A stretch of DNA of 64,000 nt from Spirosoma aerolatum. Its GTDB lineage: Bacteria; Bacteroidota; Bacteroidia; Cytophagales; Spirosomataceae. Numbering within the stretch: position 1 is the stretch's first letter; each line of letters begins with the position of its first letter. The stretch is from contig NZ_CP020104.1 in assembly GCF_002056795.1 (NCBI RefSeq), positions 434,001-498,000 of the forward strand, read 5' to 3'. A model generated the notes under the pieces. The model did not search any database. It worked only from the letters and a program-made list of their open reading frames with translations, and was not told the origin of the DNA. The position numbers and the translations under genes were made by a program. Of the stretch, positions 1 to 64,000 are shown in pieces.

Positions 1-537
1 GATATTAACATGCCGCAAATTAACGGCTTACAACTCCTGCAAACCTTAGCCAATCCGCCCCGCGTCATTCTTACTACCGCCTATTCGGAGTTTGCGCTGG
101 AGAGCTATGACTACGGTGTGGTTGATTACTTGCTGAAACCCATCGAATTCCCCCGGTTTCTGAAAGCAATTGACAAAGTCATGTCAACAGAGACTGAAAA
201 ACAACCGGTTCAACTCCCGGCTGTTCCCGAGCAATCGTTAATGGTAAAAGTGGATGCCGACTGGGTTCGTATTGCGTATAGTAGCCTGGAGTATATTCAG
301 AGCTGGGGAAACTACGTCAAGCTTTTTACGGCCCAACAGGTTTACGTGACGTCCATGACCATGACCGAAGTGGAGCGTCGATTACCCTCCGATCAATTTA
401 TCCGGGTTCATAAATCCTATCTGGTTCCGCTGGCTAAAATACACCGGATGAGTGGCAACGAAGTGTTTATCGGCGAGACGGCCCTGCCCGTAGGACTGAC
501 CTATCGTCGGGAGTTAGTCGAACGACTAAAAGCGTGA
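1..537 (+). CDS. LytTR-family response regulator, 5' end outside window
   Basis: C-terminal 178 residues of a LytTR response regulator. The frame is open from base 1, and the first codons read D-I-N-M-P, which fits the receiver phospho-acceptor motif, so the window appears to start at the acceptor aspartate. The receiver's conserved lysine is in YLLKPIEF (about residue 48). A LytTR DNA-binding domain follows at about 75-177, with the typical FIRVHKSYLV strand. In Bacteroidetes such regulators usually sit next to a LytS/YehU-type kinase, which would lie upstream here. The stop is TGA at 535-537. Target genes cannot be told from the sequence. Confidence 0.9.
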   Translation, partial: DINMPQINGLQLLQTLANPPRVILTTAYSEFALESYDYGVVDYLLKPIEFPRFLKAIDKVMSTETEKQPVQLPAVPEQSLMVKVDADWVRIAYSSLEYIQSWGNYVKLFTAQQVYVTSMTMTEVERRLPSDQFIRVHKSYLVPLAKIHRMSGNEVFIGETALPVGLTYRRELVERLKA

Positions 538-748
538 GGCAGTGATAGGTGTATTTTTTTCAAAGGGATACTGTCGGCGAATTCAGACCATGGTCATCAA
601 CAAATACTAAAGCGTGGATAGACTGTTTGATGAGCTTTGGGTTAAGGACAGGCTGGCTTACCCACAACTACCCAATTTATTACCTGATTGACTCCCCTAA
701 GTAGGTCATTTGGGCCGGGTCTACCGCTACCCTTCACCACTTCATTGT

Positions 749-1825
749 TTATCGGCAGATATATTCGGTGACGGTTCGAAGATTTTTTGCTGGTGTAACA
801 CCACCATTAACATAATAAATGCCATCGCCGTTAATAATCAACTCCAGTCTATTCCCTCGCTCGTCATAACGGTACATGGATTCCAGTGTTTTCGTAGCAC
901 TATTCCTTTTATCAGTTAGTAAATAAGTCGACTTAGTTTGGAGGTCACCTGTTGGATAATAGCTATATTCTACCCAGTCCATACTCTGTTTAAAGCTATA
1001 TTCTGTGGCCTTCACCGATAATTTTCCTTGTTGGGTATAGCTGTAATTGGTGACATTCTGCCCCAAGCTATTAGAATAAGTTGACTTAACTAGCTGATTG
1101 TTAGCATTGTAATCGTGGACCATAAGGCCTGTTTTTAGGCCATTAATGGAGTAATCTTCTTGCGTGAGCTTCCCATTGTGATAGGTGTAATCGGTAGTAT
1201 ACCTTGAATTACTATAATTATCTGTGATCGTACTGGTAAATTTAACTAGCTGATTTTGGTTGTTGTACTCGTTAAGTACCTCTGAAGTCTTAACATCGCC
1301 ATTTATATTTTGTGTGTAGTTCTGCTTTAGGATGGCATTCTCGGAGGTATATGTGGTCAGGGTCTCCTGAAGATATTGACTACCTGAAGGGGAATTCGAT
1401 TCGTTACGGTCTCGGGTCTGATTTCCCCGATCATCATACTCACTTATTTGCATTAAGTGACTGTAAGGATAGTCAAATGTGGATATCTTACTCTTTACTT
1501 GCTTGTTTTGATGGTATGTGTATACCGTTTGGCCATACGAGATATTATTTTCAAACGGTATCGATTTGATTAGCAGATCTCCCTCATAGGTGTTTTGATA
1601 GATGGTGATGTTTGGACCATAGGTACCAGAGTATCTTACTTCTTTAACTGCAGAAAAGTGGTCATCATAGGTAGTCAGCGTCTTATCATTCTGGACGCCA
1701 TCAAGATAAGTTATTTCGGATGTGGTTTTACAGCGAATTGGCGTGGACGTTGGGTCAATATTCGAATGATTACAGGCCATCATACTGATTAGCAGGGCCC
1801 ACTGAAGGAGTCTTAAGACATTCAT
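749..1825 (-). CDS. Putative lipoprotein with YD/RHS-like repeats
   Basis: 358 residues. The N-terminus has a hydrophobic stretch ending in SMMAC, a plausible lipobox, so the protein is probably an outer-membrane or surface lipoprotein. The body is a series of short units rich in Tyr, Asn, Thr and Asp (for example YNNQNQLVKF, YNANNQLVKS, YDERGNRLEL). These resemble the YD repeats of RHS-type beta-shell proteins, but the chain is much shorter than a true RHS toxin and has no visible toxin tip. It stands alone, with the hydrolase gene transcribed away from it. Function unknown. Confidence 0.75.
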   Translation of the reverse strand: MNVLRLLQWALLISMMACNHSNIDPTSTPIRCKTTSEITYLDGVQNDKTLTTYDDHFSAVKEVRYSGTYGPNITIYQNTYEGDLLIKSIPFENNISYGQTVYTYHQNKQVKSKISTFDYPYSHLMQISEYDDRGNQTRDRNESNSPSGSQYLQETLTTYTSENAILKQNYTQNINGDVKTSEVLNEYNNQNQLVKFTSTITDNYSNSRYTTDYTYHNGKLTQEDYSINGLKTGLMVHDYNANNQLVKSTYSNSLGQNVTNYSYTQQGKLSVKATEYSFKQSMDWVEYSYYPTGDLQTKSTYLLTDKRNSATKTLESMYRYDERGNRLELIINGDGIYYVNGGVTPAKNLRTVTEYICR

Positions 1826-2083
1826 AAAAAACTACATTTATGAAAAGAATCTAGTTTCCTATGGACGCGGTTTTAGATCATAAGTAACTAATCGCACCAG
1901 AATGGACTTACTAAGAATTTGCTAATAGTAGCCATTTGAAAGAAGATCCCGTTGGGAATGCGAAATAGTTCTAACATATCCTATGAAGAAACCTGTCAAA
2001 TTACCGTACAACCTTCGATTCTTACCGCGACCAGCCCGTGCTGGTGGAGTAGGTTTGTGTTGTCAATTTTAACCAATAACAAC

Positions 2084-2905
2084 ATGAGCTTTTTAACATT
2101 AAAAGACGGTACAGATCTATTCTACAAGGATTGGGGCACCGGTCAGCCAATTGTTTTTCATCATGGATGGCCCTTATCGAGCGATGATTGGGATGCCCAG
2201 ATGATGTTTTTCTTACAACATGGATTTCGGGTTATTGCGCACGATCGCCGGGGGCACGGACGCTCTAGTCAAACGTCGGGTGGGCACGAAATGGAAACCT
2301 ACGCTTCGGATGTCGCTCAGTTGGTCGAAGCGCTGGATCTGAAAGATGCTATCCACATCGGCCATTCGACGGGTGGTGGCGAGGTGATCCACTACGTAAA
2401 CAAATATGGCAAAGGTCGGGTGGCTAAAGCCGTTCTGGTAAGCGCTGTAACGCCGATCATGGTGCAGAACGAGAGCAACCCAGATGGCGTTCCCATAAGC
2501 ATCTTTGACGAAATCCGGCAGTTGACCGCTACCCAACGCCAGCAGTATTTCCGGGATTTCTCGATTCCATTCTATGGCTATAACCGCGAAGGAGCCGTTG
2601 AAAAACAGGGCGTTCGTGACAACTGGTGGCGGCAGGGCATGATGGGTAGCATTCTGGCCCATTACGAATGCGTGAAGGCCTTTTCGGAAAGTGATTTTAC
2701 CGAAGACCTGAAAAATGTGGAAGTGCCTGTGTTGGTACTTCACGGCGAAGACGACCAGATTGTACCGTATCAGATTACAGCGTTAAAGGCCGCTAAACTG
2801 CTGAAAAACGGTAAGCTGATTACGTATCCAGGCTTCCCACACGGTATGCCAACCACCGAAGCGGCTACGATCAACGCTGATATTCTGGCTTTCATCAATT
2901 CTTAA
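2084..2905 (+). CDS. Alpha/beta hydrolase (haloperoxidase/arylesterase type)
   Basis: 273 residues from the ATG at 2084. An upstream in-frame start exists at 1952 but adds 44 residues with no family resemblance, so 2084 is preferred. The fold signature is clear: the HGWP oxyanion region near residue 28, the nucleophile elbow GHSTGG with Ser95, the acid in HGEDDQIVP (Asp223 or Asp224) and His253 in FPHGMP. This is the non-heme chloroperoxidase/esterase branch; the natural substrate is unknown. A VOC dioxygenase-like gene follows 111 bp downstream on the same strand, a pairing often seen in quinone or aromatic detoxification, but a hairpin lies between them. Confidence 0.88.
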   Translation: MSFLTLKDGTDLFYKDWGTGQPIVFHHGWPLSSDDWDAQMMFFLQHGFRVIAHDRRGHGRSSQTSGGHEMETYASDVAQLVEALDLKDAIHIGHSTGGGEVIHYVNKYGKGRVAKAVLVSAVTPIMVQNESNPDGVPISIFDEIRQLTATQRQQYFRDFSIPFYGYNREGAVEKQGVRDNWWRQGMMGSILAHYECVKAFSESDFTEDLKNVEVPVLVLHGEDDQIVPYQITALKAAKLLKNGKLITYPGFPHGMPTTEAATINADILAFINS

Positions 2906-2914
2906 GTGACTGCA

Positions 2915-2960
2915 ACATCGGTCGGCTTTGGTGGTGTACGCAATCAGAGCCGACCGATGT
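2915..2960. terminator. Hairpin after the hydrolase gene
   Basis: Perfect inverted repeat with 13-bp arms (2915-2927 and 2948-2960) and a 20-nt loop, just downstream of the hydrolase stop. There is only a short T-rich stretch after it, so it could be a terminator or an mRNA-stabilising hairpin. Confidence 0.5.
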
Positions 2961-3016
2961 ATAGTTTTACCATGGTGGTTTTTCTATCCACTTCCTGAAC
3001 GTCTAACCTCTTTACC

Positions 3017-3958
3017 ATGAACGAATCTATTCTGGGCCTGCACCACATTACGGCCATTGCCAACAACGCTCAGCGTAATTATGATTTTTACACACATGTA
3101 CTCGGCCTTCGACTGGTCAAAAAAACGGTCAATTTCGATGATCCCAGTACCTACCATTTTTATTATGGTGATGAAGGCGGATCGCCCGGAACCATTCTGA
3201 CTTTTTTTCCGTGGGAGGGCATTGGACCGGGGCGGAATGGTATTGGCATGGCTACCGAAATCGGGTATTCAGTACCGGCCGATAGCCTGGATAACTGGCT
3301 GGGTCGGTTTAACGAGCTGGGTGTTGGAGCAGGTGAATTGGCCGAACGGTTTGGCGAACAATACCTGTCTTTTACTGATCCTGATGGGCTGTCCATTGCT
3401 CTGATCGTACCGAAGCAGTTCGACCGCCGAACGGGCTGGGAAACGGAAGCTATCAAATCGGATATGGCATTACGAGGTTTTCACAGCGTTACGCTGACGC
3501 TGCAAAAAATAGAGGCTACGGCCAGGGTGCTGACTGATATTTTTGGGTATCGGTTGGTAGCACAGGACGGTAACCGCTATCGTTTCCAGACGGATGCTGT
3601 GCCAGAGGCCTCGATTGTCGATCTGCTGGAAGAATCCGAAGGGCGAGTTGGGCGGAATGCCGCCGGAACCAACCATCACGTAGCCTTTCGGGTAGCGAAC
3701 GATGCCATTCAGATGGAGTTTCGGGAGAAAATTCTGGAAAGTGGGTTGCAAATCACCCCGAAGATCGACCGTGATTATTTCTTTTCGCTGTATTTCCGTG
3801 AGCCAGGTGGCGTACTCTTCGAGATCGCTACCGATAACCCAGGCTTTACGGTCGATGAACCACTAGACGAGTTGGGAAATACCCTGAAACTACCCAAACA
3901 ATATGAAGGATCGAGAGCGAAAATTGAAAAGACGCTCCCGGTACTGAAGTTGTTGTAA
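3017..3958 (+). CDS. Ring-cleaving dioxygenase-like VOC protein (MhqO/MhqA family)
   Basis: 313 residues with two vicinal-oxygen-chelate (VOC) modules, about 5-135 and 152-280. Putative metal ligands are visible: His9/His10 in LGLHHIT, His220/His221 in GTNHHVAF and Glu269 in VLFEIATDNPG. The length and motifs match the MhqO/MhqA family annotated as ring-cleaving dioxygenases, linked to hydroquinone and quinone resistance in Firmicutes. Here a hydrolase precedes it, as in mhq-type gene sets, but no MarR regulator is nearby. The substrate is inferred from the family only. Confidence 0.88.
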   Translation: MNESILGLHHITAIANNAQRNYDFYTHVLGLRLVKKTVNFDDPSTYHFYYGDEGGSPGTILTFFPWEGIGPGRNGIGMATEIGYSVPADSLDNWLGRFNELGVGAGELAERFGEQYLSFTDPDGLSIALIVPKQFDRRTGWETEAIKSDMALRGFHSVTLTLQKIEATARVLTDIFGYRLVAQDGNRYRFQTDAVPEASIVDLLEESEGRVGRNAAGTNHHVAFRVANDAIQMEFREKILESGLQITPKIDRDYFFSLYFREPGGVLFEIATDNPGFTVDEPLDELGNTLKLPKQYEGSRAKIEKTLPVLKLL

Positions 3959-4106
3959 GATCTACGTACGGTATTGGTTTTAAGAACCAACTTAGTTGTA
4001 CTTTCCGTTATCAACCTACAATTGGTTTGCTTTGCCCTGTCGAGGGACAAGGTCGAATTAAAGCTTATATAGGTTCATAATCAGTTATTTTACTCAATCA
4101 ATTCTT

Positions 4107-5111
4107 ATGACAACCATTGGTTTGTACGGATTTGGCCGCATTGGGCGGCAGTTTCTACGCATCGGGCTTCAGAAAAAATTGTTTGTTCCAACCGCCATAG
4201 CCGACATTCGCGACGAGCCAACGCTGGCAGCCTTGTTTGCGGTCGATACCAACTATGGTCGCTGGCCTGAACCCGTATCTGGAAAGGAAGGAAGTTTATC
4301 CATTGGCGATCAAAGCATTCCGTATATCAATTCGGCTAAAGAAGTGCCCGACTGGAAAGCCCTTGGCGTCGATCTGGTGGTGGATTGTACGGGCAGAGCT
4401 ACGACACGGGCCGGTGCCCAGGCGCATATTGACCGAGGTGCTAAATACGTACTCATCAGTGCACCCAGTAAAACGCTGGCCGACTGTGATGCCGTTTTAT
4501 TGAAAGGGATCAATCTGGAAACGTTCGATCCTGAGCAGCATAAACTGATCAGCATGGGAAGCTGCACGACCAATGCACTGGCAGCGGTTGTCAAAGTAAT
4601 TTCCGAAAACTTCGGGATTCAGTACGGTCTTTTTTCGACGGTACACTCGTACACGAACACGCAGTCGTTGACTGATCAGCCGATGAAAGACCGGCGCGAT
4701 TCGTGGGCGGCCGCCGAAAATATTATTCCCTCTTCGTCGGGCGCAGCGCGGGCCTTACAGTTTATCTGGAAAGACCTTAAAATCACAGGAAAAGCCTATC
4801 GCGTACCTACCCGAACCGGCAGTATCGCTGAATTAAATCTGATTACCGAAAAAGACTGTTCGGTACAGGAAGTAAATGATGCATTCCGTAAAGCCGCAGC
4901 CGAAGGGCCTTTACAGGGTGTGCTGGATGTGCTGGAAGACCAGTGGGCCTCGTCGCGAATTGTCGCCGATCCACACTCATCGATCATTGATCTGCCGCTC
5001 ACCGCCAAAGAAGGTAACCTGCTGTCGGTAGCGGCCTGGTATGACAACGAATGGGGCTTTTCGAATCGACTAGCCGAAGTGGCCGCCTACCTGGCCGAAC
5101 GCATTAGTTAA
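4107..5111 (+). CDS. gap: Divergent glyceraldehyde-3-phosphate dehydrogenase
   Basis: 334 residues, the usual length of type I GAPDH. The NAD-binding motif YGFGRIGRQ is at residues 7-15. The catalytic cysteine is Cys153 in SCTTNA, the general base is His180, and the C-terminal signature WYDNEWGFSNR is present. It departs from the common enzyme: the usual SNASCTTNC reads SMGSCTTNA, so the second cysteine is missing, and the phosphate-binding loops read IPSSSGAA and RVPTRTGS. It is therefore probably a secondary or specialised GAPDH rather than the main glycolytic one. A dps-like gene follows 43 bp downstream, which suggests a stress-linked unit. Confidence 0.88.
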   Translation: MTTIGLYGFGRIGRQFLRIGLQKKLFVPTAIADIRDEPTLAALFAVDTNYGRWPEPVSGKEGSLSIGDQSIPYINSAKEVPDWKALGVDLVVDCTGRATTRAGAQAHIDRGAKYVLISAPSKTLADCDAVLLKGINLETFDPEQHKLISMGSCTTNALAAVVKVISENFGIQYGLFSTVHSYTNTQSLTDQPMKDRRDSWAAAENIIPSSSGAARALQFIWKDLKITGKAYRVPTRTGSIAELNLITEKDCSVQEVNDAFRKAAAEGPLQGVLDVLEDQWASSRIVADPHSSIIDLPLTAKEGNLLSVAAWYDNEWGFSNRLAEVAAYLAERIS

Positions 5112-5154
5112 ATTAAAGCGTATATAATAAACTCCCTCTGTTCATTTTAATCTT

Positions 5155-5628
5155 ATGGAAACCATCATTGGCATTACCGCCCAAAACCGGGAAGTAGTAG
5201 CTCATCAGTTGAGCAAATTGCTGGCCGACGAATTTGTACTCTACACCAAAACACTGAATGCCCACTGGAATCTGGAGGGCATGGATTTTCATTCGGTGCA
5301 TCTGTACTTCGAAGAGCTTTACAAGCAGTCGGCCGAGATTGTTGACGATGTAGCCGAACGGATTCGTCAGTTGGATCATTATGCCCCCGCTACGTTGAAA
5401 AACTTTCTTCAGTTAACGCATCTGACCGAGCAGGAGGCTGAAGGCAATACAAGCCGGAGCTGGATTGAAAAGTTACTGAGTGATCATGAAAGCATCATTG
5501 TGTTTCTGCGGGGAAATATCGCTGATTTTCAGGAGGCTCACAAAGACGCCGGAACCAGTGATTACATAACGGGTCTGATGGAAAAGCATGAAAAAATTGC
5601 CTGGATGTTGCGGGCTCACCTCAAGTAA
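5155..5628 (+). CDS. dps: Dps-type ferritin-like DNA-protection protein
   Basis: 157 residues, typical for Dps, which forms a dodecamer that oxidises and stores iron and can shield DNA. Ferroxidase-type ligands are visible: His37 in LNAHWN, His46/His49 in the DFHSVHLYFEELY motif, and Asp65/Glu68 in DDVAERIRQL. The lysine-rich N-terminal tail of E. coli Dps is absent, so DNA binding is uncertain. It lies closely behind the divergent gap gene and is followed by a strong hairpin, which is consistent with a two-gene unit. Confidence 0.92.
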   Translation: METIIGITAQNREVVAHQLSKLLADEFVLYTKTLNAHWNLEGMDFHSVHLYFEELYKQSAEIVDDVAERIRQLDHYAPATLKNFLQLTHLTEQEAEGNTSRSWIEKLLSDHESIIVFLRGNIADFQEAHKDAGTSDYITGLMEKHEKIAWMLRAHLK

Positions 5629-5650
5629 CGTTCTAACGTGATTTTCTGAA

Positions 5651-5690
5651 AAGGGAATAGGTATGCCACGCATGGTCTACCTATTCCCTT
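5651..5690. terminator. Terminator hairpin after dps
   Basis: 13-bp perfect arms (5651-5663 and 5678-5690) around a 14-nt loop, ending in CCCTTTAT, 22 bp after the dps stop. This is a likely intrinsic terminator separating dps from the kinase gene. Confidence 0.65.
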
Positions 5691-5770
5691 TATCGTATCA
5701 ATACCGCTTCGATAGCCTTATCTTTAAACGAAGAAACTGTGGCTAAAGCCGGTTTATCTGTTGATTGGCT

Positions 5771-6232
5771 ATGAAGCATTGCCTCCTCTTCTTTGCCCTC
5801 TTTGTCACTGCCTCTGTTGCCTGGGGCGAACCTCTGTTTCCCTTACTGCCTCAAAAATCGGTCGATAGCCTGAACACGTTACTATCGGCAAGTCGGCAGG
5901 ATACGAACCGGATTAAGATACTACTGGCGCTGAGTACGGATCTGATTACCCGGCACGAAGAGTTTGACAGCGATTTAGGGAATGCCTATGCCTATGGAAA
6001 ACAGGCTGAGCAACTCAGCCAGCAGTTGCATTTCAAGGTCGGTCAAAACCAGAGCACCTGCGTTCTGGGACGAATTGAAGCGATTCAGGGCGACCGGAAA
6101 CGGGCCGAACAATGGCTTCGAAACGTATTGGCGTATTATACCAAACAAGGGGCTAAGTCGGAACAGGCTGCAACCTGGTATTTTCTGGGACAGTTTATGA
6201 GCGTGATAGCGAAGGGCTACCTCGGAAGATAG
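5771..6232 (+). CDS. N-terminal fragment of frameshifted TPR histidine kinase
   Basis: Start at the ATG of MKHCLLFFALFV, a clear signal peptide ending near VAWGEP. The following residues form TPR-like helices (about residues 40-145). The frame ends at a TAG in 6230-6232 after the aberrant tail MSVIAKGYLGR. The other plus frame continues the TPR pattern without a break from about 6197 into the next feature. Inserting one T in the T-run 6194-6196 would restore one reading frame (Q-F-Y-E-R-D-S-E). This is therefore read as the first part of a single protein of about 761 residues, broken by a one-base deletion or a sequencing error. Confidence 0.8.
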   Translation: MKHCLLFFALFVTASVAWGEPLFPLLPQKSVDSLNTLLSASRQDTNRIKILLALSTDLITRHEEFDSDLGNAYAYGKQAEQLSQQLHFKVGQNQSTCVLGRIEAIQGDRKRAEQWLRNVLAYYTKQGAKSEQAATWYFLGQFMSVIAKGYLGR

Positions 6233-6255
6233 AATGCTATGAGCAGGCCAGGCAG

Positions 6256-8055
6256 TTGTATCAGCAATTGGGCCAGGTCGATAAGCAGGCATATATGCTC
6301 AAGACCATTGCCGATATGCATGCCATGCAAGGTAATTCGGCATTGGCGGAGCAGGAGTTGTTTCAGGTACTGGCGCTGTATCGATCCATTCACTATCCAT
6401 ATCTACACTATACCTACGACCTGCTGACTTCGATTTATCACGGACTCAACAACTACGATAAGGCGCTAAAGTATGCCTTAATGACCATAGAAAGTGCACA
6501 AACTACGCGCGACAGCCTCTATCTGGGTAGCTTTAATCTAAATCTGGCTGTCTTGTATGATGAACTGAAACAGTGGAAAACCGCTATTCCGTACTACAAG
6601 AAAGCGCTGGTGTTGTTTGGCGAAAGCAACGTTATTCCCATGGTGCATGTGATTGCGCATAGCCTGTGCAGCCTGCAAATTGTTCATGAAAGCCCAGCAG
6701 CAGCCCTGGCCTATTATTCGCAAATCCTACGACAGTATCCGCTTCCCAATCGTTCGGCAGAATGGTTCTATGCTTACATGACGCTGGCCGAGTGTCATCT
6801 GGCTCTCAAGAATTACACGCTGGCTGAAACCTATTATATTAAAATGGCGTCGATACACGCGGGGAAAACGCCTGATAATGCCACCATAGCCTCTTATATC
6901 AAGATCGGTACATTTTATGGCATTGTTAAAAACTACGATAAAGCCCGTGAATACCTGAATCAGGCCCTGGGAATGCTGAAACGGGTTGGTATGACGCGAG
7001 GTACGCCTAGTGTACATCTTCAATTATTTAAAGTCGATTCCGCCCAGCACAACTACATAGCGGCCATCGATCATTTCCAAAAGTACAAGTCTTTAAGCGA
7101 TTCGATCTTTAACGAAAAGAAAAGCCAGCAGATTGCCAATCTGGAAATTCAGTACAATACCCGCAAAAAAGAGCAGGATATTGACTTGCTAACCCGCCAG
7201 AATCAGCTCCAGCAGGCCCGAATACGGGAAAGCGATCTGCAGCGGAACAGCATCATTGTAGGCGTTATTTTGCTGATTTTGCTGCTAGGATTGATTTATA
7301 ACCGGTATCGGCTCAAACGTCGAAGTAATCAACTACTGGAAGCCAAGCAAGTTGAGATCAACCTCAAAAACGAATCGCTGGTGCAGATTCTGCTGGAAAA
7401 AGAAAAACTGCTGGAAGAAAAAGAGTGGATGTTGAAAGAAATTCACCACCGGGTTAAAAACAATCTGCAAATCATTTCCAGCATGCTCAATGCGCAATCT
7501 GATTTTTTACAGGATCCCAAAGCCCTGATGGCAATTCGGGATAGCCAGAACCGGGTGCAAGCCATGGCCTTGATTCACCAGCGGCTCTATCAGTCCGAAA
7601 ATCTGGCGCAGGTGAATATGCCCGAGTTTGTGGAAGAAATCGTTGACTACCTGATCGACTCGTTTACGCAGCAAGCCTCTGTACGGGCTCAATTTGATGT
7701 GCTTCCTGTTCAACTGGACATCGCCCTGGCTATTCCCATCGGATTAATTCTGAATGAAGCCGTTACCAATTCGCTGAAGTATGCGTTTCCGAATAAGCAG
7801 CCAGGACGTATAGCCGTAGTACTCCGGGAGACAACAGAACAGACTTATCAGTTAACCATCAGCGATAATGGTGTAGGGCTACCTGCTGGGTTGGACATTG
7901 GCCGTAGCGACACCTTAGGTATGACCATGATGCGTGGGTTAAGTCAGCAGATTGATGGACAATTAGCCATTTATCAGGATCATGGTGTTCATATTCAGTT
8001 GTTATTTAATCCAAAACAGAGCGCTACCAAGATGTCCTTATCATTGCATAATTGA
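6256..8055 (+). CDS. TPR sensor histidine kinase, HisKA_2 family (C-terminal fragment)
   Basis: 599 codons from a TTG at 6256; the open frame really extends back to about 6197, so this start is nominal. Several TPR units (about residues 1-280) are followed by a coiled coil, one membrane segment (IIVGVILLILLLGLIY, about 332-347), another coiled coil and a HisKA_2 domain with EIHHRVKNNLQII (phospho-His about 397/398). A HATPase_c domain follows, with NEAVTNSLKYAFP and DNGVGLP. The topology is exported TPR sensor, membrane anchor and cytoplasmic kinase. It ends 11 bp from the convergent sigma54 regulator, a possible partner, although that regulator has its own receiver and GAF inputs. Confidence 0.88.
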   Translation: MYQQLGQVDKQAYMLKTIADMHAMQGNSALAEQELFQVLALYRSIHYPYLHYTYDLLTSIYHGLNNYDKALKYALMTIESAQTTRDSLYLGSFNLNLAVLYDELKQWKTAIPYYKKALVLFGESNVIPMVHVIAHSLCSLQIVHESPAAALAYYSQILRQYPLPNRSAEWFYAYMTLAECHLALKNYTLAETYYIKMASIHAGKTPDNATIASYIKIGTFYGIVKNYDKAREYLNQALGMLKRVGMTRGTPSVHLQLFKVDSAQHNYIAAIDHFQKYKSLSDSIFNEKKSQQIANLEIQYNTRKKEQDIDLLTRQNQLQQARIRESDLQRNSIIVGVILLILLLGLIYNRYRLKRRSNQLLEAKQVEINLKNESLVQILLEKEKLLEEKEWMLKEIHHRVKNNLQIISSMLNAQSDFLQDPKALMAIRDSQNRVQAMALIHQRLYQSENLAQVNMPEFVEEIVDYLIDSFTQQASVRAQFDVLPVQLDIALAIPIGLILNEAVTNSLKYAFPNKQPGRIAVVLRETTEQTYQLTISDNGVGLPAGLDIGRSDTLGMTMMRGLSQQIDGQLAIYQDHGVHIQLLFNPKQSATKMSLSLHN

Positions 8056-8066
8056 TAATTTCCGAA

Positions 8067-10580
8067 CTAATCCGATTTTGGATAGGAATTAATATGTAGT
8101 TTTTTCATACGGGCTTCCAGCGTTGTCGGCTTTAAATTGAGCAATTCCGCTGCTCCGCCAATCCCACGGATTCGGTAGCCTGACTTAGCCAGGGCCGCCA
8201 TAATAGCGGTACGCATGGTTTCTTCAATCGGTTGTACATCGGTCGATGGGTGCGTGTTTATGGGCAGAACAGCTAACGGAGTTGAGCGCAGAGGTTCGGC
8301 CAGATGTAGGGTGGAGGTTGACGAGAGAATGGCCGCCCGTTCCAGTACGTGTTCCAGCTCCCGGATATTGCCCGGCCAGCTATAGGATAACAATTGCGCC
8401 AGGGAATCATTAGCAATACTCGATAGCGATTTGCCTAGTTTTTTACTGATCCGGCGGAGAAAATGCATCGCCAGTGGCCGAATATCGTCCGGCCGTTCGC
8501 GTAGAGGAGGTATCACAATCGGGAACACGTTCAGTCGATAATATAGATCGGACCGAAACCGGCCCTGTGCTACTTCCTGCTGTAAATTTCGATTAGTAGC
8601 GGCAATAATTCGGGCATCGATTCGAATCGTTCCTTTGCCCCCTATTCGTTCGATTTCCTTTTCCTGAATAGCCCGAAGTAGTTTGGCCTGCAATTCGAGG
8701 GGTAATTCACCAATTTCGTCCAGAAACAACGTACCGCCGTTGGCTAGTTCAAACTTCCCGATTCGCTTTTCAGTGGCTCCTGTGAAGCTGCCTCGTTCAT
8801 GACCGAATAATTCGGATTCAATGAGTTGCGCAGGTAAGGCGGCACAGTTTATTTTGACGATGGTTCGGACCTTTCGGGCTGACAGGTTGTGTACCGCTCT
8901 GGCTACCAATTCCTTACCCGTCCCGGTTTCGCCCATAATCAGTACGGTAGCATCGGTTGGAGCTACCTGACCAATACTCGTAAAAACGGCTTGCATGGCA
9001 GGGCTAGCCCCGATGATTTCTTCAAAATTGTAGCGGGTTTTGATCTCTTCGGTCAGGTACGTTTTCTCCTGCTCCAGTTGTTCGCTTAGTACTTTAATTC
9101 GCTCGAAAGCCAGTAAATTTTCCAGAGCCAACCCCATCTGAACGCTAATATCCTGCATGATGCGAAGATCCTTATACGTAAACGCAAAGGCTGCCTTGCT
9201 GGCAAGCACGAGCGATGCAATAAGCTGGTCCTTAACGAAAATAGGCACGTTTAACGACGACTGCAAGCCCATCGACCTAGGGTAAAATGGAGGATCGGGT
9301 ATACGATCGATAAATTGAACCCCTACATTTAGAGCTGGCTTAATCAGCCAGGACCGGGCATCACTTTGGTCAACTGGGCTAACTGTAGGAGGGTATGGCG
9401 TTGTCAGATGATCGGTAGTTGTCACAAAAACACCGTTTACTTTTTGCACCGTACTATCCAGATTAGCTGAAGTAGCCTGCCGTCCGAGTTGGTAAATACC
9501 CACCAGATCAGCGGGAAGTAATTCGTTGATCGACTGAGCCACCTGCGCTAATATGGCCCCTATATCGATACCATTCCGGAAGGCATTGACGATCGCCAGT
9601 TCGATGGCTTTAATCTGTTGCCGGGCTGCTAGTTCTTCATAGGCCAGAAGATTATCCAGAGCTAAGGCAATCTGAGGGATGATAAGATTAATTGCCTGGT
9701 ATTCTTTCGTTGAAAATCCATCTGGCTCTGTACTGGAGAGAATAATGGTTGTTAATGAATGTCGCTTCAATTGAATTGGAAACAGCGCCAATGAACGTAC
9801 GCCGAAATGATCCCGGCAAGATCGAGCCGTGATGTAGGTTTCACAGAGTTGATCAAAAGCATTGCCCGTAAATATTCCCCTTAGCTCGCCCAATTGATCG
9901 GGCGCTTCCCGATCCAGTTTCTCAAGCAATTCGGTTGAGTCTTCCTGTAGTAAGGCAGACAGATTGACCCGTATAAAGGCATTGGCCGCTGTTTTTTCGA
10001 GCATGAGCCAGTAAAAAGATGCTTCGTCGGGCAGACCAATCCGAAGATTTAGGAACGAAAAAGGGACAAGGCGATTAATCTGATCGGCAATGGCGAGGCA
10101 TAACTGTTCCCGGTCCTGAATTGTGACGATGGCATTGTTGACGGCAATCTGGATCGTCTGTTGCTGGCGAAGTTTAGCTTCTTCACTATGTGCGTGCCGA
10201 TAACGGGCTATTTCTAATGCTGTTAAGACATCTTTCTCCCGAAAGGGCTTGGTCAAAAAGCCAAAAGGCTGGGTTATTTTGGCCGCTTCCAGCAAGTGAT
10301 CTGTCAGATTTGCAGACAAAAAAACAAAGGGAATCGACTGGTCATTAAGCCAGTGCGCCAGATCAATACCCGTTTTATGACCTTTCAGAAAAATATCGAG
10401 CAGGACAATGTCGGGCCGTTGATCTCCAATGATGAACTGGGCTTCATCAACTGATCCAGCTACTCCCACTACCTGGTAACCTGCTTTTATCAGAATCCGT
10501 TTTAGATCATGGGCAATTAGAAATTCATCTTCTACAATAAGAAGGGTGGGCAGGCGAGTCGATTCAGAAACATAAGCCAT
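8067..10580 (-). CDS. REC-GAF-GAF sigma54-dependent transcriptional activator
   Basis: 837 residues from the ATG at 10580 ([11 protein letters not shown]). An ATG at 10643 is in frame but lies inside a palindromic operator, so it is rejected. Order of domains: receiver (about 10-125, with DIVLLDIF and FLTKPF), two GAF domains (about 145-320 and 335-480), a coiled linker, an AAA+ sigma54-interaction domain (about 525-750, with Walker [15 protein letters not shown] in place of the usual GAFTGA, and the [11 protein letters not shown]alker B) and a C-terminal FIS-type helix-turn-helix ([23 protein letters not shown] region). It should activate RpoN promoters in response to phosphorylation and a small ligand. 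It is divergent from an AraC gene. Confidence 0.93.
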
Positions 10581-10637
10581 GTCGATTCTAATTGATTGAC
10601 AGTAAAGATACAAGGTATTGTTAACTCCAACGGTGTC

Positions 10638-10670
10638 CTCCAATATATTGGAGACTCTATTATATTGGAG
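10638..10670. promoter_or_regulatory. Tandem 16-bp operator in divergent promoter region
   Basis: 10638-10653 is a perfect 16-bp palindrome, CTCCAATATATTGGAG. 10655-10670 repeats it with 14 of 16 bases identical, giving a 17-bp repeat distance. The pair lies between the minus-strand sigma54 activator (start 10580) and the plus-strand AraC gene (start 10790), so it could control both. The binding protein is unknown; either neighbour is a candidate, though a twofold-symmetric site fits a dimeric FIS-type protein better than AraC. Confidence 0.6.
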
Positions 10671-10789
10671 GTGGCCTTACTTGCTAAATAAATGATTATC
10701 AGGTATTTATATTCTTTTTTTTAGACTGGCACTATGTTCGTATTACAATAGGTACTTCTCCAGCTAACCCTATTTACAGGCTATTCGTT

Positions 10790-11635
10790 ATGAAACATTT
10801 CACAGTACAGGAGCCATTGCGTATCCAACAGTTTATCCTCGATGAGGGGATTATTCCGCTGCATGACCATAACTATTATGAACTGATAGGGGTCCAGGCT
10901 GGTAATGGATATCATCTGATAAATGGGAATCAGGTTGCTTATGAGCCAGGTGATCTGTTCTGGCTGTGCCCTGCCGATTACTACGGTTTTATAGTGCAGC
11001 AGAAAACCCGTTTTTGCAGCCTTTTATTCACGCCGTCTTATCTGGCAGGCTTAATAGCGGGTAGCCCGTATCCCTGGCGTCATATTCAGGAGAATACACC
11101 TTCCGATTCTGGAAAGTTATTGGCTGATCCGGTAGCCTCCCGCAAACTGATGGCTTTAATCGAGATCATTTTGGCAGAGCATCAGGAAGCGCAGGAAATA
11201 ACCTCCAACCTCGTGGTGGATTCTTTAATGCAGACTATTTTGAGTTTAACAGACCGCCAGCTCGCTCAGCAGTCGTTAGCAACAACACCAAGATCATCGA
11301 CTTCATTGGCTTTAATTCAACGTATTGTCAGCTATGTTTGCCAGCATATAACCGAGCCTGATTCGTTACGAATGGACAAAATGGCCGATGTGTTTAATTA
11401 CTCACCCGGTCATCTGGGAGCGCTGTTTAAAGAACATATAGGTGAATCGATCCAGCAATACATTATCCGGTACAAACTCAAACGCGTCGAAACCCGATTG
11501 AGCTTAAGCGCAATGACCATTTCTCAGATCGCCGACGAGTTTGGTTTTGCCGACGTATGCCATTTGAACAAGCTATTTAAACGCTATTATAACGATACGC
11601 CCAGTAATTACCGCCGGTATGTACTGTCTAGTTAA
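10790..11635 (+). CDS. AraC-family transcriptional regulator
   Basis: 281 residues. The N-terminal cupin-like sensor domain (about 15-95) has the HDHNYYEL metal/ligand motif. The C-terminal double helix-turn-helix (about 180-279) contains the family signature ISQIADEFGFADVCHLNKLFK. The effector is unknown, though the class usually binds sugars or other small molecules. It is transcribed away from the sigma54 activator across a spacer that holds the twin 16-bp operator. A strong bidirectional hairpin follows immediately. Confidence 0.92.
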   Translation: MKHFTVQEPLRIQQFILDEGIIPLHDHNYYELIGVQAGNGYHLINGNQVAYEPGDLFWLCPADYYGFIVQQKTRFCSLLFTPSYLAGLIAGSPYPWRHIQENTPSDSGKLLADPVASRKLMALIEIILAEHQEAQEITSNLVVDSLMQTILSLTDRQLAQQSLATTPRSSTSLALIQRIVSYVCQHITEPDSLRMDKMADVFNYSPGHLGALFKEHIGESIQQYIIRYKLKRVETRLSLSAMTISQIADEFGFADVCHLNKLFKRYYNDTPSNYRRYVLSS

Positions 11636-11650
11636 TACTGTTAGTATTAT

Positions 11651-11692
11651 ACAACGAAAAAGCCTGAGGTCAATCTCAGGCTTTTTCGTTGT
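11651..11692. terminator. Bidirectional terminator between araC-type gene and carA
   Basis: 18-bp perfect arms (11651-11668 and 11675-11692) with a 6-nt loop. The arms carry AAAAA and TTTTT at their ends, so the hairpin can terminate both strands. It lies between the convergent AraC gene and carA, whose stop codon begins at 11694. Confidence 0.85.
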
Positions 11693-12795
11693 TATTCGGT
11701 CATCATCTGCACGAACTGATCGAACAGATAGCGTGAGTCGTGTGGACCAGGCGATGATTCGGGGTGGTATTGTACCGAAAAGGCCGGTTTGTCTTTGCGA
11801 CGGATACCCTCAATGGTTTTGTCGTTCAGATTGATGTGCGTTAACTCAACGTTTGCTGTATCCATCACTTCTTCAGCTTTAACAGCAAAGCCATGGTTTT
11901 GAGATGTAACCTCACAATGACCCGTAATCAGGTTTTTAACGGGGTGATTTAGCCCTCGGTGACCATTGTGCATTTTATAGGTTGAAATGCCACTGGCCAG
12001 TGACAGAATCTGATGGCCCAGACAAATACCGAACAAAGGTTTCTCGGTTTCCAGTGCCTGCTTGACCGTCTCAACAGCATATGGCATAGCAGCAGGATCA
12101 CCAGGACCATTGGCAATAAAATAACCGTTTGGCTTCCAGGCTGCTAATTCTTCGTGTGGAGTGCGGGCTGGGAACACCTTACAGAATACACCTCGCTCAT
12201 TGAAATTGCTGATAATGCTACGCTTAACGCCCAGATCCAGTACGGCTACCCGAAGTTTGGCTTCTGGGTCGCCCTGCTCATACGCTTCTTGCGTACATAC
12301 CTCCGAGGATAGTTCCAAACCGGCCATGTCAGGTACTTTTTGGAGTTCGGCCAGCAGAAGCGCCGGATCTAGAATCTCCGAAGAAATGATGCAGTTCATT
12401 ACCCCTTTGGATCGGATGTAGCGTACCAACTGACGAGTATCTACCCCGTGAATACCAACGATATTGGCTCGTTCGAAATACTCCTGTAGCGACCCGTCGG
12501 CGGTATAGCGTGAATGAATATTTGAGAAGAAGTTGCACACCATTCCCCTGATTTTCACTCCGTTCGACTCTTGCTCGGCATTGTTTAACACACCATAATT
12601 ACCAATATGTGAGGTTGTGTTAATAATTACCTGGCCATAATAGGAGGGATCTGTATAAATCTCCTGGTAGCCGGTCATGCCGGTATTGAAGCAGATTTCG
12701 CCAGCGGCTGTTCCGATTTTACCCAGCGCCAGACCGCGATATACGCTTCCATCCTGTAAAACCAACAATGCTTCAGGTTGCTTCGTATGTTTCAT
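11692..12795 (-). CDS. carA: Carbamoyl-phosphate synthase small subunit
   Basis: 367 residues, full length. CarA is the glutamine amidotransferase subunit that feeds ammonia to CarB for carbamoyl phosphate, used in arginine and pyrimidine synthesis. The N-terminal small-chain domain (about 8-140) begins with ALLVLQDGSVYRG. The class I amidotransferase domain has the nucleophile Cys258 in FGICLGHQ and the His344/Glu346 pair in VQYHPES. carB is not in the window. It lies downstream of the ribosomal cluster but behind a terminator, so it probably has its own promoter or depends on read-through. Confidence 0.97.
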   Translation of the reverse strand: MKHTKQPEALLVLQDGSVYRGLALGKIGTAAGEICFNTGMTGYQEIYTDPSYYGQVIINTTSHIGNYGVLNNAEQESNGVKIRGMVCNFFSNIHSRYTADGSLQEYFERANIVGIHGVDTRQLVRYIRSKGVMNCIISSEILDPALLLAELQKVPDMAGLELSSEVCTQEAYEQGDPEAKLRVAVLDLGVKRSIISNFNERGVFCKVFPARTPHEELAAWKPNGYFIANGPGDPAAMPYAVETVKQALETEKPLFGICLGHQILSLASGISTYKMHNGHRGLNHPVKNLITGHCEVTSQNHGFAVKAEEVMDTANVELTHINLNDKTIEGIRRKDKPAFSVQYHPESSPGPHDSRYLFDQFVQMMTE

Positions 12796-12818
12796 GTATG
12801 CGTTTGAGCTTGAAATAT

Positions 12819-12850
12819 TAAAAAAAAGGGCTAACCGTTGAGGTTAACCC
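12819..12850 (-). terminator. Rho-independent terminator of the ribosomal cluster
   Basis: On the minus strand, GGGTTAACC, a 5-nt loop and GGTTAGCCC are followed by a run of seven or more T. It lies 27 bp beyond the rplQ stop and closes the 16-kb ribosomal transcription unit just upstream of carA. Confidence 0.8.
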
Positions 12851-12877
12851 ATTTCCATATGACGTGTTTCTGAATCA

Positions 12878-13660
12878 CTATTCTTCGGCTTCTTTACCAC
12901 CTTTCAAACGATCCTGTAACGCTGCCAGTTCATCCCATTTGCCATCGCGGGCCAGAGCTGCCTGTTCATTCCAGGTTGTAGCGTCATGCACATTGAAACG
13001 AGGACCAGCATCAACCAATACTTGTTGAACAGCTTCGTCTTGTGCGTCGGCCAGCTGGGCAAAGGTAGTAATACCTGCGTTATTCAGCAACTCAGCGATT
13101 TTTGGGCCAATACCTTCGATCTTGGTCAGATCATCGCCCGATGGGGCGGCAGCAACCGGAGCTTCTTCGGCTGGCGCTTCCGTTGCAGGAGCTGCTTCAA
13201 CATCGGTCGCAGCAACTGCCTGACGGGCACTTCCACTCCGACGGCTCCGACGAGTTTTTGTCGTAGCAGCCGTTTTCTCAGCAGCAGCAGCGATCAGCAA
13301 CTCATTGAAATCTACCAGCTCGATCAGACAGGTTTCTGCGTTATCGCCCAGACGGCTGCCTAATTTAATGATCCGTGTATAACCACCAGGACGGCTGGCA
13401 ATTTTGTCAGCAACCGTACCGAATAATTCTTTGATGGTTTCTTTATTGTGGAGTGTCTGAAAGATCACCCGACGATTCTGATAGGTATCGTCTTTTGCTC
13501 GCGTCAGAATGGGCTCTACAAATTTGCGGAGTTCTTTCGCCTTTGCAACCGTCGTTTCAATACGCTTATGCATAATCAGCGATGTCGCCAGATTTTGTAA
13601 CAGCGCTTCGCGGTGCGAATGTGTCCGGCCTAAGTGATTATCTTTTTTACCGTGTCTCAT
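12878..13660 (-). CDS. rplQ: 50S ribosomal protein L17 with C-terminal helix-hairpin-helix extension
   Basis: 260 residues, about twice the usual length. Residues 1-123 are a normal L17, beginning [20 protein letters not shown]. Residues 124-175 form an Ala/Glu/Pro-rich linker. Residues 176-255 form a helix-hairpin-helix module ([20 protein letters not shown]) of the type also found attached to L21 in Bacteroidetes. The extension may bind rRNA or DNA, or act after assembly; this is inference. It is the last gene of the alpha-operon part, behind rpoA. Confidence 0.96.
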
Positions 13661-13675
13661 TGTTATGTTGGCTTG

Positions 13676-13729
13676 GGGCTAAGGGCCTAGGGCTGAGAGT
13701 GTTATCCCTGTGCCCTTAGCCCCATGCCC
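13676..13729. repeat. Heptamer word-array inverted repeat, rpoA/rplQ spacer
   Basis: On the left, GGG recurs every 7 bases (13676, 13683, 13690; unit GGGCTAA). On the right, CCC closes every seventh base (units ending 13708, 13715, 13722, 13729), i.e. the complementary word. The two arrays can pair into a long imperfect hairpin in the rpoA-rplQ transcript. Confidence 0.7.
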
Positions 13730-13738
13730 GACGCATTC

Positions 13739-14728
13739 TTAATCTTCGTCTAATCTGTATTTGCTGACATCCATCCCGAATGTCAAATTTTTCTCTGCTA
13801 CCAGTTGCTCCAATTCCGTAAGCGACTTCTTCCCGAAGTTGCGGAACTTCATCATATCCGAAATTTCTAACCGAACCAGATCGCCCAGCGTCCGTACATC
13901 TGCCGACTTGAGGCAGTTGTAAGCACGTACCGACAGATCGAGGTCGGCTAGCGAGGTTTTCAGCAGTTTCCGCATATGCAGAACTTCTTCGTCTACTACG
14001 TTTTCTTCTTCTGGCTTAGCCGTTTCAAACGTCATGGTCTGATCCGAGAACAGCATGAAGTGCTGGATCAGAATCTTGGCGGCTTCCTGCAACGCAATTT
14101 CAGGGTGTACCGAACCATCCGTTTCAATATCCAAAAGAAGGCGCTCGTAGTCCGTTTTTTGCTCTACCCGTGTGTTATCAACACCATATTTCACGTTTTT
14201 GATTGGCGTGTAAATGGCATCAATTGGGATATGACCAAAAGGCAGCTCATTGGCCCGTGGTTCGTCGGCCGGAACATATCCACGGCCTTTTTCCACGATA
14301 ATTTCCATCTCAAAATCCCGCGTATCATCAATGTGGCAGATTTCCAGTTCAGGATTCAGCACTTCGAATGATGGCGAAAATTTCGATATATCACCAGCTT
14401 TCAGAACTGGCTGCTTCTTAATGTTGACGGTGATTTTGTTGTCAACCATGTCCGAAATCTTTTTAAACCGAACCATTTTCAGGTTCAGAATGATCTCGGT
14501 CACGTCTTCAACTACGCCCTCAATTGAAGAAAACTCATGCAACACACCGGGAAATTTTACGCTTGTGATGGCGTATCCTTCCAGCGATGACAGCAGAATG
14601 CGACGAAGCGCATTGCCGATGGTTACACCGTATCCTTTTTCAAGGGGTTTGAATTCAAACGCCCCGTGAAAGTCGTCAGCTTTCTCCACTACGACTTTGT
14701 CGGGCATCTGGAACGCTAATATGGACAT
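13739..14728 (-). CDS. rpoA: RNA polymerase alpha subunit
   Basis: 329 residues, normal length. The N-terminal dimerisation/assembly domain (about 1-235) includes [17 protein letters not shown]. The C-terminal domain (about 255-320) contains [16 protein letters not shown] and [13 protein letters not shown], which contact UP elements and activators. Place in the cluster is standard: rpsD-rpoA-rplQ. Spacers on both sides carry word-array inverted repeats. Confidence 0.98.
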
Positions 14729-14776
14729 ACGTTTCGTATTTTTTAAGCAGTTCTCTGCCTGGCGTGAAGACTAAAC

Positions 14777-14859
14777 TAGTTTGGGCTCAAGTTTATGATT
14801 TGCGATGGGATAACGAACAAAAACTGCGTTGACCAACCGTAAACCATAAACCCAAAACC
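14777..14859. repeat. Heptamer word-array inverted repeat, rpsD/rpoA spacer
   Basis: On the right, ACC ends every seventh base (14838, 14845, 14852, 14859; unit roughly GTAAACC). The left arm (14777-14804) carries degenerate complementary words such as GTTTATG and ATTTGCG. Together they form an imperfect inverted repeat within the spacer. Confidence 0.55.
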
Positions 14860-14864
14860 ATTTA

Positions 14865-15470
14865 TTACTTCGAATACAATTCGACGATGGCCTGCTCGTT
14901 GAAGTTTTCTGGAATCTGATCACGCTCAGGGTAGCTGATAAACTTACCCGTCATTTGCTGTGCATCCCACTCAACCCAGTTATACCGCTTTGTATTCCGG
15001 GCAGTTAAGCTACCGGCAATGGCTTCAAGCGACTTCGATTTCTCACGAACGCCGATCAATTGACCGGGTTTCAATGAGTAAGAAGGAATATTTACTACTT
15101 CGCCATCCACAATAATGTGCTTGTGTGATACTAACTGACGAGCAGCCCGACGTGATGAAGCTATACCCAACCGATAAACTGTGTTATCTAAACGGGCTTC
15201 GCATAATTTAAGGAGGTTTTCACCCGTAATACCCTCCCGAACCTGTGCACGGTGGAACAAAGCCCGGAACTGACGTTCCAGAATGCCGTACGTATACTTA
15301 ACTTTTTGTTTTTCAGTTAATTGGAGCGCATATTCGGACTGTTTCCGTTTGCGGCCCCGACCGTGCATACCCGGTCCGTAATTTTTTTTCTGGAGCGCTT
15401 TGCTCGGACCCATTATGGGTTCGTTGAACTTGCGCGAAATTTTGGCTTTTGGCCCAATGTAACGTGCCAT
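14865..15470 (-). CDS. rpsD: 30S ribosomal protein S4
   Basis: 201 residues. Primary 16S rRNA-binding protein and, in many bacteria, a translational repressor of its own operon. The N-terminus [15 protein letters not shown] has no zinc cysteines. The S4 RNA-binding domain (about 90-155) contains [10 protein letters not shown] and the [10 protein letters not shown] turn. It lies between rpsK and rpoA as in other Bacteroidetes. Confidence 0.98.
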
Positions 15471-15547
15471 TCTTCAATGAATGAATAATTGTGAAACATT
15501 GGACAGACACAACCGAATGTCGCCTGTCCCTATTCATGTCATCCGTA

Positions 15548-15943
15548 TTATACGCGACGACGTTTTGGCGGCCGGCACCCGTTGTGCGGCAGCGGGGTAA
15601 TATCCCGGATAGTCGTTACTTCGATACCCGAGTTTTGGATGGTGCGAATTGCCGACTCACGACCGGAGCCTGGACCTTTCACAAACACTTCTGCTTTACG
15701 CATACCCAGATCGTGGGCAACAGCGGCACAGTTCTGCGCGGCCATTTGAGCAGCATAAGGGGTATTTTTCTTTGAGCCACGGAAGCCCATTTTACCCGCT
15801 GAAGACCAGGAAATAACCTGACCGTTCATGTTTGTGAGAGAAATGATGATGTTGTTAAACGTAGCCCGGATGTGTACCTGACCTACGGGTTCAACCACTA
15901 CCACTCGCTTTTTCGCTTTGTCTTTGCGTTTTGCTTGAGCCAT
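15548..15943 (-). CDS. rpsK: 30S ribosomal protein S11
   Basis: 131 residues, standard length. The basic N-terminus ([16 protein letters not shown]) is followed by the conserved core [15 protein letters not shown], and the C-terminus ends [16 protein letters not shown], the typical S11 tail of the platform. The order rpsM-rpsK-rpsD is conserved. Confidence 0.98.
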
Positions 15944-16045
15944 TGTTTTAGGTAATCGTCAATATGTCAGTGGAGCTCATTACTTGCCATTTCCAGTTAC
16001 TGAAATGGCGCCAAATGGTCCGAATGACGATGAGCGACCAATTAA

Positions 16046-16423
16046 TTATTTCGTTACTTTTTTCTTGTTGGCAACTGTCTTCCGTTTCCCTTTCCGGGTA
16101 CGGGAGTTATTTTTCGTATGCTGACCACGAACGGGCAAGCCTTTCCGGTGACGCAGACCCCGGTAGCAACCGATGTCCATCAATCGCTTGATGCTCAACT
16201 GAACTTCCGAACGTAGCTGACCTTCTACTTTGTATTCGTTCGAAATCGCATTACGAACAGCACTAGCTTCAGCGTCTGTCCATTCGCTGGCTTTTTTATC
16301 AACGCTGATGCCTGCGTCGGTCAGGATCTTTTTTGCCCGGCTCCGACCAATGCCGAAGATGTATGTCAGCGCGATCTCGCCACGCTTCTTGTCTGGAATA
16401 TCAACACCTGCAATACGTGCCAT
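16046..16423 (-). CDS. rpsM: 30S ribosomal protein S13
   Basis: 125 residues. S13 of the 30S head contacts L5 and tRNA. It begins [19 protein letters not shown], has the [14 protein letters not shown] helix-turn segment and the [14 protein letters not shown] motif, and a lysine-rich C-terminus. It starts 2 bases after the rpmJ stop, so the two are probably translationally coupled. A short hairpin (15987-16008) lies in the spacer to rpsK. Confidence 0.98.
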
Positions 16424-16425
16424 TC

Positions 16426-16542
16426 TTAGCCTTGTCTTTGTTTGTAACGGGGATTCTTTTTGTTGATCACGTACAGTTTCCCTTTCCGACGGATCACTTT
16501 GCAGTCTTCGCTGCGCTTCTTGATTGACGCTTTAACTTTCAT
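16426..16542 (-). CDS. rpmJ: 50S ribosomal protein L36 (zinc-free form)
   Basis: 38 residues, [18 protein letters not shown]... ending NPRYKQRQG. The start is the ATG at 16542. Only one cysteine remains of the Cys3-His zinc ribbon of the classical form, so this is the zinc-independent C-minus type. Its position between infA and rpsM is the standard one. Confidence 0.95.
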
Positions 16543-16550
16543 GATAAAAG

Positions 16551-16637
16551 TTTTCAGTTTACTGGTTTTCAGTTTTCAGTTCGTATTTCAGTCAGGCACA
16601 TTAGCATAGCTGAAAACAGTAAACTGAAAACGGAAAA
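16551..16637. repeat. Heptamer word-array inverted repeat, infA/rpmJ spacer
   Basis: On the right, the unit CTGAAAA recurs with exact 7-bp spacing four times (16610-16637). On the left, the complementary word TTTTCAG recurs with 7-8 bp spacing (16551-16579). This is one of the cleanest examples of the class. Confidence 0.75.
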
Positions 16638-16638
16638 C

Positions 16639-16857
16639 TTATTTATACCTATACACAATCCTCGCCTTACTCAAATCGTAAGGCGACATTTCCAATTTTA
16701 CGCGATCGCCGGGCAAAATTTTGATGTAGTTCATCCGCATTTTACCGGAGATGTGAGCAATTACCTCGTGCTTATTTGCCAGTTCGACCCGGAACATCGC
16801 ATTCGATAAGGCTTCCAAAATAACGCCGTCCTGTTCTATAGAATTCTGTTTTGCCAT
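16639..16857 (-). CDS. infA: Translation initiation factor IF-1
   Basis: 72 residues, a single S1-like OB fold, typical length. Motifs [21 protein letters not shown] and [18 protein letters not shown] are characteristic. IF-1 binds the 30S A site during initiation. It follows map by 6 bp and precedes rpmJ, the usual order. Confidence 0.98.
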
Positions 16858-16863
16858 ATTCGC

Positions 16864-17703
16864 TTAAGCTACCATCAGTTCGGAAGTTTCGATCATCAGG
16901 CTTGTATTCGCGGTGACTGCTTCAATGTATTCGAAGGTTGTCAGAATCTCGGGTTTCCCTTTTCGTACAGCTACCGTATGTTCAAAGTGTGCAGAAGGTT
17001 TACGATCAATAGTCCGAATGGTCCAGCCATCACGTTCTTGCACAACTCCTTTTTTGCCGAAGTTAATCATGGGTTCAATTGCCAGAATCATCCCTTCATA
17101 CAACTTAGGCCCTTGACCACGTTTGCCGTAGTTGGGTACTTCAGGAGCTTCATGTAAGTTCTGGCCAACGCCATGGCCTACGAGTTCCCGAACAACCGAA
17201 TAACCGAATTTCTCTGTATACGTCTGGATCGCATATCCAATGTCGCCCACCCTATTCCCTTCAATCGCTTTTTCAACACCGATGTAAAGAGATTCCTTCG
17301 TTCTTGCCAACAACCGGCGAGTGGCCGGGGTCACATTACCGACAGGATAGGTATAGGCGCTATCGCTATGATAACCATTTAGTTTTACACCACAATCGAT
17401 GGAAACGATATCTCCATCACGCAGTTCGTAGCGGCTTGGAAAACCATGAACCACCACATCATTGACGGAAATACAGAGCGAAGCCGGAAACTTATTATAT
17501 CCTAAAAATGAAGGCGTGCCACCATTATCCTTAATGAACGTTTCTGCGACCTTATCCAGTTCCTTCGTTTGAACCCCAGGTCGGATAAGTTTTGCAACTT
17601 CAGCGTGCGCTTTTCCCAGAACCTGTGCACTGATTTTCATCAAAGCGATTTCTTCTTCGCTTCGAATGTAAATCATCTTGTCCTTTTTGTCAGAACCAGC
17701 CAT
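16864..17703 (-). CDS. map: Methionine aminopeptidase, type I
   Basis: 279 residues from the ATG at 17703, 5 bp after secY. A second ATG nine codons in (MIYIRSEEEIALMK) is also possible. It removes the N-terminal Met of nascent proteins. Dinuclear metal ligands are visible: Asp in SIDCGVKLNGYHSD (two Asp), His in ELVGHGVGQNLHE, Glu in AIEPMINFG and Glu in FEHTVAV. It shares the cluster with secY, as in many bacteria. Confidence 0.97.
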   Translation of the reverse strand: MAGSDKKDKMIYIRSEEEIALMKISAQVLGKAHAEVAKLIRPGVQTKELDKVAETFIKDNGGTPSFLGYNKFPASLCISVNDVVVHGFPSRYELRDGDIVSIDCGVKLNGYHSDSAYTYPVGNVTPATRRLLARTKESLYIGVEKAIEGNRVGDIGYAIQTYTEKFGYSVVRELVGHGVGQNLHEAPEVPNYGKRGQGPKLYEGMILAIEPMINFGKKGVVQERDGWTIRTIDRKPSAHFEHTVAVRKGKPEILTTFEYIEAVTANTSLMIETSELMVA

Positions 17704-17708
17704 TTCAA

Positions 17709-19025
17709 TTAAGCGGCTACCGTTTCATTGGTACGTCCTTGTACACGGCCTGATTTCATCAAACCTTCGTAGCGACGCATGAGCAGATAGCTTTCTATTT
17801 GTTGCAGCGTATCCAATACAACACCAACCATAATTAACAACGATGTGCCGCCGAAGAACTGCGCAAATCCACTGGTCATCCCCAACAGATTGGCAATCGC
17901 TGGTAAAATGGCTACAATAGCCAGCATAACAGCGCCAGGTAGCGTGATTCGGTCAAGAACGGTACCGATGTAATCTGAGGTTTGAACACCTGGCTTCACA
18001 CCGGGTATAAAACCTCCACTTCGCTTCATATCATCGGCAATCTGTGTCGGGTTAACCGAAATAGCCGTGTAGAAGAACGTGAAGATGATGATCAGCAACC
18101 CAAACAAAACATTGTATTGCCAGGTTGTATAGCTTTGGAAAGCGTTTTGGACACTCGCTGCAAAATCACTTTTCTCCGCAAACAGACCCGCTACATAGGT
18201 TGGGATAAACATCAGTGCCTGAGCAAAAATAATTGGCATAACGCCCGCAGCATTCAACTTTAAAGGCAGATACTGACGTTGCCCACCAACCACTTTATTT
18301 CCGATAACCTGCTTGGCATATTGAATTGGAATCCGACGTACAGCCTGAGTCAGGACTACCGCACCCATCACAACAAAATAGAGGGCAACCAGTTCCAGAA
18401 CAAAAATCAGAATACCAGCCGAACCTCTCGATTGCTGCTCACCAATAATAGCACCTGGAAGCCGCGATACAATCCCGATCATAATGATCATAGAGATCCC
18501 GTTTCCAATTCCTTTATCAGTAATCCGTTCGCCCAGCCACATGCAGAAAATAGTACCTGCAGTTAGCACAAACAGAGACGAGATGGTAAATAAACCTCGA
18601 TCAATCAGTAAAGCTTCTGCCGGAATAGTTGTACGTACGTACGTAATGGCCTGAACAGCCGTTACACCAATCGTAAGTACCCGCGTGATTTGGTTCAGCC
18701 GTTTCCGACCCGATTCGCCTTCCTTCTGCATTTTCTGGAAGTAAGGAAGAGCCAGCGTTAGAAGCTGAATAGCAATCGAAGCCGATATATACGGCATGAT
18801 CCCAAGTGCGAAAATGGACGCTTTACTAAAAGCACCACCTAGGAAAGTATCCAACAAACCGAGTAAACCCTGCGGATTTAGGTTCAATTTTTGGGGATCT
18901 ACACCTGGCAGTACGATCGCCGTGCCAAGACGGAACGCTGTAATAAACAACAGCGTGTTGAGGATTCGACTCCGCAACTCGTCAATTGCAAAAATATTTT
19001 TAAACGTGGTGATGAGTCGGTTCAT
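17709..19025 (-). CDS. secY: Preprotein translocase subunit SecY
   Basis: 438 residues with about ten membrane helices. SecY is the channel subunit of SecYEG. Signatures include the first helix region ILNTLLFITAFRLGTAIVLPGVD, the GIGNGISMIIM segment and the cytoplasmic loop RRIPIQYAKQ needed for SecA or ribosome contact. It follows rplO and overlaps no neighbour. Confidence 0.98.
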   Translation of the reverse strand: MNRLITTFKNIFAIDELRSRILNTLLFITAFRLGTAIVLPGVDPQKLNLNPQGLLGLLDTFLGGAFSKASIFALGIMPYISASIAIQLLTLALPYFQKMQKEGESGRKRLNQITRVLTIGVTAVQAITYVRTTIPAEALLIDRGLFTISSLFVLTAGTIFCMWLGERITDKGIGNGISMIIMIGIVSRLPGAIIGEQQSRGSAGILIFVLELVALYFVVMGAVVLTQAVRRIPIQYAKQVIGNKVVGGQRQYLPLKLNAAGVMPIIFAQALMFIPTYVAGLFAEKSDFAASVQNAFQSYTTWQYNVLFGLLIIIFTFFYTAISVNPTQIADDMKRSGGFIPGVKPGVQTSDYIGTVLDRITLPGAVMLAIVAILPAIANLLGMTSGFAQFFGGTSLLIMVGVVLDTLQQIESYLLMRRYEGLMKSGRVQGRTNETVAA

Positions 19026-19056
19026 AAAAGTAGGTCGACTGTTGCCGTGCTACGAC

Positions 19057-19533
19057 TTAGTTAGCTGCTTCCTCGTTCGCTTCTTTAACTGGCACAATGG
19101 CCTTTCCCCCTGCTTTTTCGATGGCTTCTTTTGCACTGGCCGAGAAAGCATGCGCATGGATTTCAACAGCACTGGTCAGTTCACCACGGCTCAGTACTTT
19201 AACCAGGTCTTTCTTGCTAACCAGTCCATGCTGAAGCAGAAAATCCAGGTCAACAACAGTTGTCTTGGTTTCATCAACGAGTGTCTGGATGCTATCCAGA
19301 TTGAGGGGTTTGTATTCGACGCGGTTAATATTCTTAAAGCCGAATTTCGGAACACGACGTTGCAGGGGCATCTGACCACCTTCGAAGTGTGTTTTACGAC
19401 TATAACCTGAGCGTGATTGCGCCCCTTTGTGACCACGGGTAGAGGTTCCACCCATACCTGATCCTTGACCGCGTCCGACTCGCTTGCGCTCCCTAACGGA
19501 ACCTTTTGCCGGTGTAAGGTTGCTTAAATTCAT
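19057..19533 (-). CDS. rplO: 50S ribosomal protein L15
   Basis: 158 residues, slightly long because of an Ala/Glu-rich C-terminal tail. The N-terminal Gly/Arg-rich rRNA-threading segment (RKRVGRGQGSGMGGTSTRGH) and the motif EGGQMPLQRRVPKFGF are typical. It lies between rpmD and secY. Confidence 0.97.
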   Translation of the reverse strand: MNLSNLTPAKGSVRERKRVGRGQGSGMGGTSTRGHKGAQSRSGYSRKTHFEGGQMPLQRRVPKFGFKNINRVEYKPLNLDSIQTLVDETKTTVVDLDFLLQHGLVSKKDLVKVLSRGELTSAVEIHAHAFSASAKEAIEKAGGKAIVPVKEANEEAAN

Positions 19534-19626
19534 TGGTTTATTTGTAAAAAGTGATTCTTTTGGCTGTTCGTAGCCGCTTTGATGTTACAAAAAGCGGACC
19601 GAAAACCAAAAGAATCGCAAAGGTAC

Positions 19627-19806
19627 TTAAATTTCTTCAATTTTCACCAGGTGCTGCACCTTATTGATTGCACCTTTCAGCGCGTCGGTATATTCCAGTT
19701 CAACGCTGCGGTTGATCTTGCCCAAGCCTAACGACTTGATGGCATTTTTCTGAGATAACGGCCGCTTAATGGTGCTGCTGACCTGCGTGATGCGTACTCG
19801 TGCCAT
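19627..19806 (-). CDS. rpmD: 50S ribosomal protein L30
   Basis: 59 residues starting MARVRITQVSSTIKRPLSQK, with the conserved NAIKSLGLGKINRSVE segment. Start ATG at 19806, stop TAA at 19627-19629. Normal length for bacterial L30, and in its normal place between rpsE and rplO. Confidence 0.95.
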   Translation of the reverse strand: MARVRITQVSSTIKRPLSQKNAIKSLGLGKINRSVELEYTDALKGAINKVQHLVKIEEI

Positions 19807-19825
19807 GTCTGTTGCTCCTTTTAAA

Positions 19826-20344
19826 TTAACCGTTAAATACTTTCGCCAAGCTAACCTGACGCTGGAAAGCTACCTGATGCGGCAAGCGCATTTTCAGCAG
19901 GGCATCCAGCGTAGCTTTTACTACGTTGTGCGGGTTCGACGACCCTTTCGATTTTGCCAGGATGTCGTGTACACCAGCCGATTCAAGAACGGCACGCATA
20001 GCACCACCGGCAATCACGCCTGTACCAGGAGCAGCTGGTTTCAGCAGGACAAAGCCACCGCTGAATTTACCTTCCATTTCATGGGGAACCGTGCGCTTCA
20101 GAAGAGGAACCTGTACCAGGTTTTTCTTTGCGTCTTCTACGCCTTTGGCAATAGCGTCGGTTACTTCATTTGCCTTACCTAGTCCGTATCCTACTACGCC
20201 GTTACCATCGCCAACGACAACAATTGCCGAGAAGCTGAACCGGCGACCACCTTTTACCACCTTCGCTACGCGGTTGATGGCTACCACCCGTTCTTTCAGG
20301 TCGGCTTCGTTGAATTTTGTCGGTCTTGCTGAATTAATATTCAT
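19826..20344 (-). CDS. rpsE: 30S ribosomal protein S5
   Basis: 172 residues. The N-terminal double-stranded RNA-binding-like domain has [25 protein letters not shown]. The C-terminal domain has [24 protein letters not shown]5 helps decoding fidelity and mRNA helicase activity. Standard spc-operon position. Confidence 0.98.
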
Positions 20345-20347
20345 CGC

Positions 20348-20701
20348 TTAGAACTTAAGGCCACCCTCGCGGGCTGCATCGGCCAGTGCTTTTACTTTAC
20401 CGTGATATAAGTAGCCGTTACGGTCGAACACAGCCGTGCTAATGTTCTGAGCAACTGCTTTCTCGGCCAGGCGCTGGCCTACTTTTTTCGCCGTTTCGAT
20501 TGTATTTCCTTCGGCTTCGCTTTTTAATTCAACCGATGAAGCAAATGCAAGTGTACGACCTGCCAGATCATCGATCAATTGAGCGTAAATCGCTTTGTTA
20601 GAGCGGAAAACCGACAGGCGAGGGCGTTCTGCCGTACCCGATACTTTTGCCCGGATACCGTATTTAATCCGCTGTCTTCTTTCTTGTTTATTCGTTGCCA
20701 T
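20348..20701 (-). CDS. rplR: 50S ribosomal protein L18
   Basis: 117 residues. The 5S rRNA-binding protein, with [18 protein letters not shown] and [24 protein letters not shown]. The stop is 3 bp from the rpsE start, which suggests coupling. A 132-bp spacer to rplF holds an inverted word array. Confidence 0.98.
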
Positions 20702-20733
20702 GTTATTTGATTCCGACCAAATAGGCTGTTTTA

Positions 20734-20823
20734 ATTGTCAGTAAGTTGTCATCTACTTGTCATAATTGTCACTTGGTAAAGCCATAAAAAAAAGGAATGA
20801 CTATTAAATGACAATTGAATGAC
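20734..20823. repeat. Undecamer word-array inverted repeat, rplF/rplR spacer
   Basis: TTGTCA occurs four times on the left (at 20735, 20746, 20757 and 20766; spacing 11, 11, 9). The complementary word AATGAC occurs three times on the right (20796, 20807, 20818; spacing 11, 11). This is the same architecture as the heptamer elements but with an 11-bp period. Confidence 0.7.
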
Positions 20824-20833
20824 AGAAGATAAC

Positions 20834-21391
20834 TTATTTCTTCGACGAAGTTTTACCAGCTTTCCGGCGAACTTGTTCACCAATGAAGCGGATACCTTTG
20901 CCTTTGTAAGGCTCAACTTTACGCAACGACCGGATTTTAGCCGCTACATCACCAAGCAGTTGTTTGTCCGAACCTTCCAGATACACTTTGGGGTTCTGAC
21001 CTTTTTCGGTTACGGCCGTTACCTTGATCTCGCTTGGAACAGCTACGTACACATTATGTGAATAGCCTAGTTGAAGCTCAAGAACGTTATTCGTAACGGC
21101 GGCTTTATAACCTACCCCGATAATTTCGAGGTCCAGTTTAAAGCCCGTGCTAACACCGGTTACCATGTTGTTGACCAGCGAGCGGTACAGACCGTGCATC
21201 GCCTTGTGGCGTTTCTGGTCGGTTGGGCGCGATACTTGGATTTGGCCTTCTTCGACTGCTACCGAAATGTCCGGGTCAACCGATTGGGTCAGGGTGCCTT
21301 TAGGCCCTTTTACCGTTACGACGTTTTGGGCGTCGACGGACAACGTAACGTTGCTGGGCAGGGCGATGGGTTTCTTACCTATACGTGACAT
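20834..21391 (-). CDS. rplF: 50S ribosomal protein L6
   Basis: 185 residues in two L6 repeats: MSRIGKKPIALPSNV through about residue 80, then the second with the signature PEPYKGKGIRF-type segment (VEPYKGKGIRFIGEQVRRKAG). It stabilises the sarcin-ricin region and the factor-binding site. Standard position between rpsH and rplR. Confidence 0.98.
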   Translation of the reverse strand: MSRIGKKPIALPSNVTLSVDAQNVVTVKGPKGTLTQSVDPDISVAVEEGQIQVSRPTDQKRHKAMHGLYRSLVNNMVTGVSTGFKLDLEIIGVGYKAAVTNNVLELQLGYSHNVYVAVPSEIKVTAVTEKGQNPKVYLEGSDKQLLGDVAAKIRSLRKVEPYKGKGIRFIGEQVRRKAGKTSSKK

Positions 21392-21404
21392 CGTTCAGTT
21401 CGGA

Positions 21405-21803
21405 TTAATAGACGTAACACAATACCTCTCCACCAACGTTCAGCGTTTTGGCTTCTTTATCCGTCATTACGCCTTTCGAAGTTGAAAGGATAGCGACGCC
21501 AAGGCCATTCAGGATACGTGGCAGGTTATCGGCTCCCCGGTATTGACGCAGACCTGGGCGGCTGATACGTTGCAGGTCAACGATAGCGGATTGCTTCGTT
21601 GTTGGGTTGTACTTGAGCGCGATTTTGATAGTGCCCTGTGCTGTGCTGTCATCGAACTTATAGTTCTGGATGTAGCCTTTGTCGTACAACACTTTGGTAA
21701 TTTCTTTCTTTATATTGGAAGCAGGAATTTCCACAACCCGGTGCTTTGCCCGGATAGCGTTTCTGACGCGTGTCAGGTAATCTGCTATAGGATCTGTATT
21801 CAT
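21405..21803 (-). CDS. rpsH: 30S ribosomal protein S8
   Basis: 132 residues. Begins [21 protein letters not shown] and has the C-terminal signature [27 protein letters not shown] central 16S rRNA-binding protein; in E. coli it also represses the spc operon. Normal length and place. Confidence 0.98.
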
Positions 21804-21850
21804 TCTAAGCGTTGCGTTACTTGCAAACTCCTGCTTTCCAGGAAAGTTCG

Positions 21851-21858
21851 CAAAATTA
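21851..21858 (-). promoter_or_regulatory. Possible internal -7 promoter box upstream of rpsH
   Basis: TAATTTTG on the minus strand, a match to the Bacteroidetes TAnnTTTG box, 48 bp upstream of the rpsH start. No -33 TTG is found at the preferred distance of 19-21 bases, so this is only a weak candidate for an internal promoter. Confidence 0.25.
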
Positions 21859-21894
21859 CGGAAACTGAATTACAAATTGAAATGGAGTCTGGAA

Positions 21895-22164
21895 CTACCA
21901 GCTTGCCTTGGTTACACCTGGAATCTTACCTGCCGATGCCATCTCGCGGAATGTAACCCGAGAGATACCAAACTTGCGCATGTATCCCCGAGGACGGCCG
22001 GTCAGTTTGCAACGGTTGTGCAGACGAACTGGCGATGCGTTTTTGGGCAGCTTATCCAGACCGATGTAATCACCAGCCTCTTTCAGTGCCTTACGCTTGG
22101 CAGCATACTTGGCAACTAACGCTTCGCGTTTCCGTTCCCGTGCTTTGATTGATTCTTTTGCCAT
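21895..22164 (-). CDS. rpsN: 30S ribosomal protein S14 (zinc-free form)
   Basis: 89 residues, the long form without CxxC zinc motifs ([26 protein letters not shown]). The N-terminal basic helix [16 protein letters not shown] is typical. It lies between rplE and rpsH. With the zinc-free L36 and S4, it suggests a ribosome with little zinc demand. Confidence 0.97.
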
Positions 22165-22187
22165 TGTTTTAGCCTTTGTGTCGGTTA

Positions 22188-22742
22188 TTATTTACCACTT
22201 TTAGCAAACGGCATTCCCATTGCTTTCAGCAGCTCGTAGCTCTCGTTATCGGTGTTGGCTGTCGTCACAAACGTGATGTCCATTCCCGAGATGCGGGCTA
22301 CTTTATCGATGCTGATTTCAGGGAAGATAATCTGTTCCTGCACGCCGAACGTATAGTTACCGCGACCATCGAACCCTTTATCGCTGATGCCTTTGAAGTC
22401 ACGAACCCGAGGCAACGATACCGTTGTCAGCCGGTCAAGGAATTCATACATCCGCTCACCACGCAGCGTTACTTTTGCACCGATCGGCATTTTCTCCCGA
22501 AGTTTGAAGTTCGAGACTGCCTTTTTCGACAACGTCGCAACGGCTTTCTGACCAGTGATCTGCGTTAGTTCGTCAACACCTACGTCTACCAATTTTTTAT
22601 CAGCGACGGCGGCTCCGATACCTTTATTGATGACAATCTTGCTCAGACGCGGTACTTGCATAACCGACTTATACTGGAACTTGTCTTTCAACTGAGCTAC
22701 TACCTCAGTTAAATATTTATCTTTCAGTCTTGGCGTTGCCAT
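22188..22742 (-). CDS. rplE: 50S ribosomal protein L5
   Basis: 184 residues. A 5S rRNA-binding protein at the central protuberance. Conserved parts include [37 protein letters not shown] and [18 protein letters not shown]. Normal length and gene order (rplX-rplE-rpsN). Confidence 0.98.
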
Positions 22743-22757
22743 TTTCTTAGACCTTTA

Positions 22758-23114
22758 TTATTTGCGGACGTCTGGGATGAAATTGCCGGTTTTCTTCGAA
22801 TACCGTTGCAGTTTACCCTTCTCATTCAACTTACGACCTGTGCGGGTAGGTTCGCCAGTGGCCGGATCAACCAGTTTCAGATTACTGATATGGATTGATC
22901 CTTCCGTTTTTTCGAGGCTTCCCTGTGGGTTCGAAGCCGTGGGCTTCAAGTGCTTGGTAATCATAGCCACGCCCTCAACCCGAGCACGATCTTTTTCTAC
23001 GATTACTTCTTTCACAACACCACGCTGGCCTTTCGAGTTACCGCCAATCACCAGAACGGTATCGCCCGTTTTGATGTGGAATTTGTGTTTCGGTAGCGTT
23101 ACTTTCTTTTCCAT
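22758..23114 (-). CDS. rplX: 50S ribosomal protein L24
   Basis: 118 residues. A KOW motif is near the N-terminus (IKTGDTVLVIGGNSKGQRGVV), followed by the assembly-initiator core with EGVAMITKHLKPTASNPQGS. The C-terminus is basic. The stop-to-start gaps to rplN and rplE are 3 and 15 bp. Confidence 0.98.
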   Translation of the reverse strand: MEKKVTLPKHKFHIKTGDTVLVIGGNSKGQRGVVKEVIVEKDRARVEGVAMITKHLKPTASNPQGSLEKTEGSIHISNLKLVDPATGEPTRTGRKLNEKGKLQRYSKKTGNFIPDVRK

Positions 23115-23117
23115 TGC

Positions 23118-23486
23118 TTACAGTACCTCTGGGGCTAACGATACGATTTTCATAAATTGCTTCTCGCGCAATTCGCGGGCTACAGGCCCGAAAATCCGGG
23201 TGCCACGTGGCTCATCGTTATTGTTGAGCAACACAGCTGCGTTGTCTTCAAAGCGAATGTACGAACCGTCTTTCCGGCGTACTTCTTTCTTGGTCCGAAC
23301 AACTACGGCTTTCGAAACCGTACCTTTTTTCATACTGCTGGACGACAGAGCTTGCTTTACTGTCACGACAATCTTGTCACCGACTGATGCATACCGCTTG
23401 CCTGTACCGCCCAGAACGCGGATAACCAGCACTTCTTTGGCGCCACTGTTATCGGCTACTCCTAATCTTGATTCTTGCTGTACCAT
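23118..23486 (-). CDS. rplN: 50S ribosomal protein L14
   Basis: 122 residues, very conserved: [19 protein letters not shown], then the [16 protein letters not shown] segment and [25 protein letters not shown] at the C-terminus. It forms part of inter-subunit bridges. It follows rpsQ by 3 bp. Confidence 0.98.
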
Positions 23487-23489
23487 GGC

Positions 23490-23855
23490 TTACTTCGCCT
23501 TCTCGATGATTTCGACTAATCTCCAACGCTTATTTTTGCTCAATGGGCGGGTTTCCATCACGCGAACGATATCGCCGATTCCACACGCATTGTTCTCATC
23601 ATGAACCGTCAGTTTCTTCGTTTTATTCTGAAACTTGTGGTACAAAGGGTGTTTCACCTTGCGGTCAATAGCAACAGTAATGGTTTTCTGCATCTTGTTG
23701 CTGGTCACCCGTCCGATACGCTCTTTCCGAGCGTTGCGCTCCGAAGCCGAGTTCGCTTCGCTCGTTGCTGGAGCGGCTGCTGTCGGCTGTTCTGTTATAG
23801 CTGCCGCTGGCGTGCTTACTTCTTCCTGCGGTGCTGGTGCTTGTTGCTCTTCCAT
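23490..23855 (-). CDS. rpsQ: 30S ribosomal protein S17 with acidic N-terminal extension
   Basis: 121 residues against a usual 80-90. Residues 1-40 are an added Ala/Glu/Pro/Thr-rich tail with no basic residues until Arg40. Residues 41-121 are a normal S17 ([20 protein letters not shown], then [15 protein letters not shown]). No later ATG fits: the only internal Met lies within the conserved core. The extended start is therefore likely real. The start is 12 bp from the rpmC stop. Confidence 0.95.
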
Positions 23856-23867
23856 CGTCGTGTCTTA

Positions 23868-24062
23868 TTAGGCTTGCCGCGATTTAGCTGTCAGTTCCGT
23901 GTTCAGGCGAGCAATCCGTTTACGGCTCTCGCGGATACGCATTGGATTCTCTACAGGAGATACAGCATGCGCAAACTTCAATTTCAGCAGTCGGTCCTGT
24001 TCAGCACCAATCTCGGTACGAATCTGTTCAGCCGACAATCCTTTTAAATCTTCTTTTTTCAT
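23868..24062 (-). CDS. rpmC: 50S ribosomal protein L29
   Basis: 64 residues. Two-helix protein at the tunnel exit, the docking site for SRP and trigger factor. It begins MKKEDLKGLSAEQIRTEI and includes the LLKLKFAHAVSPVENPMRIR segment typical of L29. Located between rplP and rpsQ. Confidence 0.97.
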   Translation of the reverse strand: MKKEDLKGLSAEQIRTEIGAEQDRLLKLKFAHAVSPVENPMRIRESRKRIARLNTELTAKSRQA

Positions 24063-24082
24063 TTTGTTCGTCGCTTGAGGTA

Positions 24083-24514
24083 TTATTCAGCGGTTTGCTC
24101 CTGATAATCGCGCCGAACCACAAATTTGGTCCGAACGGGCAGCTTTTGAGCGGCCAGACGCAGGGCTTCCATACCCGTTGCCAGATCAACCCCCGTCGCT
24201 TCGAACATAATCGTGCCGGGTTTTACAACGGCCACCCAGTATTCGGGAGCACCTTTACCTTTACCCATCCGTACTTCGGCTGGCTTCTTGGTAATTGGCT
24301 TATCGGGGAAAATACGAATCCAAACCTGGCCTTCGCGTTTCATCGCCCGCGTTACGGAGATACGAGCTGCTTCAATCTGGCGAGCCGTAATACGACCGGG
24401 CTCAAGCGATTTAATAGCGAACGTACCGAAGGAAATCTCATGACCGCGTGATGCGATACCAGGAATCCGTCCTTTATGTTGTTTGCGGAATTTTGTTCTT
24501 TTTGGCTGTAACAT
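24083..24514 (-). CDS. rplP: 50S ribosomal protein L16
   Basis: 143 residues. Starts [19 protein letters not shown] and has the signature [19 protein letters not shown]. It helps shape the A-site and 5S region. Standard order rpsC-rplP-rpmC; the spacer to rpsC contains a heptamer word-array element. Confidence 0.98.
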
Positions 24515-24525
24515 CTTTATGAAGA

Positions 24526-24615
24526 AGTTTACAGTTTTCGGTCTTCGGTTTCGGTCTTTACGCTAGCTAATCTTACATCAGCCTGCCGTAAACTGTAAAC
24601 CGTAAACTAAAAACT
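24526..24615. repeat. Heptamer word-array inverted repeat, rpsC/rplP spacer
   Basis: On the right, GTAAACT/GTAAACC words recur with exact 7-bp spacing (24588, 24595, 24602, 24609). On the left, the complementary words AGTTTAC and AGTTTTC and variants recur at 24526, 24533, 24540 and 24547. A long imperfect hairpin results. Confidence 0.75.
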
Positions 24616-24618
24616 CGT

Positions 24619-25470
24619 TTATCGTTTCTGTCCTCCGCGGCCACCCCGGTCATTGCCACCGCGGCCACCACGACCACCCCGATCGTTATTATCGCGATCA
24701 CCCCGGTTGCGGCCACCACGACCACCCCGATCGTTACCATCACGGTCGCCACGTGGACCACGACGATCACCGCGATCGTTAGAAGAGGCAGAACGCTCTC
24801 CGGCTTGTGCCTGGCTCATCATGGCTGCTGGCGACAGATCGCGCTTGCCATACACTTCGCCTTTGAAAATCCACACTTTGATACCGATTTTACCGTATAC
24901 CGTCTGGGCTTCAGAGATAGCGTAATCGATATCGGCGCGGAGCGTATGAAGAGGCACACGACCTTCTTTATATTGCTCAGAGCGGGCAATTTCAGCACCC
25001 CCTAAACGACCCGATACTTTCACTTTGATACCCTGAGCACCAACGCGAAGCGCCGACTGAATGGCCTGCTTCATGGCACGACGGAACGAAATACGAGCCT
25101 GTAACTGCTGAGCGATGGCTTCACCAACCAGTTTGGCATCAATTTCTGGCCGTTTGATCTCGAAGATGTTGATCTGGACATCTTTGCCCGTAATCTTTTT
25201 CAATTCTTCTTTGATCTTATCGACTTCTCCGCCCCCTTTACCAATCACAATACCTGGCCGAGCTGTGTGGATCGTGAGCGTTACGCGCTTCAGCGTACGT
25301 TCGATAACTACCCGAGCAATGGCTCCTTTCGGAATACGGGCGGCTACGTATTTCCGGATTTTTTCGTCTTCAACGAGTTTGTCCGAAAATTCTTTTCCAC
25401 CGTACCAGCTCGATTCCCAGCCCCGAACAATACCAAGTCGCAGGCCAACTGGATTTATTTTTTGTCCCAT
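24619..25470 (-). CDS. rpsC: 30S ribosomal protein S3 with Arg-Gly-rich C-terminal tail
   Basis: 283 residues; S3 is usually 210-240. The KH domain (about 38-106) has [18 protein letters not shown], and the C-terminal S3 domain runs to about residue 215. Residues 230-283 are a low-complexity tail of Asp, Asn, Arg and Gly built from NDRGG-like and RGG units, an RNA-binding type of tail. S3 lines the mRNA entry channel, so the tail could reach incoming mRNA; this is inference. Confidence 0.97.
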
Positions 25471-25476
25471 TTCTTT

Positions 25477-25869
25477 TTATTGTTCGTTTTCAGGGGTTTC
25501 TGCTTCTGCCGATTGCAACAACGATTGAGCCGCACTGTCAACCACGATTGTGATGTGGTTCGAGCGCTTCCGAATCCGGTGACCGCGCCCCTGGGGAGCT
25601 GGGCGAAGACGCTTCAGCATAGGACCGCCATCAACAAAAACCGTTTTTACATACAGATCAGCGTCTTCAATCCGCTCATCTTCATTTTTCTGCTGCCAGT
25701 TGGCAACGGCCGACAAAAGCACTTTCTGCAATATGGCGGCACCAGCCTGTGGCTGATATTTTAATAGACCCAACGCCCGGCTAACGCGCTGACCACGAAT
25801 CAGGTCGGCGATTAACCGCATCTTACGGGGCGACGTGGGCACATCTCTAAGTCTTGCTACTGCTTCCAT
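25477..25869 (-). CDS. rplV: 50S ribosomal protein L22
   Basis: 130 residues. Begins [26 protein letters not shown]; the tunnel-lining hairpin region [20 protein letters not shown] is conserved. The C-terminus carries a short Glu-rich tail. It starts 80 bp after rpsS, and the spacer carries a heptamer array. Confidence 0.98.
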
Positions 25870-25879
25870 GTTTTTTTAT

Positions 25880-25946
25880 GGCTCGGAGCGAGGTGCTTGG
25901 TGCTTGGGGTTTCTATCGCCCTGCACCTGGCTCCCTGCCCCATGCT
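25880..25946. repeat. Heptamer word-array inverted repeat, rpsS/rplV spacer
   Basis: On the left, four 7-bp words end in GG (25880-25907; the last two are both TGCTTGG). On the right, four 7-bp words start with CC (25919-25946). The two arrays are complementary and GC-rich. Confidence 0.7.
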
Positions 25947-25949
25947 AGT

Positions 25950-26228
25950 TTATCGTTTGCCCTTGTCTTTCTTTGCGGTGTGCCCCCGGAAATTGCGGGT
26001 TGGTGAGAACTCGCCAAGCTTGTGACCTACCATGTTCTCCGTTACGTAAACCGGGATAAACTTATTACCGTTGTGAACGGCGAAGGTGTGGCCCACGAAA
26101 TCTGGCGAAATCATCGAACGACGCGACCAGGTTTTGATGACCGATTTCTTGCCCGATTCATTCTGTGCCTGTACTTTGTTGTCCAGGCGGAAATCAATAT
26201 ATGGGCCTTTTTTAAGTGAACGTGCCAT
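25950..26228 (-). CDS. rpsS: 30S ribosomal protein S19
   Basis: 92 residues. [19 protein letters not shown] at the start and [22 protein letters not shown] near the end are the usual S19 features. It binds the 30S head with S13. It follows rplB by 9 bp. Confidence 0.98.
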
Positions 26229-26237
26229 TGTTATCTG

Positions 26238-27062
26238 TTACTTTTTGCGTCGGCTAATAATCATGCTTTCAGATGCCTTGTTGCGGTTACGGGTCTTCTG
26301 ACCTTTAGCCATCTGACCGTTACGCGAACGTGGGTGGCCACCAGAAGCCCGGCCTTCACCACCACCCATTGGGTGATCGATTGGGTTCATTACAACACCA
26401 CGAACACGAGGACGGATACCCATCCAGCGCTTACGACCGGCTTTACCGATCACAACGTTCATATGGTCGGGGTTTGACACCGAACCAACGGTTGCCATAC
26501 CAGCGCTCAGCACACGACGGGTTTCACCCGATGGCAGACGAAGGATTGCATACTTGTCTTCACGACCTACCAATTGAGCGTAGGTACCTGCCGAGCGGGC
26601 CATTGACCCACCTTTACCAGGCGTCAGCTCAATATTGTGTACAATTGTACCAAGCGGCATTTCAGACAGTGGCAGTGCGTTGCCTACATCAGGTGTAGAA
26701 CCGGTGCCCGATGTGATCTTCTGACCAACGGTGATTCCCTGAGGGGCGATAATGTAGCGTTTCTCACCATCGGCATATTGTACCAGCGAGATGCGGGCCG
26801 AACGGTTTGGATCGTATTCTACAGTCAAAACTTCGGCTGGTTGGCCGACTTTGTCGCGCTTGAAGTCAATAATACGGTAGTGCCGCTTATGACCGCCACC
26901 TATGTAGCGCATAGTGCGGTGACCTTCGTTATTCCGGCCACCGGTTTTTCTGAGGGGCTCCAGCAGGCTTTTTTCCGGCTTGGAGGTGGTGATTTCCGCA
27001 AAATCGGGTGCCACGCGAAAACGTGTACTCGGTGTTACGGGTCTTAGTTTTTTAACTCCCAT
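26238..27062 (-). CDS. rplB: 50S ribosomal protein L2
   Basis: 274 residues, standard. Central OB and SH3-like folds; the active-centre-proximal segment [20 protein letters not shown] contains the histidine important for peptidyl transferase assembly. It has a basic C-terminal tail. Gene order rplW-rplB-rpsS is conserved. Confidence 0.98.
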
Positions 27063-27092
27063 GACTGATTAAGTGATAGAGCAAGGCTCGGT

Positions 27093-27380
27093 TTACAGGT
27101 CAGCGTAAATGTCAATTACTTCGCCCTCTGCAACCGTTACGATTGCTTTTTTCGTTGTAGGGGTTTTACCCGATACAATGCGTCCGTTGATGTTTTTGCT
27201 GCGACGCTTTCCGAAAGTCCGGATGGTGTTGACAGACTCAACGTTAACGCCATACATTTTCTCGATGGCTTTGCCGATCTCGAGTTTGTTGGCTTTCAGA
27301 TCAACCTCAAAAGCATACTTCCCCTGCTTGTTAAGGCCCGTCATTTTTTCAGTGACGATTGGTCGTTTCAGTACGCTCAT
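27093..27380 (-). CDS. rplW: 50S ribosomal protein L23
   Basis: 95 residues. Tunnel-exit protein that docks SRP and trigger factor. MSVLKRPIVTEKMTGLNKQG and VDLKANKLEIGKAIEKMYGV are typical. The start lies 2 bp after rplD, so coupling is likely. Confidence 0.98.
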   Translation of the reverse strand: MSVLKRPIVTEKMTGLNKQGKYAFEVDLKANKLEIGKAIEKMYGVNVESVNTIRTFGKRRSKNINGRIVSGKTPTTKKAIVTVAEGEVIDIYADL

Positions 27381-27382
27381 GA

Positions 27383-28012
27383 TTATTTCTCAAACAAGGT
27401 TTGGATGGTTGACAGCGCTTCTTCACTGATGAGCAGTTGATCGGCATTCATCAGATCGTACGTATTTACCTGTGCAGCGGTCGTTACTTTTGCCTTCTGA
27501 ACATTCCGGCTCGACAGCACAACATTCGTATTTACGTCTGGCAGAATCAGCAGCGTTTTGCGGCCCGATACGTTCAGATCATTCAGGAACTGAATGTAAT
27601 CTTTTGTGCGGGGAGCTTCCAGCGAGATGCTGTCGATAACCGAAATGCTATTCGCCCGAGCTTTAACGGCATAAGCCGACTGACGAGCCAGCGATTTTAC
27701 TTTTTTGTTCAGCTTGAAGCTATAGTCACGGGGACGGGGTCCGAAAACGGTACCACCACCCACGAAAACGGGCGATTTGGCGCTACCTGCACGGGCTCCG
27801 CCTGTACCTTTTTGTTTCTTCAGCTTGCGAGTCGAACGGGCAACTTCAGCACGTTCTTTTGCTTTGTGGGTTCCCTGACGTTGGTTGGCCAGGTACTGTT
27901 TCACGTCGAGGTAAATCGCGTGTTGATTCGGTTCAATACCGAAGATCTCTTCCGAAAGGGTGACCTTTTTGCCTGTGTCTTCGCCCTTGCTGTTATATAC
28001 GATTACTTCCAT
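27383..28012 (-). CDS. rplD: 50S ribosomal protein L4
   Basis: 209 residues. The tunnel-constriction loop (about 45-100) contains KKQKGTGGARAGSAKSPVF, and the globular domain has RKTLLILPD. In E. coli, L4 represses its own S10 operon through the leader; here the leader would be the structured region upstream of rplC. The start is 3 bp after rplC. Confidence 0.98.
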   Translation of the reverse strand: MEVIVYNSKGEDTGKKVTLSEEIFGIEPNQHAIYLDVKQYLANQRQGTHKAKERAEVARSTRKLKKQKGTGGARAGSAKSPVFVGGGTVFGPRPRDYSFKLNKKVKSLARQSAYAVKARANSISVIDSISLEAPRTKDYIQFLNDLNVSGRKTLLILPDVNTNVVLSSRNVQKAKVTTAAQVNTYDLMNADQLLISEEALSTIQTLFEK

Positions 28013-28015
28013 GGC

Positions 28016-28636
28016 CTACTTCTCGATAATAACGTATGAATTTTTAGCTCCGGGAACTGAACCGCTGATAACAATCAGATTTTGCTCAGGCAGAATACGC
28101 AGAACACGCAGGTTTTGCACCGTTACGCGGTTGCCGCCCATACGACCGGCCATACGAAGACCTTTAAACACGCGTGATGGGAACGAACAGGCACCAATCG
28201 AACCTGGGTGACGACCCCGGTTGTGCTGACCGTGCGTTTGACCGCCCACACCACCGAATCCGTGACGTTTCACAACGCCCTGGAAACCACGACCTTTTGC
28301 TGTTCCAACTACATCTACGAAGTCAGATTCAGTAAATACATCGGCTACCGTAAGTGTATCGCCCAGATTCAGATCCTGCTCGAATTCTTTGAATTCAACC
28401 AGTTTGCGCTTAGGCGTGGTACCCGCTTTTTTGAAGTGGCCCAACTCCGGCTTGTTGCTGTGCTTTTCTTTCTTTTCGCCATAACCAAGCTGCACAGCTT
28501 TGTAGCCATCTTTTTCGATGCTACGAACTTGTGTTACGACACAGGGACCCGTTTCAATGACTGTACATGCCAGAGCCTGCCCGTCCGCATTGTACACACT
28601 GGTCATCCCGATTTTCTTGCCAATTAAACCAGACAT
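28016..28636 (-). CDS. rplC: 50S ribosomal protein L3
   Basis: 206 residues. [19 protein letters not shown] at the start and the loop [20 protein letters not shown] reaching toward the peptidyl transferase centre are diagnostic. It is the first gene of the cluster here: rpsJ, which normally precedes it, is absent. It sits behind a 317-bp region with a possible promoter, attenuator and second promoter box. Confidence 0.98.
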
Positions 28637-28707
28637 TTGTGTTTGTTTAAAGTAAGCAGGTAAAATTTAGATACGCTTTTCCAACTCGGACCTTCCGAAT
28701 CGGGCCG

Positions 28708-28715
28708 CAAAATTA
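28708..28715 (-). promoter_or_regulatory. Promoter-like TAATTTTG box upstream of rplC
   Basis: Minus-strand TAATTTTG (TAnnTTTG type) 72 bp upstream of the rplC ATG and downstream of the terminator hairpin. No good -33 element is seen, so it is only a candidate proximal promoter. Confidence 0.3.
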
Positions 28716-28767
28716 GAGAAATAATTAGACGAATCCTATATCTGCCTAAAAATCAGCCCCAGAAACA

Positions 28768-28927
28768 ACAAAAAAGGTCGGGCGCACTGCACCTGACCTT
28801 TCACGGGCATACAAAAACTTGGCTAGCAAGGCTTGTTTACCCAAAAGTCAGGTGTGGTTTCCGCAGTACGGACCTTCACCCTCGTATGTTGTTGATTTGT
28901 GTATTCGAGTTTGGGAGTGCAAAATTA
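28768..28927 (-). promoter_or_regulatory. Candidate rplC leader/attenuator or small RNA
   Basis: This describes most of the 317-bp gene-free gap 28637-28953, read on the minus strand. A TAATTTTG box (28927-28920), with a poor TTTTC at the -33 position, would start a transcript near 28914. It then has a GGTCCG...CGGAAACC hairpin, an arm CACCTGAC (28854-28847), a small CTTG/CAAG hairpin, the arm GTCAGGTG (28797-28790), and a terminator with six T. The arm GTCAGGTG can pair either with the upstream CACCTGAC or inside the terminator, so the two structures exclude each other. It is either an attenuator for the ribosomal operon or a free RNA of about 145 nt. It matches no RNA family I can name. Confidence 0.4.
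28770..28801 (-). terminator. Intrinsic terminator upstream of rplC
   Basis: Minus strand: AAAGGTC plus an inner GGTGC pair with GCGCC plus GACCTTT across a 3-nt loop, followed by T6. It lies 153 bp past the stop of the hydrolase gene and 134 bp before rplC. Confidence 0.65.
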
Positions 28928-28953
28928 GTAAATAGTTGTGAGAAATAGAAAAT

Positions 28954-30012
28954 TTATTTTAAAGAAGTTTTGATAGGGTTTTGGTCGAGCCATTCCATCC
29001 ATTCTTTGGCTACGGCCTCGCCGTTGTATTCTTTATCAATAATTTGTCTGGTTGAATCGCGTTTGAGTTTGAAAAACTGATGGTCGTGGTCGTGATAGGC
29101 TTTCAGGGTAAGGTTTGCCTTGCCATGCTCAATAAATTCCAACGGTAGATAATCGAGTCCTGGGGCTATTTCTTTGTCGGCCGTACCATAAGCAATATAT
29201 AAAGGGGTATTAATGCGTAACAGGTTATCCAAATTGCGGATCGAAAACGATTTCCAGGCTCGGTATGTATCGCCGGGTGAATTGGTCAGGGCCGTAGGGT
29301 GTTTCTGGATGTCGGCCCACCAGGCATATAGGGACTCAATCTGTTTCTGGCCTTCTTCGGCGCTTATTTCTCCTTTTTCGATCTGTTGGCGTGTTGAATA
29401 AATTGGATTTTCGAACCGTCGGCCCGCATGGCCTGAAAACAGAATCGTATGGGTTATGTACCGATTGTAATTGGCGACCAAATCGGCGCCAACTGTAAAC
29501 CCTTCCGAGCCGCCACAAAATACTACTTTACGTGTATCGACCCAAGGTTGTTTGACGAGGTAATTTATGACCTGGTTGCACTGGGCTACATATCGTTCGC
29601 GGTAGTTATTCTCGATGTATTTCTGACTGATAAACTCGGGGGTAGCATTTCCTGTATGCATTGCTTTCTGGTAGTTATCCAGAAATTGCTGTGTAGCCAC
29701 CAGACGAACCCCTGGTTTTTGCACCATAACAAAATGATACGAGTTTTTATAGGGCCGAAAATGAAACGGAGAAGCTATAATATAGTACTTGCCACTATCC
29801 TGGACAATGAGCGGCATGGGTTGAGAACCCTGCCGGAATAGGAATAGTGGCTTTCTAACCTTCAGGTCTTCTTTGGTACCAAAAACGATAAATGTGGTGG
29901 TGTCTTTACCATCGGGCAAATGGAATACCTGACATAGATCGTCAAGCCGGGTAGTCTGTGCGTAGGTTTGGCCGATTGACCAGAAGGAGAAAAAAAATAG
30001 CCATCGCTTCAT
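28954..30012 (-). CDS. Exported alpha/beta-hydrolase-fold protein
   Basis: 352 residues from the ATG at 30012 (MKRWLFFFSFWSIGQTYAQ, a signal peptide ending at AQ). An upstream ATG at 30036 only adds eight polar residues. The nucleophile elbow is CGGSEG within VVFCGGSEGFTVGADL, and candidate acid and His residues are in YGTADKE and YHDHDHQFF. It resembles dienelactone-hydrolase or BAAT-type peptidase-like lipoproteins of unknown substrate. It lies on the same strand as the ribosomal cluster but is separated from it by a terminator. Confidence 0.8.
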   Translation of the reverse strand: MKRWLFFFSFWSIGQTYAQTTRLDDLCQVFHLPDGKDTTTFIVFGTKEDLKVRKPLFLFRQGSQPMPLIVQDSGKYYIIASPFHFRPYKNSYHFVMVQKPGVRLVATQQFLDNYQKAMHTGNATPEFISQKYIENNYRERYVAQCNQVINYLVKQPWVDTRKVVFCGGSEGFTVGADLVANYNRYITHTILFSGHAGRRFENPIYSTRQQIEKGEISAEEGQKQIESLYAWWADIQKHPTALTNSPGDTYRAWKSFSIRNLDNLLRINTPLYIAYGTADKEIAPGLDYLPLEFIEHGKANLTLKAYHDHDHQFFKLKRDSTRQIIDKEYNGEAVAKEWMEWLDQNPIKTSLK

Positions 30013-30314
30013 TGTTCCTGATTTTGAGTCCGACAAATCAGTGCATTTTTTGGGCTAGTTAATAAGCTTTTAACATTTGTTGCGAAATTTTAACAAATGC
30101 CTTTGTTAGTCGCTACGCAACCAGGGGAATTTTAAACGTAGTTTATTTCGCTACAAACCTTTAGTCGTTATGCGACTATAACTTAGGTTGAAAGGCGATT
30201 AACCATTTATGACCAGTGCTTTAGATTTCACAGCCAAATAAAAATTAGTGAAGACGGTGCGTGATTGTCCGGTAATCTGCGTTATTTCGCAGAGAGTCAA
30301 GTTAGTTCATCTGA

Positions 30315-30803
30315 ATGGTAGGTATTATAATGGGTAGCCTTTCGGACCGGAAGGTGATGCAGGAGGCTGCCGACATCCTGAATGAGTTGGGGGTAACGTG
30401 GGAAATGGATATCGTTTCGGCCCATCGGACGCCCGAAAAAATGGTTGAGTATGCCAAAATGGCCCGCAATCGGGGAATTAAGGTAATTATTGCTGGCGCA
30501 GGCGGGGCCGCTCACTTGCCTGGAATGGTCGCGTCGCTGACTACGTTGCCCGTTATCGGCGTTCCTGTAAAATCAAGCAATTCCATTGATGGCTGGGATT
30601 CGGTTTTGTCTATCCTGCAAATGCCTGGCGGTGTACCTGTGGCAACTATGGCTCTCGATGGCGCTCGTAATGCCGGGATTCTGGCGGCTCAAATCGTCGG
30701 GACGTTTGATAATACCGTTGCTGAAAAACTGAGTCAGTTTAAAGAAGGTCTGAAGGAAAAGGTCGCCCAGATGAGTTCTGACTTAGCCAACAGTGCGAAA
30801 TGA
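30315..30803 (+). CDS. purE: N5-carboxyaminoimidazole ribonucleotide mutase
   Basis: 162 residues, class I PurE. It converts N5-CAIR to CAIR in de novo purine synthesis, using CAIR made by PurK, which is not in the window. Motifs: [16 protein letters not shown] (phosphate-binding loop), SAHRTPEKM with the catalytic His, and [14 protein letters not shown]. The start is the ATG at 30315. purM lies 3 kb downstream on the same strand, so two purine genes sit near each other but not in one operon. Confidence 0.97.
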
Positions 30804-30851
30804 ATGGAATCTGCTACTTTACGTTATTCACTACCTGTAATTAAGTAAACC

Positions 30852-31679
30852 ATGGCAACGGAAAGCCAACAATCCAATCCACGTCCAGCCGCAAACTCGA
30901 ATTTGCCAGCCATCACGCTTGTCGTGCTGGTAGGGCTGATTGCTGCTTTGCTATACATCGGTTACGACTATATTACAGACGACACAAACGGTTCGGATGA
31001 ACTGACAAACGTAGCCCTTGATACCACGTCGCAGCAACCACTGGCGCAGAACGACCCCGACATGCTGATGTCGCCTGAAGAGATAGATACATCGTCGCAG
31101 CCGGCACCAGTCGACTTATCTCAGGCGGCACCCCCTGACGATGCTCCTGAAGCGAATGCCAATGCGGAGGAGGTCGCGGAAGATAACCGGGAAACAACGG
31201 ATGGCAAACCAGCTCCTGGAGAGAAGCCTGAAGCCGTAAAGCCTGCTGAAAAGCCAAAGGAAGAAAAACCGAAAGTTGAAAAGCCTGCTGATAAACCGAA
31301 GGAAGAAAAGCCGAAAGAGGATAAACCTAAAACCGAAGAGGTTATCGAAAAACCAAAGATTAAGCCAGGCGGGGTGACAAGTACGTATACAGTCGGTTCA
31401 GGTGAAACGTTTTATGGGGTCGCCAATCGGTATAATATGAAAATCAGCACGCTTAAAGAAATGAATCCGGGCGTGTCGGAAAGTGATGTCAAAGCCGGAA
31501 TTACAAAACTGAATGTGAAAGTGATGGCCGTTCATACCGTTGGGCCGGGCGATGTGCTACGTGTTGTCGCTGAAAAGTATGGGGTTAGCAAAGAGGCTAT
31601 CATGCGAGCTAATAAACGCACAAAAGATATAGCAACCCGTGGCGAAAAACTGATTATTCCATTCCCCGATAAACAGTAG
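30852..31679 (+). CDS. Membrane-anchored double-LysM protein
   Basis: 275 residues. Short polar N-terminus, one membrane segment (about 20-40, ITLVVLVGLIAALLYIGY), an acidic region, then a Lys-Pro-Glu-rich stalk (about 125-165) like those that span the periplasm in TonB-type proteins. Two LysM peptidoglycan-binding modules follow (about 175-222 and 225-272; YTVGSGETFYGVANRY and HTVGPGDVLRVVAEKY). No catalytic domain. Probably ties the inner membrane to the cell wall. It follows purE by 48 bp. Confidence 0.88.
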   Translation: MATESQQSNPRPAANSNLPAITLVVLVGLIAALLYIGYDYITDDTNGSDELTNVALDTTSQQPLAQNDPDMLMSPEEIDTSSQPAPVDLSQAAPPDDAPEANANAEEVAEDNRETTDGKPAPGEKPEAVKPAEKPKEEKPKVEKPADKPKEEKPKEDKPKTEEVIEKPKIKPGGVTSTYTVGSGETFYGVANRYNMKISTLKEMNPGVSESDVKAGITKLNVKVMAVHTVGPGDVLRVVAEKYGVSKEAIMRANKRTKDIATRGEKLIIPFPDKQ

Positions 31680-31708
31680 AAACAGTAATAGGTACTATTA
31701 CTGTTTCT
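31678..31708. terminator. Bidirectional hairpin between LysM and DUF481 genes
   Basis: 14-bp perfect arms (31678-31691, 31695-31708) with a 3-nt loop, between convergent genes, overlapping the end of both. It has no long T-run. Confidence 0.65.
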
Positions 31709-32552
31709 CATATACCAATCCCATCGTAAAGCGAAAATCGTTGTTCTGTCGACCCGGTACAACCAGGCTTTCATAGGCGTTGGCAACCGTCGAACGCAGA
31801 CTAACCACTTTTGTGAATTGAAATTGAACACTCACGCTGGCATTCCACCGGACGTTATATTGACCTAAAGCGGGCTGATAGTAGGCTGTATGGGTGACTT
31901 TAAAACGGTCGTTATCAAACGAGTACTCACCAAACAGCCGGGTTGAATTTCGGAAGATGTTTATATCTGCCAGTTCGATAAAATCCGTATACTCCTGCAT
32001 AAGCACATCTGTGATCGAAATATACGCCCGCTTTCGATTCAGAAGTTTATAGCCCATCCCGGCGGCCACTGTCCAACGGTGATTGATCTGCCGCAAATTA
32101 CTTCGTTCGTAGGACCCAAAGGCTAGATAATATAGCCGCTTTTCATGCCGAAACGTTGTACGAAAATCACCAAACCATTCCCGTTCTGCCAGGATGCCGC
32201 TTTGCTGACCATATACAAATGAGGGGTTGCTCGACAGCTTGAAGTAATCACTAAGCTGATAATCGAAGGAGCCGGTCAGTTGAAGTAAGGTTCTATTGAC
32301 GTTACCAGTGGTAATGGTACCATCGGTTGTAAGTCGATACCGGAAGATCGGGTCGGACGGCTTCACTACAGTATCCTGATGTACGGTGACCGAGTTGATT
32401 TTTGTTGAGTCTGTGTTGGCGTTCGTTTTGGTAGAATCAGCAGTAGGCGTTGAAGGTCGTAGTGGGTCAGGCTGTTCAACGATCTGAGCGTTTATGGGCG
32501 AACAGACGAAAAGAAAACCGGTCAAAAAGAGCCATAACGTAGCGTATTTCAC
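31698..32552 (-). CDS. DUF481 outer-membrane beta-barrel protein
   Basis: 284 residues. Signal peptide MKYATLWLFLTGFLFVCSPINAQ, then a Thr/Asp-rich stretch (about 25-65) and a DUF481 domain (about 70-284), which forms amphipathic beta strands such as FRYRLTTDGTITTGNVNRTL and ends in YEKQ. The family includes salt-stress-induced outer-membrane proteins; the function is unproven. Convergent with the LysM gene. Confidence 0.85.
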   Translation of the reverse strand: MKYATLWLFLTGFLFVCSPINAQIVEQPDPLRPSTPTADSTKTNANTDSTKINSVTVHQDTVVKPSDPIFRYRLTTDGTITTGNVNRTLLQLTGSFDYQLSDYFKLSSNPSFVYGQQSGILAEREWFGDFRTTFRHEKRLYYLAFGSYERSNLRQINHRWTVAAGMGYKLLNRKRAYISITDVLMQEYTDFIELADINIFRNSTRLFGEYSFDNDRFKVTHTAYYQPALGQYNVRWNASVSVQFQFTKVVSLRSTVANAYESLVVPGRQNNDFRFTMGLVYEKQ

Positions 32553-32654
32553 AGAAAGAGGTATTGGTGAGGTCGCAACTTAGAAAAAAAGAGCTTATTT
32601 GGCAGGTGTCAAACGACTCAATTTTATCCTATAGCCCAATTAACTGAACGTACC

Positions 32655-33620
32655 ATGACCCGATGGGGAATTTTAGGGCCGGGCCGTATTGCCCACAAAT
32701 TTGCACAGGACTTACTTACAGTGCCTGATGCCCAACTCTATGCCGTTGCCTCCTCCGACCAGCAACGGGCAGCTGAATTTGCTGAAACGTATTCAATTCC
32801 ACACGCTTTAGGCTCGTATGAAGCGCTTCTAACGCTGCCGGATCTAGACGTAGTATATGTAGCCACGCCCCATGTCAAACATCATGAAAATGTAATGATG
32901 CTGCTAAACGGTGGTATAGCTGTATTGGGCGAAAAACCTTTTGCGATGAATGGCGAACAGGTTCAGGAAATGGTTGAAGCGGCCCGCTCGAAAGGCGTAT
33001 TTCTGATGGAAGCGCTCTGGAGTCGATTTATGCCCGGTATTGTGTTTGCTCTGGATCTGGTTAAATCGGGTGCTGTGGGTAAAGTGGTTTCAGTAAAAGC
33101 CGATTTTGGTTTTAAAGCACCGTTTTTACCCGAAAAACGCTTGTTCAATAAGACTCTGGGTGGCGGCTCTCTGCTCGATATTGGGATTTACCCCTTGTTT
33201 TTATCGTACCTGATTTTAGGGAAACCAACTACCGTTAAGGCGTCGGCAACGTTCAGTTCTACAGATGTTGATGAACAATGTGGTATGGTATTGACCTATG
33301 CCGACGGACAGGTGGCGTTATTAGATTGCTGCCTGTTGGCGGCTACGGATTGTCTGGGTATCATTCAGGGCGAAACCGGACAGATTCGGATTCACAGTCG
33401 GTTTCATGAAACCAAGGGCATTACCCTGAATCGCGAAGATGGCACGTCCGAAACATTCGCTTTCGACCGGGATACCCACGGGTACGATTACGAAGCTAAA
33501 CACGTAATGAACTGCCTGGCAGAAGGCAAAACAGAAAGTCCGCTCTGGTCGCTCAACGATAGCCTGAACCTGATGCAATTACTGGATACAGTTCGGGCAG
33601 AAGCGGGGATTGTTTATTGA
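32655..33620 (+). CDS. Gfo/Idh/MocA-family NAD(P)-dependent oxidoreductase
   Basis: 321 residues. Rossmann N-terminus WGILGPGRIAHKFAQDL, the EKPF motif (LGEKPFAMN, near residue 95) with the catalytic Lys, and an alpha/beta C-terminal domain with GGGSLLDIGIYPL. It most resembles dihydrodiol/sugar dehydrogenases of this family; the substrate is not predictable. A word-array inverted repeat follows, then purM. Confidence 0.92.
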   Translation: MTRWGILGPGRIAHKFAQDLLTVPDAQLYAVASSDQQRAAEFAETYSIPHALGSYEALLTLPDLDVVYVATPHVKHHENVMMLLNGGIAVLGEKPFAMNGEQVQEMVEAARSKGVFLMEALWSRFMPGIVFALDLVKSGAVGKVVSVKADFGFKAPFLPEKRLFNKTLGGGSLLDIGIYPLFLSYLILGKPTTVKASATFSSTDVDEQCGMVLTYADGQVALLDCCLLAATDCLGIIQGETGQIRIHSRFHETKGITLNREDGTSETFAFDRDTHGYDYEAKHVMNCLAEGKTESPLWSLNDSLNLMQLLDTVRAEAGIVY

Positions 33621-33632
33621 AGAAGCCTGTAA

Positions 33633-33722
33633 AATGGATAATGAATACTGAACGATGAGGAGCGACTGGTAGAACGTAGTTACCTTTGTCCTGTATTCAT
33701 CGTTCATTATCCATTATTCATT
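33633..33722. repeat. Heptamer word-array inverted repeat upstream of purM
   Basis: Left arm of four 7-bp words (33633-33660, unit AATGAAT). Right arm of four complementary 7-bp words (33695-33722, unit ATTCATT). The hairpin lies directly before the purM start and shows that the class is not confined to ribosomal genes. Confidence 0.75.
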
Positions 33723-33727
33723 GTCGA

Positions 33728-34909
33728 ATGGACCGCTATGCACAGCGCGGGGTATCCGCTAGTAAAGAAGACGTTCATAACGCCATTGCCCACCTTGATA
33801 AGGGCCTTTTCCCCAAAGCATTTTGCAAAATCGTACCCGATACGCTTGCGGGCGATCCAGCATTTTGTACCATCATGCATGCTGATGGAGCGGGCACTAA
33901 ATCGTCACTAGCCTACTTATACTGGCGTGAAACGGGCGACCTGAGTGTCTGGAAAGGCATTGCTCAGGATGCAGTGGTGATGAATACCGACGACCTGATT
34001 TGTGTGGGTGCCACTGGGCCCATGCTGCTTTCGTCGACCATTGGGCGTAATAAAAACCTGATACCGGGTGAAGTCATCGCCGAGATCATCAACGGTACCG
34101 AAGAGGTGCTTCAGATGCTACGTGAGCATGGCATCGAGATTTACAGCACAGGTGGTGAAACGGCCGATGTGGGTGATCTTGTTCGTACTGTCATTGTGGA
34201 TAGTACGGTTATTGCCCGGATGCGACGTGACCAGGTTATTAGCAACGACCGTATTCAGCCGGGCGATGTCATTGTTGGGCTGGCTTCGTTTGGGCAGGCA
34301 ACCTACGAAACGAATTATAATGGGGGAATGGGCAGTAATGGCCTGACCTCCGCCCGACATGATGTGTTAGCGCATTACCTGGCCGACAAATATGCTGAGA
34401 GTTTCGACCCGGCTGTTGACCGCAACCTGGTTTATAGTGGTTCAAAAAAGCTGACGGATACTCTCGACATCGCTACTACGGATTCGCAAGTGATACACCC
34501 CACCGTTGGGCAACTAATTCTTTCACCTACCCGTACCTATGCGCCCGTAGCCAAAGTCCTGCTGGATGAGCTTCGACAGCAGATTCACGGTATGGTTCAC
34601 TGTTCGGGAGGAGCACAGACAAAGGTGCTTCACTTTGTCGATAACCTGCATATCATCAAAGACAATCTGTTCCCTATTCCTCCTTTGTTTCAATTGATCC
34701 AAAGCGAAAGCGGAACAGCTTGGCAGGAAATGTATAAGGTGTTCAACATGGGGCATCGGCTGGAGGTTTATTTGCCGGAAGAATACGCCCAGCGTGTCAT
34801 CGAGATTTCTCAATCGTTCGGGATTGCTGCGCAGCTAATCGGGCATGTAGAATCCTACGAAGGGAAGCGTGTGACCATTAAGAGCGAAGTCGGTGAATTT
34901 GTGTACTAA
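33728..34909 (+). CDS. purM: Phosphoribosylformylglycinamidine cyclo-ligase (AIR synthase)
   Basis: 393 residues from the ATG at 33728 (MDRYAQRGVSASKEDV). An upstream start at 33686 would run through the repeat and is rejected. PurM closes the imidazole ring to give AIR. Motifs: HADGAGTKSSLAY, MNTDDLICVGATGP and the C-terminal SGGAQTKV, plus the ICSTGGETADVGD-like signature. The length is that of the long Bacteroidetes form. Confidence 0.95.
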   Translation: MDRYAQRGVSASKEDVHNAIAHLDKGLFPKAFCKIVPDTLAGDPAFCTIMHADGAGTKSSLAYLYWRETGDLSVWKGIAQDAVVMNTDDLICVGATGPMLLSSTIGRNKNLIPGEVIAEIINGTEEVLQMLREHGIEIYSTGGETADVGDLVRTVIVDSTVIARMRRDQVISNDRIQPGDVIVGLASFGQATYETNYNGGMGSNGLTSARHDVLAHYLADKYAESFDPAVDRNLVYSGSKKLTDTLDIATTDSQVIHPTVGQLILSPTRTYAPVAKVLLDELRQQIHGMVHCSGGAQTKVLHFVDNLHIIKDNLFPIPPLFQLIQSESGTAWQEMYKVFNMGHRLEVYLPEEYAQRVIEISQSFGIAAQLIGHVESYEGKRVTIKSEVGEFVY

Positions 34910-34966
34910 GTGACTTATTCCTGTTTTCCGGTCCAATAGGCAAATTCGCTAAATGGTCCGTATGGT

Positions 34967-36064
34967 ATGGGAAAATTGTATGGGATTGCTGTTTTGGCCG
35001 GACTGCTTATTGGCCGGATGGCATTGGCCCAAACGGCTCCGTTTACAGGTACATGGAGTTTTGAAGGGAACGATAATGGAAGTTCTTCAAATCCGTTAGT
35101 TTCTGTTTCGTCGGTTAGTTATGCAGGGGTCAATAAACTCTTTAATTCGTATCAATCAGGCTATTCTGGCCAAGGCATAAGTTTACAGCACTGGTCAGCC
35201 ACAGCTTGCAATCATAATGAATACGCTCAATTTACAGTACAACCACAGGGAACGGCACAAATAACCCTCACTACGCTATCGTTTGTATTTTCTCGCTCCG
35301 ATGAAGGCCCCCAGCAGATTACAGTCAGATCTAGTGCAGACGGATTTGGTAATGATATTTATACCAACAGTGTTGGTGCAAACTATCAGGCTGCTTCTAT
35401 TTCACTTAACGGAGGAGGGTTTACCAGCCAATCATCGGGAATAACATTTCGCATATATGGCTGTAACCCTACGTCTAGTAACGGCACGTTGCGAATCGAT
35501 GAAATTAAAATTAACGGTTCCTCATTGCCTGTTACATTACTTTCCTTTACGGCTAAACCTGACGGTGACCGCGTTCAACTGGCCTGGATAACAACCTCAG
35601 AGTATAATGCCAATAGATTTGTGATTGAGCGGAGTAGCGATTTAGGCGAATTTGTGCAGGTTAGCGAAGTGGCGGCCAAAGGAACTACGGACGAGCGCCA
35701 GAACTACAGCCTGATCGATAGCGACCCACTCCCCGGAATTAACTACTACCGGTTGAAGCAAGTTGATGTCGACGGGACGATTCATGTCTATAAGCCTATA
35801 TCAGCCATTATTCAACTGAGTGAACCCGTTATTTCGGTGTTTCCAAATCCTGCTAATCCAGACCGTATTCACCTGCGCTTGTGGAACGCCGAAGGAGCTA
35901 CCATGCACCTAGTAACACGCACAGGACAAGCCGTTTCGGGTCGATTGGAGCGCCAGTCTGGTGAAGCCGATTTCATTGTCGAGCAGCCATTAACAGCAGG
36001 ATTATACTGGCTCGACATACAGACGAATAATCACCGAAAAGTGATTCAGGTGATGGTACGCTAG
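34967..36064 (+). CDS. Type IX secretion cargo with C-terminal sorting domain
   Basis: 365 residues. Signal peptide MGKLYGIAVLAGLLIGRMALAQ. The central region (about 25-185) is rich in Ser, Gly and Thr and contains SADGFGNDIYTN, like an extracellular beta-sandwich. A fibronectin-like strand set (about 190-270) has LLSFTAKPDGDRVQLAWITT. The C-terminal T9SS type A sorting domain (about 285-365) has VISVFPNPANPDRIHL and ends KVIQVMVR. Secreted or surface-bound; function unknown. Confidence 0.88.
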   Translation: MGKLYGIAVLAGLLIGRMALAQTAPFTGTWSFEGNDNGSSSNPLVSVSSVSYAGVNKLFNSYQSGYSGQGISLQHWSATACNHNEYAQFTVQPQGTAQITLTTLSFVFSRSDEGPQQITVRSSADGFGNDIYTNSVGANYQAASISLNGGGFTSQSSGITFRIYGCNPTSSNGTLRIDEIKINGSSLPVTLLSFTAKPDGDRVQLAWITTSEYNANRFVIERSSDLGEFVQVSEVAAKGTTDERQNYSLIDSDPLPGINYYRLKQVDVDGTIHVYKPISAIIQLSEPVISVFPNPANPDRIHLRLWNAEGATMHLVTRTGQAVSGRLERQSGEADFIVEQPLTAGLYWLDIQTNNHRKVIQVMVR

Positions 36065-36071
36065 TTATAAG

Positions 36072-36106
36072 CAACTCCCCGAAAGTTTTGAGCTTTCGGG
36101 GAGTTG
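36072..36106. terminator. Hairpin between T9SS cargo and efflux pump genes
   Basis: 14-bp perfect arms (36072-36085, 36093-36106) and a 7-nt loop between two convergent genes. Confidence 0.7.
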
Positions 36107-36110
36107 AACG

Positions 36111-39100
36111 TTATACTAACTCAGGTTCTGCTTCAATCGCTTTGACCTCAACCCGTGGCGGTAGCAACTTATACAGGACAGGTGTTACCACACGTGAAAG
36201 TAAGGTGCTGGAAATGAGCCCGCCGATAAGTACCCAGGCTAGTGGCGAATACAGCGGATTTCCTTCAATAGCCAGTGGTATCAGGCCACCAATGGCAGTT
36301 AGTGAGGTTAAGACAATCGGCACAAAACGAATTTCGCCCGCTTCCTGAATCGCATCGATGAGCGACATGCCTTCTTCGCGCAGGTGGTTGGTGAAATCGA
36401 CCAGCAGAATCGAGTTTTTAACCTCGATCCCGATTAAGGCGATCAAGCCGATAACTGCTACAAACGAGAACGGATTGCCGGTAAAGTACAGCGCCAGCAC
36501 CGCGCCAATCACCCCTAACGGAATCACCGACAAGACAATCAGTGTACTCTTGAAAGTGCCAAACTCCAATACCAGTACGGCAATAAATCCGAAGATGGTG
36601 ATCAGGATAATAGTGCCTAACCCACCGAACGATTTCTCCCGGCTTTCGAGTTCGCCTGCCGCTTTGTAGGTGAAGCCACTGGGAAACTTCATCCTGTCCA
36701 GTTTTGCCAACACATCGTTGAAGACATTATCGACCAGATAGCCTGTTTTTACAAACCCTGTAATGGTTACGTAGCGGTCTTTGTCGTAGTGGCGAATCTG
36801 GTTCGTGCTGCTCTCAAATTCCAGATCCGCAATTTGGCGAAGGGGTACGGCCGAGCCCGTTAATGTATTGACATACAGATCGCTTAAAACGCGTTGATCG
36901 GCCACTTTGCCTTTGGGTAGCGTCACATTAATGGTATAATCGTCGCCGTTGGGTTCCTTAAATGTGCCTACATTCAGACCAGCAATGGCTAGTCGAATGG
37001 TACGGTTTACATCAGCAATCGAAATCCCTAATAAACCGGCTTTTTCTTTGTTAATACGTACGCGTAAATCCGTCTTCTGATTAGAAAGAGGGTTATTGAC
37101 GTAAATCAGACCGGGAGTTTGTTTGAAAGCCGTTTCTACGCGTGATGCCATTACTTTTAGCGTATCGAGGTTTTCTCCAAATACACGAACAGCAACGGGC
37201 GCTTCCTGGTCGGGGCCTTGCTCGAAATCCTTTACTTCAATCTTGGCATTGGGGTAATACTTAAACCGCTCACGTAACTTGTCGATCAGGACACGCTTTT
37301 CGGCTGGCTCAAGATCGACCAACTGCACATAAAACTGAGCGTAGTTGGGCGATTCGTTCCGCTGGATAACGTTATAATAAATCCGGGGCTGACCACGGCC
37401 TACATTCGTTGTGATGTATTTGACCTCCGGTTCGCGCTTCAACTCTCCTTCTACGTAGCGAGCGACCCGGTCGGTTTCTGACAAACTGGTGCCATCAGGG
37501 GTTTCAATATTGATCAGAAACTGGGGCTTTTCCGAAGCGGGAAACAGGGCAAATCCAACCAGTTTGAACATGTATAAGGCCCCGGTAAATAACACACCCG
37601 CAACGAGCAACGTAACAACTGGATGGCGCAAGCCCCAGTGCAATAGACGACTATACGACCCGCTGATGAGTTTTTTCAGCGCCCGCATAAAGATGTTGCC
37701 TTCGGGGTTATGCTCTTCTTTCAAAATCCGGCTCGATAGAAAGGGAACGATAGTCAGCGAAACAAACAGCGAAGCCAGTATGGTTGTGACAACGGCCATC
37801 GGCAGCGAACGAATGAAATCGCCGGAGGCTTCGGGCAGGAAAAGAAGTGGTAGGAATGCCAGAATCAGCGTTGTTGTACAGCCAATTACGGCCAGAGTAA
37901 TCTGACTGGTGGCTTTAATAGCTGCTTCGCGTTTGGAATAGCCCTCGCGTAGATAACGTTCAATATTTTCGACGACGACGATTGAATCATCGACCAGGAT
38001 ACCCAAAGCCACAATAAGCCCAACAATGCTTAACTGGTTGATACTAAAGCCTAATAGGTCGAGGCCAGCCAGCCCGATGGCCAATGACAGTGGAATCGAA
38101 ATCATGACCACTATAGCCGCCCGGAACCCCAGCGGGAGTAGGGTAAGTGATACCAGCAGAATAGCCAGTCCGAAATCTTGTACGAAATGATCGAGCCGTT
38201 TGTTGACACTGACCGTCTGGTCGAAGTTTTTAACAAGCGTGATATGAGGAGGAAGCGTCTTCGCAAATCGGTCGATAACTGGGTTTAATAGTTGACCTAC
38301 TTTCGCAATATTTTCCCCCGTTTTTTGTCCGGCCGTTACCAATACCGCCCGATGGCCATTAAGTCGGGTAAGGTAGGTTTCGTCTTCATAGTTGAAATCA
38401 ACATCGGCTACATCGCGCAGGTAAATGATTTTCTGCCCATTGGTCGATACAATCGTATTTCTGATTTCGTCCAGTGATTGGTAATCACCTGAAGTTTTGA
38501 CGTTGAACTTTCGCGTTCCGGCCTGAATATTTCCACCCGGAATATTTAAGTTCTCGGCCTGCAAGGCACCCAGTACGCGGTTGACAGCTATCCCGTTTTG
38601 AGCCATCTTCTCGATATTGAGCGATACCCGGACAACGGATGCCGGATAACCCCAGTCTTCAGCGTTTTTGAGGCTTTTGATTTTTTCAAATTCCTTTTTC
38701 AGCTTGTCGGCATAGTCGCCCAGTTCTTTTGTGGAAGCCACTTCCGATAAAAGTGCGACTTGTACAATATTGACATCGGTGGGCGAAAATTTCTTGATGT
38801 CGATTCGGTAGATGTCGGAAGGAAGTTCGCTCTTAAGTGCATTTACTTCCCGAATTATTTCCTGGTATTTTTCGTCAGGATCAACGCCGTAATCATATTC
38901 AATCCGAAATACGGCCAGGCCATCATCTACATTGGTAATGACGTGCCCCATATCTTCTAGCGAATTAAAACGGGCTTCGCCTGGGTCCACAACCAGTTTC
39001 TCCATATCGAGGGCGTCGGTACCCGGATAAATAACCGCTACAATGTAGGTGGGGGCCGTAAATTCAGGGTCTTCGCCCCGAGGCATATTCAGTAGTGAGT

Positions 39101-39179
39101 TAATACCGAGTGCAGCTACGCCTAGAAACAGCACCAGCATAAACTGCCAGTTTTTGACGGAAAATTCGGAGAGATTCAT
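36111..39179 (-). CDS. RND efflux transporter permease
   Basis: 1022 residues from the ATG at 39179 (MNLSEFSVKNWQFML). A 30-residue upstream extension to 39269 is unlike the family. It is a twelve-helix proton-driven pump: the LGILVDDSIVVVEN segment in helix 4 carries the paired Asp of the proton relay, and two large periplasmic domains follow. It belongs to the AcrB/MdtB-like group. Last gene of the TetR-controlled system; the adaptor start is 1.2 kb upstream, with its stop 96 bp from this start. Confidence 0.95.
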   Translation of the reverse strand: MNLSEFSVKNWQFMLVLFLGVAALGINSLLNMPRGEDPEFTAPTYIVAVIYPGTDALDMEKLVVDPGEARFNSLEDMGHVITNVDDGLAVFRIEYDYGVDPDEKYQEIIREVNALKSELPSDIYRIDIKKFSPTDVNIVQVALLSEVASTKELGDYADKLKKEFEKIKSLKNAEDWGYPASVVRVSLNIEKMAQNGIAVNRVLGALQAENLNIPGGNIQAGTRKFNVKTSGDYQSLDEIRNTIVSTNGQKIIYLRDVADVDFNYEDETYLTRLNGHRAVLVTAGQKTGENIAKVGQLLNPVIDRFAKTLPPHITLVKNFDQTVSVNKRLDHFVQDFGLAILLVSLTLLPLGFRAAIVVMISIPLSLAIGLAGLDLLGFSINQLSIVGLIVALGILVDDSIVVVENIERYLREGYSKREAAIKATSQITLAVIGCTTTLILAFLPLLFLPEASGDFIRSLPMAVVTTILASLFVSLTIVPFLSSRILKEEHNPEGNIFMRALKKLISGSYSRLLHWGLRHPVVTLLVAGVLFTGALYMFKLVGFALFPASEKPQFLINIETPDGTSLSETDRVARYVEGELKREPEVKYITTNVGRGQPRIYYNVIQRNESPNYAQFYVQLVDLEPAEKRVLIDKLRERFKYYPNAKIEVKDFEQGPDQEAPVAVRVFGENLDTLKVMASRVETAFKQTPGLIYVNNPLSNQKTDLRVRINKEKAGLLGISIADVNRTIRLAIAGLNVGTFKEPNGDDYTINVTLPKGKVADQRVLSDLYVNTLTGSAVPLRQIADLEFESSTNQIRHYDKDRYVTITGFVKTGYLVDNVFNDVLAKLDRMKFPSGFTYKAAGELESREKSFGGLGTIILITIFGFIAVLVLEFGTFKSTLIVLSVIPLGVIGAVLALYFTGNPFSFVAVIGLIALIGIEVKNSILLVDFTNHLREEGMSLIDAIQEAGEIRFVPIVLTSLTAIGGLIPLAIEGNPLYSPLAWVLIGGLISSTLLSRVVTPVLYKLLPPRVEVKAIEAEPELV

Positions 39180-39187
39180 ATGCTTTT

Positions 39188-39273
39188 CTCTGTGAATCTC
39201 CATGCTATCTCTGGTCCACTCTGTGTTACAGTTATTACACTGAGCTACACGGAGGTACCAGAGATACACAGAG
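39188..39273. repeat. Inverted repeat between efflux adaptor and pump
   Basis: Two 13-bp arms (39188-39200 and 39261-39273) match 12 of 13 bases when one is inverted. The flanking bases show a weak 7-bp rhythm, a possible degenerate member of the word-array class. Confidence 0.4.
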
Positions 39274-39275
39274 GA

Positions 39276-40340
39276 TTATTTAATTACCACATTTGATTCT
39301 TCGGTCAGATAGGCCGAGCCAGCCGTGACCACATCCTTTACTCCGGCTAAGCCGTTGGTCAGTAGTACTTTATCGCCGTCCAGGAAGCCAATCTGCACCG
39401 GAGTTTTTCGAACGTGTAAGGGCCCGGTGCCCCGGTTGTCATCGGCCAGCACGTAAACGAAGCCATCCTTACCATTGCCTTCAACAATGGCTTCGACGGG
39501 CACAAGCGAATAGCTGCGGCTTTGGGCGGGTACAAGCGTTACTTTGCCAAATAGACCCGGGGCCAGTTTTGCACCGCCAGCATTGATGCTGATTTTAACC
39601 TCATACAATTTGTTAACTGGATCGGCAGCCTGGGCCAGTTCAGTCACGGCACCTGTAAACGTTCGGTCGGGATAGGCGTCGAGTTTGATGCTGGCTTTGT
39701 TCCCAATCCGAAGCCGTGCCCAATCTTTATCGGATACGCCTACGCGCACAACCCAATCGCTGGGCCGGTTCGATGAAATCAGATAAATGGGAGCGCCTGG
39801 GGCGGTTATCTCTCCTGCATTGGCGATTTTACGGGTAACAGTCCCATCGACCGTTGAGCGGATTTGGGCGTAATTCTGGTTGAACTGCGCAATGGTCAGG
39901 TTTTGCTTTGCTACACTCTGGCCGGTTGTGGCATTTTGAAGCTGTTCGAGCGTGGCGGCAGTGTCGGCATACAGGCTTTTCACCCGGCTCAGATCACGCT
40001 CTGCTTTTTCACTAGCCAGTTGGGCTTGATTGACCTGGGCATTAATTTCAGTCAGATCGAGGGTTGCCAGCAATTGACCTTTGCGGACAGTTTGTCCTTC
40101 ATCCACGAACATACGATTGATAATACCGCCGATTTTGAACGATAGCCGGGCTTCCTGGTCCGAAGAGACCAATCCCGAAGCAATAACAGGTTCAGCGCGG
40201 ACCACAGTACTTACGGGCGCGAGTTTGATAGGAACGACTGTTTCGTCGGTTTTTTCGGCTTGTTTGTTTTCGGCTTTCGTACCACACGCCCATATGGCCA
40301 CGGCGAGTAGGATTGATAGGAGAATTTGGGAGAATTTCAT
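39276..40340 (-). CDS. RND efflux periplasmic adaptor lipoprotein (MFP)
   Basis: 354 residues. Lipobox AVAIWAC with Cys19, followed by a coiled-coil hairpin (about 105-155), lipoyl/barrel-sandwich segments (SFKIGGIINRMFVDEGQTVRKG) and a C-terminal membrane-proximal domain. Bridges the RND pump to a TolC-like channel. Encoded just upstream of the pump. The tolC-like partner lies 700 bp further upstream, beyond an inserted toxin-antitoxin pair. Confidence 0.93.
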   Translation of the reverse strand: MKFSQILLSILLAVAIWACGTKAENKQAEKTDETVVPIKLAPVSTVVRAEPVIASGLVSSDQEARLSFKIGGIINRMFVDEGQTVRKGQLLATLDLTEINAQVNQAQLASEKAERDLSRVKSLYADTAATLEQLQNATTGQSVAKQNLTIAQFNQNYAQIRSTVDGTVTRKIANAGEITAPGAPIYLISSNRPSDWVVRVGVSDKDWARLRIGNKASIKLDAYPDRTFTGAVTELAQAADPVNKLYEVKISINAGGAKLAPGLFGKVTLVPAQSRSYSLVPVEAIVEGNGKDGFVYVLADDNRGTGPLHVRKTPVQIGFLDGDKVLLTNGLAGVKDVVTAGSAYLTEESNVVIK

Positions 40341-40407
40341 ATGCTTTCTTGTTTACCTGAACACTTTTGCTAAGTTGTATTTGTTTCCAGTTGTAATGCG
40401 CTCAGCT

Positions 40408-40662
40408 ATGAACCAACTCATCACCATACACCCGGATATCCAGAGTGGAACACTTGTGTTTTTCAATACACGGGTTCCAATCAAGAACTTGTTCGATTAT
40501 GTGAAGGGAGGACATACAATTGCTGAGTTTATTGATGATTTCCCTTCGGTGAGGTTTGATCAGGCTTTAGCAGTGCTGGACTTGGCCGAATCGACCGTAA
40601 CACTTAACGCACCTGCCTGTGTTCAAACTTCTTCTCGACGAAAACCTGCCCCAAAAACTTAA
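40408..40662 (+). CDS. DUF433 antitoxin
   Basis: 84 residues starting MNQLITIHPDIQSGTLVF. Residues 1-60 are a DUF433 fold (NTRVPIKNLFDYVKGGHTIA, then FIDDFPSVRFDQALAVLDLAE), the antitoxin side of VapBC-like modules. The last 15 residues look unrelated to the family, so the end may have shifted. It overlaps the toxin gene by 44 bp. It is oriented against the surrounding efflux genes. Confidence 0.78.
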   Translation: MNQLITIHPDIQSGTLVFFNTRVPIKNLFDYVKGGHTIAEFIDDFPSVRFDQALAVLDLAESTVTLNAPACVQTSSRRKPAPKT

Positions 40663-40945
40663 GTACCGTTTTGGTGAAGGTTTTGATGTAAAAACCGTTC
40701 CTGAGTTAGGCTGACAATCGCTTCAGAATGGTGAACTACTCCGAGCAATGAGCCAGGAAGAACTTGAATTCCTGATTACAGCCGATAAAAACTTGAGCTA
40801 TCAACAAAACTATCGCAAGTGGAACGTAAAACGGATTGTGCTAAATACGGTTGACAATCGGTACGAAAGCGTTCTTCCATTTGTCGATAAAATCAAGGAA
40901 CTTTTCAAGCAGAACATAATTCAAGACTATAACTGGATTGACTAG
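40619..40945 (+). pseudogene. DUF5615 (PIN-like) toxin with in-frame stop
   Basis: Reading from the GTG at 40619 gives VFKLLLDENLPQKL, the classic start of DUF5615 toxins, then 31 codons to a TGA at 40712-40714. The same frame continues with QSLQNGELLRAMSQEELEF and a normal C-terminus to the TAG at 40943-40945. Family members usually have a Trp here, so TGG to TGA is the simplest change. The catalytic PIN-like acids (D-E-N near the start and later TADKN) remain. The toxin is probably dead. Confidence 0.82.
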
Positions 40946-41039
40946 TAATCAGACTTGGTCAACCCGAAGGTATGGCCGAAAGTAAAACAGGGTTTAATTC
41001 GTTCATAAGCGAAGCCATTATTAGGATTGAGTTGTTCAA

Positions 41040-42419
41040 TTACTGTACGGCTACCGCCCGGTCGAGTGCAGCGCGTTTGACAAGGACGTCCATGCGGGCA
41101 AGCGAGTGTTGTAGCTGGGCCGTTTGGCGATCATTCTGGTAGCGTATGTACTCAATCAGCAGCGATTGGCCGTTGCGGTATTTACTGTCGATAACCCGGA
41201 ACGTCTGATCGGCATTGAGCACACCACTTTGCGTAGCAGCCAGGCTTTCAGTAGCCGCATTCAGGTCATAATATGCTTGTAAGACCTGCAACTGGATTTG
41301 TCGCTGCACTTCGGCGAGTTTAGTTTGTAGCGCGTCGGTTTGAATTTTAGCCTGCTGAATCTTCGAACGTTTTTCGTAACCCTTAAACAAATCCCATTGC
41401 AGGCCAACCTGTGCCACTACATACGCCTGATTCTGAAACGTATAGCCAAATCCCTGGAAGCCCGTGTTGCCACCGATATATACATTCGGAATTTTGGCAT
41501 TAGCCTCATTAAGCTTTACGGCCGTTCGAGCGGCATCCAGCGATCCAGTCAACTGAGTCAGTTCCTGCCGACCACGAAGGGCCGTTTGTTGTAAGTCGGT
41601 CAAATTTTCTTTTGACTCAGGTAAGATTCTCGTAAGCGACGAATCGACATCGATGCCCGCGTTGAGCTCCCGGTTCAGCAGGAAGTTGAAATATGCTTTG
41701 GCCGTTTCACGATTTTTCTGGGCCACCGCTAATTGCTGATCGACTTTACTGATTTCGTAGCGAGCTGAAGTCAACACTTCTTTTGTGGCTACATTATTGG
41801 CAATCAGTTTTTCATTCAGGCGGGCCAGTTCATTCAGAACTTTATTCGAGTTTTCGTAAATCCGAATAGCATCGAGCGTTTGAAGGTATTGATAGTAAGC
41901 GGTAGCGATATTGTAGCGCAGTTCATTCTCAACCACCCGCTTACGAGCCTCCTGAGCCGAAAGCAATTGTTTTTGGATGAGGTAATTGTACTGAATATCC
42001 GTGTTGAAAATCGCGTAGCTGATCGTAAGTTTCGTATCGTGGAAATTATTGGGAGCCAATAGCTGATTGACATTCTCAATATTGGTTGGGAACCGATCTG
42101 CACCAATAATCTGATTCAACGTTTTATACGCCGGATTAAGCAAATCACCTACCGGAAACTCCAGCCGTCGGCCACCTGCCGCCAGCGAATAAGTAGGATT
42201 GAACGCCACACGCGGATAAAAGAGAGAACGAGCCTGATGCAAAGACTCGGTGACTCGGCTAATCTCCAGCGATTCCTGACGAAGCCCCAGATTGTTAGCC
42301 ACTCCTTCCCGAATGTAGTTTTCCAGAATCGGTGATACGCTCGGTGGAGCAGGTTGCGCTGACATAGATAGCGGAAGCAGCAGAGTCAGATAGCGAATGT
42401 GTTTAAGTATGAGTATCAT
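41040..42419 (-). CDS. TolC-family outer-membrane efflux channel
   Basis: 459 residues. Signal peptide to about residue 21 (LPLSMSAQP). Long helices repeated in two halves, typical of TolC/OEP (SLEISRVTESLHQARSLFYP in the first half; RQIQLQVLQAYYDLNAATESL in the second). Outer-membrane partner of the adaptor and RND pump. It starts 50 bp from the tetR stop. A TetR-type operator lies 14 bp upstream of its start. Confidence 0.93.
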   Translation of the reverse strand: MILILKHIRYLTLLLPLSMSAQPAPPSVSPILENYIREGVANNLGLRQESLEISRVTESLHQARSLFYPRVAFNPTYSLAAGGRRLEFPVGDLLNPAYKTLNQIIGADRFPTNIENVNQLLAPNNFHDTKLTISYAIFNTDIQYNYLIQKQLLSAQEARKRVVENELRYNIATAYYQYLQTLDAIRIYENSNKVLNELARLNEKLIANNVATKEVLTSARYEISKVDQQLAVAQKNRETAKAYFNFLLNRELNAGIDVDSSLTRILPESKENLTDLQQTALRGRQELTQLTGSLDAARTAVKLNEANAKIPNVYIGGNTGFQGFGYTFQNQAYVVAQVGLQWDLFKGYEKRSKIQQAKIQTDALQTKLAEVQRQIQLQVLQAYYDLNAATESLAATQSGVLNADQTFRVIDSKYRNGQSLLIEYIRYQNDRQTAQLQHSLARMDVLVKRAALDRAVAVQ

Positions 42420-42432
42420 AATCGCCTATCAA

Positions 42433-42451
42433 TTAATGAACAGTGTTTAGT
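42433..42451. promoter_or_regulatory. Operator copy upstream of tolC-like gene
   Basis: TTAATGAACAGTGTTTAGT, 19 bp with a near-palindromic core TGAACAnTGTTTA. The same sequence with three changes occurs upstream of the tetR gene, as expected for an autoregulated repressor. Confidence 0.65.
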
Positions 42452-42468
42452 GTAATGTCAAAAAAATA

Positions 42469-43086
42469 TCAAAGACCAGTTTTAAGCGTTTCGATGAACA
42501 GAAGGAAAGATTCTTCCATAAGGGGTACGACCCGATCGTCGCCAAACATACTTAACCGTCGACGTAGAAACAGGGCCACTATGCCATGTACCATACTCCA
42601 GATCATCAGACTTGCCTGCTCAGCATCCTTATGTTTAAGTAACCCCATATCGATACACGCCTGCACTACATTTTGCAGCAGTAAGAAAGCATGATGGCCA
42701 TCTTCCCATACATCGTTGCGACAGTCTAGGGTGTCGATAGGAGCCGTCATAATGAACATCAAATCATACAATTCTGGATTGGCGACCGCGAATTTCAGGT
42801 ACAGGCGCCCCATCTCAACCAGTTTATCGAACGGGTTTTCAATCTCGGTAATCGGGGTAAATTCCTGAATAAGCTTTGTAAAAGCGGCCTGATGTAAAGC
42901 AAAGAACAGTTCGTTCTTGTCTTTATAATACAGGTAAATTGTGGCAGGGCTGTATTCTATTTCATCGGCAATGTTGCGGATGCTTACTTTTTCATAGCCA
43001 TTAGCCAGAAATAATTTCTGGGCAGCCTCCAGAATCAGCTTTCGCATTTCTTCCCGTTCCCGCTCTTTGCGCTCTACAATTCCCAT
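42469..43086 (-). CDS. TetR/AcrR-family repressor of the efflux system
   Basis: 205 residues. N-terminal helix-turn-helix (about 28-65) with NGYEKVSIRNIADEIEYS and ATIYLYYKDKNELFFAL, then the all-helical ligand domain. It is the first gene of the cluster and is followed by tolC, adaptor and pump. Two near-identical 19-bp sites, one before it and one before tolC, fit a self-regulating repressor relieved by a toxic compound. Confidence 0.93.
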   Translation of the reverse strand: MGIVERKEREREEMRKLILEAAQKLFLANGYEKVSIRNIADEIEYSPATIYLYYKDKNELFFALHQAAFTKLIQEFTPITEIENPFDKLVEMGRLYLKFAVANPELYDLMFIMTAPIDTLDCRNDVWEDGHHAFLLLQNVVQACIDMGLLKHKDAEQASLMIWSMVHGIVALFLRRRLSMFGDDRVVPLMEESFLLFIETLKTGL

Positions 43087-43112
43087 TAGTTTGTTTCATT
43101 AACATTGCAAAC

Positions 43113-43131
43113 TTACTGAACACTGTTTATT
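43113..43131. promoter_or_regulatory. Operator copy upstream of tetR gene
   Basis: TTACTGAACACTGTTTATT, 27 bp upstream of the tetR start. It is the second copy of the operator at 42433-42451. Confidence 0.65.
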
Positions 43132-43291
43132 AAACAAGCGATGATCAGAAATTTTTTTGATTTTGTTGATCAAACGGTCGATTCTGAACTAACGACTTAA
43201 GATGCTTACGATCAATTGTTTCCTATTGCTTTGCTTGTAAAGCCGATTATTTTTGCCGAGTTAATACTATGTGACTTAAGTTTACATATTG

Positions 43292-45247
43292 ATGAAAACG
43301 AAGATTCTGCTGGTCGATGACGAAGATGATCTGGAAGATTTATTCAAGCAGCTTTTCCGACGACAGATTCAAACCAGGCAGTATGAATTTCTGTATGTTC
43401 GCGACGGATTGGAAGCCCTAACCGTTATTGAGCAACATCCCGATATCGATGTGGTCCTGAGTGATATTCATATGCCAGGTATGGATGGGCTGACGCTACT
43501 GGCTAAACTAGCCGAAAGTCATCCTATTATTCGAACCGTAATGGTCACAGCGTTTGGGGATATGGATAATATTCGCACGGCAATGAACCGGGGTGCTTTT
43601 GACTTTATTACCAAACCTGTCAATTTTAAAGACCTGGAGGCTACGCTGGAAAAAACGATCCGCTACGTTAATCAACTGCGGGAAACTGCCGAATTGAAGG
43701 CTCTGGACGAAATGAAGTCCCGTTTTTTTGCCAACATCACCCATGAACTTCGCGCTCCCCTCACACTCATTGTGTCGCCGGTTGATAAGCTGCTGGAATC
43801 CTCCGACCTGCCTGCTTCTTATCAAAAACAGTTGTCGACCGTTCGGCGAAATGCCCTACAATTGCTGAGACTCATTAACCAGTTGCTGGATATCAATAAG
43901 CTGGAAGCCCACCAAATGGACCTTGTCAATGAGGTAGGCGACTTGCCCGGTTTTGTCGGTCAACTTGTGGAGTTGTTTCGGCCATCGGCCGAGTTGAAAC
44001 AATTGGCGCTGATCTATCAGACCGATGTGCCGCCCGGCAATTACCTGTTCGATACGGGTAAATGGGAAAAAATCATCTTCAATTTGTTGTCGAATGCCAT
44101 TAAGTTTACCGAAACGGGTGGAATCACTATTAGCCTCAATCAGACACCCAAAGGTGCCCAGCTAGCCATCCGTGATACCGGTGTAGGGATTCCGGGCGAT
44201 AAACTGCCTCATATTTTTAATCGATTCTACCAGGCCGACAGCTCCAGAATCCGACCCTATGAGGGAACTGGTATCGGGTTGGCTCTGGTCTATGAACTGA
44301 TCCTGCGCTTAGGTGGTACAATCAGCGTTCGAAGCCATGTTGAGGGAACTGACCAGCCATCGGGTACCCATTTTCTGGTAGAAATACCTGTTCAACGAAT
44401 CAGTGATTATCAGGAGGCTCATCAACTTCAGATACCCCTACCAACCCTTGATCTGCTCCCAGCCGTAGCCCCCGATTTGAATAGCGACCGTCGAGAGAAT
44501 TTGCCCCTTATTCTAGTCGTTGAGGATAATACTGAACTGCGCGAGTTTATCGTGGCCGAACTAGCGACTACGTATCGGGTTCGCTCCGCAGCCAATGGCT
44601 ATGAGGGTTGGCTGCTGGCAAAGGAAGAATTACCCGATGTAATTATTGCTGATCTGATGATGCCTCGAATGGATGGTTACGCGCTTCTTGAACAGGTACG
44701 AAATGATTCGGCAACCAATCATATTGCTGTCATCCTCTTAACGGCCAGTGTCGCCCCCGATAGTCGGCGGAAAGGTTTTGAATATGGCGCTGATGAGTAC
44801 ATAACTAAGCCATTTAACGTGGGCGAACTGCGCTTACGGCTGCGCAATTTTCTGAGCCGACAACAGAAGTTGCGCGACCAATATCGTCAGCAGTTTGCTC
44901 AAACCAGTACATCAGCTCCCTTGGCAACCGTGCAGGATCATTTTCTTCGTCGGTTATATCAATTGATTGAGGAGCGCCTGGACGATTCTTCGCTGAATGT
45001 TGAATGGTTAGCTGAGCAGCTGGCAGTAAGCCGTAAGACGCTTTATCTGAAAGTACAGAACCTGCTGCAACTCTCGCCGAATGAACTCATTCGTCAGTAT
45101 CGGCTCCGCAAATCGATTGATTTACTCAAAGCGGGTCACAATGCCTCCGAAACGGCTTATCTGGTGGGTTTTGAATCGCCTTCGTATTTCACCAAGGTTT
45201 TTAAAGAGTTTTACCAGCAAACACCCACCGACTACATGAGGAATTGA
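43292..45247 (+). CDS. Hybrid one-protein two-component regulator REC-HK-REC-AraC
   Basis: 651 residues from the ATG at 43292. First receiver (about 1-120; SDIHMPGMDG), HisKA (FFANITHELRAPLTL) and HATPase (about 135-370; GTGIGLALVYEL), second receiver (about 405-525; IADLMMPRMDG, ITKPF) and an AraC-type DNA-binding domain (about 550-650; AETAYLVGFESPSYFTKVFK type). It has no membrane segment or sensor module, unlike the usual Bacteroidetes hybrid regulators with an extracellular sensor. Its input is therefore probably another kinase phosphorylating the first receiver; the DISM kinase next door is a candidate. Confidence 0.93.
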   Translation: MKTKILLVDDEDDLEDLFKQLFRRQIQTRQYEFLYVRDGLEALTVIEQHPDIDVVLSDIHMPGMDGLTLLAKLAESHPIIRTVMVTAFGDMDNIRTAMNRGAFDFITKPVNFKDLEATLEKTIRYVNQLRETAELKALDEMKSRFFANITHELRAPLTLIVSPVDKLLESSDLPASYQKQLSTVRRNALQLLRLINQLLDINKLEAHQMDLVNEVGDLPGFVGQLVELFRPSAELKQLALIYQTDVPPGNYLFDTGKWEKIIFNLLSNAIKFTETGGITISLNQTPKGAQLAIRDTGVGIPGDKLPHIFNRFYQADSSRIRPYEGTGIGLALVYELILRLGGTISVRSHVEGTDQPSGTHFLVEIPVQRISDYQEAHQLQIPLPTLDLLPAVAPDLNSDRRENLPLILVVEDNTELREFIVAELATTYRVRSAANGYEGWLLAKEELPDVIIADLMMPRMDGYALLEQVRNDSATNHIAVILLTASVAPDSRRKGFEYGADEYITKPFNVGELRLRLRNFLSRQQKLRDQYRQQFAQTSTSAPLATVQDHFLRRLYQLIEERLDDSSLNVEWLAEQLAVSRKTLYLKVQNLLQLSPNELIRQYRLRKSIDLLKAGHNASETAYLVGFESPSYFTKVFKEFYQQTPTDYMRN

Positions 45248-45374
45248 TTAAGTAAGTTACCATGGTTTGTATAGTTTATATTTATTTGAGGTAATAGATC
45301 GAAAATAGATAAACAGCACTGGCCGGTAGGTATTAATGCTTATACGTATATTTGCTTTTACCAACCTACCGTAC

Positions 45375-47450
45375 ATGAAATCGTTACTGTTTACTCTTTT
45401 TCTCTTTTTAGTTGTTAAAATTGTTCAGGCTCAATCCGTGACCCTGAGCAACCCGGATCAGACCTACCTCATTTTTGAGAACTGTGCTGCCCTCCCGGTT
45501 GAGCCGGGACAAAAAATCACTATTGATTCCTTATTGCACCATCCAGAGAAGTACTCGTTTGCGCCCCTCAAGCAAACGTCCATTCTACCAAATGCCAACC
45601 GATTCTATTGGCTCAAGGTCGATCTGACTAATCCTACACCCGATAACTACTTCCTGCGTTTCCTCCAACTTGGCGACATGGTGTATAGGGGGTTTGAAGT
45701 AAACAAAAACCAATTAATTAACACGTGGCAGGTTGATTTAAATGGAGTGGCTACTACCAATCGATTTCAGCACAGTCGGGGTATTATCCCACTACAACTT
45801 CGAGAGGGGCAAACTCACACCTTATTCATTTATGTTCACCAGGACGGCATACCAACGTTACATGTTAGTGCTATGTCGTCGCAAATGCTGGCTGAGGATA
45901 CACATTACCAAGATCTATTTTATGGACTTGGGTACGGCTTTATCCTTATCATTACTATCTATAGTTTGCTACTAGGTATCCGTTTAAAAGATCGGGATAA
46001 TGTGCTTTACGCCATTGTCATTATTATATCGGGAATAAGCACAGCTCAGACTTATGGAGCCTTCTCCGAATTTCCGGGCAACTGGCCAATTGTGCTCAAG
46101 CATAATTACGGTGTTCTTTTAGGAGTTGGCAATTGCGTTAGTATTTTATTTACAATTTCCTTTTTACAGCTTCGGCAGCGAGCTAACGGGTTATATTGGG
46201 TAGGGAATGGCTTTTTAGGAATTTATGCCATTGGTAGCTTGGGTATACTGGGATTGTATCTGACAGGTGAACCAGATGGAAAGCTACAGTATTATTTTGC
46301 TTTGCTAATAACATTTACAGGGCTTTTGTTTCGTCTGATAGCAGGCATTGTCGTTTCAATGAAACGGTACGTGCCGGCCTTATTTTTCACCTTTGGCCAA
46401 TTCTCTTCGCTCACTTGTGTTACCATTTTTGCATTAAGTCAAGGTGGTGTGCTACCGTTTAATTTCTGGGCACGAAATAGTCTGGTTATCGGGTATATTG
46501 CCGAAATTATATGCTATCTGTTAGGGCTTACCTATAAGATCAATCAGCTTAAAAAGAAACAGGAGGAAGCTATCCTTGAGCAACTGCGGCTAACTCAGGA
46601 GAACCAAACCCTCATCGAAACGCAAAACCGGGTGCTGGAAGAAAAAGTCGAACAGCGCACGGCCGAACTCAAAGCCTCCCAGGCTCAACTCATTCAGAAA
46701 GAGAAACTCGCTAGCTTGGGCGAGCTAACCGCTGGCATCGCCCATGAGATTCAAAACCCGCTCAATTTCGTTAACAACTTCTCGGAGGTCTCTGCCGAGC
46801 TAATCCAAGAGCAGAAGGAAGCTTTAGCGAAAGGCGATCTGGACGAAGTTGGCTTCCTTGCCGATGACCTCACTCAGAATCTGCAAAAAATCGCTCACCA
46901 CGGCCGTCGTGCAGAAACCATCGTAAAAGGGATGCTGGAACACTCGCGGGCCAGTAGTGGCGAACGGCATCTGGCGGATCTTAATAAGCTGGCCGATGAG
47001 TACCTGCGCCTAGCGTATCAGGGCCAGCGAGCGAAAGATAATTCATTCACTTGTCAGCTAGTAACCTCATTTGACCCGACGATTCCTGCTGTTCATCTGG
47101 TTGGTCAGGATATGGGTCGGGTATTGCTGAATCTGTATAACAACGCATTTTACGCTGTTCGGCAACGGGAAAGGCAGCAGGGTAATGGTTTCCAGCCGGT
47201 GCTGGAGGTGAGCAGCTACAAGCAAAATGGCTATGTAAGCCTGCGAATCAAGGATAATGGGATCGGTATTCAGGAATCGGTCAAAGGCAAACTGTTTCAA
47301 CCTTTTTTCACGACCAAGCCACCGGGAGAAGGTACAGGATTAGGGCTGAGTCTGAGTTATGATATTGTCACGAAAGGTCATGCTGGGTCCTTACTTGTCG
47401 ATAGTCAGGAAGGCAATGGAGCCACCTTTATTGTGCAACTACCTAGTTAA
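45375..47450 (+). CDS. 7TMR-DISM sensor histidine kinase
   Basis: 691 residues from the ATG at 45375 (signal peptide MKSLLFTLFLFLVVKIVQAQ); an ATG at 45336 adds 13 non-signal residues. Periplasmic 7TMR-DISM extracellular domain (about 25-170), seven membrane helices (about 180-395), a coiled coil, then HisKA (ELTAGIAHEIQNPLNFVNNF) and HATPase (DNGIGI, GTGLGLSLSYDI). Strong resemblance to the minus-strand kinase at 51080-53236 in the transmitter part. Confidence 0.92.
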   Translation: MKSLLFTLFLFLVVKIVQAQSVTLSNPDQTYLIFENCAALPVEPGQKITIDSLLHHPEKYSFAPLKQTSILPNANRFYWLKVDLTNPTPDNYFLRFLQLGDMVYRGFEVNKNQLINTWQVDLNGVATTNRFQHSRGIIPLQLREGQTHTLFIYVHQDGIPTLHVSAMSSQMLAEDTHYQDLFYGLGYGFILIITIYSLLLGIRLKDRDNVLYAIVIIISGISTAQTYGAFSEFPGNWPIVLKHNYGVLLGVGNCVSILFTISFLQLRQRANGLYWVGNGFLGIYAIGSLGILGLYLTGEPDGKLQYYFALLITFTGLLFRLIAGIVVSMKRYVPALFFTFGQFSSLTCVTIFALSQGGVLPFNFWARNSLVIGYIAEIICYLLGLTYKINQLKKKQEEAILEQLRLTQENQTLIETQNRVLEEKVEQRTAELKASQAQLIQKEKLASLGELTAGIAHEIQNPLNFVNNFSEVSAELIQEQKEALAKGDLDEVGFLADDLTQNLQKIAHHGRRAETIVKGMLEHSRASSGERHLADLNKLADEYLRLAYQGQRAKDNSFTCQLVTSFDPTIPAVHLVGQDMGRVLLNLYNNAFYAVRQRERQQGNGFQPVLEVSSYKQNGYVSLRIKDNGIGIQESVKGKLFQPFFTTKPPGEGTGLGLSLSYDIVTKGHAGSLLVDSQEGNGATFIVQLPS

Positions 47451-47517
47451 CCATTCGCTAGTCGTAGCCAATCGATCTCACTAATCGATAGGGCACTTCA
47501 GCCTTTATATTACCCAG

Positions 47518-47583
47518 AATTAGCAGTATTTGACCCAAATGTGACAGCGTAACTGAGCTGCTGAGAAGACTTTTGTTCTATCC
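47518..47583. repeat. Leader repeat, copy A
   Basis: 66-bp imperfect direct repeat of 47953-48018, about 80% identical with no gap. Copy B lies just before the LolA-like gene, so it looks like a promoter or leader; copy A would have served a gene now reduced to a fragment. This sits in the 598-bp stretch 47451-48048, which otherwise holds no full gene. Confidence 0.7.
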
Positions 47584-47644
47584 GTATCGGACGAATCTAT
47601 TGCTTTTTTCACGAGAACACATATAACCTGCTCTCCGTTTCGTG

Positions 47645-47752
47645 ATGCAGACGAACCAATCCAGATTGCTTTATTGGACTTTACGTATATTGGCTATAGT
47701 TAGCTTTTATTCACTTGCTTACTGGGTAAGTCATTATCTACTGAAGGGTTAA
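47645..47752 (+). pseudogene. Short membrane-protein fragment behind leader copy A
   Basis: 35 residues, MQTNQSRLLYWTLRILAIVS... then a stop. The sequence resembles the first helix of a DoxX-like membrane protein, but the rest is missing and the downstream bases have no open frame. It may be the remnant of the gene once driven by repeat A. It could also be chance. Confidence 0.3.
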
Positions 47753-47952
47753 TAAACACGTCCCTATATGCTAAATAGGCCCCCTATTTCATGGCACGTT
47801 CTCCATTCATGAGGATTACCTGGAACCAGTTTGCTGATCAAAGCACAGTTCATTTCAGCTAGCTATCCTGAAAAGATCTAGTATCCGTTTTGACATTCAA
47901 TTTCTTACCTGTGCAAAGAGCTATACCGGCTTGTGGACTATTCATTTCTCAA

Positions 47953-48018
47953 AATTGCCAGCATCTGACCCAAAATTGACAGCTTAACTAAGACGTCGAG
48001 AAGACCTTTGTTCTGTTC
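47953..48018. repeat. Leader repeat, copy B
   Basis: Second copy of the 66-bp repeat, ending 30 bp before the ATG of the LolA-like gene. Both copies keep TGACCC, TGACAG, TAACT and GAGAAGAC in the same spacing. Confidence 0.7.
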
Positions 48019-48048
48019 AAAACACAAAACCAGACCTCTAAACAAATC

Positions 48049-48741
48049 ATGAAAAAGCTAGCCATAGCCCTGCTCCTGATCTCCTCCGTTTGTATGACCA
48101 CGACAATCAATGCTCAGAACCTATCAACCGCCGAAGACGTACTGAATGCGTATTATAAAGCGATCGGCGGGAAGAAAGCCCTACTGAACATCAAAGACCT
48201 TAGTTGGAAAGGTGCTTCAGGAGGCAACGGCGCTTCCTTTCCGGCTGTTGGTACGTACAAGGTTCCGTTCAAACAGGTTATCACATCGAGTACACCGCAG
48301 GGCCAGGTTGTATACAAATTTATTTGTGATGGCAAGGATGCCACGATGCTTATAGGCAGCAACAAAGTCCCTATGAGTCGCGCAGTAATGGATCGTTATA
48401 TATTGACCTTGCAGATGATGCCCGAGTTGTGTTTAGCCGATCGGGGCGTAAAAACCACCTTTGCTGGTAAGGAATCGGTTGAAGGCAAGGAAGCCTACAA
48501 ACTTACGCACACCATGCCCGACGGCAGCACCTGGCATACATATTATGATACCCAAACAGGCCTAAAAGTAAAGCTCTATGTACCAGGGCAATCGGTTGGG
48601 GAGATAAACCTCTACGCCGACTATCGGGACGTAAACGGCATCAAACTTCCGTTCGTGCTTTATCCGGGAACGGGCACGCTTAAAATAGAAAGCTACCAGT
48701 TAAACACTGGTATTAGTGATGATGAGTTTGTCATAAAGTGA
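48049..48741 (+). CDS. LolA-like exported protein
   Basis: 230 residues. Signal peptide MKKLAIALLLISSVCMTTTINAQ. Conserved start of the family: AEDVLNAYYKAIGGKKALLNIKDL, then a half-barrel of beta strands (FAGKESVEGKEAYKLTHTMPDG, YYDTQTGLKVKLYVPG, DYRDVNGIKLPFVLYPG). It resembles outer-membrane lipoprotein-sorting-like proteins, which sit next to processing proteases in other species; here no such partner is present. Function unknown. Confidence 0.82.
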   Translation: MKKLAIALLLISSVCMTTTINAQNLSTAEDVLNAYYKAIGGKKALLNIKDLSWKGASGGNGASFPAVGTYKVPFKQVITSSTPQGQVVYKFICDGKDATMLIGSNKVPMSRAVMDRYILTLQMMPELCLADRGVKTTFAGKESVEGKEAYKLTHTMPDGSTWHTYYDTQTGLKVKLYVPGQSVGEINLYADYRDVNGIKLPFVLYPGTGTLKIESYQLNTGISDDEFVIK

Positions 48742-48805
48742 ACTCATTCCTTTATGCCCTTACAATCAACTAATTACTGATTGCCTAATCCTAAATCCTC
48801 TATTG

Positions 48806-50083
48806 ATGAAAACTATATATGCAATTGATCGACCTGTATTATCTAACCGTATTTACATTCTGGACACCTTACGGGGATTTGCGCTCTTGGGCATTGCGGT
48901 TGTGCATTTTGGCGGACATTTTTTAGCAACAGTCCCTCCTCCTTCGCTCCACCCTTACAATCCGGTTTCGCCTTCCGACTTTTCTGCGTTAGACATACTG
49001 GTCGATCAGATGCAGTCGATTTTTTTCTGGGGAATACCATTCCCTATATTCTCGCTCTTATTTGGTATCAGCTTCTTTATCCAGATGGATCAGACGGCTA
49101 AAATAGGGCAGCCTTTTGTTTGGCGAATGGTCTGGCGTTTGGTCGTACTTTTCGGAATTGGGTATGTTCATAGTCTCTTTTATACAGGCGATGTACTAAT
49201 GATGTATGCTGTGCTTGGGTTGCTTCTGATTCCATTAAGACGGGCTAGAAATTGGGTTTTGTTAGGGATCGGCTTGTTTTTTACTTTTAATATGCCCTGG
49301 TTTCTTCTTCGAGTTGGATCCGTATTATCTCCACCCAATGCAGCTCAGGTAGCTGCTAGTAAAGCCTTTCTGGTCAATTTTATGAAGCTGGCCGAAGTAG
49401 AATATTATACCAAACAAAATGGTTCCTTGGCCGACATTATGAGTTTAACGGCAAGTATTGGCGTGAAAAATGTGTTTTTTGGGCAGTTTGTAACAGGTAG
49501 GATGTTTATATCCTTTGGATTGTTTGTGCTGGGACTATGGGTTGGTCGGCAACGTTTGTTTACAGATACCCCCAATCATCGCGCTATTTTCCGTTCACTA
49601 TTACTTATATCCAGTATAATTGCTATCCTTTCAACGGCTATATGGGCCTATCTGACCAATGCTCTTTCAGGCTGGGCACCTTTACCTGGCTGGCAGGAAG
49701 TATTTGCTCAAACAGCTTACACAACTCAATGGGTGTCATTAACAGCCGTATACATAGCTGGGGTTACCCTTCTGATTTGGCATAAACAGGCCCGGTTCCT
49801 ACAACCCCTGATTCTGACAGGAAGAATGGGACTGACTCTATATATCGGTCTATCTATTGTTGGCGCACTGATTTATATGGGTTACGGACTTGGTCAATTA
49901 GGCAAGTTAGGCATGGCCGCTTCAGTAGGCTTAGGTATAATTACTTTTGGGGTTTTCACAGTGTTTGCCAATCGATGGTTTGTCTACTATCAGTATGGGC
50001 CGATAGAATGGCTCTGGCGTACATTGACCCATTGGAAAATCCAACCCTGGCGAAGAAAAACAACCGATCTGATTGCTGCTTAG
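48806..50083 (+). CDS. DUF418 (YeiB-family) membrane protein
   Basis: 425 residues from the ATG at 48806 (a TTG one codon earlier is also open). About nine membrane helices. Family signatures: YILDTLRGFALLGIAVVHF and PFPIFSLLFGISFFIQMDQ. The C-terminal DUF418 part has GRMGLTLYIGLSIVGALIY. The role is not established; the fold is related to membrane acyltransferases. It is followed after 58 bp by a ruined acyltransferase gene. Confidence 0.88.
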   Translation: MKTIYAIDRPVLSNRIYILDTLRGFALLGIAVVHFGGHFLATVPPPSLHPYNPVSPSDFSALDILVDQMQSIFFWGIPFPIFSLLFGISFFIQMDQTAKIGQPFVWRMVWRLVVLFGIGYVHSLFYTGDVLMMYAVLGLLLIPLRRARNWVLLGIGLFFTFNMPWFLLRVGSVLSPPNAAQVAASKAFLVNFMKLAEVEYYTKQNGSLADIMSLTASIGVKNVFFGQFVTGRMFISFGLFVLGLWVGRQRLFTDTPNHRAIFRSLLLISSIIAILSTAIWAYLTNALSGWAPLPGWQEVFAQTAYTTQWVSLTAVYIAGVTLLIWHKQARFLQPLILTGRMGLTLYIGLSIVGALIYMGYGLGQLGKLGMAASVGLGIITFGVFTVFANRWFVYYQYGPIEWLWRTLTHWKIQPWRRKTTDLIAA

Positions 50084-50141
50084 CCTTCCCTAATACATCG
50101 GCAATTCGTTAAGATTAAGTCCCGGCTTATAGACTCTACCA

Positions 50142-50885
50142 ATGAAAACCAATCAAATACAAAACAGCGAACGCGTCTATGGACGCGATGCCTCACGTGT
50201 TGTCATGATGCTTCCTGGCATTGTCATTCATAGTTCGCCAGCCTACATGGCACTAAAACTGAGTTATGGCCACTCTCTGATCCAGCCAAGAGCTTATTCT
50301 TTAACCTGATTGCCTAGCTTTCAGATGCCTGTGTTTTTTGTGGCATCTGGCTTTTTTGCCGCTTTGCTTTTGCACCGAAAAGGGCCTAATGTGATCTACT
50401 TAATCGGTTCAAACGGATTGTACTGCCGTTGCTGGCTTGTAGGCTGATCGTAAATCAGCTAGAGGCCTTTGTCTTTGCCTACTTAGGAGCCAAACTTATT
50501 CAGGCGCCTTCGCCACAGCAAATTGGCTGGGAAGCTTCAGTAACCGGCCAGTTTCTTTCACATGGGGCAATTGTGTTTTTTGTATTTTCTGGCTCTGTAT
50601 GCGTTTTCTGGCGTTTTTCAACCGGTACTCACCTCAGTTAAATTATTTGGTGGATGCGTCTTACTGGGTATATATCGTTCACCTACCTATAATCACATTC
50701 GTAGTCGGGCTGCTTTTTGATGCTCCGCTGTCCGTCTTTTTAAAGTTTTTCATTACCTTTTTTGCTACTTGTCTCCTTTCGCTGGTCAGTTATCACTACC
50801 TGGTACGAGGCACCTTTGTTGGCCTATTCCTGAATGGGAAAGTGCATAAGAAAAAAGTATTTACTCCAGAAGAAGTCGCGCTTTA
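50142..50885 (+). pseudogene. Decayed membrane acyltransferase
   Basis: Pieces in several frames read as an acyltransferase-3/OpgC-like protein: YGRDASRVVMMLPGIVIHSS, then a stop, then MPVFFVASGFFAALLLHRKG, then in another frame RIVLPLLACRLIVNQLEAFV, and a long C-terminal piece with YLVDASYWVYIVHLPIITFV. At least one stop and three frame changes break it, and the total is shorter than the usual 350-400 residues, so sequence is also missing. The gene is dead unless the errors come from sequencing. Confidence 0.8.
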
Positions 50886-50933
50886 ACCAGATTAGTTAAG
50901 AAGCTGTTTACACGTTTTAAGCTGAAGGCTAAA

Positions 50934-51029
50934 CCTTTTTCTGTTATAACGACCGGAGGGAGGAATCTCAAACTTTCCTGATTGGCAGGTTTGGAATACC
51001 TTCTTCTGGCCGGAATGACAGAAAATAGG
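50934..51029. repeat. MITE-like imperfect palindrome with TGTCATTCC end
   Basis: About 96 bp. The terminal arms 50934-50956 and 51010-51029 pair (CCTTTTTCTGTTAT... against CCTATTTTCTGTCATTCCGG), and inner segments also pair around CCTGATTGGCAGG. It lies between the acyltransferase ruin and the kinase. The TGTCATTCC end resembles intergenic repeats common in Bacteroidetes. Confidence 0.5.
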
Positions 51030-51079
51030 TATATAAAGCCCAGTTTCAATCGATAAAAGGGGCTTATCAGACGTAGTAT

Positions 51080-53236
51080 CTAGGCAACAGGAAGCGATAT
51101 AGTAAACGCTGTATATTGCTCCGGTTCCGTCTCTACATTAAGTAACCCATTATGGCCTTTCGAAATAATATCGTAACTAAGCGATAGGCCAAGACCCGTT
51201 CCTTCGCCAGTAGGTTTAGTAGTAAAGAAAGGCTGAAAGATTTTATTTCGAACCCCGTCAGGAATGCCAATACCATTATCTTTTATCCGAATAACCAGCT
51301 GTTCATGATCCTGAGCTGTTTGTACAGAAACGGTGGGTACGAAGCCAGCGGTAGATTTACTTTTTTCCTGAACCGCATAAAAAGCATTATTGAACAAGTT
51401 GACCAGCACGCGCCCAATGTCCTCTGGAACCAGTTTAATGGTTGGTAGATTGGGGGCGAAATCAGTAACCAATTGAACATTAAAGGCCTTGTCCTTCGCC
51501 CGGATACCATGATAGGCTAGTCGGAGATATTCATCGACAAGACTATTTAGGTCGGTAGACTGTTTCTGTCCTGAGCTGGCCCGGCTGTGTTGAAGCATTC
51601 CACGAACAATGCTGGCGGCTCGTTTGCCATGATCGCTGATTTTCTGAACATTTTGACTCAGATCGCTTAGTAAATCGGTTTCCAACTCTTCATCACGCTG
51701 ATCGATAGGCTTTTCTCGTTCTTCGTTCAATTCCTCCACTAATTCGACCGATACCTCTGCAAAGTTGTTTACGAAGTTGAGCGGATTCTGAATTTCATGG
51801 GCAATGCCTGCCGTGAGTTCACCCAGCGAAGCCAGCTTTTCCCGCTGAATGAGTTGGTCCTGGGTGGTCTTTAGTTCGTCCAGCGACTTGTGGAGTTCAG
51901 CCGTTCGTTTCTGGACCTGCTCTTCGAGTAGTTCGTTCTGACGAGCCAGAATCTGTTGTTTCTCTTGCTCCTGCGCCAGTGTCCGGGCCGATAATTGCTC
52001 TACTTCGCGCAGGTTGTCGCCCAAGGCTTTGTAAGTTCGGGTATAATCGCGCACCAGCGAAAGCGATAGCCCAACCGGAATACTGAACATAGCTACCGCG
52101 CTGAGCGCAATATCGATTGCTAGCATGTATTCCATATTAAAATGAATGGCGCTTTCTAAAATGCCTGCACTTACGGAGAACACGATAACCAGCAGGAAGC
52201 AATACAAAGCAGTTTTAAGCGAGTTCCAGGGCAATCGGGCGTCGGCATCCTTGCTTTTTCGGCCTTTCCAACTAACCCGTATGTAGTCGATAAGAACCAG
52301 TATGAATGGAATGCCGACTAGTTCATTCTGAGGAGTACCTACGAAAAGACGGTACATCTGGGTAGCCACTACTACAAAAACCACTGTGTAATAGATCCAG
52401 GTGCGCCGTAAATGCAGATACTGATAAACAGCTGTGAGCAGCAAGACAAAGCCTGCGTGAAGGCTTAAATCGCTGATCATATCGGTAATAGAAATATACG
52501 TAAGCGTACCGATGTAATTATCCAGCTCAGGCGTAGCAAAAATCAATGCGAAAAAAAGCATTGTCAAGGCCAGAGTTCGGTTTATAGACTGGCTCCGATT
52601 GGCGCGATAGAATAAAAAGTGGAGGAGTGCCAAAATGGCAAAAACGCCAGTAAAGCACCCATTGAGTATTGATGTCCAGTGGGCTTCGCTAACTACGGTG
52701 TTGCCAGCCTGATCGGCAGGTAAAATATCAATTCTGATTAGGTCAACGTCGGTTGATGGCTGAATAACCGGATCCTGCCGAATCTGGTAACGCACCGCCA
52801 GTACATGCCGGTTAGTATCGGCCAACTGAAACGGAATGAACTGAACCAATCGCTGTGTCCCTCCGGAGTCGAAACGAGGTGGTTTGAGTACAGCCAACAA
52901 CCGCCCATCGAGGTATAGTTCGGAGGCACCGAACTGTTGAACGACTAGCTGAAGCGGATGGTTAAGACGCTTCGGACGGGCAGCGATAACCTGGCGAAAC
53001 CATGCTTTATGGCCCGGCCCTATATCTTTAGTAAGTTTAGTGGCATTGATGTCGATTAAAACTTTCCACTGACGGTCGTTGTACGCAGAATCGGCCCAGT
53101 GAAGATTATCGCCAGACTTAAAACGCCATTTAGATCGCTTTACGTCATCGTCACCACGCGTAATACGGATGCCTTGTCCGAAGGCGATATTCGTCATCAG
53201 GCACGCATAAATCAACCAAAGTAATCGTCGGTTCAT
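51080..53236 (-). CDS. 7TMR-DISM-like sensor histidine kinase
   Basis: 718 residues. Signal peptide MNRRLLWLIYACLMTNIAFGQ, an extracellular beta-sandwich (about 25-185, with VVQQFGASELYLDGRLLA), seven membrane helices (about 195-400), a coiled coil, HisKA (ELTAGIAHEIQNPLNFVNNF) and HATPase (DNGIGIPDGVR, GTGLGLSLSYDI). The transmitter is a close paralogue of the plus-strand kinase at 45375, while the sensor part differs. No response regulator is adjacent. Confidence 0.92.
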   Translation of the reverse strand: MNRRLLWLIYACLMTNIAFGQGIRITRGDDDVKRSKWRFKSGDNLHWADSAYNDRQWKVLIDINATKLTKDIGPGHKAWFRQVIAARPKRLNHPLQLVVQQFGASELYLDGRLLAVLKPPRFDSGGTQRLVQFIPFQLADTNRHVLAVRYQIRQDPVIQPSTDVDLIRIDILPADQAGNTVVSEAHWTSILNGCFTGVFAILALLHFLFYRANRSQSINRTLALTMLFFALIFATPELDNYIGTLTYISITDMISDLSLHAGFVLLLTAVYQYLHLRRTWIYYTVVFVVVATQMYRLFVGTPQNELVGIPFILVLIDYIRVSWKGRKSKDADARLPWNSLKTALYCFLLVIVFSVSAGILESAIHFNMEYMLAIDIALSAVAMFSIPVGLSLSLVRDYTRTYKALGDNLREVEQLSARTLAQEQEKQQILARQNELLEEQVQKRTAELHKSLDELKTTQDQLIQREKLASLGELTAGIAHEIQNPLNFVNNFAEVSVELVEELNEEREKPIDQRDEELETDLLSDLSQNVQKISDHGKRAASIVRGMLQHSRASSGQKQSTDLNSLVDEYLRLAYHGIRAKDKAFNVQLVTDFAPNLPTIKLVPEDIGRVLVNLFNNAFYAVQEKSKSTAGFVPTVSVQTAQDHEQLVIRIKDNGIGIPDGVRNKIFQPFFTTKPTGEGTGLGLSLSYDIISKGHNGLLNVETEPEQYTAFTISLPVA

Positions 53237-53397
53237 TGGAGTAGGAACGCCTATTCGTTTGTTTTGCTAAAGGTGGGCTATTGGGCCTGTCAATTGGTTA
53301 ATAAGGCATGCAATAGAATAAAGAAAAGTAAGCCTAAATCGGGAGTAAACTAATCTTTAGGGCCAATTTGTTATCTAAGTACAAAAAGCATACTCCA

Positions 53398-54018
53398 TTG
53401 AAAACAGGTAATCGAATCGGTCTCTCACTAGGTATACTGCTCATGCTGGCAGCTACAGTAGTGGTATATGCCCAGCCGAAAGGCTATAATATTGGTGATG
53501 CTGTTGGTGATTTTCGCCTGAAAAATGTGGATGGGCGGACCATCTCTCTGGCTGATTACCGTTCGCAAAAAGGACTAATCGTTGTGTTTACCAGCAACCA
53601 TTGTCCGTTTGCGAAAGCTTACGAAGATCGGGTTATTGGACTGGATCGAAAATTTGCTCCGCAAGGCTACCCTGTTCTGGCCATTATGCCAAACGATCCG
53701 GCGGCCTATGAAGAAGATTCGTTTGACAAGATGAAAGCGCGTGCTCAGGAAAAAGACTATGGATTTGCGTATGTGATTGATGAAACCCAGAACATTGCCC
53801 GCGCTTTTGGCGCAATCCGTACTCCTCAGGTATATGTGTTGAACCAGAAAGATGGCCAGTTTTTTCTTGAATATATAGGAACGATTGACGACAACCCACA
53901 GGATAGTGCCAGTGTGCATCGCCGTTATGTCGATGAGGCCGTAGGTAGTCTGCTGACAGGTAAACCTGTTCAATCGCCGATTACAAAGCCGATTGGCTGC
54001 GCAATTAATTGGAAGTAG
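53398..54018 (+). CDS. Exported redoxin/thioredoxin-family protein with lone NHCPF cysteine
   Basis: 206 residues from the TTG at 53398, which gives a good signal peptide (KTGNRIGLSLGILLMLAATV...YAQ); a TTG at 53368 adds ten residues. Thioredoxin-fold redoxin with VVFTSNHCPFAKAYEDRV: only one active-site Cys, not CxxC. Later parts VIDETQNIARAFGAIRTPQVYVL are typical. This branch is often annotated peroxiredoxin or thioredoxin-like; the partner is unknown. A 25-bp palindrome follows. Confidence 0.8.
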   Translation: MKTGNRIGLSLGILLMLAATVVVYAQPKGYNIGDAVGDFRLKNVDGRTISLADYRSQKGLIVVFTSNHCPFAKAYEDRVIGLDRKFAPQGYPVLAIMPNDPAAYEEDSFDKMKARAQEKDYGFAYVIDETQNIARAFGAIRTPQVYVLNQKDGQFFLEYIGTIDDNPQDSASVHRRYVDEAVGSLLTGKPVQSPITKPIGCAINWK

Positions 54019-54021
54019 GCT

Positions 54022-54085
54022 AACCCCTGCAAAGACATATAGCCGATTGGTGTCCCCCTTTCGGCTATATGTCTTTGCAGGGGTT
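54022..54085. repeat. 25-bp perfect inverted repeat
   Basis: Arms 54022-54046 and 54061-54085 are perfect complements, with a 14-nt loop. It begins 3 bp after the redoxin stop. No T-run follows, so it may be a transcript-end stabiliser or a mobile palindrome rather than a plain terminator. Confidence 0.7.
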
Positions 54086-54146
54086 CCTCCTGTTCTGGCA
54101 CATCGTTTGTCAAACTGGTTTGTGAAATCAAACTACACAAACTACT

Positions 54147-54692
54147 ATGAAAAAGCCCGTGTTAATTTTTACGCAAATCAGACATGTAGCAGGTACGCTA
54201 CTCCTCGTTGCCTCATTGGCGCTGTTGCAGGCTTGTGGCTCCGACGGCAAAAAAGAATCGCGTACGGAAGATGCGCTGGAAAAAACAGGTGATGCCATTT
54301 CGGCTGATACTAAAGAGGCTACCGAAGAGGCAAAAGAAGATTTGAAAGAAGCTGGCGATAAAGCCAAAGACAAATCGGAAGAGATTAGTGCTGATTTTAA
54401 GCGTGAACGGGATGAAGCTGTTGCTAAAATGCAGGTTCAGAAAGAAAAATTAGACGCTAAAATTGATGAATTAAAAGCGAAAGCCGATAAGCAGAAGGAT
54501 AAGGCTAAAGCCGAAACTGAGCGCCAAAAAGCCAAGCTGGAAGATGAACGTAAAGAGCTTTCGGAAGATATTGATAATGCAAAAAATGCCACAGCTGATG
54601 CCTGGAAGGATGTAAAAAAAGGCTTTAAGCGCGCCGGACGCGATATTGGCGATGCCTTCGATAAGGCAGGGGAGAAGCTCAAGAAAGAGTAA
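54147..54692 (+). CDS. Coiled-coil lipoprotein rich in Lys, Glu and Ala
   Basis: 181 residues. Lipobox LALLQAC with Cys30. After it, residues 40-181 are almost entirely charged helix with heptad-like KAKDKSEEI / KLDAKIDELKAKADKQKDK segments and no aromatic core, ending GDAFDKAGEKLKKE. Resembles YtxH-type or LEA-like stress lipoproteins; function unknown. A terminator hairpin follows. Confidence 0.75.
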   Translation: MKKPVLIFTQIRHVAGTLLLVASLALLQACGSDGKKESRTEDALEKTGDAISADTKEATEEAKEDLKEAGDKAKDKSEEISADFKRERDEAVAKMQVQKEKLDAKIDELKAKADKQKDKAKAETERQKAKLEDERKELSEDIDNAKNATADAWKDVKKGFKRAGRDIGDAFDKAGEKLKKE

Positions 54693-54714
54693 TCGGACAC
54701 AATAAATTTGCGGG

Positions 54715-54748
54715 AAAGGTGCTAACTCACTGAAAAGTTGGCACCTTT
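54715..54748 (+). terminator. Terminator after coiled-coil lipoprotein
   Basis: 13-bp arms (54715-54727, 54736-54748) with one mismatch and an 8-nt loop, ending CCTTTTA. Confidence 0.65.
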
Positions 54749-54808
54749 TATGCTTTAAGGGGTGTAGAATCCGCTCCTCACTTTTGAGGATAGATATACA
54801 GTTACTAC

Positions 54809-54839
54809 TTGTATTCCAGCGAGGAAAATTGTTATTTTG
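54809..54839 (+). promoter_or_regulatory. Candidate Bacteroidetes promoter for ppiD
   Basis: TTG at 54809-54811, a 20-base spacer, then TTATTTTG at 54832-54839, which differs from the TAnnTTTG consensus at one base. The predicted start is about 20 bp before the ppiD ATG. Confidence 0.45.
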
Positions 54840-54866
54840 CGGGCTAAATTGTCTGTTAAAAGCGAA

Positions 54867-56987
54867 ATGTCTGTCATTAATAAGATCAGAGAACGTTCAG
54901 GGTTGGCCGTCGGTATTATTGCCGTGAGTCTGATTCTGTTTATTGTGGGTGGTGATTTGCTCGGCGGTCGGAGTTTACTGTTCGGGGGAGACCAACAGAA
55001 AGTGGGTGAGATTGCTGGTCAATCGATTGATTATCAGGATTTCAATGCTAAAGTAGACGAGTTGCGGGCGCAGTACGAACAACAAACAGGCCGCGCTCCA
55101 GCCGATCAGGAAATGACTCAGATTCGGGAACAAGCCTGGAATCAGCTTCTGTTTGACATCGCCTACCAGAAAGAGTTCGATAAGCTCGGCCTGAAAGTAT
55201 CATCCGAAGAACTCGTCGATATGGTGCAGGGTAACAACATCAGCCCCGCCGTTCGTCAGGCATTTACAAATCCTCAAACGGGCGTCTTCGATAAAAGCTC
55301 GATCATCAGCTACCTGAAAGGGCTCAAAAACCTGCCTCCTCAGCAACAGGCTGCCTGGGCTAGTTTTGAGAAAAACCTGAGTTCAGACCGGCTTCGGGAG
55401 AAATATGAAGGCCTGATGCGGCTGTCGGTATTTGCTACTACAGCCGAAGCGCAGAAAGAATATCAGGCTCAGAACACGAAAGCCAACGTGAAATTCCTGT
55501 TTGTGCCGTACTACACGATCAACGATACGACCGTGAAAGTGACGGATGCGCAATTGGAAGAATACCTCAATAAGCACAAAGACGATTATCCTGGCTCGGA
55601 CAGCCGTTCAATTCAGTACGTAACCTTCTCGGTGGCTCCATCGAAAGAGGATAGCGCTACGCTTTATAACGAAATTAAATCGCTGGCTCGTGGCCTCGGC
55701 GCTGCCCAAAATGACTCGACGTTTGCCCAGCAAAATAGTGACGTTCGAGTGCCGCTCTACATGACAGCAGGCGAAATGCCAGAACAACTACGGGCTTCGA
55801 TTCCGACGTTTGCACCGGGTGGTATTTACGGTCCGTTCCGCGAAGGCAACACGTACTTTATCTATAAGTACGGCGGTTCAAAAAAAGACACCAACTTCAC
55901 GGCCCGTGCCAGCCATATCCTGATTCAGACCAAAGGGTTGGCCGATTCAGCGAAAGCAGATGCACGTCGTCGGGCAGAGGGTATCCTGAAGCAAATTCAG
56001 GGTGGAGCCAGCTTCGAGGCTTTGGCGCAAACAAATAGTCAGGATGGTTCGGCACAGGCAGGTGGCGATCTGGGCTATTTCAAAAACAACGGCCAGATGG
56101 TAAAACCCTTCGAAGCGGCTGTGTTTGGCGCTACGTCGGCTGGGCTGATTCCTCACTTGGTTGAAACCGAATTTGGTTACCATATCATCAAAGTGACGGA
56201 GCCTAAATCGAACGTACTGTACCGGGTAGCAGCTATCGGTAAAACCATTGCCCCAAGCCAGACCACGCGTGACGAAGCCCTTCGAAAAGCCGATCAGTTT
56301 GCTGCCGATGTGCATACCAAAGCAGAATTTGATGCGAAAGTTAAAGAAGATAAATCGCTGGTAATTGCTACCGCCGACCGGATTCCGGAAGGAGCTGCAC
56401 AAATCAATGCGCTGACAGGGCAGGAAGTTCGTCAGATCGTTCGTTGGGCGTATAACGACAAAACCGATGTTGGTGATGTATCAGAGCCTTTTGAAGTAGG
56501 TGATCAGTATGTCATTGCTGTGCTGACCAACAAAACCGATAAAGATAAAGTAACTGTTGACGATTATCGGAATGAGTTGACAGCTAAAGTTCGGAATGAA
56601 TTAAAAGCGCAACAAATTATCAGCAAGCTGGGTAACGCTTCGGGCGAACTCGATGCCATCGCTGAGAAATATGGTTCGGGTGCGCTGGTCGAAACCGCCG
56701 ACGATATTAATCTGGCCACCGGTTTCCTGCGTAGTGCCGGTGTTGATCCAGTTGCCTTGGGTAAAGCTTTTGGTCTGAAGCCAGGCAAACGTACGAAGCC
56801 ATTTGCTGGTGAAGGAGGTGTGCTGGTTATGGAAACAACCTCGTTGACACCTGCTCCGGCCGTTGCCGACTACAATATGTATAAGACTCAAATTCAACAA
56901 AATAACTCGTCTCGCATCGGTTTCTACATCAACGAAGCCATTAAGGACGCTGCTAAAGTTGAAGACCGTCGGGCTAAGTTCTATTAG
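54867..56987 (+). CDS. ppiD: Peptidyl-prolyl isomerase PpiD/SurA type
   Basis: 706 residues from the ATG at 54867 (MSVINKIRERSGLAVGIIAVSLILFIVGG), a single membrane anchor. SurA_N-like chaperone domain (about 45-190), parvulin rotamase domain (about 340-450: ASHILIQTKG, GGDLGYFKNNGQMVKPFE, TEFGYHIIKVTE) and a C-terminal helical domain. It helps outer-membrane proteins fold in the periplasm. An ATG-less start at 54837 (TTG) is rejected because it lies in the promoter. Confidence 0.94.
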   Translation: MSVINKIRERSGLAVGIIAVSLILFIVGGDLLGGRSLLFGGDQQKVGEIAGQSIDYQDFNAKVDELRAQYEQQTGRAPADQEMTQIREQAWNQLLFDIAYQKEFDKLGLKVSSEELVDMVQGNNISPAVRQAFTNPQTGVFDKSSIISYLKGLKNLPPQQQAAWASFEKNLSSDRLREKYEGLMRLSVFATTAEAQKEYQAQNTKANVKFLFVPYYTINDTTVKVTDAQLEEYLNKHKDDYPGSDSRSIQYVTFSVAPSKEDSATLYNEIKSLARGLGAAQNDSTFAQQNSDVRVPLYMTAGEMPEQLRASIPTFAPGGIYGPFREGNTYFIYKYGGSKKDTNFTARASHILIQTKGLADSAKADARRRAEGILKQIQGGASFEALAQTNSQDGSAQAGGDLGYFKNNGQMVKPFEAAVFGATSAGLIPHLVETEFGYHIIKVTEPKSNVLYRVAAIGKTIAPSQTTRDEALRKADQFAADVHTKAEFDAKVKEDKSLVIATADRIPEGAAQINALTGQEVRQIVRWAYNDKTDVGDVSEPFEVGDQYVIAVLTNKTDKDKVTVDDYRNELTAKVRNELKAQQIISKLGNASGELDAIAEKYGSGALVETADDINLATGFLRSAGVDPVALGKAFGLKPGKRTKPFAGEGGVLVMETTSLTPAPAVADYNMYKTQIQQNNSSRIGFYINEAIKDAAKVEDRRAKFY

Positions 56988-57007
56988 TAACTGACCATCG
57001 ATAGTAT

Positions 57008-57040
57008 AAAAAAGCCACCGCTCGAAACGGTGGCTTTTTT
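57008..57040 (+). terminator. Intrinsic terminator of ppiD
   Basis: 13-bp arms (57008-57020, 57028-57040) with a 7-nt loop and a run of T at the end, 21 bp after the stop. It is A-rich on the left, so it may also work on the minus strand. Confidence 0.85.
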
Positions 57041-57058
57041 GTTTGCGAATTGAGTATG

Positions 57059-57210
57059 CATCCATTTAATTATGAACCTGTTTAACCTTTTAACCACTGC
57101 TTCCCAATCGGTGTGTTTTGTCATGCTAAGGAATAAAGCCTCTTTAACCAGAGTTAGAGTCTCTTAATCTTAAACTGCTCGTCCCTCTACATAACAGGTT
57201 CAAATGGATG
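57059..57210. repeat. MITE-like element with imperfect terminal inverted repeats
   Basis: About 152 bp. The ends 57059-57082 and 57193-57210 pair as CATCCATTT...GAACCTGTT, with 6 extra bases in the left copy. The interior holds TTTGTCATGCTAAGGAATAA, similar to the TGTCAT-type intergenic repeats of Bacteroidetes. It fills the gap between ppiD and the first RraA gene. Confidence 0.5.
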
Positions 57211-57215
57211 TTGGA

Positions 57216-58148
57216 TTACCAGGTTCGCTTGCTCATCATTTTGTCAAGCTCAGCCCGGCTCATGGTGCCTAGCTCTGGATGTTTACTGAGCCATGCCAGA
57301 AATTCGGTTTTGATTTCATCGGTCCATTGGCTGTCAATCTGCCCTGTTGTATATCGACCTGACTTAACGACTTCAAAGCCAAACTGGTCTTTACGAACAA
57401 CAAATTCACAGGTGCTGATGACCTGCTCGGCCATATGGGCTGGTACAAATAAAACTCCCTCTCGTTGCGCAATAACCAGATCGCCCGGAAGTACCATCGC
57501 ACTCCCAATACGGATGGGGGTATTTAATCCCATAAGTACCATTTCTTCCAGAAAAGATGGGTGGAAATCGCGGACAAAGGCGTTGAACCCCTTGATATTT
57601 TCCAGTTCCTGCAAATCGCGGGCCGCACCGTGAAATACGACACCATTACCGGTCTTGCTGAAAATGGCGTTTCCTAAAGTAGCGCCCATAAGGGTTCCTC
57701 CACCAATTTTACCAAATGCATCGGCCACGTACACATCGCCTTTGGTCAGGGTTTCAATTGGCCAGGCATTTGTATTCCCTTTGCGGCCCTGTTTGCTGAT
57801 GCCTCGTTCTTTAATATTTTTCTCTACATCGGGGCGGCTGGGCATAAACATGGCCGTAACGGCACGACCGACCACGGGTACATCATTGTGAATCAGTTTC
57901 CAGCTCCCTTCAAACTGATTGACGTACCCCTCGTTTTTCAGTACGGTCCAGGCATCGTCGATACCAATGTGTTTGGCGCGTTCAACCAATGCATCGGAAA
58001 TTTTGGGTCGCCCATCAGGAAACCGCTCGCCTTTCCATTCAGAGGTTAAAAACAGAAGCTCTTCTTTGGGAAGTGTTTGGCCGAACAGGGCGTTCGAAAG
58101 AAAACAGGCAATGAGAAGCGACAAGGCGCTGGCAAGGCGGAAGTTCAT
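57216..58148 (-). CDS. Exported RraA-family protein 1
   Basis: 310 residues. Signal peptide MNFRLASALSLLIACFLSNALFGQ. RraA-like fold (about 80-250) with DAFGKIGGGTLMGATLGNAI and the Arg-Asp motif in GAARDLQEL; the family includes 4-hydroxy-4-methyl-2-oxoglutarate aldolases and an RNase E regulator. Export excludes an RNase E role. It follows a paralogue by 108 bp and shares the region with a Tat-exported enolase-superfamily gene, so sugar-acid or oxo-acid metabolism is a reasonable guess. Confidence 0.85.
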   Translation of the reverse strand: MNFRLASALSLLIACFLSNALFGQTLPKEELLFLTSEWKGERFPDGRPKISDALVERAKHIGIDDAWTVLKNEGYVNQFEGSWKLIHNDVPVVGRAVTAMFMPSRPDVEKNIKERGISKQGRKGNTNAWPIETLTKGDVYVADAFGKIGGGTLMGATLGNAIFSKTGNGVVFHGAARDLQELENIKGFNAFVRDFHPSFLEEMVLMGLNTPIRIGSAMVLPGDLVIAQREGVLFVPAHMAEQVISTCEFVVRKDQFGFEVVKSGRYTTGQIDSQWTDEIKTEFLAWLSKHPELGTMSRAELDKMMSKRTW

Positions 58149-58187
58149 TAAATCAACTTTTTAGGTAACAGATAGTAGGAGGGATGC

Positions 58188-58242
58188 TGAAACGGTCATC
58201 TCCTGAGCAAAAGTAGGTTTTACACAGGAGATGACCGTTTCA
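58188..58242. terminator. 18-bp hairpin between the two RraA genes
   Basis: Perfect arms 58188-58205 and 58225-58242 with a 19-nt loop and no T-run. It may separate or stabilise the transcripts. Confidence 0.5.
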
Positions 58243-58256
58243 AATTAGTTGTGGGC

Positions 58257-59222
58257 TTATTTATGGCCCTCTTTTGCTAAATATGCTTCTATATCTTTCT
58301 GTGTAACGGCTAGCTTCTTGGGGTATTTTCCAACCCAGGTTCTAAACTCGCCTTTAATCTTTTCTGACCAGTCGCCATGTATTTCGCCGGAAGGGTATTT
58401 GCTCTGCTGGAGAAGATATCGTTCAAACTCGTCCCGTAAAGCCGTCATTTCGGATGCCGAAACCAGCCCTTCGACCAGGTGTGCCGGAATAAATACGACA
58501 CCATATTCATTCGCGAAAACCACATCGCCGGGAAGTACAGTGACTTCACCAATCCGAATGGGGGCGTTGATAGAAGTAGGCGTCATGTCTTTAATGTACG
58601 AAGGATCGTGCCCTTTTACCCAGGCGTTGAAGCCTTGCGTATCCTTCAATTCCTGCATATCGCGTATAGAACCGTAAAAGATAACGCCTTTGCCTGTTTT
58701 GCCGAAAATAGCGTTCCCGAGGCTCGAACCAATTAAGGTCCCGTCTTTGATTTTACCGTATCCATCCGCTACATAAATATCGCCTTTGGTCAAAATGTCG
58801 ATTGGCCAGATATTGATGCCTCCCTTTTGCGAACGTCCTTCGGCCTTTCCCTGGGCGCGAACCAGACTATCGAGGTCGGGGCGGGTAGGCATGAATTGCG
58901 CCGTTACAACCCGGCCCGTCATGGTTTCGCCGGGTTTCAGAATGACCCAGTTCTTTTCGACCTGATTGCGATAGCCTTTGTTGCCCAGATACCCCCAGAT
59001 TTGCTCCAGCGTACAGTTCTGTAATCGTTCCAGCACAATATCAGGTACTTTCGGACGGCCGTCGGCAAAACGCTCACCTTTCCAATTGGCGGTTAGGGCC
59101 GTAACGTATTCGGCCGAAGAGCCAATGCGCTGGGCCTGGCCTGAAATGCATAAGGTAACGATGGCGCTTACGGTAAGTAACGATCTCTTTACCATTGTTT
59201 TACGTAAAGCCAATTTATTCAT
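58257..59222 (-). CDS. Exported RraA-family protein 2
   Basis: 321 residues from the ATG at 59222; an internal Met (MVKRSLLTVSAIVTL...GQAQ) also gives a signal peptide. The core matches protein 1: DGYGKIKDGTLIGSSLGNAI, then GSIRDMQEL with the Arg-Asp pair, and VLPGDVVFANEYGVVFIPAH. Divergent from the enolase-superfamily gene, sharing a 113-bp promoter region with it. Confidence 0.85.
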   Translation of the reverse strand: MNKLALRKTMVKRSLLTVSAIVTLCISGQAQRIGSSAEYVTALTANWKGERFADGRPKVPDIVLERLQNCTLEQIWGYLGNKGYRNQVEKNWVILKPGETMTGRVVTAQFMPTRPDLDSLVRAQGKAEGRSQKGGINIWPIDILTKGDIYVADGYGKIKDGTLIGSSLGNAIFGKTGKGVIFYGSIRDMQELKDTQGFNAWVKGHDPSYIKDMTPTSINAPIRIGEVTVLPGDVVFANEYGVVFIPAHLVEGLVSASEMTALRDEFERYLLQQSKYPSGEIHGDWSEKIKGEFRTWVGKYPKKLAVTQKDIEAYLAKEGHK

Positions 59223-59335
59223 ATGAAAAAAAAGGGGTTTAAGGCTATTCTACACATAAAAGGCACTGTGATAAGTAAATTACTGCCATTGATTCATTTT
59301 ATGAGTGAATCGCTATAACACCCTGACTTTTTCCC

Positions 59336-60775
59336 ATGAAAAACATTTTCTCCCGATTGTCGTCGCCCGGCAACGCATCTGACCGCCGTGATTTTATCCG
59401 CAACGCCGGATTAGGTGGCCTGTCTCTTGGTATGATGTTCGACAAACTTGGTGGCCCGCATGTTGTCGATCAGGAACTGGAGTTTATTACCCAGAAGGTA
59501 AATCGTGACTCAAAGCCTGCCGAGTTGAAGATTACCGATATGCGCATTGCCGTATTGCAAGGCGTTCCGTTTACCAGCCCAATCATTCGAATTGATACTA
59601 ATCAGGGACTGGTTGGCTGGGGCGAAGTACGCGACGGAGCCAGCGCTAACTACGCCCTGATGCTGAAGAGCCGACTGTTGGGCAAAAACCCCTGCAACGT
59701 TGAGCAGATTTTTAAGCAGATCAAACAGTTTGGTGGCCAAAGCCGCGCAGCCGGTGGGGTCTGTGGCGTTGAAATGGCGCTCTGGGATTTGGCCGGTAAA
59801 GCCTATAACGTTCCAGCCTATCAATTGCTGGGTGGCAAATACCGTGATTTTATCCGACTCTATGCCGATACACCCGAAGCGGATACCTACGAAGGGTTTG
59901 CCCAGAATATGAAGAAGCGCCGGGATCAGGGCTATACATTCCTGAAAATGGACTTTGGTATCGGTATGCTGGCCGATCAGCCGGGTATGCTGGTAAATGC
60001 AAATAACTGGAGCGTGAAGCGTCAATGGAGCGATGCTGAACCCGGTAAGCTGGGAAATTACGCCAATACAAAACACCCCTTCACCCGAATTCAGGTTACT
60101 AAAAAAGGACTGGATCGACTGGCTGAACACGTTGGAAAAGTACGTGAAATTGTTGGCTACGATACGCCATTGGCCGCCGATCACTTTGGCCATTTCGACG
60201 TGAATACGGCTATTCAAATCGGGAAAGCTGTTGAACCTTTCCGACTTGCCTGGCTGGAAGACCTTGTTCCCTGGTTTTATACCGACCAATGGAAACAGAT
60301 TTCGGATGCGATTGAGACGCCAACGCTTACGGGCGAAGACATTTATCTGAAGGAAGGCTTTAAGAAATTGATTGATGCGCGGGCTGTTGACATGATTCAC
60401 CCGGATCTGGCATCGTCGGGTGGTTTGCTGGAAACCAAAAAAATTGGCGACTATGCTGAAGAAGCGGGCATTCCAATGGCTATGCACTTTGCCGGTTCGC
60501 CTATCTCGATGATGGCCAACGTGCACTGCGCAGCAGCTACCGAAAACTTTGTTGCGCTGGAACACCACGGCGTTGATGTGGTAGGTTGGGAAGATCTGGT
60601 AACGGGCATGAAACCCATCGTTGAGAAAGGCTTTGTCCGCGTACCCGAGAAACCTGGTCTGGGCGTTGAACTGAACGAAGAAGTCGCTAAAAAATTCCTG
60701 AAGAAAGGGGCCACCTGGTTTGCCCCAACCGACTCCTGGAATACCCGCGATTCGGCAGACCGGGAGTGGAGTTAG
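59336..60775 (+). CDS. Tat-exported mandelate racemase/enolase-superfamily enzyme
   Basis: 479 residues. N-terminal twin-arginine signal SDRRDFIRNAGLGGLSLG. Enolase-superfamily N-domain (about 65-165) and barrel (about 175-420): LKMDFGIGM with the catalytic Lys region, then metal ligands in AADHFGHFD, WLEDLVPW and TGEDIY, and the HPDLASSGGLLETK and MHFAGSPIS segments. Most like sugar-acid dehydratases (galactonate or mandelate racemase subgroup). Its export and its RraA neighbours suggest an unusual periplasmic pathway. Confidence 0.9.
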   Translation: MKNIFSRLSSPGNASDRRDFIRNAGLGGLSLGMMFDKLGGPHVVDQELEFITQKVNRDSKPAELKITDMRIAVLQGVPFTSPIIRIDTNQGLVGWGEVRDGASANYALMLKSRLLGKNPCNVEQIFKQIKQFGGQSRAAGGVCGVEMALWDLAGKAYNVPAYQLLGGKYRDFIRLYADTPEADTYEGFAQNMKKRRDQGYTFLKMDFGIGMLADQPGMLVNANNWSVKRQWSDAEPGKLGNYANTKHPFTRIQVTKKGLDRLAEHVGKVREIVGYDTPLAADHFGHFDVNTAIQIGKAVEPFRLAWLEDLVPWFYTDQWKQISDAIETPTLTGEDIYLKEGFKKLIDARAVDMIHPDLASSGGLLETKKIGDYAEEAGIPMAMHFAGSPISMMANVHCAAATENFVALEHHGVDVVGWEDLVTGMKPIVEKGFVRVPEKPGLGVELNEEVAKKFLKKGATWFAPTDSWNTRDSADREWS

Positions 60776-60778
60776 TCT

Positions 60779-60856
60779 GTAAGGCGGGCGGAAGCCCGTG
60801 CAGTAGTAGACTTACTTATGTTGCTATACGACTGCACGGGCTTCCGCCCGCCTTAC
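60779..60856. terminator. 26-bp perfect GC-rich hairpin between convergent genes
   Basis: Arms 60779-60804 and 60831-60856 are perfectly complementary, with a 26-nt loop. It ends at the stop of the epimerase gene and follows the enolase-type stop. The GGCGGGCGGAAGCCCG core looks like a REP-type palindrome. Confidence 0.7.
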
Positions 60857-61764
60857 GTTAACAAATCCTCCAGTGCCGTTTTTAAATCAGTGTATTGATA
60901 GGTGAAGGTCGTTTCATCGGCAATGCGTTTGTTTAGGACGTAATTACCGCCTGTTACCACAATGGCCATTTCGCCATAGAGTAGCTTGATGGTGAACTCT
61001 GGAATATTGGGTAGTATGAGTGGACGATGCAGCACATCGGCGATGCTTTTTGTAAGCGTTTCGTTCGTGACCGGATTCGGAGCCACTGCATTATAGATAC
61101 CCTGCCAGGTTGTATCGGTTAAGGCTTGACTATACATCCGGCACATATCGTCCAGATGAATCCAGGCGATGTATTGCTGCCCTGAGCCAATCGGAGCTCC
61201 GGCTCCTAAGCGGATAGGCTGAGCGATTTTGGGTAACGCTCCTCCTTCGGCCGTCAGCACAACGCCTGTTCGTAAAATTACTGTTCGAATGCCAAGCGAT
61301 GCAATTTGCAGTTCTGACCGTTCCCAGGCTCGTACCACCTGCGCTAAGAAGTCGGAACCACCCTCGCTGGTTTCAGTCAAAGGCCGATCACCCGTATCGC
61401 CCCCATAAAATCCTATGGCTGAGGCACCAATGAATGACTTTACACGGTGATCGTTTTCAGCCAGTGCCTTTGCCAGTAAATCCGTTGATTGAATGCGACT
61501 GTTCAGAATTTTTTCTTTTCGGCTGTCTGTCCATCTTCCATCAGCAATGCCTTCGCCAGCCAGGTGAATGATGTGATCGGCCGTTTGGATAGCTTTCAAA
61601 TCAATCTCTCCTTTTTCAATGTCCCAGCTATAAACTGTCAGGCCCGGAAGCGTTTTGGTGGAATGGCTTAGTAGTGCCACCTGATACCCCTGCGCCTGTA
61701 ATAGCTGAGTGAGCCGCCGACCGATGGTGCCAGTGCCTCCTGTAATTAAAACCGTTTGCTGCAT
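60853..61764 (-). CDS. TIGR01777-family NAD-dependent epimerase
   Basis: 303 residues. Rossmann start VLITGGTGTIGRRLTQLLQ, then HLAGEGIADGRWTDSRKEKI, SAIGFYGG, and ILRTGVVLTAEGGALPKIAQ, the markers of the TIGR01777 branch (YfcH-like). C-terminal DUF1731-like part ends DLKTALEDLLT. Substrate unknown. It overlaps the hairpin at its 3' end. Confidence 0.92.
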   Translation of the reverse strand: MQQTVLITGGTGTIGRRLTQLLQAQGYQVALLSHSTKTLPGLTVYSWDIEKGEIDLKAIQTADHIIHLAGEGIADGRWTDSRKEKILNSRIQSTDLLAKALAENDHRVKSFIGASAIGFYGGDTGDRPLTETSEGGSDFLAQVVRAWERSELQIASLGIRTVILRTGVVLTAEGGALPKIAQPIRLGAGAPIGSGQQYIAWIHLDDMCRMYSQALTDTTWQGIYNAVAPNPVTNETLTKSIADVLHRPLILPNIPEFTIKLLYGEMAIVVTGGNYVLNKRIADETTFTYQYTDLKTALEDLLT

Positions 61765-61837
61765 GTGTACGTGTGAATGGAATGGTCAACTCTACAACCC
61801 TATGTTCAATCATAGGGTTTAAGGGGCATCTGTTTAT

Positions 61838-62392
61838 TCACAGATCCCACTCCTTCGGCAAGCCCAACTGCCGGGCATAATGCGCTGGTGCTGTGTAATG
61901 TACCCAACTGAGTAACCTATTGATGTCGTCGGCAAATTCAATGTAATAGTCAGGATTGAGCTTAACGACTTTTTTTAAGACTTGTTCGGCTCGTTTGGCG
62001 ATGTACTCAGCGGCTTTATCGGTGCGTGAATTGTATTTCTGGAGCAAATGGGCATTGTGCTCATAAAACGTATTGAGCATATACAGCATTAGCTCGACCT
62101 CGCCGTATTTGTCTTTCGTAACCTTCAAATGGCGGCTGATGTAGCCACTGACTGTTCGCATGTCCATCATGAGCCAGCCAGCCGTATCAGCATGGAGTTT
62201 GGCCGTCCGGTCAATAAAGTCCCGAATTAAGCCCCGCCGTTCATCGATGGTTTTACCACCCTCAACCAATTCAAACTGAAGTCGTTCAGTCAGTACAGCA
62301 TCTTTGGTGATAAGCCGCAGAAGTAGTTTGTCTTTTTCCGCACCCGGCATTCGGACAATCGCTTTTTTCAGATCAGGGTCAAGCGCAGGCAT
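61838..62392 (-). CDS. Hypothetical helical protein
   Basis: 184 residues, MPALDPDLKKAIVRMPGAEKDKLLLRLITKD and onward. No signal peptide, no membrane segment. Mostly amphipathic helix, with many Leu/Tyr and charged residues (RTVSGYISRHLKVTKDKYGEVELML). I do not recognise the family. It lies between the epimerase and the word-array region, on the same strand as rimK. Confidence 0.7.
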   Translation of the reverse strand: MPALDPDLKKAIVRMPGAEKDKLLLRLITKDAVLTERLQFELVEGGKTIDERRGLIRDFIDRTAKLHADTAGWLMMDMRTVSGYISRHLKVTKDKYGEVELMLYMLNTFYEHNAHLLQKYNSRTDKAAEYIAKRAEQVLKKVVKLNPDYYIEFADDINRLLSWVHYTAPAHYARQLGLPKEWDL

Positions 62393-62402
62393 AAGGCAAT
62401 TT

Positions 62403-62594
62403 TGAATGATAGAATGACTGAATGACTGAATAGTTGAATTGCTGAATAACTGAGTGAGTGGGTACAGTATAATAAAAGCTTTCTAGCATTTTTTTGGTTG
62501 TTTCTCGGAATGACAGAAAATGCTAGAAAATTTAGTTTACAGTGTAGTAAGTAGTTAACCCACCCATTCAATCATTCAACAATTCAATCATTCG
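62403..62594. repeat. Octamer word-array inverted repeat with inserted hairpin
   Basis: Left arm: seven 8-bp words with TGAAT-type heads at exact 8-bp spacing (62403-62458). Right arm: four complementary 8-bp words (62563-62594). The loop holds a second inverted repeat (TTCTAGCATTTT...AAAATGCTAGAA) with a CGGAATGACAG motif inside. Fills the gap between rimK and the hypothetical gene. Confidence 0.7.
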
Positions 62595-62598
62595 AAAT

Positions 62599-63507
62599 TT
62601 ATACGCCTACCGTATCGCCTTCGTCGGCTTTGATTTTTTCTTCGATGTAGGCAATGATCTCGGCGGCAATATCGACACCCGTAGCTGTTTCGATGCCCTC
62701 CAGACCAGGCGACGAGTTAACTTCCAGTACGAGAGGGCCGCGTTCGGAAGGTAACATATCCACGCCCGCTACTTTCAACCCCAGTGCGCGGGCTGCCGAA
62801 ATAGCTGTTTGTTCTTCATCGGCAGTGAGTTGTATCGATACCGCATTGCCCCCTCGGTGGAGATTGGAACGAAATTCGCCGTCGAGTCCCTGTCGTTTGA
62901 TAGCCCCTACCACCCGACTCCCTACCACAAACGCTCTGATGTCAGAACCTTTAGCTTCGGCAATGAACTCCTGCACCAGTACGTTCTTTTTCAGACCATA
63001 AAAGGCTTCGATGGTCGATTTGGCGGTTTTAATACTTTCGGCCAGCACAACGCCGATGCCCTGTGTACCTTCCAGCAGTTTGATAACGACGGGTGGGCCA
63101 CCCACAAGCTTGATAAGTTGGGTAACGTCGCCATTTTTAGGATGATTGGCAAACATTGTTTTGGGTAGACCTACGCCCGCTTTTGACAGCACCTGTAAGC
63201 TGCGTAGCTTATTCCGCGACCGCATGATGGCCTGCGATTTACCCGTTGTGAAGACGTTCATCATTTCAAACTGCCGAACAACGGCGCACCCATAGTCGGT
63301 TACCGAAGCGCCAATACGAGGTACGATGGCATCGAAGGAGGAAAGTTCTTCGCCTTCATACAAGACCGATGGACGGCCTCCTTCAATCATCATCTGACAG
63401 TTCAGATGGTTAATAACACAGCCTTCGTGGCCCCGAGCGTGAATGGCGCCAAGAAGGCGTTGTGTTGAGTATAGATCGGGCTTGGCCGATAATATGGCAA
63501 TACGCAT
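62599..63507 (-). CDS. rimK: RimK-family ATP-grasp glutamate ligase
   Basis: 302 residues. ATP-grasp fold: [36 protein letters not shown] (ATP-binding Lys), [19 protein letters not shown] and [19 protein letters not shown] (metal ligands). RimK adds glutamate to ribosomal S6 or makes poly-glutamate in other bacteria. The upstream gene is a RimK-associated protease, a common pair. Confidence 0.93.
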
Positions 63508-63586
63508 AAACGTGAGAAAGTCGATAGTCAGTCGTAGAAAGTTGTCAGTCGAGAGCCGTATAGAATGTGTAGCAGGGTACTAGCGG

Positions 63587-64000
63587 CTACTGGCTGATAA
63601 CCATAGACTGTTGCTTAGCTTGATAAGAGAGATTTTTTTGCGAGACATCAACGATGAATCGATTGCGAAGTAGTTTCCGACCCAGCAGTACCGGGTTTTT
63701 TAGATTTTCACGGTCGGCGAGGGTAAACTCCGCCCGGATGGTGCGCCCAAAGAGAATAATGCGAGTTTTAATAACGTACCGTTTTTCGGCGACTCCGAAC
63801 GAATTGCGAATCATACGCTGGCTGAACTGGTCGCTGTAAAACTCCCGATGGGGCTCGCCTGTTTTGCCAATGAGCGAAAAACGCAATTTTGTTTGTGTCC
63901 CCGACTTAATCAGACGGACTTTTTTGCAGTGTAGTGATGATGTATAAGCACCTGTATCAATTTTTGCCTGCACATTCATAAGCTCCAGATCTGGAAAATC
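63587..64000 (-). CDS. RimK-associated retropepsin-like protease, 5' end outside window
   Basis: Frame open to the window edge, so the real start is beyond 64000. Visible part: 137 residues, with AKIDTGAYTSSLHC, the D-T-G-A motif of a retropepsin-like fold of the PF05618 'ATP-dependent zinc protease' family, then RTIRAEFTLADRENLKNPVLLGRKLL. The stop at 63587 is 79 bp upstream of the rimK start. Could trim RimK-made poly-glutamate tails; this is inference. Confidence 0.85.
   Translation of the reverse strand, partial: DFPDLELMNVQAKIDTGAYTSSLHCKKVRLIKSGTQTKLRFSLIGKTGEPHREFYSDQFSQRMIRNSFGVAEKRYVIKTRIILFGRTIRAEFTLADRENLKNPVLLGRKLLRNRFIVDVSQKNLSYQAKQQSMVISQ

What the first reader, a model, noticed from the sequence alone, without database searches (positions are those of the whole stretch)
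13661..25949. Word-array inverted repeats in the spacers of the ribosomal cluster
Five spacers inside the S10-spc-alpha cluster hold arrays of short degenerate words on one strand facing arrays of the complementary word, with 7-bp spacing at four or five sites and 11-bp at one. Sites: 13676-13729 (GGGCTAA), 14777-14859 (GTTTATG), 16551-16637 (TTTTCAG), 20734-20823 (TTGTCA, period 11), 24526-24615 (AGTTTAC), 25880-25946 (TGCTTGG). The word differs at every site but the plan is the same, so this is not spread of one fixed sequence. A local process that builds or repairs foldback words, or selection for RNA hairpins of a set size between cistrons, would explain it.
Basis: partly seen in the sequence, partly recalled or inferred. 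Interest (0 to 1): 0.8.

Follow-up and report, generated by a model that had tools for sequence, protein, structure and literature searches.

The report
Hairpins written in genome-wide word dialects
Between ribosomal genes of a Spirosoma-like bacterium lie hairpins built of short repeated words; related species mostly keep a hairpin at the same spot but often write it in other words, which tend to match words scattered through their own genome, so an unexplained DNA-copying process seems to rewrite them.

Summary
All six sites are foldbacks; five show 7-nt word periodicity and one 11-nt, beyond dinucleotide shuffles. In 31 same-genus genomes the same spacers mostly hold foldbacks, usually period-7 at four of them; four other long spacers never reach z>3 at lag 7 (0 of 128).

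The vocabulary is not conserved. Species 93-96% identical in core genes can carry unrelated words at a site while 150-bp flanks stay at least 93% identical. The words at a site tend to follow the genome's own stock of that dialect (AGTC words at rpoA-rplQ occur in 2 of 32 species, both among the three AGTC-rich genomes). In 1.44 Mb of this genome 49 intergenic foldbacks have z>3 at lag 7, in every gene orientation.

RNA selection is not visible at the four clearest sites: G-U and A-C mismatches are equal (76:76 after thinning), against 30:3 in a conserved non-array hairpin of the same operon.

Best reading: dispersed word-array foldbacks, kept complementary by replication template switching and overwritten from a genome-wide pool by an unidentified copying process. 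The genomes with the highest GTTT and AGTC loads have no Y1 transposase hit. A new variant of known heptamer repeats.

The parts
13661..13738 (.). rpoA-rplQ spacer with GGGC-word foldback (stem 13670-13728)
   Evidence: lag-7 z 4.5, fold z -6.6; unrelated GGAGAAGGG words in L089 and L090
14729..14864 (.). rpsD-rpoA spacer with GTTTATG-type foldback (stem 14791-14851), the weakest site
   Evidence: lag-7 z 2.7, fold z -2.2; stem coordinates
16543..16638 (.). infA-rpmJ spacer with GTTTTCAG-word foldback (stem 16550-16631)
   Evidence: lag-7 z 4.8, fold z -6.6
20702..20833 (.). rplF-rplR spacer with TTGTCA foldback, period 11
   Evidence: lag-11 z 3.6, lag-7 z 0.7, fold z -4.6
24515..24618 (.). 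rpsC-rplP spacer with GTTTACGG-word foldback
   Evidence: lag-7 z 4.8, fold z -3.9; TTCAAGT-type words in L090
25870..25949 (.). rpsS-rplV spacer with GGTGCTT/GGGC-type foldback
   Evidence: lag-7 z 3.9, fold z -4.0; L089 lacks one 7-nt word in each arm, by eye
19534..19626 (-). rpmD-rplO spacer: conserved non-array hairpin, internal control for RNA selection
   Evidence: no lag-7 signal in 32 species; G-U:A-C mismatches 67:10 in 31 stems, 30:3 thinned
62393..62598 (.). period-8 word foldback outside the cluster (TGAATGAC words)
   Evidence: lag-8 z 6.1, fold z -5.3

Best explanation
The six spacers hold members of a genome-wide class of non-coding foldbacks whose arms are strings of degenerate words (mostly 7 nt, also 8 and 11) that read toward the loop, usually with the G-rich word on the 5' side. 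Shown: they are dispersed in the genome; in close relatives they can be replaced whole while flanks stay intact; the words at a site tend to follow the genome's own dialect stock. Inferred: (1) the arms stay complementary because replication switches template between the arms, rather than because a transcript must pair; (2) words are gained and lost by slippage; (3) new dialects arrive by copying from other foldbacks of the same genome onto an existing one. The enzyme of step 3 is unknown. In the ribosomal cluster the foldbacks look like tolerated passengers.
For: Dispersed: 49 lag-7 foldbacks in 1.44 Mb in all gene orientations, 3 of 129 inside genes; dialect copies scattered in sister genomes. 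Whole replacement with intact flanks: rpsS-rplV 15, rpoA-rplQ 15, infA-rpmJ 10 of 24 close pairs, four control spacers 0 of 24 each; L185:5751 in a sister genome. Site dialect against genome stock: GTTT rho 0.67 p 3e-5, GGGC 0.39 p 0.027, AGTC 0.45 p 0.009; 9 of 11 sister comparisons agree. No RNA bias at four sites, 76:76, with a working control 30:3. 5' arm with more G than C in 117 of 126 arrays, the asymmetry proposed for template switching in PMC8794818 (passages). Empty sites in L118, L110 and L113.
Against: No donor copy was identified for any single replacement, and no insertion footprint. The six spacers keep a foldback (fold z<-2) in 25 of 32, 28 of 30, 30 of 31, 28 of 32, 29 of 32 and 26 of 31 species, which selection would also explain. 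rplF-rplR and rpsD-rpoA lean to G-U. Correlations are not tree-corrected; the 11 sister comparisons come from 7 pairs; GGGC at rpsS-rplV shows no relation and L090 is GGGC-rich without GGGC at rpoA-rplQ. 7-nt gaps are only mildly common, 9 of 66 in arrays and 2 of 32 in non-arrays; two of the four loop inversions are in non-array stems and one is weak.
Confidence: 0.5

Rival explanations
1. The foldbacks are RNA hairpins under selection between cistrons (processing, stability, insulation of start sites); any sequence that folds will do, so words turn over while the hairpin stays.
For: Fold z<-2 in 25 of 32 to 30 of 31 species at each of six sites; G-U excess at rplF-rplR 26:13 and rpsD-rpoA 11:5.
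Against: G-U:A-C 76:76 at the four clearest sites against 30:3 in a control hairpin; three species have a spacer without the foldback; similar arrays lie in divergent and convergent spacers; pairing alone needs no words of 7 nt.
Confidence: 0.22
2. They are non-autonomous mobile elements moved by a transposase (REPIN or MITE type).
For: Dispersed, partly alignable copies, uneven species-specific amplification, a shared cap under different arms, one apparent gain at rplB-rpsS.
Against: Genomes with the highest GTTT and AGTC counts have no Y1_Tnp hit; no array beside the five Y1 genes of this genome in the stems listed; GTAG/CGTC tag at 4 of 48 arrays against 23 of 264 others; no target duplication found. 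Other transposase families were not tested.
Confidence: 0.12
3. Spacer alleles are exchanged between species by homologous recombination in the conserved flanking genes.
For: Allele clusters cut across the tree; at rpoA-rplQ 30 of 32 species fall into five clusters.
Against: Distant pairs sharing an allele show no clear extra flank identity (rpoA-rplQ 42 pairs: 0.860 against 0.863 and 0.927 against 0.926); alleles tend to follow each genome's own stock. Old or very short tracts are not excluded.
Confidence: 0.09
4. A purely local process (slippage plus template switching) builds each array afresh, with no input from other loci.
For: Word-level gains and losses and loop inversions at single loci; heptamer repeats are reported as over-represented in bacteria (passages of PMC4692102).
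Against: The same few vocabularies recur at many loci and tend to follow the genome-wide stock.
Confidence: 0.07

Closest known systems
P6b stem of the Nostoc tRNA-Leu(UAA) group I intron, heptamer classes I (TDNGATT) and II (NNTGAGT) (PMC4476775: abstract, passages, section 18)
   Same: Stem built of 7-nt words on both sides; different word classes at the same site in related strains; repeated replacement of one by the other; indels on both sides of the stem
   Different: One site inside a self-splicing intron and two classes; here many intergenic sites, many dialects, and dialect choice tied to the genome's stock
Intergenic heptamer repeats: TAACTGA (PMC4679880: abstract, sections 9, 10, 16), GGGAATC of Xanthomonas and Nostoc (PMC4692102: passages), cyanobacterial STRR (Vioque 1997: title in a reference list only)
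   Same: 7-nt units, intergenic, also within ribosomal operons in the TAACTGA case, lineage-specific abundance
   Different: Mostly direct arrays of one word; here facing arrays of complementary degenerate words with many vocabularies
REPINs and RAYTs (PMC3116915: passages)
   Same: Dispersed intergenic inverted repeats forming hairpins, amplified within a genome
   Different: No fixed REP sequence, no GTAG/CGTC tag excess, no Y1 transposase beside them; highest GTTT and AGTC loads in genomes without a Y1_Tnp hit
Template-switch homogenised inverted repeats (PMC8604942: abstract and passages; PMC8794818: abstract and passages)
   Same: Arms kept complementary, loop inversion, excess of G on the 5' side
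   Different: Explains upkeep of a stem, not word structure, dispersal or dialect replacement

Membership tests
Bacterial heptamer tandem repeats (STRR type) | Tandem 7-nt units | tested here: met
   Lag-7 z>3 in 22 of 30 to 30 of 31 species at four sites; 7 of 31 and 6 of 32 at the other two
Bacterial heptamer tandem repeats (STRR type) | Near-perfect copies of one word in direct array only | tested here: not met
   Copies mostly 73-88% alike and facing a complementary array
Nostoc P6b-type heptamer stem | Stem of 7-nt words with class switching at one site | tested here: met
Nostoc P6b-type heptamer stem | Located in the group I intron of tRNA-Leu | tested here: not met
   Between ribosomal protein genes; no Rfam match in the window
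REPIN/RAYT | Y1 transposase in the genome and next to elements | tested here: not met
   No array beside the five Y1 genes in the stems listed; 7 of 36 genomes have no hit, among them those with the highest GTTT and AGTC loads
REPIN/RAYT | GTAG or CGTC tag at the palindrome end | tested here: not met
   4 of 48 arrays, 23 of 264 non-arrays
MITE | Insertion with target-site duplication | tested here: inconclusive
   No clean empty/full pair found in three orthologous 20-kb regions in two sisters or in the cluster; rplB-rpsS is a gain with unclear edges
Functional cis RNA hairpin | G-U tolerated over A-C on the transcribed strand | tested here: not met
   Four clearest sites 76:76, control hairpin 30:3; rplF-rplR 26:13 and rpsD-rpoA 11:5 lean to G-U without reaching p 0.05
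Functional cis RNA hairpin | Effect on transcript ends or levels | not testable with these tools
   No RNA data held
Template-switched inverted repeats | Arm homogenisation and loop inversion | tested here: inconclusive

The most novel reading that the evidence does not exclude
An element class defined by form, not by sequence: foldbacks with a free-text stem that each genome writes in its own few word dialects, some topped by a shared cap (GCTGACGC-N13-GCGTCAGC), which copy over one another at fixed intergenic sites without a Y1 transposase. A resident copying process, hairpin-primed or ectopic, would drive concerted rewriting of intergenic DNA, even inside essential operons.
Probability: 0.35. 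Interest if true: 0.88.

Novelty: new variant of a known kind. Interest (0 to 1): 0.72.

Why it matters
Paired changes in both arms of a stem are the usual argument for a functional RNA structure. Here is a class of stems whose arms change together with no sign of RNA selection at the clearest sites, next to a hairpin that does show it, in one operon compared over 32 genomes. It warns against covariation-based RNA calls in such genomes. It also makes two puzzles testable: why 7-nt words are so common in bacteria, and how word stems such as the Nostoc P6b region swap vocabulary.

Tried and rejected
Rfam search of the window and of 19 of the 20 cap loci: no match at gathering score. Y1 transposase as mover: not supported. 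Homologous exchange with flanks: no clear signal. Promoters in the cluster: as many as in shuffles (16 against 16.4). Terminator-like sites: 27 against 19.6 expected, none inside the six spacers, but that scan allows loops of 8 nt at most. Clean insertions with target duplications: none found. The cap as a mark of the ribosomal arrays: half-sites in 0-2 species per site, near the shuffled expectation; no full cap in 1.5 Mb of 80 named Bacteroidota cluster loci. Papers describing this in Bacteroidota: none noticed in the listings, an open-access library only.

Dropped or corrected rows: spacers under 45 or over 250 nt were left out of the lag tests (L110 and L113 at rpsC-rplP, L118 at rplF-rplR, L111 at rpoA-rplQ). 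The 544-nt (L111 rpoA-rplQ), 555-nt (L113 secY-map) and 133-nt (L119 rplE-rpsN) spacers were gene-end artefacts of my mapping; L111 was trimmed and then gave lag-7 z 5.5. Stems scoring under 24 were left out of the mismatch counts. Of 36 genus genomes (this one included) 32 entered the cluster comparison: G024, G025 and G028 had no RplF match and G026 was not fetched. How many of the 146 pairs passed its loop-length filter was not printed. My gene caller is crude and put many period-8 arrays inside genes.
Full report
What was checked. The window is G000:C1:434001-498000 of a 7.96-Mb single-contig genome. Among named records its RplF is nearest to a Spirosoma MAG (89%), and 36 genomes of its genus are held, this one included. 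The six sites lie in six spacers of the minus-strand S10-spc-alpha cluster. Against 200 dinucleotide shuffles the window's own spacers give lag-7 z of 3.9 (rpsS-rplV), 4.8 (rpsC-rplP), 4.8 (infA-rpmJ), 2.7 (rpsD-rpoA) and 4.5 (rpoA-rplQ), and lag-11 z of 3.6 at rplF-rplR. Five fold better than all 200 shuffles; rpsD-rpoA has fold z -2.2.

The genus. I located the cluster genes in 31 relatives and cut out each spacer. Period 7 at z>3 is found in 23 of 32 (rpsS-rplV), 22 of 30 (rpsC-rplP), 23 of 32 (infA-rpmJ) and 30 of 31 (rpoA-rplQ) species, but only in 7 of 31 at rplF-rplR and 6 of 32 at rpsD-rpoA. Four other long spacers (rpsN-rpsH, rpmD-rplO, rpsM-rpsK, rpsK-rpsD) have 0 of 32 each. The period is kept but the words are not: GGGC, GTTT, GTTTGT, GGAGAAA, AGTC or TTCAAGT vocabularies stand at one site in different species. 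Mean spacer identity over 150 random pairs (a few over-long spacers left out) is 0.54-0.55 at the four clearest sites (shuffled 0.46-0.48), against 0.87 at rpsN-rpsH and rpsK-rpsD. L118 (rplF-rplR, 35 nt) and L110 and L113 (rpsC-rplP, 37 and 38 nt) have short spacers without the foldback.

All-or-none turnover. Among the 24 closest species pairs a spacer is often either well preserved or near random, while 150 bp of gene on each side stays similar. Pairs with spacer identity below 0.65 and flanks above 0.85 and 0.80: rpsS-rplV 15, rpoA-rplQ 15, infA-rpmJ 10, rplF-rplR 4, rpsC-rplP 2, rpsD-rpoA 0; each of four control spacers 0 (pairs share species, so these are not independent counts). L117 and L119 (core 0.939) differ at three sites and agree at three (0.84-0.98). 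The window and L089 (core 0.958) differ at rpoA-rplQ (0.52, flanks 0.98 and 0.97). At rpsS-rplV the window has, by eye, one word more in each arm than L089. The same happens elsewhere: at L185:5751 this genome and G014 have an ATGTAGG dialect and G021 an AATG dialect, flanks to G021 97 and 95%.

Genome-wide. In 1.444 Mb of this genome (window plus 69 stretches of 20 kb) 366 intergenic foldbacks were found; 49 have z>3 at lag 7 against 3, 5, 8, 9, 2, 10 and 5 at lags 5, 6, 9, 10, 11, 12 and 13, so a few of the 49 may be chance. Of 129 foldbacks in genes 3 have it. The 49 lie between genes of every orientation: 34 co-directional, 8 convergent, 6 divergent, 1 at an edge. Period 8 is a second class (AAAGAGTG and TGAATGAT words; 43 stems, 26 of them scored intergenic). 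Copies of one dialect are dispersed and partly alignable.

Dialect follows genome. Triple-word patterns over 36 genomes show very uneven loads: GTTT 1-227, AGGAG 0-144, GGGC 0-39, AGTC 0-178. Controls (the pattern reversed) run to 10 for GTTT, 25 for AGGAG (in G006), 7 for GGGC and 15 for AGTC (in G024, which has 0 true), so low counts mean little. In the 32 species the number of the six ribosomal sites bearing a dialect correlates with its count elsewhere in that genome: GTTT rho 0.67 (p 3e-5), GGGC 0.39 (p 0.027), AGTC 0.45 (p 0.009), not corrected for the tree. AGTC at rpoA-rplQ occurs in 2 of 32 species, both among the three with high AGTC counts (138-178; next 22). Four of the seven species with GGGC there are among the five richest in GGGC. 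Against this: GGGC at rpsS-rplV shows no relation, GTTT at rplF-rplR and rpsD-rpoA is not significant alone, and L090 is GGGC-rich without GGGC at rpoA-rplQ. In 11 comparisons from 7 of 11 disjoint sister pairs 9 agree and 2 disagree.

RNA or DNA. If a transcript must pair, G-U mismatches should be tolerated over A-C on the sense strand. I aligned arms without a wobble bonus. Over all stems: rpsS-rplV 20:28, rpsC-rplP 19:25, infA-rpmJ 39:25, rpoA-rplQ 38:32, rplF-rplR 39:16, rpsD-rpoA 27:9, and the conserved non-array hairpin rpmD-rplO 67:10. With one representative per 80% cluster the first four pool to 76:76, rplF-rplR is 26:13 (p 0.053), rpsD-rpoA 11:5 (p 0.21) and rpmD-rplO 30:3 (p 1.4e-6). 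Genome-wide co-directional arrays outside the window give 45:38 in 38 arrays, non-arrays 167:117 in 145 stems. So the test can see RNA selection and does not see it at the four clearest array sites; the two weaker sites may be mixed.

Template switching. It is known to homogenise arms and invert loops (PMC8604942: abstract and passages) and has been proposed to create and maintain hairpins and to enrich pairs with G or U on the 5' side (PMC8794818: abstract and passages). In 117 of 126 arrays the 5' arm has more G than C (46 of 48 in this genome; 70 of the 126 are cluster loci of related species and so partly orthologous). Because a foldback reads alike on both strands, this holds for both strands. 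Non-arrays lean the same way but weakly (229:155). Gaps of 7 nt are only mildly common (9 of 66 in arrays, 2 of 32 in non-arrays).

Cap. Some dispersed foldbacks share an apical GCTGACGC-N-GCGTCAGC: 306 matches in 29 of 36 genomes against 4 control matches (a few are nested or repeated at contig ends). Of 24 such matches in the sequence I hold, 15 are 29 nt long. I read 20 loci from four genomes (G005 7, G006 6, G007 6, G010 1), picked from a capped listing. The cap sits on AGTC and mostly GTTT-like arms in G005, AGGAG arms in five of six G006 loci, and GTTT-like arms in G007 and G010; L230 and L223 have no word arms. It is not enriched at the ribosomal sites and 19 of the 20 loci searched match no Rfam family.

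Other taxa. In 80 named Bacteroidota cluster loci (79 gave spacers, 594 in all) mean lag-7 z is 1.04, the highest of lags 2-22, and word foldbacks occur, for example z>3 in 4 of 7 spacers of Fibrivirga L010, 3 of 9 of Larkinella L011, 4 of 13 of Chitinophagales L067 and 3 of 4 of Symbiothrix L088. Dyadobacter and Runella loci show 0-1 each, and a MAG labelled Spirosoma fluviale (L037, RplF only 70% alike) 0 of 7. The phenomenon is wider than the genus but uneven.

Comparison. The Nostoc tRNA-Leu intron P6b stem is the nearest described case I saw: seven-nucleotide words on both sides, two classes, repeated replacement of one by the other, indels on both sides (PMC4476775: abstract, passages, section 18). 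TAACTGA and GGGAATC repeats are direct heptamer arrays in intergenic DNA, the former also inside ribosomal operons (PMC4679880: abstract, sections 9, 10, 16. [quoted passage not shown] REPINs resemble the hairpins but are tied to RAYT genes and conserved REP sequences (PMC3116915: passages); the tag test and the Y1 test fail here.

Verdict. Real, genus-wide and unusual. The most likely account is a population of word-array foldbacks that DNA-level processes keep paired and overwrite from a genome pool. The copying step is inferred and its enzyme unknown; RNA function at single sites is not excluded.

Noticed in passing
window 62393-62598: A foldback of 8-nt words (TGAATGAC type) with an inner hairpin, outside the ribosomal cluster; same plan, other word length (lag-8 z 6.1).
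   Followed up: partly
window 19534-19626 (rpmD-rplO): A conserved non-array hairpin, present in all 32 species compared, with a strong G-U over A-C excess on the sense strand: a good candidate for a functional RNA element of the spc operon.
   Followed up: partly
rpsD-rpoA spacers of many relatives: Several relatives carry a second, GC-rich hairpin (GGCAGAACC...GGTTCTGCC type) just after rpsD; the window lacks it in that form.
   Followed up: no
L128:13440-13520, also L125, L129 and L149: A different dispersed palindrome, GTAGAGACGCGAT...ATCGCGTCTCTAC, whose loop also holds GGCTGACGCA; about a dozen 83-91% copies in G021.
   Followed up: no
L211:4860-4946 and 5588-5665: A Y1 transposase gene lies between two near-identical GTAACGCGGGTGG...CCACCCGCGTTAC hairpins, as expected of a RAYT with its own REPs.
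   Followed up: no
L095 and L115, rplB-rpsS spacer: A period-7 foldback of 83 and 82 nt in a spacer that is 9 nt in the other 30 species: an apparent gain inside an essential operon.
   Followed up: partly
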